This document shows positions 1-33,577 of a DNA stretch of 33,577 nucleotides, piece after piece (the stretch's first letter is position 1; each line of letters begins with the position of its first letter). Source of the DNA: Pseudomonas sp. ACM7 (GTDB lineage: Bacteria > Pseudomonadota > Gammaproteobacteria > Pseudomonadales > Pseudomonadaceae); the NCBI RefSeq assembly GCF_004136015.1, contig NZ_CP024866.1, forward strand, positions 6,089,772 through 6,123,348, in the 5' to 3' direction. Below the pieces are notes generated by a model. The model was not told where the DNA came from and ran no database searches. It saw nothing but the letters and a program-made list of their open reading frames with translations. The position numbers and the translations under genes were made by a program.

Positions 1-295
1 GCGCGACCTTCCTGCTTATGCCTGTCGGATCTACGTCGCAGCGTCCCGTGCAAGTATTGGGCTTTAGGGAAACACGCCCCTTTACCCCGCTGCGCCGCCT
101 CTATCCGCTTGCTGTTCGTCAAGCCAGCATTTTGCCTCGGGCTTCCTTCAGATTCGCGGTCACCCGCGACACCCTTGCCTCTGGCTAACACTTCCCCTTG
201 CCGGGTGTGTAGAGGACTTTCACCTCCAAGTCACCAGCGAGGCCACCACAGCCAAGCTGGTTGCGCTTGCGCGCAACGCGCCATGCCTGGCGCAC
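1..295 (-). mobile_element. group II intron, 5' end (domain I), truncated by window edge
   Basis: Read on the minus strand, the segment starts with GTGCGCC, matching the group II intron 5' consensus GUGYG. A short stem follows, then a GCAA-capped hairpin (TTGCGC/GCGCAA). Blocks typical of intron domain I come next: GAGGTGAAAGTCCTC, GGGGAAGTGTTAGCC and CGAATCTGAAGGAAGC. The rest of the ribozyme and any reverse transcriptase/maturase gene lie outside the window. I see no credible coding sequence here. The 5' exon ends ...CGGCTTTTTTACAT, so the intron begins directly downstream of a Rho-independent terminator, the habit known for bacterial class C introns. I did not assign a class, because EBS1 and domains V/VI are not clearly visible. 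The intron identity rests on recognised motifs, not on a search. Confidence 0.8.
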
Positions 296-299
296 ATGT

Positions 300-325
300 A
301 AAAAAGCCGCAACCTTGGTTGCGGC
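300..325 (-). terminator. Rho-independent terminator of the MMPL exporter gene
   Basis: A 9-bp perfect stem (GCCGCAACC at 306-314 with GGTTGCGGC at 317-325) and a 2-nt loop are followed on the minus strand by six T residues (305-300). It lies about 20 bp after the stop codon of the exporter gene. The group II intron starts four bases after the T tract. Confidence 0.9.
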
Positions 326-345
326 TTTTCTATTTCAGCGTGGGA

Positions 346-2730
346 TCAGTGAGCAAACAACGAGTTGCCCTTCTGCCCCGCCAATTTCTCCGGTTTGATC
401 AGGAACCGTGCCAGCGCTGGCAGCAGCCACAGTGCGCCGAACATGTTCCAGAGCAGCATGAAGGTCAGCATCAGGCCCATGTCGGCCTGGAACTTGATGG
501 CCGAGAAGATCCAGGTGCACACGCCGATCGCCAGGCACAGGCCGGTGAACAGCACGGCTTTACCGGTGGACTTCAGCGTCTGGTAGTACGCCTCTTGCAA
601 CGGCAGACCAGCACGCAGGAAGCTTTCCAGACGGCTGTAGATGTAGATGCCGTAATCCACGCCAATCCCCACCCCGAGCGCCACAACCGGCAGGGTTGCG
701 ACTTTCACGCCGATGCCCATGAAGGCCATGAGGGCGTTTCCGAGTACCGAGGTCAGGACCAGCGGCAGCACGATGCACAACGTCGCTGCCCAGGAGCGGA
801 AGGTGATCATGCACATGGTCGCCACGCAGATGTACACCAGGATCAGGATGGTCAGCTCGGATTCCTTGATCACCTCGTTGGTGGCGGCCTCGATCCCGGC
901 GTTACCGGCGGCAAGGATGAATTCCAGGCCTTCCTTGTTGTTCTCCTTGGCGAAGTCCTGCACTGCATGCACGGCGCGATCCAGGGTTGCGGCCTTGTGA
1001 TCGTTGAGGAACACCAGCACCGGCGCCAATGAGCAGCTGTTGTTGTACAGACCATCAGCCCGAGCAATCGAGTTGTTCAGCACGTCCGGGTTACGCGACA
1101 GGGTTTCCCATTTCAAGTTGCCTTCGTTCATGCCCTTGATCATCTGCTTGGATACGGTCACCAGCGAGATCGCCGACTGCACGCCCTCGGTGTTCTGCAT
1201 CTTCCACATCAGCTCGTCGATCGGCGCCATGGCTTCGTAGCGCGAGCAGCCTTCGGACTTGGTCTTGACCATCACCACCAACACGTCGGAACTGGTGGAG
1301 TAATTGCTGATGATGAAGTTGTTGTCCTTGTTGTAGCGCGAGTCCGGACGCAGTTCCGGAGCGCCCTGATCGAGGTCACCGATTTTCAGGTTCTGGCTGT
1401 ACCAGAGGCCGCCGCCAAAGGCCAGCAAGGCGAGCACAATGGACACCGGCGCCACTTTCGGGCTGGCAAAGTTCGACAGCAGACGCCAGAACGGGTGTTC
1501 GCGGTGCGCGTCTTTCTTGCTGCGTTCAACGGCGCGTTTGCTGATGCCAACGTAGGAAATCGCCACCGGCAGCAGGATCAGGTTGGTGAACACGATCACC
1601 GCCACGCCGATGGACGCGCCGATAGCCAGTTCACGAATTACGCCGATGTCGATGATCAGCAGCGTGATGAAACCCACCGCATCCGCGAGGATCGCAATCA
1701 TCCCTGGCAGAAACAACTGACGGAACGTGCGCCGCGCCGCAGTCAAGGCGTTGTCCGCCTCGCTGGACTGCAAGGCAATACCGTTGATTTTCTGTACGCC
1801 GTGGGAGATACCAATGGCGAAGATCAGGAACGGCACCAGCATCGAGTAGGGATCGAGCCCGAAACCAAAGAAGTGCATCAAACCGAGCTGCCAGACCACC
1901 GCCACCAACGTGGTGCTCAACACCGCCACGGTGCTGCGCATGCAGTTGGTGAACCAGTAGAGCAGGATCAACGTGATGATGAAGGCGACGCCGAAGAACA
2001 TTACCACCATGACCAGCCCATCGATCAGGTCGCCGACTTTCTTGGCGAAACCGACGATGTGGATCTGCACGTTAGGGTTCTGGGCTTCGAATTTGTTGCG
2101 GATCTTGTCTTCGAGTTCGTGAGAGAACTTGCGATAGTCCAGCGCCAGCAACTTGCCTTGGTCCTGCGGGTCCGGGTAGGACTCCAGCAGCGGGATGTCG
2201 ACAATGCTCGACTTGAAGTCGTTGGCCACCAGACGCCCGACCTGACCGGACTTGAGCACGTTGTTGCGCAACAGGTCGAGGCTTTGCTGGGAGCCGTTGT
2301 AGCTCTGCGGAATCACTTCACCACCGGCGAAGCCCTCCTCTGTCACTTCGGTCCAGCGTACGCTCGGGCTCCACAGCGACTTGAGACCGGAACGGTCAAC
2401 ACCGGAAATGTAGAACACCTCGTCATTGATCTGACGCAGAGTCTCCATGTACTCCTTGGAGAAGATGTCGCCATCAGTGGCTTCCACCGAGATGCGCACC
2501 GTGTTGCCCAGGTTCGCCAGATCGTTGCGATGCTCCATCATCTTTTGAATGAACGGATGCTCGAGCGGGATCATTTTTTCGAAACTGGTGGACGGCCGGA
2601 TCAGCGTCGCTTGCCAGAACAGGAAAATACTGACCAGCAGGCAGATGACGATCACTGCCGGGCGGTTGTTGAAAATCAGGCGTTCGAGAAACGTCGCCTT
2701 GTCATGATGATGAGTGCTCAAGGATGTCAT
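346..2730 (-). CDS. RND-superfamily exporter, MMPL type
   Basis: This 794-residue inner-membrane protein has the two-fold RND/MMPL layout. It starts with one membrane segment (about residues 25-43) and a large periplasmic domain, followed by a cluster of membrane helices; the second half repeats this plan. The second half carries GVGIGVDYGIYIYSR near residues 686-700, with Asp692 in the usual proton-relay position. The matching place in the first half reads FAIGISHGVQKIN without an acidic residue. The N terminus is His-rich (THHHDK). The start follows a GAAGGCGGG element. The gene lies 28 bp after the YCF48-like gene and is probably cotranscribed with it. In other proteobacteria such MMPL/YCF48 pairs occur beside DUF1302 and DUF1329 genes, which are absent here. 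The substrate cannot be read from the sequence; lipid or hydrophobic cargo is a guess from the family. Confidence 0.9.
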   Translation of the reverse strand: MTSLSTHHHDKATFLERLIFNNRPAVIVICLLVSIFLFWQATLIRPSTSFEKMIPLEHPFIQKMMEHRNDLANLGNTVRISVEATDGDIFSKEYMETLRQINDEVFYISGVDRSGLKSLWSPSVRWTEVTEEGFAGGEVIPQSYNGSQQSLDLLRNNVLKSGQVGRLVANDFKSSIVDIPLLESYPDPQDQGKLLALDYRKFSHELEDKIRNKFEAQNPNVQIHIVGFAKKVGDLIDGLVMVVMFFGVAFIITLILLYWFTNCMRSTVAVLSTTLVAVVWQLGLMHFFGFGLDPYSMLVPFLIFAIGISHGVQKINGIALQSSEADNALTAARRTFRQLFLPGMIAILADAVGFITLLIIDIGVIRELAIGASIGVAVIVFTNLILLPVAISYVGISKRAVERSKKDAHREHPFWRLLSNFASPKVAPVSIVLALLAFGGGLWYSQNLKIGDLDQGAPELRPDSRYNKDNNFIISNYSTSSDVLVVMVKTKSEGCSRYEAMAPIDELMWKMQNTEGVQSAISLVTVSKQMIKGMNEGNLKWETLSRNPDVLNNSIARADGLYNNSCSLAPVLVFLNDHKAATLDRAVHAVQDFAKENNKEGLEFILAAGNAGIEAATNEVIKESELTILILVYICVATMCMITFRSWAATLCIVLPLVLTSVLGNALMAFMGIGVKVATLPVVALGVGIGVDYGIYIYSRLESFLRAGLPLQEAYYQTLKSTGKAVLFTGLCLAIGVCTWIFSAIKFQADMGLMLTFMLLWNMFGALWLLPALARFLIKPEKLAGQKGNSLFAH

Positions 2731-2758
2731 AGACCCGCCTTCTTATTATTTGCCCGGC

Positions 2759-3826
2759 TCATTTGGACGACCCATTTTTTCCATTCTCTGCGCCGGTTGG
2801 CGAAGTGACGCGAACGCCACCCTGTCCTGCCAGAATCAGATTGCCGTTGCCCGCTGCGGTGACTGCCGAAACGGAAATGCGATCCGGACGGTTGAACACG
2901 CTGAAGGTTTCGCCGTTGTCGTTGCTGCGGATCACCGAGCCACCGTTGCCGACGATCACGATGGAACCGTCGTCGAGCAGCGTCGCGCCGGACAGACCGA
3001 ATTCCAGCGCACCGCGAGCGGCCTTGAGTTCAACCGGTTCCCAGGTCGTGCCGAAATCGGTGGAGCGAAACAGATTGCCCCGCAACCCGTAGGCCAGCAG
3101 CGTATTGGCTTGAGCGGTGCCGATCACACCAAACAGCGAGCCCTCATAGGGACCTTCAAGCTTCTCCCAGGTTTGGCCCCAGTCGGCGGAGCGGAACATG
3201 CTGCCCTGCTCGCCGACGATGAACAGACCGGAATCCTTGACCGCCGCGATGGCGTTGAGGTGGTACTGGTCTTCGTTGTCGAGGCGATCGCTGACATCTT
3301 CCCAGTTCTTGCCGCCGTCGGTGGTGGCCAGCAACGCGCCATAAGCACCCACGGCAAAGCCGCTGTTGACGTCCTGGAACCAGACGTCGAGCAGCGGCGA
3401 TTCACGTTTCAGATCTTCGAATTGCTTGGTCCAGGTGACGCCGCCGTCCTCGCTCGCGAGGATCTGCGCGTCATGGCCGACAGCCCAGCCGTGTTTGTCG
3501 TCGACGAAATACACCGACGTCAGCAGTTGCCGCGTCGGCACCTTGGCTTGGGTCCAGGTCGCGCCCTGGTCATCGGAATACAAAATGTGCCCGCGATCCC
3601 CGGCCGCCACCAGGCGCTTGCCGGCGTGCACGACATCGAGCATCAGGCTCTTGCTGGCTTTGGCAGATTCAACGGAATAAACAATGTCGGATGCTGGCGC
3701 AGCAGCGGCCAGCGCAGGTGCCGACAGCACGGCACAGCCCAACAGCGAGAGCGCTGTAGCCAGCAACGCGAATTTGCGTAGTGCCGGCGGGCGGCAGATA
3801 CCCACACCCATGACAGGCTCACTCAT
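2759..3826 (-). CDS. YCF48-related / BNR-repeat beta-propeller protein, exported
   Basis: This 355-residue protein is built from repeated blades of the form 'S-x-D-x-G-x-T-W' (DDQGATWTQ, EDGGVTWTK, TDGGKNWED, ADWGQTWEK, TDFGTTWEP, NDNGETFSV). They are typical of the photosystem II assembly factor YCF48 and of sialidase-like BNR propellers. An N-terminal signal sequence is present. LLGC near residue 31 could be a lipobox, but cleavage after APALA is also possible. I chose the ATG at 3826 because GGGGGAAGG precedes it; the in-frame ATG at 3877 has no such support and would add 17 residues before the signal. It is the first gene of a two-gene unit with the MMPL exporter, so it may be a periplasmic partner of that transporter. 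No catalytic residues are evident and the function is unknown. Confidence 0.88.
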   Translation of the reverse strand: MSEPVMGVGICRPPALRKFALLATALSLLGCAVLSAPALAAAAPASDIVYSVESAKASKSLMLDVVHAGKRLVAAGDRGHILYSDDQGATWTQAKVPTRQLLTSVYFVDDKHGWAVGHDAQILASEDGGVTWTKQFEDLKRESPLLDVWFQDVNSGFAVGAYGALLATTDGGKNWEDVSDRLDNEDQYHLNAIAAVKDSGLFIVGEQGSMFRSADWGQTWEKLEGPYEGSLFGVIGTAQANTLLAYGLRGNLFRSTDFGTTWEPVELKAARGALEFGLSGATLLDDGSIVIVGNGGSVIRSNDNGETFSVFNRPDRISVSAVTAAGNGNLILAGQGGVRVTSPTGAENGKNGSSK

Positions 3827-4103
3827 AGACCTTCCCCCATTATTATTGTTAGGTCGTTCAACCTTTCTGGGCGCCATAAGGGTGCTCTTTGCGAATGCCT
3901 TTTCTGGAGCATAGTCCTGAAATACGCAATCTAGAGCCCCTTCGGAAGCTGGCTTATCCTATCGAGGTTTGGAAAGGTCTGACAATCGACGCCACGTTAT
4001 GTTTTGTTAACTGGGGGGATAACGGACGTGGGTGAATGTGGGGGTATTCGGACGGATGATGGATGAATCAAGTGGAGAAAGCCGTGGTGTCTGCTCTGAC
4101 GTC

Positions 4104-4186
4104 TTCGCGAGCAAGCCCGCTCCCACATTTAACCGTGTTCTACCAGAAGAATGCGGTCGAATGTGGGAGCGGGCTTGCTCGCGAAA
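4104..4186. repeat. REPIN (two inverted REPs, GGGCTTGCTCGC variant)
   Basis: Two inverted copies of a REP sequence are separated by about 30 bp: 4104-4130 (TTCGCGAGCAAGCCCGCTCC...) and 4160-4186 (...GAGCGGGCTTGCTCGCGAA). This is the typical P. fluorescens REP doublet, a nonautonomous element thought to be mobilised by a RAYT transposase encoded elsewhere. It differs from the other three GTGGGAGCG-type doublets in this window by C in place of T within AAGC(T/C)CG. Confidence 0.9.
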
Positions 4187-4192
4187 GGAGCG

Positions 4193-4217
4193 CTGCGGTC
4201 TGCCAGGCAGACCGCAG
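4193..4217 (-). terminator. hairpin after pepN, possible terminator
   Basis: A perfect 12-bp inverted repeat (CTGCGGTCTGCC / GGCAGACCGCAG) is centred on one base, starting 9 bp after the pepN stop. On the minus strand it is followed by CGCTCCTTTCG, which is only weakly T-rich, so intrinsic termination is uncertain. Confidence 0.5.
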
Positions 4218-4225
4218 TGTCAATA

Positions 4226-6883
4226 TCAAGCCAGGCTTTTGCTGACCACTTCAAACACATCGCTCGACAGCTGACCCGAAGCGCGAATCCGCTCCAGCTC
4301 ACCTTTCATCAACGCCTGACGCGCGTCGTCATACTTGCGCCAGCGAGTCAGCGGCGCCAACTGCCGAGAAGCGATCTGCGGATTAAACCCGTTCAACTCA
4401 ATCACCAGATCCGCCAGGAACCGATAACCCGAGCCATCGGCCGCATGGAAATTGATCAGGTTCTGCCCGGCGAACGCGCCGACCAGTGCCCGCACCTTGT
4501 TCGGGTTCTTGATATTGAACGCCGGATGCTGCATCAACGCCTTGACCCGCTCCAGACCACCGGGCAATACACTGCCGGCCTGGACGCTGAACCACTGATC
4601 CATGACCAGCGGATTGTCCTTGAAGTGCTCGGCAAAACTCGCCAGTGCCGTGGCCTTCTCTTCTTCGAACGACGAATTCACCAGCACCGCCAACGCCGTC
4701 AGGCGCTCGGTCATGTTATCGCTCGTCTCGAATTGCTCCAGCGTCGCCGCCAATACTTCCGGTTTACCGCTGAGCATCAGGTACGACAGCGCAATGTTCT
4801 GCAACGCGCGACGAGCGAAGTGCTCGGCCTCGGCTACATATGGGGTTTTCTTCGAGAGATCGCGATTGGCCTGATAACGCAGCCACAACGCCTCGAACAA
4901 ACCCTCTGCCAATTGTTTACGAGCAAACTCGCGAGCTATGTGAATGGCGTCAACGTCAGCCACTTCGCTGATTTCTGTCAGATACGCCTCGCCCGGCAAC
5001 GAAAGCATTTCCGCGACCATCGCCTGATCCAGCGTCTCGTCAGACAACACGGTGCGCAAGGCAGAAATCAGACGCTGATCCAGCACCAGTTTCTCGCCCT
5101 TTTGCTGCTGAGCAATCAGCTCTTGCAGCACCTGAACCGACAATTGCTGACCCGCATCCCAGCGGTTGAAACCGTCGCTGTCGTGTTGCATCAGGAACAT
5201 CAGCTGATCGCGGTTGTACGGGAAGCTCAGTTTCACCGGCGCCGAGAAGCCACGCAGCAACGAAGGCAATGGCTGTTCCGCGATGTCGATGAAGGTGAAT
5301 GTCTGCTCGGCTTCGGTCACCGAAATGACCCGTGAGGTGCCCTGAACGCTAGCTTCACCGGAAAGACGCAACGCAATGGCCGCGCCTTTGGAGTCCAGCA
5401 GGCCTAACTCGACCGGAATCACGAACGGCAACTTCTCAACCTTGTCCGGGGTTGCCGGGCAGCTTTGACGGAACGTCAGGCTGTAGGTTTTCGCCGCCGC
5501 GTCATAGGACTCGCTGACCGCCAAACGCGGTGTGCCGGCCTGGCTGTACCAGCGCTTGAACTGGGTCAGGTCGACACCGTTGGCGTCTTCCATTGCTTTA
5601 ATGAAGTCGTCGCAGGTCACGGCCTGGCCGTCATGGCGTTCGAAGTACAGGTCGCTGCCTTTACGGAAGCCTTCGGCTCCGAGCAAGGTATGGATCATGC
5701 CGACCACTTCCGAACCCTTTTCGTACACGGTCAGGGTGTAGAAATTGGAAATCTCGATGAAGCTGTCCGGGCGCACGGCGTGAGCCATGGGACCAGCATC
5801 TTCGGCGAACTGGTGGGTGCGTAGGTATGCCACATCCTGGATGCGCTTGACCGTGGCCGAGTTCATGTCGGCGGAGAAGCCCGAATCGCGGAACACGGTG
5901 AAGCCTTCCTTCAGCGACAACTGGAACCAGTCGCGGCAGGTCACGCGGTTGCCCGACCAGTTGTGGAAGTACTCGTGGGCAACGATCGCCTCGACCCGCT
6001 GGTGCGCGGCGTCGGTCGCGGTTTCAGCGCGGGCCAGCACGGCGCTGGAGTTGAAGATGTTGAGGCCCTTGTTCTCCATGGCGCCCATGTTGAAGTCGTT
6101 GACTGCGACGATCATGAAGATGTCCAGGTCGTACTCGCGACCGTAAACCTCTTCGTCCCAGCGCATGGACTTTTTCAGGCTGTTCATGGCGTGCTGGCAC
6201 TTGTCGATGTTTTCCGGCTCGACATAAATGCGCAGCGCCACAGCGCGCTCGGTCATGGTGGTGAAGGTGTCTTCGACGCACCACAAATCACCGGCCACCA
6301 GCGCGAACAGGTAGGCCGGTTTCTTGAACGGATCTTCCCAGGTCGCCCAGTGCCGGCCGTCTTCGCCGGGACCTGAGGCAATCGGGTTGCCGTTGGACAG
6401 CAGCACTGGATAGCTGTGCTGCTCGGCGACGACCGTGGTGGTGAACGTACTCATCACGTCCGGACGGTCGAGGTAATAGGTGATCTTGCGGAAGCCTTCG
6501 GCCTCGCACTGGGTGCAGAACATCGTGCCGGATTTGTACAGGCCTTCCAGCGCAGTGTTGGTTTCCGGATGGATCCTGACGCTGGTGTCGACCGTGAAAG
6601 TGGTGCTGGTCGGGTGCAGGGTCAGGTGATTTTCGGTCAACTGGTAGTCGGCTTCACTCAGTTCGCGGTCGGCCAACGTCACCGACAGCAGGTCGAGTTG
6701 CTGACCGTCCAGCACCAGCGGCGGCAGGCCCGGGCCACGCTCAGGATTGCGGCGCATCACCAGTTGCGCATGGACCAGGCTGTGGTCCTCGAACAACTCG
6801 AAGGTCAGGTGCGTCTCGTCGATCAGGTACTCGGGCGCCTGATAGTCCTTCAGGTAGATCATCTTCGGTTGTTCGGTGCGCAT
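4226..6883 (-). CDS. pepN: aminopeptidase N (M1 family)
   Basis: This 885-residue cytoplasmic zinc metalloprotease removes N-terminal amino acids from peptides. The M1 exopeptidase motif GAMEN is at residues 267-271. The zinc site HEYFH is at 303-307 in VAHEYFHNWSGNRVT, with the third zinc ligand Glu326 in LKEGFT. Length is close to that of E. coli PepN (870). The chosen start has AGGA about nine bases upstream. An internal ATG at codon 8 (MIYLKDYQAPEY) is an alternative that would lose little. It is the last gene of the nadK-to-pepN unit, 10 bp after the DUF2797 gene, with a hairpin and a REPIN downstream. The GC-rich reading frames on the opposite strand are shadows. Confidence 0.97.
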   Translation of the reverse strand: MRTEQPKMIYLKDYQAPEYLIDETHLTFELFEDHSLVHAQLVMRRNPERGPGLPPLVLDGQQLDLLSVTLADRELSEADYQLTENHLTLHPTSTTFTVDTSVRIHPETNTALEGLYKSGTMFCTQCEAEGFRKITYYLDRPDVMSTFTTTVVAEQHSYPVLLSNGNPIASGPGEDGRHWATWEDPFKKPAYLFALVAGDLWCVEDTFTTMTERAVALRIYVEPENIDKCQHAMNSLKKSMRWDEEVYGREYDLDIFMIVAVNDFNMGAMENKGLNIFNSSAVLARAETATDAAHQRVEAIVAHEYFHNWSGNRVTCRDWFQLSLKEGFTVFRDSGFSADMNSATVKRIQDVAYLRTHQFAEDAGPMAHAVRPDSFIEISNFYTLTVYEKGSEVVGMIHTLLGAEGFRKGSDLYFERHDGQAVTCDDFIKAMEDANGVDLTQFKRWYSQAGTPRLAVSESYDAAAKTYSLTFRQSCPATPDKVEKLPFVIPVELGLLDSKGAAIALRLSGEASVQGTSRVISVTEAEQTFTFIDIAEQPLPSLLRGFSAPVKLSFPYNRDQLMFLMQHDSDGFNRWDAGQQLSVQVLQELIAQQQKGEKLVLDQRLISALRTVLSDETLDQAMVAEMLSLPGEAYLTEISEVADVDAIHIAREFARKQLAEGLFEALWLRYQANRDLSKKTPYVAEAEHFARRALQNIALSYLMLSGKPEVLAATLEQFETSDNMTERLTALAVLVNSSFEEEKATALASFAEHFKDNPLVMDQWFSVQAGSVLPGGLERVKALMQHPAFNIKNPNKVRALVGAFAGQNLINFHAADGSGYRFLADLVIELNGFNPQIASRQLAPLTRWRKYDDARQALMKGELERIRASGQLSSDVFEVVSKSLA

Positions 6884-6893
6884 GCTGGAGTCC

Positions 6894-7724
6894 TTACTGA
6901 TGCACGGCGAGCTGGTAGGCCGTGTATTTACGAATATTGATTACGCCGGTGTCGAAAATCAGGTACTGGCCCTTGATTCCCAACAGCGTGCCTTCGGCGA
7001 TCGGATTCTTGTCCAGGTTGAAGCTGACGATCTTGGCCGGGTATTGCTCGACCGGATAGCGGATTTCGAGCGTTTCTACATCGGCAATAGTCTGGATCGC
7101 CTGTAGGCCGAATCGTTCCTGTAAACCTTGCAATCCTTCGGCGCAGCTGTCGAACAGCTGATCACGAACCTGCGCCAGGTCGACCGACACCGCATCGCCC
7201 TTGAGTAAAGCACGCCAGTTGGTCTTGTCCGCCACCTGACTGCGGAACAGGTCCTCGACGAAGCCCGACTGTTGACGGGTCGAGACGCGCATGATCGGCA
7301 AGGCCTGACGGGCGCCCTGATCGATCCAACGGGTCGGCAGCTGGGTGGCGCGGGTAATCCCGACCTTCACCCCCGAAGAGTTGGACAGATACACAATGTG
7401 ATCCGTCATGCAGAACTTCTCGCCCCACTCTGGCTCACGGCAGGTGCCAGCGTCGTAGTGGCAACGCTCCGGGCTCATGATGCAGATATCGCATTGGGCC
7501 AGTTTGGTCATGCACGGGTAGCAGTAACCCTGGCTGAAACTGGTTTTGGTCTTGCGTCCACAATGGGTGCAGTGAATCGCCCCCAGGTATTCCAGGCGCA
7601 CCGTGGTCCCGATCAAGGGATTGGCCGGCACCTCGACGTCGTCCAGACGAAACGCGTACTGCACGTTCGGCCCGTCAAGGCGCGCCGACATTTTGCTGAT
7701 TGCACCGCGGCCAATCTCGATCAA
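6894..7724 (-). CDS. DUF2797 family protein, zinc-ribbon plus GIY-YIG-like segment
   Basis: This protein of about 276 residues belongs to the DUF2797 family, whose function is unknown. It shows two C-x2-C knuckles (Cys52/55 and Cys68/71, counted from the TTG start) and further cysteines at 78, 81, 88, 95 and 105, suggesting a zinc-binding module. After it comes HIVYLSNSSGVKVGITR...RW, then a later FVEDLF, an arrangement resembling a GIY-YIG nuclease core; that resemblance is my inference. The start is uncertain. TTG at 7724 overlaps the TGA of the DUF1315 gene (TTGA), which suggests translational coupling. ATG at 7691 (MSARLDGP) is the alternative. Neither has a strong Shine-Dalgarno. The open frame runs further upstream but only over the DUF1315 gene. 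Confidence 0.82.
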   Translation of the reverse strand: MIEIGRGAISKMSARLDGPNVQYAFRLDDVEVPANPLIGTTVRLEYLGAIHCTHCGRKTKTSFSQGYCYPCMTKLAQCDICIMSPERCHYDAGTCREPEWGEKFCMTDHIVYLSNSSGVKVGITRATQLPTRWIDQGARQALPIMRVSTRQQSGFVEDLFRSQVADKTNWRALLKGDAVSVDLAQVRDQLFDSCAEGLQGLQERFGLQAIQTIADVETLEIRYPVEQYPAKIVSFNLDKNPIAEGTLLGIKGQYLIFDTGVINIRKYTAYQLAVHQ

Positions 7725-7981
7725 TGGACGGCATCCGATTTGAACAGGATATTCGGCACTTCGATCGACTTGGAGCCGCACTCCTGCACGCCCATGTAAC
7801 CGGTGCGATGGTCTTCGGGCAGGTTCTGGATTTCCCAGGCGATCATCGCTTGCAGCGACAGTTCGCGTTGTTCGGCGGTGAGTTTGCCACCGTCGGACCA
7901 TTTACCGATTTCCACCGCCAGTTTCAGGCTCTGGTAGATATCAGGGGTGATGTTGTTGATCATTTCGTTAAAAGAGGACAT
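7721..7981 (-). CDS. DUF1315 family small protein
   Basis: This 86-residue protein has the DUF1315 features MSSFNEMINNITPDIYQSLKLAVE at its start and GKWxDGxxLTxEQRE in the middle. Such proteins are short, soluble and of unknown function. I chose the ATG at 7981, which has GGAG seven bases upstream, over a TTG one codon earlier. The stop overlaps the possible start of the DUF2797 gene, so the two are probably translated together. It lies 33 bp after the rhomboid gene and seems to be an internal member of the nadK-pepN unit. Confidence 0.85.
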   Translation of the reverse strand: MSSFNEMINNITPDIYQSLKLAVEIGKWSDGGKLTAEQRELSLQAMIAWEIQNLPEDHRTGYMGVQECGSKSIEVPNILFKSDAVH

Positions 7982-8014
7982 CAAGGGCTCCGCGCTCTTT
8001 AATACATAACAGTT

Positions 8015-8884
8015 TTAGGCGGCCAGTTTACGGCGGTTGTACAAACCACCCAACAAGCCGGTAAAGCATCCGACGAGCAACCCGCCGACGTGGGCCGCAT
8101 TGGCAATTTCACCGAAGCCGATCATCGAGACCAGCCCGGACAGGCACAGCAATAGCCACACCAGCATCATCACCAGCACGCCACGCGGCAGGCTATAAGC
8201 ACGGTTCGGCGAAATCATCTGGAAAATCCAGCAATGCCCGAGCAGGCCATAGAGCACGCCGGACAACCCGCCAAACAGGGTCGGGCCACTGAAATAATAT
8301 TGGCCGTAGTTGGACACAAGACTGAAGAGCAACGTCAGGCCAATCAGGTTGATGCTGCCCTGGCGCGACTCGATGCGTCGCCCCAGTTCCCAGTACCACA
8401 TGCCGTTCATGGCCAGGTGCAGGATGCCGAAGTGGATCAGCATCGGTGTCACCAGACGCCACCATTGCCCCGCCGCCAGGCTGTCAGCCAAGGGCACAAA
8501 GTGGATGTACTCGCCGACAATGCGGTAATCGAGGAAGGTCAGCCAGCGCATCGTGTCGAGGTTTTCGCCCAGCAGCGTCACCGCGCCGACAAGCAGGCTC
8601 AGCAGCAACACGAACGCTGTTGCCTTGGCGTGGCGCAGTTGCTCGACGAAACTTGGGCGCTTTATGGTTTGCGCCACAGGAATGTCCAGCTGTTGATCGG
8701 GATCACCGGCCGGGTAGCGTTCGTACAACGAGCGCACGTCTTCGCTGATGTTGGCCGGCACCCATAGCACTTGCTCACCCGCCTCTTCGCTGACCCGATG
8801 CGGCACCTGCATGCGCTGCAACAGTTTGACGAACCCGCTCAAGTCCACCGCCAGCGGCAGCCGTAAAACAGCAACGGCACTCAT
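8015..8884 (-). CDS. glpG: rhomboid family intramembrane serine protease
   Basis: This 289-residue protein has a cytoplasmic N-terminal domain of about 85 residues followed by roughly six membrane helices, the GlpG layout. The catalytic dyad is visible: Ser208 in GLSGVLYG and His265 in NAAHVGGLL. The oxyanion-side residues His156 and Asn160 appear in HLAMNGMW. These correspond to Ser201, His254, His150 and Asn154 of E. coli GlpG. It would cleave membrane proteins near the periplasmic face of a helix; the substrate is unknown. The gene overlaps the upstream metallophosphoesterase by four bases (ATGA), indicating coupled translation. The symbol is by family resemblance, not proven orthology. 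Confidence 0.92.
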   Translation of the reverse strand: MSAVAVLRLPLAVDLSGFVKLLQRMQVPHRVSEEAGEQVLWVPANISEDVRSLYERYPAGDPDQQLDIPVAQTIKRPSFVEQLRHAKATAFVLLLSLLVGAVTLLGENLDTMRWLTFLDYRIVGEYIHFVPLADSLAAGQWWRLVTPMLIHFGILHLAMNGMWYWELGRRIESRQGSINLIGLTLLFSLVSNYGQYYFSGPTLFGGLSGVLYGLLGHCWIFQMISPNRAYSLPRGVLVMMLVWLLLCLSGLVSMIGFGEIANAAHVGGLLVGCFTGLLGGLYNRRKLAA

Positions 8885-9852
8885 CGCAGCACCTCCGGCC
8901 GCTCGACATCGACCCAGACAAATTTGTGCGGGTCGAGACGGGTTTCCTGGTCCAGGCGGTAGGCGACCAGCTTGCCGTAGAGCACTGCGCTGTAATCCAG
9001 GCAGGCCAGGTTCGGCCGGATCGGCACCGGTTTGCCGCTACGCCAGTAATGGCCCACGAACAACAGTGGCTCGTCGACGCCATAGCGCAGCAAGGTGTTT
9101 TTTTCAGTGGACGACAGCGGCGTCCGGGCCACGGGTTCGGGCAAGGCGTCGGGCTGGAACACAATGTCTCCGTAGGTTTGCGGGTCGTCTTCCCAGAACT
9201 TGGTGCGGAAGAACGAACGCGTCAGGCCATCGCCGCTGGTCATTGTCAGACCATGAGGCAAGCGCATGTCAGTGCCGCGCAGCAGGCGGTCGAACACGGT
9301 GCAGGCGAAACTGCCCGGTACGGCTGAGGCTTGGAGGAAATGTTCATCGACGCAACCGTTGGGGAATAGCGCGCGCAATGGTTCGATCAGCCCCGCGTCC
9401 CAGCAGGCATGCACCACCCGGAAACGCCCGGCATCGACGAACAATGGCATCTCATAGAACCATTGCAGGAAGTCATGCCAGTCAGCCGGATGGTCTTCGA
9501 ATTGGGTCAGGGTTTCGTTCAGCAAACGGGCATGGCGCGGGGTGTGTTCACGCACGAACTGCTTGCCGCTGCCCGGAGGCGCCGGCGTACTCCAGCCGAG
9601 GGCGTTGAATTCATGGTTGCCCATGATGCACAGCGCCTGACCCGCTTCGACCATGTCGTGAACGATGTGCAGCGCTTCGCGAATCCGCGGGCCGCGGTCG
9701 ATGATGTCGCCGACGAACACCGCCATGCGCGACGGATGCCGCCAGACGCCAGCGTGTTTTTGGTAACCGAGCCGGTCGAGCAAGTGCTCAAGGGTCAGAG
9801 CGCAACCGTGCACGTCACCGATCAGGTCGTAGCTTCGCGCGGGATCGAGCAT
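8881..9852 (-). CDS. metallophosphoesterase, Ser/Thr protein phosphatase-like
   Basis: This 323-residue protein has the calcineurin-like metallophosphoesterase signature in order: GDVHG (about residues 12-16), GDIIDRGP (about 48-55) and GNHE (about 77-80), followed by downstream metal-ligand histidines (VVHACWD; FVGHYWRSG). These residues bind a dinuclear metal centre that hydrolyses phosphoesters. The size and GNHE context resemble bacterial PrpA/ApaH-type phosphatases, so a phosphoprotein or dinucleotide substrate is possible. It overlaps nadK by one base (TGATG) and the rhomboid gene by four bases, placing it firmly in the operon. Confidence 0.9.
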   Translation of the reverse strand: MLDPARSYDLIGDVHGCALTLEHLLDRLGYQKHAGVWRHPSRMAVFVGDIIDRGPRIREALHIVHDMVEAGQALCIMGNHEFNALGWSTPAPPGSGKQFVREHTPRHARLLNETLTQFEDHPADWHDFLQWFYEMPLFVDAGRFRVVHACWDAGLIEPLRALFPNGCVDEHFLQASAVPGSFACTVFDRLLRGTDMRLPHGLTMTSGDGLTRSFFRTKFWEDDPQTYGDIVFQPDALPEPVARTPLSSTEKNTLLRYGVDEPLLFVGHYWRSGKPVPIRPNLACLDYSAVLYGKLVAYRLDQETRLDPHKFVWVDVERPEVLR

Positions 9853-10742
9853 CAGTCGCCTCCACCACCCAACTTGCTGCCCCAGCCGAGTTTGGTCCGG
9901 CAGACTTCATAGTAGTTGTGGTCGAGCGGGTGTATCAGCCGCAGCTTCTGGGCCTTCTTGCTGATGGTGATGGTGTCACCCGGCGCGCAGGTGAAGTGGT
10001 TCTGCCCGTCACAGGAGACTTGCGGGTAGATCTGCATATCTTTGGACACGACGATTTTCAGCTCACTGTTGCCATCGACCACGATCGGCCTGCCCGACAA
10101 GGTATGGGGGTACATCGGCACAATCACAATAGCGTCAAGCTTGGGATGCATGATCGGCCCGCCCGCCGACAGCGCGTAGGCGGTCGAACCGGTGGGCGTA
10201 GCGACGATCAGGCCGTCGGCCTTCTGGCTGCAGACGAACTGGCCGTCGATGTACAGTTCGAACTCGATCATCCGCGTCGACTTGCCGGGGTGCAGCACCA
10301 CGTCGTTCAGCGCGTCGCCCTGACCAATGGCCTCGGCGTGACGACGAACTTCGGCTTGCAGCAGGAAGCGATTTTCCACCAGATAGTGGCCGTCGAGCAC
10401 CTCGGCGACTTTGACTTCCAGTTCATCGGGGCGAATATCGGTCAGGAAGCCCAGGCTGCCACGGTTGATGCCGAGCACCGGAATATTGTGTCGGGCCAAT
10501 GCCCGCGCGGCGCCCAACAGGCTGCCGTCACCACCGACCACAATCACCATGTCACACACTTCGCCGAGCATCTTGCGCGACGAAGTTTGCAAGCCATGCC
10601 CCGGCAGCACTTCGGCGATGGTGTCTTCGAGGATCACGTGCAGGTGACGATCGAGCAGAAACCGTTTCAGTCGGCGAACGGTATCCAGCACCTGAGAACT
10701 GCCCAGGCGACCGATGATGCCGATATTACGAAATTGCTCCAT
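9852..10742 (-). CDS. nadK: NAD kinase
   Basis: This 296-residue cytoplasmic enzyme phosphorylates NAD+ to NADP+. The diagnostic GGDGS motif is at residues 70-74 (VVVGGDGSLLGAARAL). The conserved NE/D-type motif appears as LNDVVLH, and the Gly-rich segment as ATPTGSTAYALSAGGPI. Length matches bacterial NadK (about 290). AGGA lies close upstream of the ATG. It appears to head the minus-strand unit that runs through to pepN, with a promoter in the 107-bp divergent gap shared with the DUF1853 gene. Confidence 0.97.
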   Translation of the reverse strand: MEQFRNIGIIGRLGSSQVLDTVRRLKRFLLDRHLHVILEDTIAEVLPGHGLQTSSRKMLGEVCDMVIVVGGDGSLLGAARALARHNIPVLGINRGSLGFLTDIRPDELEVKVAEVLDGHYLVENRFLLQAEVRRHAEAIGQGDALNDVVLHPGKSTRMIEFELYIDGQFVCSQKADGLIVATPTGSTAYALSAGGPIMHPKLDAIVIVPMYPHTLSGRPIVVDGNSELKIVVSKDMQIYPQVSCDGQNHFTCAPGDTITISKKAQKLRLIHPLDHNYYEVCRTKLGWGSKLGGGGD

Positions 10743-10834
10743 GAGGTTCCTGCGCGGCGGCGAAAAACACGATTATGGGCGAAAGCGCGGGATAGACAAA
10801 ATCCTTTCAGCCACAGCGGTGTACTCACGATTGA

Positions 10835-11800
<966 letters not shown>

Positions 11801-11846
11801 GTCTTTTAGCGTCTGGGCTGGCCCTATCGTCGGAACGCCGCCCGGA

Positions 11847-11914
11847 CCAAGCTCGCTCCCACATTTGATCTCCTTTTGGCGAAGATCCCTGTGGGAGCGA
11901 GCTTGCTCGCGAAG
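11847..11914. repeat. REPIN, left arm partly decayed
   Basis: The right REP is intact (11890-11914, GTGGGAGCGAGCTTGCTCGCGAA). The left one keeps only AAGCTCGCTCCCACAT (11849-11864) and has lost its hairpin half, reading CCCGGACC where TCGCGAGC is expected. It lies between the convergent DUF1853 and arsB genes. Confidence 0.85.
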
Positions 11915-11927
11915 GAGCCGACGCGGT

Positions 11928-13211
11928 CTAAACCGATAACCGCAATGCCAAAGCCGCCAACGTCACCAACAACACCGGCACCGTCAGCACAATCCCGACC
12001 TTGAAGTAATACCCCCAGCCGATCCGAATGCTCTTGCGCTCCAGCACATGCAACCACAGCAACGTCGCCAGGCTGCCGATCGGCGTAATCTTCGGCCCCA
12101 GGTCACTGCCGATGACGTTGGCGTAGATCATCGCGTCCTTCACCACCCCGGTCGCCTGGCTGGCATCGATCGACAGCAAACCGATCAGCACCGTCGGCAG
12201 ATTGTTCATCATCGACGACAGCAGCGCCGTCAGCACGCCCGTGCCCATGGCCGCGCCCCACACGCCGTAACCGGCAAAACCATCCAGCCATCCGGCCAGA
12301 TACCCCGTGAGCCCGGCGTTGCGCAGGCCATAGACCACCAGGTACATGCCCAGCGAGAAAATCACGATATGCCACGGCGCTTCTTTGATGACTTTGCGCG
12401 TGGAAATCTTGTGACCTCGGGCGGCAATGGCCAGTAGCAACGCCGCGCACACCGCAGAAATGGCACTGATCGGAATCCCCAGCGGTTCCAGCGCGAAGCA
12501 GCCGAGCAGCAGAATCACCAACACGGCCCAACCGGCATAAAACGTGGCGCTGTCGTGGATCGCAGAAGCCGGATGCGCCAGTTGCTCGGGGTCGTAATCC
12601 TTGGGAATGTCACGACGGAAAAACCACATCAGCATCGCCAGGGTTGCCGCGACACTCACCAGGTTGACCGGGATCATCACCGCCGCGTAACGGTTGAAAC
12701 TGATGTGGAAGAAGTCCGCGGAAACGATGTTCACCAGGTTCGACACCACCAACGGCAGACTCGCCGTGTCAGCGATGAAACCGGCGCCCATGACGAACGC
12801 CAGGGTCGCCGCCGGGGAAAAGCGCAACGCCAGCAGCATGGAAATCACGATGGGTGTGAGAATCAGCGCTGCCCCGTCGTTGGCGAACAACGCCGAGACC
12901 AACGCACCGAGCAGCACCATATAAGCAAACAGCTTGCGTCCGCTGCCCCGCCCCCAACGGGCGACGTGCAGCGCCGCCCAGGCGAAGAACCCCGCCTCGT
13001 CCAGCAACAGACTGATGACAATTAGCGCGACAAAGGTCCCGGTGGCGTTCCAGATAATCTGCCACACCAGCGGGATATCGCTCAGGTGTACGACCCCGAA
13101 AATCAGCGCAAGTACCGCGCCGAATACCGCACTCCAGCCGACGCCAAGGCCTTTTGGCTGCCAGATCACCAAGGTGATGGTCAGCAGGAAAATCAACGAT
13201 GCGGTCAGCAT
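11928..13211 (-). CDS. arsB: ArsB-type arsenite/antimonite efflux permease
   Basis: This 427-residue inner-membrane protein has about 11-12 hydrophobic segments. It matches ArsB in length and in motifs such as [52 protein letters not shown] and [13 protein letters not shown]...[30 protein letters not shown]. It exports As(III)/Sb(III) by exchange with protons, or with ArsA where present. I chose the ATG at 13211 because the hydrophobic N terminus ([17 protein letters not shown]) and the exact family length fit. The longer frame to 13298 lacks support. No arsR, arsC or arsH is found in the window, so this is a stand-alone copy. The 5' side carries a long palindrome. Confidence 0.93.
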
Positions 13212-13472
13212 GCAGTGCAGCCTTGTCGGAAAAGCAAACCGCGATTCAGCCGCAACACACGAGCGGAGTAAAGCCCAAACTTGCTGCCTCCCCCTCAACG
13301 CACCGGGCTCGATGTAGCAGCTGCCGAGCCTGCGAGGCTGCGTTCGGCGACGCAGTCGTCGTGAAATCAGGCACTGCGGTGTCCCAGGAATACCGCGTTC
13401 GCAGGGTTTACGACGACTTCGTCGCCGAACGCAGCCTCGCGGGCTCGGCAGCTGCTACGACAGATCGGTGTG
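13212..13472. other. intergenic region upstream of arsB
   Basis: A 261-bp gap between two minus-strand genes. The first 100 bp upstream of arsB should hold its promoter, though I see no clear ArsR-type operator. The rest is filled by the long palindrome at 13313-13459. Confidence 0.6.
13313..13459. repeat. long imperfect palindrome (about 50-bp arms)
   Basis: The left arm (13313-13362, starting TGTAGCAGCTGCCGAGCC) and the right arm (13410-13459, ending GGCTCGGCAGCTGCTACG) are reverse complements apart from about two or three mismatches, with a spacer of about 47 bp. The outer GTAGCAGCTGCCGAG resembles a second Pseudomonas REP class seen as doublets. It could also fold as a strong hairpin between the DUF2855 stop and arsB. 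Confidence 0.85.
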
Positions 13473-14576
13473 CTATAGCCGGATCACATGGCCCTCGATC
13501 GGTGCGATTTGGCCGTGGAACAGCCTGGAAATCACGCTCTGCGCGGCTTCATAGCCTTTGCTCTCGACCACTTCCAGCAATGGTTTATCAGCCGCCGTCA
13601 ATTGCCGGTAGAAACGCTGCAAACCCTCACCAATATGCTGACTGACTCCTTCCGCCCCCCACTCGGTATTGCGCTTGCGGATCTGGATCGGCGCAAAAAA
13701 GAACACCGGTTGCGGCCCCTCGATGGCCGTCAATCGAGCCTCATCGGTGCTTTGCGCAGAACCGGCGAAACAGCTGTAAACCAACTGCCCGGCAAAATGC
13801 TGGTGGACCTGATCACGTAAATTCAGGCCGCCGGAAAAATCCACATACAACGTAGGGCGGTCATTGGCCAGGCTCGCCAGTTCTGCGTAGGCCACCGTTC
13901 GCTCATAACAACCGAGCTTCTCGACAAACGCCTTGTTGCCGGTCGAGGTCAGCGCCACCCGCTCCAGGTCAGGGTGATTTTCCAGGCAGACCGCCGTGCC
14001 ATAGGCGGTTTTACTCGACGCGCTGGAGAACACCAGCCGGGTTGCGCCGAAGAACTGCTTGTCCTGCAGGAAATCCGCCAGCATCGACGAGGTCAGGAAC
14101 AGCGGTTTGAGCAATATCTGCAGGTTTTCGGTTTCTGGGCTGTAGTACGAATCCCAACTGCAACGGGTGTATTGATTGTAAGCCGACGTCAGTGCCTGCC
14201 GATGCTCGGCGGCGTCATAGAAACCACGCTCGGTGACCCGTTCCGGGCGCATCCACAGATGGCTGGCAATCGGAAAATACCCGTAGAAACGCTCCCCGAC
14301 TTTGATACCGGCCACATCAGACGCCACGACATCGGCAAAACCCCACGCCGGGACGTGTCCCCATTCCGCCAACCCTGTAGGAAAGAATTCCCAGTAGTTC
14401 ATCGAATTGCCATAGGCCGCGTAGGTAATGTTGTTGGTGGTCAACGCGCACCGGTCGATCTTGAAAATCACCTCGCCGGCAGCCGGAATCAGGCTACGTT
14501 GCTCCTGCTCGATTCGGCTTTGGTCAAGGGCGTTTTTGCGGGTGATCAGCCGTGTTACCGTGCTCGGACTTTGCAT
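13473..14576 (-). CDS. DUF2855 family protein, MDR/alcohol-dehydrogenase-like
   Basis: This 367-residue protein belongs to DUF2855. The N-terminal half (VIFKIDRCALTTNNITYAAYG...WGFADVVASDVAGIKVGERFYGYFP) resembles the GroES-like domain of medium-chain dehydrogenases. LVFSSASSKTAYG sits where a nucleotide-binding crossover would be, but the usual GxGxxG is missing, so cofactor use is unclear. The ATG has AGGAG eight bases upstream. A TetR-type gene diverges 55 bp away and is the likely regulator. The reaction catalysed is unknown. Confidence 0.88.
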   Translation of the reverse strand: MQSPSTVTRLITRKNALDQSRIEQEQRSLIPAAGEVIFKIDRCALTTNNITYAAYGNSMNYWEFFPTGLAEWGHVPAWGFADVVASDVAGIKVGERFYGYFPIASHLWMRPERVTERGFYDAAEHRQALTSAYNQYTRCSWDSYYSPETENLQILLKPLFLTSSMLADFLQDKQFFGATRLVFSSASSKTAYGTAVCLENHPDLERVALTSTGNKAFVEKLGCYERTVAYAELASLANDRPTLYVDFSGGLNLRDQVHQHFAGQLVYSCFAGSAQSTDEARLTAIEGPQPVFFFAPIQIRKRNTEWGAEGVSQHIGEGLQRFYRQLTAADKPLLEVVESKGYEAAQSVISRLFHGQIAPIEGHVIRL

Positions 14577-14631
14577 CTTTCAGACTCCTGCTGCGAGTGA
14601 ATGGCGGGTAGCACCAGAGTAGTGGCAGCCA

Positions 14632-14994
14632 ATGAAGAGCGGGTTCGGAAACACCAAGGGCATCGCGCCCACCCTCAATCCCCGCGCAAAGCCGCTGAAA
14701 CGGCCGAGCCAGGCTCGGGCGATTTTCACCGTAGAGGCGATTTACGAAGCATTTGTTCGGATTTGGCAGCGCGACGGCTGGTCGGGGTTGACCACGCGTG
14801 CGGTGGCCCTGGAAGCAGGCGTCGCCATTGGCACGTTGTACGATTACTTCCCGAGCAAGGAAGCCATTGATGCCTGGCTAATCACGGCTTGGGGCGGGCG
14901 CCGTTATTGCGTCAGCGCACAACCTGCGGCGGCGCAAACCGCCGCATGGCTGCTGGAGATCGAATCGATGATCTGTGGCCGGCTCCGTGGCTAA
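14632..14994 (+). pseudogene. TetR-family regulator, truncated C-terminal domain
   Basis: The 120-residue product has a good TetR helix-turn-helix (about residues 30-85: FTVEAIYEAFVRIWQRDGWSGLTTRAVALEAGVAIGTLYDYFPSKEAI). The ligand-binding and dimerisation domain, normally another 120-140 residues, is reduced to about 35 unrecognisable residues. Other frames after the HTH meet stops quickly, so a simple frameshift does not restore it; an internal deletion fits better. The gene ends seven bases before the convergent chrR stop, leaving no room for a full-length domain. It diverges from the DUF2855 gene and probably derives from its regulator. It may be a broken gene or a small DNA-binding protein. 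Confidence 0.7.
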
Positions 14995-15001
14995 ATGAGC
15001 G

Positions 15002-15562
15002 TCATTGCTTTTTATGCTGCTCGACCCATTGCCCATAGGCATTGATGAATTTTTGCAAAAACGGTTTTAGCGACTCGGACAGGTTACCTGCCTCGTCGAA
15101 CGCTGAACCGGCGCCGCTCAGATAGGCTTCCGGTTGCTGCATGCACGGCACATCCAGAAACACCATGGACTGGCGCAGGTGATGGTTGGCGCCAAAACCA
15201 CCGATAGCGCCCGGCGAAGCACTGATCACCGCTCCGGCCTTGCCGCTCCAGGCACTCTTGCCATAGGGACGCGAACCCACATCGATCGCGTTCTTCATCG
15301 GCGCAGGCACCGAACGGTTGTATTCGGGGGTCACGAACAGCACCGCGTCGGATGAGCTCACTTGTTGCCGGAAAGTGCTGTAGGCTGCCGGCGGTGAAGC
15401 GCCATCGATGTCCTCGTTGTAGAGCGGCAGATCGCCGATTTCGACGATAACCAGTTTGAGATTGGCAGGCGCTAGCTCGGCCAGGGCCAGCGCCACCTTG
15501 CGATTGATCGATTCCTTTCTCAAGCTGCCGACCAGTACTGCGATCTTATAGACGTTGCTCAT
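15002..15562 (-). CDS. chrR: NADPH-dependent FMN reductase, ChrR-like
   Basis: This 186-residue flavodoxin-fold reductase has LVGSLRKESINRKVA near the N terminus (FMN phosphate loop), LPLYNEDIDG, TPEYNRSVPAPMKNAIDVGSRPYG and SPGAIGGFGANHHLRQ. Length and motifs match Pseudomonas ChrR, a quinone reductase that also reduces chromate and other oxidants and limits one-electron redox cycling. It faces the truncated TetR gene tail to tail and diverges from the small ORF at 15738. Neighbouring arsB and chrR might suggest a metal-stress patch, but there is no sign of joint regulation. Confidence 0.92.
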   Translation of the reverse strand: MSNVYKIAVLVGSLRKESINRKVALALAELAPANLKLVIVEIGDLPLYNEDIDGASPPAAYSTFRQQVSSSDAVLFVTPEYNRSVPAPMKNAIDVGSRPYGKSAWSGKAGAVISASPGAIGGFGANHHLRQSMVFLDVPCMQQPEAYLSGAGSAFDEAGNLSESLKPFLQKFINAYGQWVEQHKKQ

Positions 15563-15737
15563 GGAAGATTCTCGACTGTCGATGGAAAGAGCTTGTAGTT
15601 ATAGATGACGATTCAACCAGTGGGCGACTGAAAAACGCCGCCCCTGACTATTTTTTTCCTGTAGGAAAACTTACCTCGCCCAACCACGGTCTACAGAGCC
15701 GCAAATTGAGTGATTTATCCCCAGAGGTTCTAAGCAG

Positions 15738-15998
15738 ATGGCAGCAGTACTCGTCGGTCAGTTCCATGCAAGAGACGCGGAAGGCCGCGTTTATTCCGTG
15801 CATGAGTTCCAGGAATCCACCCCGTCGGCAGACGGCCTCACTGGCTCGGTGCCTGTCACCACTTATAAGCTGGCCATTGGCGATCGCGTTAAAAAGCTCG
15901 ATGACAACCAGTTTTTGCTGGTGCAATCGGACGTCACTATCGTGCGCGAGCCCGACACCTATGTCGGCAGCCGGCCGGAAACCAACGTCGCGTCATAA
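15738..15998 (+). CDS. small conserved-looking hypothetical protein
   Basis: The 86-residue product (MAAVLVGQFHARDAEGRVYSVHEFQE...VTTYKLAIGDRVKKLDDNQFLLVQSDVTIVRE) is acidic to neutral, without membrane segment or signal peptide. GAGG lies ten bases before the ATG. Codon use matches core genes and there is no overlapping gene, so it is likely real. The alternation of short strands suggests a small beta-rich fold. I do not recognise a family with certainty. It precedes a LysR gene by about 90 bp in the same direction. Confidence 0.75.
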   Translation: MAAVLVGQFHARDAEGRVYSVHEFQESTPSADGLTGSVPVTTYKLAIGDRVKKLDDNQFLLVQSDVTIVREPDTYVGSRPETNVAS

Positions 15999-16087
15999 CC
16001 CCCGTGTTATGAGCAGAAGTCATATGCGCGCACTTGAGTTAGGATTCAGCCACTGACTCCCTCACCTGCTGAACATGGACTTCACGC

Positions 16088-16981
16088 ATGCGTTTACGTC
16101 ATATCGAAGTGATCCAGGCGCTCCTGCAGACCGGTCACCTGGGCACCGCCGCCGAATGGCTGCAGTTGCCTGTGGCCGAAGTCGAAGGGATTCTGCGCGA
16201 CGCCGAGGATCAGTTGGGTTTCATGCTGTTTTCCAGCGTGCGTGGACGCTTGCAGGCTACGCGCGAGGCGCGGGAGTTGCAGGTCCAGATCGCCCACGTC
16301 TATGAAGCGCTCGAGCCGGTCCAGCGGCTGGCCAACAGCCTCAAGCAATATCAGGCTCCGCCCTTGCGAATCGTCTGCACGCCGCCCCTGGCACAGCAGC
16401 TATTGCCACAGAGCATTGCCGCCCTGCGCCGACGCCTTCCTGACGCGCCTTGCACCCTTCTGAGCCAACCGACTCGCGAAATCGTCAGAAACCTGCTGCT
16501 GCGCGAAAGCGATCTGGGCCTGAGCCTGCATGACCCCGATCACGCCGACATTCATTGCCAAGTGATCGCCCAGGGGAAACTTCAGTTGCTCGCGCCCCAC
16601 GGCTGGTTGCAACCCAAACAAAAGTACATCGCGCTGCAGGACCTGGCCGGCCAATCGATGGTTGGCCTGGAAGGTCATGATCTGCTGAGCCCGGCGCTGG
16701 AAAACAAGCTGCATGCTCTGCGCCCTGCCCCGGTCATTCAGACCCGGGTACAGACTCACCAGATGATGCGCAGCATGGTCGAGGCCGGTGAAGGCCTGGC
16801 CATCGTCGACCCTTTCACCGCCCTCGGGGCCAAATCGGCCGGGCTGGATGCTTGCCCGCTGGCGCCGGCCGTGCCGATCAGCCTGTATGCCTTGACCCTC
16901 AACAACGGCGAGCCATCGCCAGCGGTTCAGGCATTGCTGGGCATCATCACGGAACAAGCCGTGGCGATGTTGGCGAACTAA
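16088..16981 (+). CDS. LysR-family transcriptional regulator
   Basis: The 297-residue protein has an N-terminal winged HTH (MRLRHIEVIQALLQTGHLGTAAEWLQLPVAEVEGILRDAEDQLGFMLF). A LysR substrate-binding domain follows from about residue 90 (LRIVCTPPLAQQLLPQSIAALRRRLP...DLGLSLHD...GEGLAIVDPF). The length is standard. The HTH is slightly divergent (AEWLQLPVAEVEG in place of the usual A-LnvsQPAlS). Its 3' end overlaps the end of the convergent GNAT gene by 35 bp. No obvious divergent target gene is adjacent, so its regulon cannot be inferred from position. Confidence 0.9.
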   Translation: MRLRHIEVIQALLQTGHLGTAAEWLQLPVAEVEGILRDAEDQLGFMLFSSVRGRLQATREARELQVQIAHVYEALEPVQRLANSLKQYQAPPLRIVCTPPLAQQLLPQSIAALRRRLPDAPCTLLSQPTREIVRNLLLRESDLGLSLHDPDHADIHCQVIAQGKLQLLAPHGWLQPKQKYIALQDLAGQSMVGLEGHDLLSPALENKLHALRPAPVIQTRVQTHQMMRSMVEAGEGLAIVDPFTALGAKSAGLDACPLAPAVPISLYALTLNNGEPSPAVQALLGIITEQAVAMLAN

Positions 16982-17561
16982 GCGGCGCTTCCAGCGGATT
17001 ATCGAACAATCGATACCAGAACAGCGCCACTTCGGCGGTGTTCGGATCGATTCCGCGATAACGCAGATGATCGATTCCGCCCAAGACGTAACCGCGGCGC
17101 TCATAGAGCAGGCAGGCTCCCAGGTTGTTGTTCTGGGTTTCGAGCATGATGCCCGGCAGTTTCTTTTTGCGGCTCCAGAACTGCGCCACATCCAGCAACG
17201 CCTTGGCCACGCCATGACGACGCGCTGGCGCATGCACCGCCAACTCGTCGATATGGGCAAAGCCGTTCCAGTTGGTACTGACCACCAGGTGACCCACGGG
17301 CTCATCATCGAGATAAGCCATGAAAATCGCGCTGTCAGCGGCATCGCGGAAACTGCTGAACTCTTCGGGGTCAATGCCGTAGCACTTGCGATAGGGCGTG
17401 ATCGGCGTCACCGGCCACTGCTCCACCGGTTTGCCGATTTCGGCTGCGCCGTAGGCCGCGACTTCAAAACTGAAATCACTGCCCCAGATGTAGGCTGCAA
17501 AACCATCGTCGGCAACGCGCACCGACAGCCCTGGGTATTTCGGATTCATGATCGGTTGCAT
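16947..17561 (-). CDS. GNAT acetyltransferase, streptothricin-acetyltransferase-like
   Basis: This protein of about 204 residues has the GNAT core: DDEPVGHLVVS (beta4), IDELAVHAPARRHGVAKALLDVA (acetyl-CoA pyrophosphate loop, R-x-x-G-x-A) and LETQNNNLGACLLYERRGYVLGGIDHLRYRG...EVALFWYRLF. The LETQ-NN--A---YE--G and E-ALFWY blocks are the pattern of Sat/streptothricin acetyltransferases. Whether it acts on an antibiotic or on an endogenous amine or lysine is unknown. It follows ldcA closely: the ATG at 17561 is 14 bp after the ldcA stop, with AGGA about 11 bases upstream. An ATG at 17579 overlaps the ldcA stop (ATGA) and is a plausible alternative. Cotranscription with a lysine decarboxylase could hint at polyamine or diamine acetylation. 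Confidence 0.86.
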   Translation of the reverse strand: MQPIMNPKYPGLSVRVADDGFAAYIWGSDFSFEVAAYGAAEIGKPVEQWPVTPITPYRKCYGIDPEEFSSFRDAADSAIFMAYLDDEPVGHLVVSTNWNGFAHIDELAVHAPARRHGVAKALLDVAQFWSRKKKLPGIMLETQNNNLGACLLYERRGYVLGGIDHLRYRGIDPNTAEVALFWYRLFDNPLEAPLSSPTSPRLVP

Positions 17562-17575
17562 ACTGGGAAAGGTCC

Positions 17576-19831
17576 TCATTCCTTGATGCAATCAACGGTG
17601 TAATGCCGTCCATTGCCCTCGTCTTCGTGTTGCAATCCGTGCACATCAGCGACAAACCCCGGGAAGCTGCTATCGAACGTGCGCGCAAATGCCAGGTAAT
17701 CGATGATCGAGCGCGTCGACTCGGTAAAGCGCTCGCCGGGCATGATCAACGGAATACCCGGCGGGTACGGCACCAGCATGACAGCGGCGATCCGCCCATC
17801 CAGAGCATCGATCGACACCGCTTCAACCTCGCCACGCACTAATTGATCATAGGCGTCAGACGGCTTCATGGCGATTTCCGGCAGCACCGTGTACATGCGC
17901 TTGAGGTGTTTGGCCGTGGCATTGCTGCGGTAGCAGGCGTGCAATTGATCGCACAGATCGCGCAAACCCATGCCCTGATAGCGCGCGACATTCTCTTGCG
18001 CCACGCACGGCAAGCAAGTCGCGAGGCTGACATTGGCATCGTAGCTGCGTTTGAACTCCAGCAACTCGGTCAGCAGCGTGCTCCATTTACCCTTGGTGAT
18101 GCCCATGGAGAACAGCACCAGGAACGAATACAGCCCGGTCTTTTCAACGACCAACCCACGCTCCCAAAGGAATTTGCTGACCACCGCCGCCGGAATCCCG
18201 CGCTCGCTGAGGGCGCCGCCTGCCGTCAGACCCGGCATCACCAATGTGACCTTGATCGGATCAAGCAGCACGTAATCGTCGGTCACACCGCCAAAGCCGT
18301 GCCAGTCAGCATCGGGTTGCAGCAGCCAGTCGTCGGTGACCACACGGTTGATGCCTTCCACCGACGGCGGTTGCCAGATGGAAAACCACCAATCGTCAGC
18401 GGCGATGTGCTGGCGCAAATTGGCCAGCGCCCGGCGGAAACTCAGCGCTTCGTCGAACATTTCCTGCAACAGCGAACGCCCGGCCGGGCCTTCCATCATG
18501 GCCGACGCCACATCCAGCGACGCGATGATGCTGTACTGCGGCGAGGTGGAGATGTGCATCATGAATGCTTCATTGAAGCGATCCCGATCCAGCTGCCGCG
18601 CGCCGCCGTCCTGGACGTGAATCATCGATGCCTGGCTAAACGCCGCCAGCAGTTTGTGGGTGGAATGGGTGGTGAACACCAGCGGGCCGTCTTCACTGCG
18701 GGAAGTGCCCATGCCGTAACGCCCGGCGAAGAACTCGTGAAACGCCGCGTAGGCGTACCAGGCCTCATCGAAGTGCAAGACCTCGACGCTGTTGCCCAGT
18801 TGCTGCTTGATCAGCTCAGCGTTGTAGCAGAGGCCGTCGTACGTCGAATTGGTCACCACCGCCAACTTGACCTTGGGCGCCCGGCCCTTGGTCAGCGGAC
18901 TGGCGTCGATCTTGGCCTGAATCGATTCGCGGCTGAATTCGCTCAAGGGAATCGGACCGATGATCCCCAGCTCATTGCGCTCCGGGCACAGGTACAGCGG
19001 AATGGCGCCGGTCATGATGATCGAGTGCAATATCGACTTGTGGCAGTTGCGATCCACCAACACCAAGTCATCGCGAGCGACCATCGAATGCCAGACGATT
19101 TTGTTGGCGGTCGAGGTGCCATTGATCACGAAGAAGGTGTGATCGGCGCCGAAATTGCGGGCAGCACGGGCCTCGGCTTCTGCCAGCGGACCGGTGTGAT
19201 CGAGCAAGGAACCGAGTTCCGGCACCGACACCGACAAATCGGATCGCAGGGTATTTTCCCCGAAAAACTGGTGAAACGCCTGGCCCACCGGGCTCTTGTG
19301 GTACGCCACGCCGCCGCCATGGCCGGGCGTGTGCCAGGAATAATTGGAGTCGGCCGTGTGCTGCACCAGCGCTTTGAAAAACGGCGGCAGCAGACCATCC
19401 AGATATTTGCGTGCCGCTCGAGCGACCTGCCTGGCCAGAAAAGGCACGGTGTCTTCGAACAGATAAAGAATCCCGCGCAGTTGATTGAGTTCAGCCATGG
19501 CGTCGGCCGGAGCGTTCTCCAGGGTCACCTGCTCACCCAGCGCGAAGATCGGCAAGTCGGGCGCACGCACCCGCGCCAGGCCGATCAGCTCGGCCATGTT
19601 GTGCAATAGATGAGAGTGGGTACTGGCGTCTTCGGCCGCAATCAACATGCAGGAAAGACCGTGATGGGTCGAAGCAACCAGACGCCCTTCGGTGTAATCC
19701 ACCGCCGAGACAATGCTGAAGCCTTCCTGCTCCAGCTCCCGGGCGATGCCACGCACGCGATCACCGGCGACGGTGTCGGCCTTGATGTCGCGATGGACGA
19801 TCAGGACCGGGAATTTCAAATCTTTATACAT
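17576..19831 (-). CDS. ldcA: PLP-dependent lysine/arginine/ornithine decarboxylase
   Basis: The 751-residue fold-type I decarboxylase has an N-terminal receiver-like wing domain (about 1-130). The PLP-binding core includes TPGHGGG (168-174), HFDEAWYAY with Asp355, and TTHSTHKLLAAFSQ with the Schiff-base Lys393. The length equals the P. aeruginosa lysine decarboxylase LdcA as I remember it, and the neighbouring dnaQ-rnhA-gloB-mltD order is the same. It would convert lysine to cadaverine; arginine or ornithine activity cannot be excluded from sequence alone. In P. aeruginosa this gene is under ArgR control, but I could not confirm an ArgR site in the 127-bp upstream gap. The GNAT gene follows immediately. 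Confidence 0.93.
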   Translation of the reverse strand: MYKDLKFPVLIVHRDIKADTVAGDRVRGIARELEQEGFSIVSAVDYTEGRLVASTHHGLSCMLIAAEDASTHSHLLHNMAELIGLARVRAPDLPIFALGEQVTLENAPADAMAELNQLRGILYLFEDTVPFLARQVARAARKYLDGLLPPFFKALVQHTADSNYSWHTPGHGGGVAYHKSPVGQAFHQFFGENTLRSDLSVSVPELGSLLDHTGPLAEAEARAARNFGADHTFFVINGTSTANKIVWHSMVARDDLVLVDRNCHKSILHSIIMTGAIPLYLCPERNELGIIGPIPLSEFSRESIQAKIDASPLTKGRAPKVKLAVVTNSTYDGLCYNAELIKQQLGNSVEVLHFDEAWYAYAAFHEFFAGRYGMGTSRSEDGPLVFTTHSTHKLLAAFSQASMIHVQDGGARQLDRDRFNEAFMMHISTSPQYSIIASLDVASAMMEGPAGRSLLQEMFDEALSFRRALANLRQHIAADDWWFSIWQPPSVEGINRVVTDDWLLQPDADWHGFGGVTDDYVLLDPIKVTLVMPGLTAGGALSERGIPAAVVSKFLWERGLVVEKTGLYSFLVLFSMGITKGKWSTLLTELLEFKRSYDANVSLATCLPCVAQENVARYQGMGLRDLCDQLHACYRSNATAKHLKRMYTVLPEIAMKPSDAYDQLVRGEVEAVSIDALDGRIAAVMLVPYPPGIPLIMPGERFTESTRSIIDYLAFARTFDSSFPGFVADVHGLQHEDEGNGRHYTVDCIKE

Positions 19832-19958
19832 GGGGCTCAGTATCCTGAGGCGGCAGACCGTGGTCCGCCAATCACCTCAGGGTAGAGGGTTCGAGCGCAT
19901 GTGGCGAGTGCGGTGCCCCGAAGGAGGTCATCGGGCGCACCATTGTGTGGCGAGAAAA

Positions 19959-20717
19959 TCAGGCTTGAGCCTTGGCCTCGGCCAGTTGTTGCCAGAGTGA
20001 CGCCGCGCCGGCGGATTTGGCGATGGCTTCCAGGCGTGCCACGTGTCGGGCCAGGTCATCTTCGCTGGCACGGATAATCCGCGTCGGTTGACGATCGACC
20101 GGCAGGCGGCGGATCTCGGTGGCGGAATTGTCCGCACCTTCCCCGGAACCGTTGCCGTCGGAAGCATTACCAGCCAGGGACAGGCTGGTCTGGCCGCCCG
20201 TCATGGTCAGGTAAACGTCGGCGAGGATCTCGGAGTCGAGCAAGGCGCCGTGCAGTTCACGACCGGAGTTGTCGACGCCATAGCGCTTGCACAAGGCGTC
20301 GAGGCTGTTGCGCTGCCCCGGGTGACGTTCCCGGGCCATCATCAGTGTGTCGAGGATCGAGCAGTGCTGCGTGATGTCCGCACGATCGTGCTGGCCCATC
20401 AGGGCGAATTCGTTGTTGATGAAGCCAACGTCGAACGCCGCGTTATGGATGATCAGCTGCGCACCCTTGATGAATTCAAAGAATTCATCGGCCACTTCCG
20501 TGAAGCGCGGCTTGCCGACCAGAAATTCGTTGGTGATGCCGTGGACGCCAATGGCGCCTTCATCACTCTCGCGGTCCGGTTGCAGGTAAACGTGGAAATG
20601 CCGGCCCGTCAGGCGCCGACCGATCAACTCGACACAACCGATTTCGATAATCCGGTGGCCGTCGGTCACCGGCATGCCGGTGGTTTCGGTATCGAGTACA
20701 ACGGATCTGGTGGCCAT
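19959..20717 (-). CDS. dnaQ: DNA polymerase III epsilon subunit (3'-5' proofreading exonuclease)
   Basis: The 252-residue DEDDh exonuclease has Exo I DTETTG (Asp9, Glu11), Exo II in IIHNAAFDVGFIN (Asp96) and Exo III HGALLDSE (His156, Asp161). QTSLSL at 176-181 fits the internal sliding-clamp-binding motif of epsilon. The C-terminal tail is the alpha-binding region. It proofreads within the Pol III core. It lies downstream of rnhA in the same direction but separated by 222 bp with a strong perfect hairpin, so transcription may be uncoupled. In E. coli dnaQ and rnhA are divergent neighbours; here they are tandem. Confidence 0.97.
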   Translation of the reverse strand: MATRSVVLDTETTGMPVTDGHRIIEIGCVELIGRRLTGRHFHVYLQPDRESDEGAIGVHGITNEFLVGKPRFTEVADEFFEFIKGAQLIIHNAAFDVGFINNEFALMGQHDRADITQHCSILDTLMMARERHPGQRNSLDALCKRYGVDNSGRELHGALLDSEILADVYLTMTGGQTSLSLAGNASDGNGSGEGADNSATEIRRLPVDRQPTRIIRASEDDLARHVARLEAIAKSAGAASLWQQLAEAKAQA

Positions 20718-20815
20718 CAGTGCTCAGCTCTCAACGGGTCATTCGTGCAAAAGCGGCGATGTTAACACGCCGCGCCGCCAGGTGACTGGCGTCTTGATGC
20801 CGTGAACACGGCCCC

Positions 20816-20916
20816 TGTAGGAGCTGTCGAGTGCAACGAGGCTGCGATCTTTTGATCTTGTCTTTAAAAAACAAAGTCAAAAGATCGCAGCCTCGTTGCA
20901 CTCGACAGCTCCTACA
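20816..20916. repeat. perfect 40-bp inverted repeat between rnhA and dnaQ
   Basis: The arms at 20816-20855 (beginning TGTAGGAGCTGTCGAG) and 20877-20916 (ending CTCGACAGCTCCTACA) are exact reverse complements over 40 bp, separated by an A/T-rich 21-bp loop. The GTAGGAGCTG...GCTGCGATCTTTTGA core is a known-looking Pseudomonas REP doublet, different from the GTGGGAGCG type. On either strand the RNA would form a very stable hairpin. Confidence 0.92.
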
Positions 20917-20939
20917 CAGCCCTACAGGGGATTCAGCAG

Positions 20940-21392
20940 TCAGGCTTGTTTGTAACCGCGCACTTCATCCACGCCACGGTTGGCCAATTGGTCGGCGCGT
21001 TCGTTGCCATGGTGACCGATGTGGCCACGCACCCATTTCCAGGTGACGTTGTGGCGATTGACCTGTTCATCCAGCAGCTTCCACAGATCAGCGTTTTTCA
21101 CCGGTTCTTTCGCGGCGGTTTTCCAGCCGCGTTTCTTCCAGTTGTCCATCCACTCGTTGATGCCTTTCATCACATACTGCGAGTCGGTGACCAGCAGCAC
21201 GTCGCAGGAGCGCTTGAGTTCTTCAAGGCCACGGATCGCGCCCATCAACTCCATGCGGTTATTGGTGGTGTTGGCTTCGCCGCCCCACAGTTCTTTTTCA
21301 ATGCCCTTGCACACCAGCAACGCGCCCCAGCCGCCAGGGCCAGGATTGCCTTTACAGGCGCCGTCAGTGAAGAGTTCTACGCTATCGCTCAT
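20940..21392 (-). CDS. rnhA: ribonuclease HI
   Basis: The 150-residue enzyme cleaves RNA in RNA-DNA hybrids. Active-site residues are at the E. coli positions: Asp10 ([15 protein letters not shown]), Glu48 (NNRMELMG), Asp70 (LVTDSQYV), His124 ([10 protein letters not shown]) and Asp134 (ERADQLA). It lies 92 bp after the methyltransferase gene and 222 bp before dnaQ on the same strand, so the three may be partly cotranscribed. Confidence 0.98.
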
Positions 21393-21484
21393 GCCAATCT
21401 ATCCAGAAAATGCGGTGGCTCGCCGATCGGTGATCGACGATGCCCGAGGCCGGGGCAAACCCGGCCGGGAAAATAAAAAGTGTA

Positions 21485-22243
21485 TTACGGATCGATGCGG
21501 CGACGATTGACCTTGGCCATCGGCAATGGAATCAGCTTGCCCATCGGTTCGCGCCGCTCCTGACGGACGGGCCGCAGGCCCACCACGATCTTGCGCGCAA
21601 CCAATAAATAGAAGCCGCCACCCGACAGTTGCCAGTCACCGGCCTTGCGCTCCCAACCGGCCAGACGAGCCTGCCAGGCGGGTGACGCAAGCGGCGGACG
21701 ATAGCACCCGAAGCGGCGTTTCTCCAGCGCGAAGCCCAGCAGGTTCAACCAGTCACCGACTCGCGATGGGGAGATGCAGCGAGCCTTGCGCAAGGCGTCG
21801 TGAGCAAAAACGTGACGCAAGCCCCAGGTGCTCCAGGGGTTGATCCCGACGATCAGCAGATGCCCGCCGGGCCTCACGCTGCTCGCCGCTTCGCGCAGCA
21901 GGCCGTGGGGCGACAGGCAAAAATCCAGCCCATGCTGCAACACCACCACGTCGGCGGCATGCTCGCTCAAAGGCCACGCCTGCTCTTCGCAGACGATCTC
22001 GACACCCGGCAATGGCGCGCCGAGCCGCACATTGCGCTGGACTTGCGGCGCCGACGGCGGCGTCTGGGCCGACGGACCGTAATGCACCAGGTAGCCACCG
22101 AAGAACCGTCCCAACTCGTCTTCGAGCATGCGACGTTCTTCGTCCAGCAGAAATTGCCCGATGGGGCCGGACAGCCATTCTCGGGCCGCGCTGATCAATG
22201 TCAGCCATTCAGGATCAGCCTGAGCGAACGCTTTATCGGTCAT
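21485..22243 (-). CDS. SAM-dependent methyltransferase-like protein
   Basis: The 252-residue protein resembles class I methyltransferases of the YafS-like group that sits beside rnhA and gloB in many proteobacteria. The central part [58 protein letters not shown] segment (from about residue 90) covers motifs II and III. The classic motif I (GxGxG) is poor in this sequence, so activity is not certain. I chose the ATG at 22243 ([13 protein letters not shown]), which has GGAG seven bases upstream; an ATG four codons earlier touches its own Shine-Dalgarno. It diverges from gloB across 65 bp. The target is unknown. Confidence 0.85.
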
Positions 22244-22308
22244 TGCATTCTCCAACGCGCCAGGAAGTTCTAAGATGCGCCATTGTTTTCCGCTTGGCGA
22301 ATCCGACG

Positions 22309-23076
22309 ATGATACAGATCAGTGCCCTGCCCGCCTTCACCGACAACTACATCTGGTTGTTACAAGACCACCGCACCCAGCGCTGCGCAGTGGTCGATCC
22401 GGGCGATGCCGCGCCAGTGCAGGCCTGGCTCGCAGCGCATCCGGGTTGGGTGTTGAGTGATATTTTGATCACTCACCATCATCATGACCACGTCGGCGGC
22501 GTCGAGCAGCTCAAAAAAGCGACAGACGCGACAGTCTACGGTCCGGCCAGCGAAACCATCCCGGTCCGGGACGTGGCGCTTAAGGACAACGACCGCGTCA
22601 GCGTGCTGGGCTGGGACTTCGATGTCTTTGCCGTCCCCGGCCACACCCTGGGGCATATCGCCTATTACCATCATGGTTTGCTGTTCTGCGGTGACACCCT
22701 GTTCGCTGCCGGTTGCGGACGCTTGTTCGAAGGTACGCCGGAGCAAATGCATACCTCACTGACCCGCCTCGCCGCGCTGCCTGAGGATACGCTGGTCTAC
22801 TGCACTCACGAATACACCCTGAGCAACCTGAAGTTTGCCGCAGCGGTCGAACCGGGCAATCCGGACACCGCCGCACGTCTGGAAAAAGTCACCGCACAAC
22901 GTGAAGCCGGAATCATGACGCTGCCCTCTACTCTGGCGCTTGAAAAGCTTACCAACCCGTTTTTGCGTGTCGACGAAACATCCGTTAAAGAAAAAGTGGA
23001 CGAACGGAACGGAACCCAAAACCGGGCTCCGAGTACGGTTTTTGCTGCTCTACGTGCTTGGAAAGATAAGTTCTAA
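22309..23076 (+). CDS. gloB: hydroxyacylglutathione hydrolase (glyoxalase II)
   Basis: The 255-residue metallo-beta-lactamase-fold enzyme hydrolyses S-lactoylglutathione to lactate and glutathione, the second step of methylglyoxal detoxification. The metal motif is [13 protein letters not shown] (His56, His58, Asp60, His61). Further ligands appear in VPGHTLGHI and [13 protein letters not shown], and the glutathione-binding C-terminal part ends in [11 protein letters not shown]. The ATG at 22309 ([18 protein letters not shown]) matches the usual N terminus; the longer frame to 22198 runs over the divergent methyltransferase start and is not used. Confidence 0.97.
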
Positions 23077-23110
23077 GTAGCCATCACGTTGGTACAAAAA
23101 TTCTGAATGG

Positions 23111-23139
23111 TTGACCGCAGGGGGCCCGCTTTCTAGAAT
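23111..23139 (+). promoter_or_regulatory. sigma-70 type promoter for mltD
   Basis: TTGACC (23111-23116) and TAGAAT (23134-23139) are separated by exactly 17 bp, 37 bp before the mltD start. Each hexamer deviates from the consensus by one base. Confidence 0.7.
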
Positions 23140-23175
23140 CGCCCGACATTTTTGCCCGGAACTTACTTCCAGCCA

Positions 23176-24630
23176 ATGTCGTCATCTATTCGTAAAGCCA
23201 TCAATTCAGACGCATTGACCCGCTTGGCTCAAGCCATCGCGGTGGCTGTGTCCGCCACTCTGGCGGGCTGTTCCAGCCATGTGCCGCAGACCGACGCGGC
23301 ACACACTCCGAATATCGCCGCCCGGGCCAAGCAGAAACCTATCTGGCTCAGCGAAAAACCGACCCCACAAGTTCCGCAAGATGTCTGGGAGCGCATGCGC
23401 CAGGGCTTCCAGTTGCAGGACAACCTGGGTGTCAACCCGCGCATCGAGCAACAGCGCCTGTGGTTCGCCAGCAACCCGTCCTTCCTCGAAAACGCTGGCG
23501 AACGCGGCAGCCTCTACATTCACTACATCGTCGAACGCCTTGAAGAACGCAACATGCCGCTGGAACTGGCGCTGCTGCCAGTGATTGAAAGCGCCTACAA
23601 CCCGATGGCCTATTCCCGGGCCGACGCGGTTGGCTTGTGGCAATTCATCCCTTCCACCGGGCGTTACTTCAACCTGCGTCAAACCCGTTTCTATGATGGC
23701 CGTCGCGATATCACCGCCTCGACCACCGCGGCCATGGATTACCTGACCCGCCTGCACGACATGTTCAACGGTGACTGGCTGCTGGCCCTGGCGGCGTACA
23801 ACGCCGGCGAAGGCACCGTCAGCCGGGCCATCGAGCGTAACGAAAGGCTCGGTTTGCCGACCGATTACTGGAACCTGCCGCTGCCGGCCGAAACCCAGGC
23901 CTACGTGCCGAAGCTGCTGGCCTTGTCGCAAGTGGTGCTGGCACCTGAAGCCTACGGCGTGAACCTGAACCCGATCGCCAACGAACCGTACTTCCAGGTC
24001 GTCGAAATCAACCAGCGCATGGACCTGTCCAAGGTCGCCGCGGTGGCTAACATCGACGAAGACGAACTGTTCCAGCTCAACCCGGCCTTCAAGCAGCGCA
24101 CCACCATCGATGGCCCCCAGCATTTGCTGGTGCCAACGTCCAAGGCGCAACTTTTGACGGCCAGCCTGTCGACCATGCGTCCTGAAGAGTTGATCAGCAA
24201 GAAGCCGCTCAAGCCGGTATTCGAAGGCTCGGACGACTCCGAACTCGCCAGTCTCAAACGCGCTTACCGCGTTAAACGCGGGGACAACCTGGCGGCCATC
24301 GCCAAGGCCAACAAGGTCGACATCAAGGACCTGCAGCGCTGGAACAAGATGACCGGCAAGAACCTCAAGGTTGGCCAGACCCTGGTGATGCAGGACACCA
24401 CCAAGCGTAGCGGTAGTCGCGTCAACACGGTCGTGGCGGCGAACAGCAAAACCAACAGCAAAGCAGTCAAGGAAAAGCCGCAGACCCAATACAAGGTCCA
24501 GCAAGGCGATTCGCTGTATATGGTTGCCAAACGTTTCAATGTTGAAATGCAACACCTCAAGCGCTGGAACCCACGTGTTGGCCAGGCGTTGAAGCCTGGG
24601 CAGATGCTGACGGTGGCTTCGCCGCACTAA
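23176..24630 (+). CDS. mltD: membrane-bound lytic murein transglycosylase D
   Basis: The 484-residue lipoprotein has a lipobox LAGC with the acylated Cys at 32, an SLT domain with the catalytic Glu in LLPVIESAYNP, AVGLWQFIPSTGRYF and LALAAYNAGEGTV. Two C-terminal LysM modules follow (YRVKRGDNLAAIAKANKVD...LKVGQTLVM and YKVQQGDSLYMVAKRFNVE...LKPGQMLTV). It cleaves peptidoglycan glycan strands with formation of 1,6-anhydro-MurNAc at the outer membrane. I use the ATG at 23176 (MSSSIRKAIN); a TTG eight codons earlier is unlikely. A good sigma-70 promoter lies upstream and an intrinsic terminator follows directly, so it is a single-gene unit. Confidence 0.96.
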   Translation: MSSSIRKAINSDALTRLAQAIAVAVSATLAGCSSHVPQTDAAHTPNIAARAKQKPIWLSEKPTPQVPQDVWERMRQGFQLQDNLGVNPRIEQQRLWFASNPSFLENAGERGSLYIHYIVERLEERNMPLELALLPVIESAYNPMAYSRADAVGLWQFIPSTGRYFNLRQTRFYDGRRDITASTTAAMDYLTRLHDMFNGDWLLALAAYNAGEGTVSRAIERNERLGLPTDYWNLPLPAETQAYVPKLLALSQVVLAPEAYGVNLNPIANEPYFQVVEINQRMDLSKVAAVANIDEDELFQLNPAFKQRTTIDGPQHLLVPTSKAQLLTASLSTMRPEELISKKPLKPVFEGSDDSELASLKRAYRVKRGDNLAAIAKANKVDIKDLQRWNKMTGKNLKVGQTLVMQDTTKRSGSRVNTVVAANSKTNSKAVKEKPQTQYKVQQGDSLYMVAKRFNVEMQHLKRWNPRVGQALKPGQMLTVASPH

Positions 24631-24634
24631 AATG

Positions 24635-24660
24635 AGCCCCTGATTTCAGGGGCTTTTTTT
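24635..24660 (+). terminator. Rho-independent terminator of mltD
   Basis: The 9-bp stem AGCCCCTGA / TCAGGGGCT with a 2-nt loop is followed by seven T residues, five bases after the stop codon. Confidence 0.95.
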
Positions 24661-24718
24661 GGCCTGCTATTTGAGGTTTTTGTGGCGAGGAGACTTACCC
24701 CAATACACCGAAATCCTA

Positions 24719-24806
24719 GTGGGAGCGAGCTTGCTCGCGATAGCAGTTTTACATTCAACACGCATGTTGCCTGTCAGTCCGCTATCGCGAGCAAGCTCGC
24801 TCCCAC
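24719..24806. repeat. REPIN, intact GTGGGAGCGAGCTTGCTCGCGA doublet
   Basis: Inverted REPs lie at 24719-24744 and 24781-24806 with a 36-bp spacer, in the 304-bp gap between mltD and the peptide transporter operon. Both arms contain the full 14-bp sequence AAGCTCGCTCCCAC or its complement. The remaining 24807-24934 should hold the operon promoter, but no clear -35/-10 pair is visible. Confidence 0.92.
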
Positions 24807-24934
24807 AGTTTCTGCGCCCTATCGGCCCATCGCGCCAGCAATTAACCCCGCATTAAGTCCCGTCTTTTTCCTGTCGATACAAGCTGTTACTGTACGGGCC
24901 ACAAAGCCCAAGCCGCCTGGATCGGATCCCTGAC

Positions 24935-26767
24935 TTGAAGCGTCCCCTCCTCCTGCTCCTGATCAGCCTGGCCTTGAGCTCCCCCGCAAGCGCGACGATC
25001 AGCGAAAGCCATGGTTATGCGCAGTTCGGCACGCTCAAGTACCCGGCCAGATTTACCCACTTCGACTGGGTCAACCCGCAAGCGCCCAAGGGCGGTACGT
25101 TGCGGGTGATGGCGTTTGGCACCTTCGATACGCTCAACCCCTACACCTTCAAGGGTTCAAGCCCGGTTTCCACGCCGAATTTCCTGCAATACGGCATCAA
25201 CGAGCTCAACGAACCGTTGATGGTCGGCACCGGCCAGTACGCGCCGTCCGGCGATGAACCGACCTCAAGCTATGGCCTGATCGCCAAATCGGTGGAATAC
25301 AGCGAGGACCGCAGCTGGGTGGTGTTCAATCTGCGCCCCGAAGCGCGTTTCCACGATGGCACACCGATTACCGCCTATGACGTGGCGTTTTCCTACCGCT
25401 TGCTGCTCAAGGAAGGCCATCCGCAATACCGCACCAACCTTCAGGAAGTGTCGCGGGTCGACATCCTCAACCCGCAGCGCATTCGTTTCGTCTTCAAGCG
25501 CGCCGGCAATCCATTGCTGATCCTGCGCCTGGGCGAGTTGCCGGTGCTGCCCCAGCATTACTGGAAAGGTCGCGACTTCAAGGCCACCACCTTCGAACCG
25601 CCGCTGGGTAGTGGGCCATATCGAATCACGTCGGTAGAGCCAGGACGGCGGATCATTTTCGAGCGGGTCAAGGACTACTGGGGCAAGGACTTGCCGGTCA
25701 ATCGCGGCAAATACAACTTCGACCGCATGGAAGTCGAGTTCTACCGTGACAGCGACGTCGCGTTCGAAGCCTTCAAGGCCGGCGAATTCGACATCTATAT
25801 CGAGCACCAGGCGAAGAACTGGGAAAACGGCTACAGCTTCCCGGCGGTGCGACGCGGCGACGTCATCAAGGCGCAAATCCCGCATCAGATCCCGACCCAG
25901 AGCCAGGGGCTGTTCATGAACACCCGGCGCCCGGCCTTCTCCGAGACCAAAGTCCGTGAAGCGCTGGGCCTGATGTTTGACTTCGAGTGGACCAATCGCA
26001 CCCTGTTCAGCGGCGCCTACAAACGCGCCATGAGCTACTACCCCAACAGCGAATTCTCCGCGACTGGCCTTCCGGTCGGCCATGAATGGCTGATGCTCAC
26101 GCCGTATCGCGAGCAGTTGCCCGCCAAGCTCTTCACCGAGCCGTTCAGCCTGCAGCAGACCCAAGGGCGCGGCATCCCCCGGGAAACCATGCGCAAGGCC
26201 TTGGGCCTGCTTGCCGAGGCCGGCTGGAAGCTCAGTGGCCAGCACGTTCAGAACGCCGCAGGCCAACCGTTGCGTTTGGAGATCCTGCTGGTCAACCCGA
26301 ACCTGGAACGCATCCTTCAGCCTTACGTCGAGAACCTCGCCAGCATCGGCATCGATGCCCGGCTGCGTACGGTTGATCGCGCCCAGTACAAGCAACGCCT
26401 CGATCAGTTCGATTTCGACATGATCCTGATGACCCTCAACCAGACGCTCAGCCCGGGCCTGGAACAATGGCAGTACTTCCATTCCAGCCAGGTCGGGGTC
26501 AAGGGCAGCAAAAACTACGCCGGTATTGCCAATCCGGTGGTCGACCATTTGCTCGAACAATTGCTCGCCGCCCAGACCCGCGATGAACAGGTCGCCGCCG
26601 GCAAGGCCCTGGACCGGGTGTTGCTGTGGCAGCACTACATCATTCCCAACTGGTATCTCAATTATCACCGCCTGGCCTACCGCAACCGGTTCGCCTTCGT
26701 CACCACGCCGCCCTACACGTTGGGCCTGAGCGCGTGGTGGCTGAAATCTTCGGAGAAAGATCGATGA
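24935..26767 (+). CDS. nppA1: ABC transporter substrate-binding protein 1 (SBP_bac_5, Npp/YejA type)
   Basis: The 610-residue periplasmic binding protein of family 5 (oligopeptide type) has a signal peptide MKRPLLLLLISLALSSPASA. Conserved blocks include [55 protein letters not shown] and ALGLMFDFEWTNRTLF. The start codon is TTG at 24935; no in-frame ATG exists before the mature region, so this start is well supported. It heads a five-gene operon with a second binding protein, two permeases and a double ATPase. From memory, this matches P. aeruginosa NppA1A2BCD, which imports peptidyl-nucleoside antibiotics, and E. coli YejABEF, which imports microcin C. It overlaps the next gene by ATGA. Confidence 0.92.
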   Translation: MKRPLLLLLISLALSSPASATISESHGYAQFGTLKYPARFTHFDWVNPQAPKGGTLRVMAFGTFDTLNPYTFKGSSPVSTPNFLQYGINELNEPLMVGTGQYAPSGDEPTSSYGLIAKSVEYSEDRSWVVFNLRPEARFHDGTPITAYDVAFSYRLLLKEGHPQYRTNLQEVSRVDILNPQRIRFVFKRAGNPLLILRLGELPVLPQHYWKGRDFKATTFEPPLGSGPYRITSVEPGRRIIFERVKDYWGKDLPVNRGKYNFDRMEVEFYRDSDVAFEAFKAGEFDIYIEHQAKNWENGYSFPAVRRGDVIKAQIPHQIPTQSQGLFMNTRRPAFSETKVREALGLMFDFEWTNRTLFSGAYKRAMSYYPNSEFSATGLPVGHEWLMLTPYREQLPAKLFTEPFSLQQTQGRGIPRETMRKALGLLAEAGWKLSGQHVQNAAGQPLRLEILLVNPNLERILQPYVENLASIGIDARLRTVDRAQYKQRLDQFDFDMILMTLNQTLSPGLEQWQYFHSSQVGVKGSKNYAGIANPVVDHLLEQLLAAQTRDEQVAAGKALDRVLLWQHYIIPNWYLNYHRLAYRNRFAFVTTPPYTLGLSAWWLKSSEKDR

Positions 26768-28605
26768 AACCCATACGCGCCCTGCTCTTGCAGGCCAGCG
26801 GTCTGTTGTTCGCCGGGCTGGCCTGTGCCGCCCCGCAACATGCCCTGACCCTGTACAACGAGCCGCCGAAATACCCGGCCGACTTCAAACATTTCGATTA
26901 CGTGAACCCCGAGGCGCCCAAGGGCGGGATCTTCCGTCAGGCCGGTTTCGGCGGCTTTGACAGCCTCAATCCCTTCATCAACAAGGGTGTCGCGGCCGAC
27001 GACATCAGCATGATCTACGACACCCTGGCCAAACAGGGCCTGGATGAACCGTTCACCGAGTACGGCCTGGTCGCCAGCAAGATCGAAAAAGCCCCGGACA
27101 ACAGCTGGGTGCGTTTCTACCTGCGCCCCGAAGCGCGCTTCCACGATGGGCATCCGATGCGCGCCGAGGACGTGGTGTTCAGCTTCCAGGCCCTGATCAA
27201 GGACGGCGCGCCGCTGTACCGCGGTTACTACAGCGATGTCGAGGAAGTGGTCGCTGAAGATCCGCTGACGGTGCTGTTCAAGTTCAAACACAACAACAAC
27301 CGTGAACTGCCGCTGATCCTCGGCCAGTTGCCGGTGCTGCCCAAGCATTGGTGGGCGACGCGCGATTTCACCAAGGGCAACCTGGAAATGCCGTTGGGCA
27401 GCGGCCCGTACAAGGTCAGCGAAGTCAAGGCCGGGCGTTCGGTGCGCTATGAGCGGGTCAAGGATTACTGGGGCAAGGACCTGCCGGCCAACCGCGGGTT
27501 CTACAACTTCGACGTGATGACCACCGACTACTACCGCGACAACACCGTGGCCCTGGAAGCACTCAAGGCCGGGCAATTCGATTACTGGCTCGAAATGGCA
27601 GCAAAGAACTGGGCCAACGCCTACAACATTCCGGCCGTCACCGAGGGCCGGTTGATCAAGGAACAGATCCCCAACGGCAACCCCACCGGCATGCAAGGCT
27701 TTGTATTCAACCTGCGCCGCCCGGTGTTCCAGGACGTGCGCGTGCGCCAGGCCCTGACCCTGTTGCTGGACTTCGAATGGACCAACAAGCAACTGTTCAA
27801 CGGCGCCTACGCGCGCACCCGCAGTTATTTCGAAAATTCGGAAATGGCTGCCAGCGGCCTGCCGGACGCCGATCAATTGGCGATCCTCGACCCGTTCCGC
27901 GGCAAGATCCCCGAGCAGGTGTTCAGCGAGGCGTTCCAGAACCCAATGACCGACGCCAGCGGCATGATCCGCGCCCAGCAGCGCAAAGCCTATCAACTGC
28001 TGCAAGAGGCGGGCTGGCGGATCGTCGATGACAAGATGGTCGACGCCAAGGGCAAACCGGTGACCATAGAGTTCCTGTTGGCCCAGACCGAATTCGAGCG
28101 GGTGCTGCTGCCGTTCAAGCGCAACATGAGCGACTTGGGGATTGACCTGGTGATCCGCCGGGTCGACGTCTCGCAGTACATCAACCGTGTGCGTTCACGG
28201 GACTTCGACATGATCGTCGGCAGCTTCCCGCAGTCCAACTCGCCGGGCAACGAGCAACGCGAGTTCTGGATGTCCGCCGCCGCCGACAAACCCGGCAGCC
28301 GCAATTCCATGGGCCTGAAAGACCCGGTGGTGGACCTGTTGGTCGAGCAACTGATCAACGCCGATTCGCGCAAAAGCCTGGTGGCCCATGCACGCGCGCT
28401 GGACCGCGTGCTGCAATGGGGCTATTACGTGATCCCCAACTGGCACATCAAAACTTGGCGCGTGGCGTACTGGAACCACATCGGTCATCCGAAAATCTCC
28501 CCCAAGTACGACATCGGCATCAACACCTGGTGGGTCAAGCCCGATGCCAAACCTGCGGTAGAAGTCGAAACCAAACTGCAAGCCGACCCTGCGGGCACGG
28601 AGTAA
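26764..28605 (+). CDS. nppA2: ABC transporter substrate-binding protein 2 (SBP_bac_5, Npp/YejA type)
   Basis: The 613-residue paralogue of the preceding gene has a signal peptide ([22 protein letters not shown]) and shares the same blocks: [74 protein letters not shown] and [17 protein letters not shown]. The ATG at 26764 overlaps the upstream stop by four bases; the frame extending further 5' is only a continuation through the first gene. Two binding proteins for one permease pair suggests a split or widened ligand range. It ends 4 bp before the first permease gene. Confidence 0.93.
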
Positions 28606-28609
28606 TCAG

Positions 28610-29683
28610 ATGCTGGCGTATATTTTTCGGCGACTGCTGCTGATCATCCCGACCTTGCTCGGCATTTTGCTGATCAACTTTGTGATCATCCAGGCCGCCC
28701 CCGGCGGGCCGGTGGAACAGATGATCGCCAAGCTCGAAGGCTTCGAAGGGGCCACCAGCCGCATTGCCGGTGGCGGTGCCGAAGTCTCGGTGGCGGGCTC
28801 CGCCTATCGCGGTGCCCAGGGCCTGGACCCGATGCTGGTCAAGGAAATCGAGCACATGTACGGCTTCGATAAATCGGCGCCGGAACGCTTGTGGATCATG
28901 ATCAAGAACTACGCGACGCTGGATTTCGGCGACAGCTTCTTCCGCGACGCCAAGGTTATCGACCTGATCAAGGAAAAGATGCCGGTGTCGATCTCCCTTG
29001 GGTTGTGGAGCACGCTGATCATGTACCTGGTGTCGATCCCGCTGGGGATCGCCAAGGCCACGCGACACGGCAGCCACTTCGACGTCTGGACCAGTTCGGC
29101 AATCATTGTCGGTTACGCGATCCCGGCGTTCCTGTTCGCCATCCTGCTGATCGTGGTGTTCGCCGGCGGCAGCTATTTTGACTGGTTCCCGCTCAGAGGG
29201 CTGACCTCCAACAACTTCGACGAATTGAGCATGGGCGGCAAGATTCTCGATTACTTCTGGCACCTGGCATTGCCGGTGACGGCGCTGGTGATCGGCAACT
29301 TCGCGACCATGACCCTGCTGACCAAGAACAGCTTTCTCGACGAAATCAACAAACAATACGTGGTCACCGCCAAGGCCAAGGGCCTGACCAATCACCGCGT
29401 GCTCTACGGCCATGTGTTCCGCAACGCCATGCTGCTGGTGATCGCCGGGTTCCCGTCGGCGTTTATCGGCATCTTCTTCACTGGCTCGTTGCTGGTAGAG
29501 GTGATCTTCTCCCTCGACGGCCTCGGGCTGATGAGTTTCGAGTCGGCGATCAATCGCGATTACCCGGTGGTTTTTGGCACGCTTTTCATCTTCACTTTGT
29601 TGGGACTGGTGGTGAAATTGATCGGCGACCTCACCTACACCTTTGTCGATCCGCGCATCGACTTCGAAAGCCGGGAGCATTGA
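28610..29683 (+). CDS. nppB: peptide ABC transporter permease (YejB/NppB type)
   Basis: The 357-residue inner-membrane permease has six predicted helices. The N-terminal signature is [37 protein letters not shown], followed by a long periplasmic insert (about residues 40-130). The ATPase-docking EAA loop is near residues 254-275 ([22 protein letters not shown]). Length is close to E. coli YejB (364). It forms the channel with the following permease. It lies four bases after the second binding-protein gene and one base before the next gene's ATG. Confidence 0.94.
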
Positions 29684-29684
29684 G

Positions 29685-30704
29685 ATGAATTTGTCCCCTC
29701 TCAATCGCCGACGCTTCGAACTGTTCAAGGCCAACAAGCGTGGCTGGTGGTCGCTGTGGCTGTTTCTGCTGCTGTTTGGGCTGAGCCTCGGCGCCGAGCT
29801 GATCGCCAACGACAAACCGCTGGTGGTGCACTACGACAACGGCTGGTACTTCCCGGCGCTCAAGCGTTACCCGGAAACCACCTTCGGCGGCGAATTCCCG
29901 CTGGAAGCCAACTACAAGAGCCCGTACATCCGCGAATTGCTCAAGGAAAAAGACGCCTGGGTCCTGTGGGCGCCGATTCCCTACAGCTATCAAAGCATCA
30001 ACTACGACCTGAAAGTCCCGGCCCCAGCGCCACCTTCAACCGACAACCTGTTGGGCACTGACGATCAGGGCCGCGACGTGTTGGCGCGGGTGATTTATGG
30101 CTTCCGGATTTCGGTGCTATTTGCCCTGACACTGACCATTCTGAGCTCGATCATCGGCGTGATTGCCGGAGCCTTGCAGGGTTTCTACGGCGGCTGGGTC
30201 GACCTGGCCGGACAGCGTTTTCTGGAGATCTGGTCCGGACTGCCGGTGCTGTACCTGCTGATCATTCTCGCCAGTTTCGTCCAGCCGAACTTCTGGTGGC
30301 TGCTGGGGATCATGCTGCTGTTCTCGTGGATGAGCCTGGTGGACGTGGTCCGCGCCGAATTCCTGCGAGGGCGTAATCTGGAATACGTGCGCGCTGCGCG
30401 GGCGCTGGGGATGCAAAACGGGGCGATCATGTTCCGCCACATCCTGCCCAACGCCATGGTCTCGACCATGACCTTCATGCCGTTCATCCTGACCGGCGCC
30501 ATCGGCACCCTGACTGCCCTGGATTTCCTCGGCTTCGGTTTGCCGCCTGGCGCGCCGTCCCTCGGTGAACTGGTGGCCCAGGGCAAATCCAACCTGCAAG
30601 CGCCGTGGCTCGGCATGAGCGCGTTTGCCGTGCTGGCGTTGATGTTGAGTTTGCTGGTGTTCATCGGCGAGTCCGCTCGCGATGCCTTCGACCCGAGGAA
30701 GTGA
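29685..30704 (+). CDS. nppC: peptide ABC transporter permease (YejE/NppC type)
   Basis: The 339-residue second permease starts MNLSPLNRRRFELFKANKRGWWSLWLFLLLFGLSL, the family-typical cytoplasmic N terminus and first helix. A periplasmic insert follows, then the GTDDQGRDVLARVIYGFRISVLFALTL block of DppC/OppC-like permeases. The EAA loop is near residue 236 (AARALGMQNGAIMFRHILPNAM). I chose the ATG at 29685 directly after the nppB stop. An open frame extending upstream overlaps nppB and has no start signal. The stop is one base before the ATPase gene. Confidence 0.94.
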   Translation: MNLSPLNRRRFELFKANKRGWWSLWLFLLLFGLSLGAELIANDKPLVVHYDNGWYFPALKRYPETTFGGEFPLEANYKSPYIRELLKEKDAWVLWAPIPYSYQSINYDLKVPAPAPPSTDNLLGTDDQGRDVLARVIYGFRISVLFALTLTILSSIIGVIAGALQGFYGGWVDLAGQRFLEIWSGLPVLYLLIILASFVQPNFWWLLGIMLLFSWMSLVDVVRAEFLRGRNLEYVRAARALGMQNGAIMFRHILPNAMVSTMTFMPFILTGAIGTLTALDFLGFGLPPGAPSLGELVAQGKSNLQAPWLGMSAFAVLALMLSLLVFIGESARDAFDPRK

Positions 30705-30705
30705 A

Positions 30706-32316
30706 ATGAATCAGGACAATCTGATCGAAGTGCGCGACCTGTCCGTCGAATTTGTCGTCGGCGAGCGCGTTCAACGGGTGGTCGAAGGCGTGAGCTTCGA
30801 CATCAAGCGCGGGGAAACCCTGGCCCTGGTGGGCGAAAGTGGTTCCGGCAAATCGGTGACGGCGCACTCGATCCTGAGGCTGCTGCCCTACCCGCTCGCC
30901 CGGCATCCGTCCGGGACCATCGAGTACTCCGGGCAAAACCTGCTGAGCCTGAAAGAGAAAACCATCCGCCACATCCGCGGCAACCGGATCGCGATGATCT
31001 TCCAGGAGCCGATGACCTCGCTCAATCCACTGCACTCGATCGAGAAGCAGATCAACGAGGTGTTGAGCACCCACAAAGGCCTGATCGGCAAAGTCGCGAC
31101 CAAGCGCACGCTGGAGCTGCTGGAAATGGTCGGCATCCCGGAGCCCGAGAAGCGCCTCAAGGCCCTGCCCCATGAATTGTCCGGTGGCCAGCGGCAGCGG
31201 GTGATGATTGCCATGGCCCTGGCCAACGAGCCGGAACTGCTGATCGCCGACGAGCCAACCACCGCGCTGGACGTAACCGTTCAGCTGAAAATCCTCGAAT
31301 TGCTCAAGGAATTACAGGCCCGATTGGGCATGGCGCTGCTACTGATCAGTCACGATTTGAACCTTGTGCGAAGAATTGCGCATCGCGTATGTGTCATGCA
31401 GCGCGGTTGCATCGTCGAACAGGCATCGTGCGAAGAGTTGTTCCGCGCGCCGCAGCATCCGTACACTCGGGAACTGCTGGCAGCGGAGCCGAGCGGCAAG
31501 CCGGCGACCAATGTGATTGGCCCGCCGTTGCTGCAAGTCGAGGACCTGAAAGTCTGGTTCCCGATCAAGAAAGGCTTTCTGAAAAAGACCGTCGACCACA
31601 TCAAAGCGGTGGACGGAATCAATTTCAGCCTGCCTCAGGGCCAGACCCTGGGGATTGTGGGAGAAAGTGGTTCGGGCAAGTCGACACTGGGTTTGGCGAT
31701 TTTGCGGCTGATCGGCAGCAAAGGCGCCATCCGTTTTGAAGGCAAGCAGCTAGACTGCCTGACGCAGCAACAGGTTCGACCGCTGCGTCGGGAGATGCAG
31801 GTGGTGTTTCAGGACCCGTTCGGCAGCTTGAGCCCACGGATGTGCGTGAGCCAGATCGTCGGCGAAGGCCTGCGGATCCACAAGATGGGCACCGAGGCGG
31901 AGCAGGAACTGGCGATTATTGCGGCACTCAAGGAGGTAGGTCTGGACCCGGAAACCCGGAACCGCTACCCCCACGAATTTTCCGGTGGGCAACGGCAGAG
32001 AATCGCCATTGCCCGGGCATTAGTGCTAAAACCGGCGTTGATTCTGCTGGACGAGCCGACTTCGGCTCTCGACCGGACAGTGCAGCGCCAGGTGGTGGAG
32101 CTTTTGCGTTCACTGCAAACCAAGTACAACCTGACATATCTGTTTATCAGCCATGACCTGGCTGTCGTCAAAGCGCTGAGCCACCAGCTGATGGTGGTCA
32201 AGCAAGGCAAAGTGGTCGAACAGGGAGACGCGCAAAGTATTTTTGCGGCCCCCAAACATCCGTATACACAGCAGTTGCTGGAAGCCGCTTTCCTGGCCCC
32301 AGCCACTGCGCAATAA
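30706..32316 (+). CDS. nppD: peptide ABC transporter ATPase, two fused nucleotide-binding domains (YejF/NppD type)
   Basis: The 536-residue cytoplasmic ATPase carries two complete ABC modules in tandem. Domain 1 has Walker A GESGSGKS (43-50), signature LSGGQRQR and Walker B LLIADEPTTALD. Domain 2 has Walker A GESGSGKS near residue 320, signature FSGGQRQR and Walker B LILLDEPTSALD. Oligopeptide-type C-terminal extensions (RAPQHPYTRELL; AAPKHPYTQQLL) follow each module. A single fused ATPase replaces the separate D/F subunits of Opp/Dpp systems, as in E. coli YejF (529). fabI follows after 21 bp. Confidence 0.95.
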   Translation: MNQDNLIEVRDLSVEFVVGERVQRVVEGVSFDIKRGETLALVGESGSGKSVTAHSILRLLPYPLARHPSGTIEYSGQNLLSLKEKTIRHIRGNRIAMIFQEPMTSLNPLHSIEKQINEVLSTHKGLIGKVATKRTLELLEMVGIPEPEKRLKALPHELSGGQRQRVMIAMALANEPELLIADEPTTALDVTVQLKILELLKELQARLGMALLLISHDLNLVRRIAHRVCVMQRGCIVEQASCEELFRAPQHPYTRELLAAEPSGKPATNVIGPPLLQVEDLKVWFPIKKGFLKKTVDHIKAVDGINFSLPQGQTLGIVGESGSGKSTLGLAILRLIGSKGAIRFEGKQLDCLTQQQVRPLRREMQVVFQDPFGSLSPRMCVSQIVGEGLRIHKMGTEAEQELAIIAALKEVGLDPETRNRYPHEFSGGQRQRIAIARALVLKPALILLDEPTSALDRTVQRQVVELLRSLQTKYNLTYLFISHDLAVVKALSHQLMVVKQGKVVEQGDAQSIFAAPKHPYTQQLLEAAFLAPATAQ

Positions 32317-32337
32317 CCTGAAAGAGAGGAGCAACAC

Positions 32338-33132
32338 ATGGGTTTTCTCGCCGGTAAGCGCGTACTGATCGTCGGTGTCGCCAGCAAGCTGTCCATCGCA
32401 TCCGGCATCGCTGCCGCCATGCATCGCGAGGGCGCTGAGCTTGCCTTCACTTATCAGAACGACAAACTCAAGGGTCGTGTCGAAGAGTTCGCACAAAGCT
32501 GGGGTTCCAACCCTGACCTGTGCTTCCCGTGCGACGTGGCCAGCGATGAAGAAATCGCCAAGGTTTTCGTTGAACTGGGCAAGAAGTGGGACGGCCTGGA
32601 CTGCATCGTTCACTCCGTCGGCTTCGCCCCGGGCGACCAACTGGATGGCGACTTCACCGAAGCCACCACCCGTGAAGGTTTCCGCATCGCTCACGACATC
32701 AGCGCCTACAGCTTCGTGGCCCTGGCCAAAGCCGGCCGCGAAATGATGAAAGGCCGCAACGGCAGCCTGCTGACCCTGTCGTACCTGGGCGCCGAGCGCA
32801 CCATGCCGAACTACAACGTAATGGGCATGGCCAAGGCTTCCCTGGAAGCGGGCGTTCGTTACCTGGCCGGCTCCCTGGGCCCGGACGGCACCCGCGTCAA
32901 CTGCGTATCGGCTGGCCCGATCCGCACCCTCGCCGCTTCCGGCATCAAGAACTTCCGCAAGATGCTGGCCGCCAACGAAGCGCAAACCCCGCTGCGTCGT
33001 AACGTCACCATCGACGAAGTCGGCAACGCCGGCGCCTTCCTGTGCTCGGACCTGGCGTCCGGCATCAGCGGCGAAATCATGTACGTGGACGGTGGCTTCA
33101 ACACCACGGCCATGGGCAGCCTCGAAGAGTAA
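32338..33132 (+). CDS. fabI: enoyl-[acyl-carrier-protein] reductase (NADH), FabI
   Basis: The 264-residue SDR-fold enzyme performs the last reduction of each fatty-acid elongation cycle. It shows the FabI nucleotide loop ([15 protein letters not shown]), [14 protein letters not shown], and the catalytic Tyr-x6-Lys pair Tyr159/Lys166 (NYNVMGMAK). This is the triclosan-target type. A strong GAGAGGAG element precedes the ATG. It may be read from the nppABCD operon and also from its own promoter. A strong terminator follows. Confidence 0.98.
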
Positions 33133-33149
33133 TCTTCGGTCAGCCAATA

Positions 33150-33180
33150 AAAAAACCCGCCTCTTGAGGCGGGTTTTTTT
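33150..33180 (+). terminator. Rho-independent terminator of fabI
   Basis: The stem ACCCGCCTC / GAGGCGGGT (33155-33163, 33166-33174) with a TT loop is flanked by an A run and a T run of seven. It may work in both directions. Confidence 0.96.
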
Positions 33181-33212
33181 ATGCCTGCGATTTGTGGCCT
33201 GATGCAGACCCC

Positions 33213-33297
33213 CTGTGGGAGCGAGCTTGCTCGCGATTACGGAGTGTCAGTCGACATCAATTTTGAATGTCAGTCCGTCATCGCGAGCAAGCTCGCT
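33213..33297. repeat. REPIN interrupted by an IS110-family element
   Basis: The left REP is complete (33215-33237, GTGGGAGCGAGCTTGCTCGCGAT). The right, inverted REP runs ATCGCGAGCAAGCTCGCT (33280-33297) and then stops, where CCCACAG would be expected. The missing half should be found at the far end of the inserted element, outside the window. Confidence 0.9.
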
Positions 33298-33315
33298 TGT
33301 ATGTTTAGACTTGAA

Positions 33316-33480
33316 GGGGTGGGCGGGACTAAAAGCTCGATTCTGACTCTGACCAGTACAGACCGTGGGAGACTTCTCGTCCCGCCCTTTCTACCCAAAG
33401 CGCCGATAAGGAATTCATCGGTAAAACCGACGATAGAGGCAAGCCAGCGCAACGGTAGACCCCGACAAGCTCTTAAACCC
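33316..33480 (+). ncRNA. candidate IS110 bridge RNA
   Basis: This is the noncoding leader of the IS110 element. GGGCGGGAC (33321-33329) pairs perfectly with GTCCCGCCC (33379-33387), extended by GGGT/ACCC (33317-33320, 33393-33396). The 49-nt loop holds AAGCTCG (33333-33339) and GTGGGAG (33365-33371) on either side of a weak inner stem (TCTG/CAGA). AAGCTCG equals the target left half, and GTGGGAG is the reverse complement of CT plus CCCAC, the target right half. A second part (33403-33475) has a CCGAT/ATCGG hairpin and a region with ACAAG (33465-33469), complementary to CT-TGT at the element's left end, as expected for a donor loop. Ends are approximate. The role follows the published IS621 model; expression is not shown by sequence. 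Confidence 0.7.
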
Positions 33481-33498
33481 TAGCTCCGAGGATTCGTC

Positions 33499-33577
33499 AT
33501 GACAATCCTTACTTCGCAGACGGTTGTTGGCATCGATATCGCCAAGGCTGAAATAGTTATCTATCGCTCCGACCTGC
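33499..33577 (+). CDS. IS110-family transposase/recombinase, N-terminal fragment (runs off window)
   Basis: Only 26 codons are visible: MTILTSQTVVGIDIAKAEIV and six more. VGIDIAK is the start of the DEDD RuvC-like domain of IS110 recombinases, with the first catalytic Asp in GIDIAK. GAGGA lies six bases before the ATG, a good ribosome binding site. The rest of the protein, including the C-terminal serine domain, is outside the window. Confidence 0.88.
   Translation, partial: MTILTSQTVVGIDIAKAEIVIYRSDL

Follow-up and report, generated by a model that had tools for sequence, protein, structure and literature searches.

At the end of a 33,577-nt stretch of the Pseudomonas sp. ACM7 genome (the window; C1:6089772-6123348 of a 6.6-Mb scaffold, genome G000) an IS110-type element interrupts a REP sequence. 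Very probably this is the left end of an IS621-like insertion sequence of the IS110 group, with a non-coding leader predicted to be a bridge RNA that targets REP sequences. The bridge-RNA reading is well supported. We observe the anatomy of the element, both of its junctions (for the window copy, synteny supplies the right one), a leader structure conserved in relatives, and covariation of guide and target. As judged from their sequences, guide and REP variant tend to change together across the relatives.

Anatomy of the element and its insertion site

A preliminary description of the window had named a broken REP, a 201-nt leader, a stem, two guide words and a recombinase that follows, and on direct reading all of these are borne out to the base. 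The inverted REP at the end of the window breaks after AAGCTCG-CT (position 33297), the IS110-type element starts at 33298, and a recombinase ORF follows the 201-nt noncoding leader with its ATG at 33499. The leader words AAGCTCG and GTGGGAG lie inside a 9-bp stem, in the order of a target-binding loop. The features are as follows.

33215 to 33236, + strand: first REP of the REPIN, GTGGGAGCGAGCTTGCTCGCGA (direct reading)
33281 to 33297, − strand: inverted REP, the second of the REPIN, interrupted by the element; it holds the left target ...GCAAGCTCG and the core CT at 33296-33297 (direct reading)
33298 to 33498, + strand: IS110 left end and leader, predicted bridge RNA, 201 nt (reading, fold, covariance model)
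33300 to 33305, + strand: TATGTT, candidate −10 box of an RE-LE junction promoter (by eye, consensus likeness only)
33321 to 33329, + strand: stem of the target-binding loop, 5' arm GGGCGGGAC (reading, pair counts)
33333 to 33339, + strand: left target guide AAGCTCG (reading, guide-target tests)
33342 to 33362, + strand: inner hairpin TCTGACT...AGTACAGA (100% of cells paired)
33365 to 33371, + strand: right target guide GTGGGAG, pairs with CTCCCAC (reading, guide-target test)
33372, + strand: A, fits the handshake position versus donor T
33379 to 33387, + strand: stem of the target-binding loop, 3' arm GTCCCGCCC (reading, pair counts)
33400 to 33403, + strand: stem of the donor-binding loop, 5' arm GCGC (pair counts)
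33409 to 33414, + strand: candidate left donor guide AGGAAT; the right end of the element is TAGAAT-CT
33440 to 33443, + strand: candidate right donor guide CAAG, would pair with CTTG of the element left end
33444, + strand: C, would fit the handshake position versus target G
33447 to 33450, + strand: stem of the donor-binding loop, 3' arm GCGC (pair counts)
33499 to 33577, + strand: IS110 recombinase, its first 26 residues from the ATG at 33499, MTILTSQTVVGIDIAKAEIVIYRSDL...; the rest lies in or beyond a 100-N gap

Dozens of similar REPINs are present in the ACM7 genome. The leader occurs in three copies with identical covariance scores, the match to the window leader spanning 33296-33460. 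All three IS110 copies are intergenic (judged by eye from ORF lists), and all have the same left REP half. The element has the long non-coding left end and the short right end that are typical of the IS110 group; in L022 and L023 the right core is separated from the stop codon by 29 nt. In these two loci short duplicated words, CGCTCCGCGCTCC and GACCTGCCCGACCTGC, stand at the edges of N gaps; they are probably gap-closing artefacts.

The right junction

The window stops at 33577 because an assembly gap of 100 N begins at the next base, and such a gap lies inside the recombinase gene in each of the three G000 copies. For the other two copies the right end reads ...CATAGAAT-CT-CCCACA. The presumed right junction of the window copy is CT-CCCACAGGG at G000:6277143ff, beside a recombinase C-terminus. 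It is assigned to this copy because the gene flanking it, which encodes a LysR substrate-binding domain, is found directly downstream of fabI in relatives L356, L368 and L371. The flank was matched in five of 29 downstream stretches of relatives, in L359 and L367 at a distance of ~1.4 kb. Across its own gap the window copy runs into the 3' end of an IS5-type transposase, and the right half at G000:6277143 follows a second gap, on the other side of which is the 5' part of an IS4-type transposase. Both gaps therefore join halves of unrelated insertion sequences. As scaffolded, a 153-kb block (G000:6123349-6276860) lies inside the IS110 copy of the window; synteny in relatives suggests that this is a misjoin, a misplaced block or a large insertion.

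The preliminary description had predicted that CCCAC would be restored at the far junction, and it is restored in all three G000 copies, in the window copy by synteny. These copies thus have the IS110-group trait of a CT core at both ends with the target restored once the flanks meet, one of the three by synteny.

The recombinase

The G000 copies of the recombinase can be read only at the N-terminus and in the C-terminal part as a result of the N gaps, and E55, D97 and D100 were read in relatives. Both PF01548 and PF02371 are present in the recombinases of all three relatives tested, and all three lie above the cut-off for NCBIfam NF033542 ('IS110 family RNA-guided transposase'). D13, E55, D97, D100 and S235 are invariant in nine relatives, and were matched to IS621 residues by eye. 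The relatives therefore have the DEDD RuvC plus Tnp-serine recombinase that is a trait of the IS110 group. A profile of the nine recombinases finds IS621 (8wt6) and ISCro4 (9t56), and by this profile comparison the proteins are relatives of both.

Structure of the leader and its conservation

The window leader (33298-33480) folds with z = −3.5, and none of 200 shuffled sequences is as stable. The predicted fold has a target hairpin, a donor hairpin and a long stem that closes both loops. An alignment of 30 leaders (A2) was rejected for pair counts, because it misaligns a stem arm between the two leader classes, and the counts therefore use the 20 class-A leaders only. In these, 97.4% of cells are paired, compared with at most 48.2% when slid. 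There are 19 double-change cells, against 6.6 in shuffles, in three pairs, one each in the outer stem (C-G/U-A), the inner stem (U-A/C-G) and the donor stem (G-C/U-G/U-A). Neither the number of class-A pairs with a double change (3 versus 2.5) nor the number of pair types (5 versus 6.0) is above shuffles. Pair 34-89 is unpaired in 10 of the 20 leaders, two donor-loop pairs are each unpaired in one, and pair 26-96 has gaps in 11. RNAalifold applied to the 30 leaders predicts 24 pairs, ten with double changes, with a weak covariation term.

The covariance model built on class A recovers ten leaders of class B, all with E values of 5e-27 or below, together with leaders in Nevskiaceae (2e-20) and Methyloversatilis (9e-11). 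A structured RNA conserved in the leader had been expected from the preliminary description, and the structure is indeed kept in relatives with some compensatory changes. The outer stem may be placed in more than one register, since a search for the longest stem often pairs its G-rich arm differently (AAGGGGTGGG with CCCGCCCTTT). A minority of trials with shuffled arms of equal make-up also gave nine pairs or more, and the length of the stem is therefore weak evidence by itself. No Rfam family was found for the leader: all 30 matches in 32800-33577 are below gathering scores, and nearly all overlap a terminator-like hairpin at ~33151-33180. The search of G000 for orphan leader RNAs gave none, the model reporting the three leaders only (E 0.001; 150 of 1,967 candidates scored).

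A stably folded leader, as found in the window, might chiefly be a regulatory 5'-UTR or antisense region of the transposase mRNA and contain no guide. This would resemble ISPpu9 (Asr9, Ssr9), which also lies in REPs and is described as having a 244-nt 5'-UTR and an antisense sRNA (PMC8450116). Yet regulation leaves unexplained that the loop bases follow the flanking REP variant, as described below. The two roles are not exclusive, and we regard a purely regulatory leader as very unlikely.

Relatives of the element

The relatives of the window element are mostly in Pseudomonas, where 83 of the 398 genomes have leader relatives (no more than two places were scored in each). We gathered 144 elements with 73 distinct leaders from loci; four of the 144 rows were dropped, leaving 140 for the guide test. 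Elements were found using CTTGTATG, the inner-stem motif and GT[GA]GGAG, a search that presupposes TGTATG, the left core and the greater part of the right guide. Right ends were found using AATCTCC, GAATCTCC or GAATTTCC, which likewise presupposes AAT, the greater part of the core and the initial CC of the right target. Loci L021-L223 gave no new element in 62 of 203 cases (repeats already taken, truncated copies, no left end). A simple REP pattern fails in 13 of the 140 left flanks; by eye most of these are other REP-like palindromes, L107 and L130 being exceptions. No plasmid or phage copy was found among 2,213 plasmid and 21 phage records, where every best match has <60% identity.

Copies in Methyloversatilis (L125-L128) lie in REP-like palindromes, as judged by eye, and left and right guide words both match in a Nevskiaceae copy (L123). 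The clade therefore extends beyond Pseudomonas. At L048 (G065) two copies lie in the same direction 1,352 bp apart, each with an open 316-residue recombinase frame.

The guide agrees with the flanking REP in relatives

We compared the left guide of each element with its own left flank. The best register places the guide two bases before the inner hairpin and gives 5.73 of 7 matches, with at most 2.85 of 7 in any other. For all 140 rows the agreement is 5.73 of 7 compared with 4.77 when shuffled, and no shuffle in 20,000 is as good. The result is the same for the 71 distinct leaders (5.73 of 7 versus 4.70; 0 in 20,000) and for the 24 distinct guides (5.50 versus 4.17; 0 in 20,000). The agreement is carried by the variable columns −6 (53 of 71, with 32.3 expected), −3 (58 of 71; 34.9) and −2 (60 of 71; 47.0). 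There is a small gain at −4 (59 of 71; 51.1) and −5 (54 of 71; 48.1), and almost none at −7 (58 of 71; 56.0) and −1 (65 of 71; 64.2). Guides of the AGCTCGT type match the flank only if shifted by one base.

The right guide GTGGGAG is accompanied by CCCAC in 108 of 110 rows and by CCTAC in two. GTAGGAG is accompanied by CCTAC in both rows that have a right end (L123 and L183); L182 lacks one.

On a tree of the recombinases built from 73 rows, the 67 rows that were used require a minimum of 25 guide changes. We then counted phylogenetically independent pairs. Summed over three positions, which are not independent of each other, guide and flank change the same way in ~13.0 pairs and the opposite way in 1.3, with no difference in 6.7. 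The corresponding values are 4.5, 1.0 and 2.5 at −3; 4.5, 0 and 2.5 at −6; and 4.0, 0.3 and 1.7 at −2. No single position is significant in this test.

The preliminary description had counted copies with different leaders at the same REP site against its reading. Relatives with different leaders do occupy the same CT of REPs, but because their guides tend to follow the variant in which each element lies, this occupancy is support rather than refutation.

The recombinase protein alone might recognize the REP palindromes, the REP-like words of the leader being incidental or serving another use. ISPsy8, for which two ORFs and 3-bp repeats are reported, inserts into REPs as well (PMC1525189). In each genome scored in the next section the copies share one guide, and presumably one protein, so targeting within a genome cannot separate protein from guide. 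ISPsy8 is not known to be an IS110 element. Against recognition by protein alone, the base-for-base agreement occurs in one fixed register only, and the right guide shifts together with the right target in L123 and L183. In addition, across the 25 or more guide changes on the tree the targets change more often the same way than the opposite, though not significantly by position. We consider targeting by protein alone less likely still than a purely regulatory leader.

The guide and the REP make-up of the host

Five REP variants were counted in 60 genomes, and the counts were transcribed by hand into the test script. In G000 the sites with an intact CTCCCAC comprise 444 AAGCTCG, 656 AAGCCCG, 32 AGGCTCG, 7 AAGCCAG and 1 AAGCCGG. 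Out of 115 full copies in 61 genomes, 64 copies in 31 genomes could be scored; the other 51 have the guide (35), the guide and the site (11) or the site (3) outside the five variants, or lie in an uncounted genome (2).

Fifty-two of the 64 copies lie in the exact REP variant of their guide and 12 in another, where 30.2 matches are expected from the host frequencies (P ~5e-14). Copies within one genome are not fully independent, and we therefore repeated the test with one copy per genome. This gave 25 of 31 against 17.0 expected, with a median P of 2e-4 and 0.02 for the worst draw. Where the variant of the guide is a minority of the host REPs, 20 of 29 copies lie in that variant compared with 4.1 expected. 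In G124 this is so for six of seven copies with a variant making up 10% of host REPs, and in G366 for five of eight with a variant making up 2.4% of those counted. All three copies of G000 itself lie in AAGCTCG (p 0.39) though AAGCCCG is commoner, giving P = 0.059, or 0.023 when a truncated copy is added.

In 20 of 31 genomes the guide corresponds to the most frequent REP variant of the host, compared with 8.0 when shuffled (0 of 20,000 as good), in a shuffle that ignores kinship; one genome differs between these 31 and those of the within-genome test (G138 for G185). This correspondence, in elements and REPs that are both common to related hosts, would also arise if the guide mirrored the common variant by shared ancestry without directing insertion, yet the copies in minority variants (20 of 29 against 4.1, including those of G124 and G366) make that the least likely of the alternatives. 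That guides change repeatedly and often spell the commonest REP variant of the host is possibly new. We found no paper on guides following host REP variants in a literature search that was thin on subscription papers and did not cover preprints.

The predicted donor loop and a candidate junction promoter

In the predicted circle TATGTT stands 17 nt after TTGCCC of the right end, and relatives have the same fixed spacing. At this spacing the two hexamers share three and four of six bases with the consensus in 44 of 59 junctions, and four and four in 12 of 59, a likeness to the consensus only. The base following the right guide is A in all 59, where the opposing donor T was a requirement of the right-end finder. 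In 56 of 58 the first CAAG of the donor region has C as its next base, which would face target G, though some of these CAAG sequences lie at other places. The A and C are those that the handshake positions of IS621, as outlined in PMC11208158, would predict. Across the 59 leaders with a right end the donor ends (TAGAAT and TGTATG) are invariant, much of which the finders required, and the complementarity between donor guides and ends is only 4-6 nt.

Truncated pieces of the element

Truncated or mutated left ends number 34 in the genus sample (G000:4380488 (L004), L134-L149, L152, L195, L216-L220, L241, L255-L263, L272 and L280). In 26 of the 34 the sequence is identical to an intact left end over the first 23-33 nt, counted from the core C; the identity ends in or close to GGGGTGGGCGGG, at the base of the target-loop stem. 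In L149 and L152 the match resumes past a mismatch or indel. These ends retain the left REP half and CT and have lost the right REP half, and another REP starts within 65 nt of the core in at least five of the 34. No cargo element was found behind them, there being no right end within 111 to 1,807 nt downstream; L143 has one partial right-end motif, lacking CAC.

Right-end relics are found at G000:2010689 (L315), L288, L300, L309, L317 and L318. They have ~10-30 nt of the right end (by eye) followed by CT-CCCACA, and the left REP half is gone. Other right-end pieces still include some of the gene. Pattern counts in ten genomes having no intact copy gave as many left as right pieces in four (G057, G177, G327 and G242) and unequal numbers in six (G149, G240, G276, G136, G330 and G113).

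DISCUSSION

We infer expression, circle formation and RNA-guided strand exchange by analogy with IS621. An excised circle would be transcribed from a promoter at the RE-LE junction, giving the leader as the predicted bridge RNA. In the first loop AAGCTCG would pair with the bottom strand to the left of the core, and GTGGGAG with the core and right side of the top strand. Together the two guides would direct the DEDD/serine recombinase to AAGCTCG-CT-CCCAC within REPs. The second loop is predicted to pair with the ends of the element itself, GAAT-CT-TG, at the RE-LE junction, and the recombinase and RNA would exchange strands at CT.

The closest comparison is with IS621, a member of the IS110 group with a bridge RNA that targets E. 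coli REP sequences (PMC11208160; PMC11208158). The likeness includes a leader upstream of the gene, the CT core, a REP target and a related recombinase, together with a target loop whose two guides enclose an inner hairpin, and a second, donor loop (PMC11208160). It extends to a candidate junction promoter and a fitting handshake base (PMC11208160; PMC11208158). The recombinase, however, is only distantly related (profile E 8e-32), the target words are different, and here no separate 5' stem-loop is predicted before the target loop, with a long stem closing both loops.

ISPpu9 and ISPpu10 of P. putida KT2440 are IS110 elements found at one REP position with a 2-bp repeat (PMC1525189; PMC8450116), and a bridge RNA of ISPpu10 is named in a figure legend of PMC11208160. 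The AG repeat of ISPpu9 is CT on the other strand, like the core here (PMC1525189). Both are REP-sited IS110 elements of Pseudomonas, likened to the present one by description. No orphan RNA resembling the ssr9 of ISPpu9 was found in G000 using the model (E 0.001, 150 of 1,967 candidates scored). ISPa11 of the IS1111 group has a seekRNA with a P. aeruginosa REP target (PMC11187229), where an RNA from the non-coding end guides insertion into REPs, as predicted here. IS1111 elements are described as having the RNA downstream of the gene and longer subterminal repeats of 7-17 bp (PMC11208160), whereas here the leader is upstream and only a 4-bp CATA/TATG pair is seen by eye around the junction. 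We therefore rejected membership of the IS1111 group.

Both bridge RNAs with natural covariation (PMC11208160) and REP-targeting IS110 elements (PMC1525189; PMC8450116) are already in print. An RNA-guided transposon using REPs had been singled out in the preliminary description as a striking arrangement. The match of guide and REP stands, but the novelty was overstated, since IS621, ISPpu9 and ISPpu10 are known from these accounts to target REPs.

The present work adds a widespread Pseudomonas clade in which the guide, the target and often hundreds of unoccupied near-identical sites can be read together. Sequence comparison can thereby measure how specific natural targeting is, how far mismatches such as U-G wobble are tolerated and how guides evolve, and the clade is a source of bridge recombinases whose guides match REPs for work in laboratory Pseudomonas. 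The evidence is evenly balanced on whether the element and the REP population of its host are in a moving match, the guide being repeatedly rewritten to the locally common variant. If they are, drift of host repeats would reprogram a natural RNA-guided recombinase, and the clade would hold a natural record of guide evolution.
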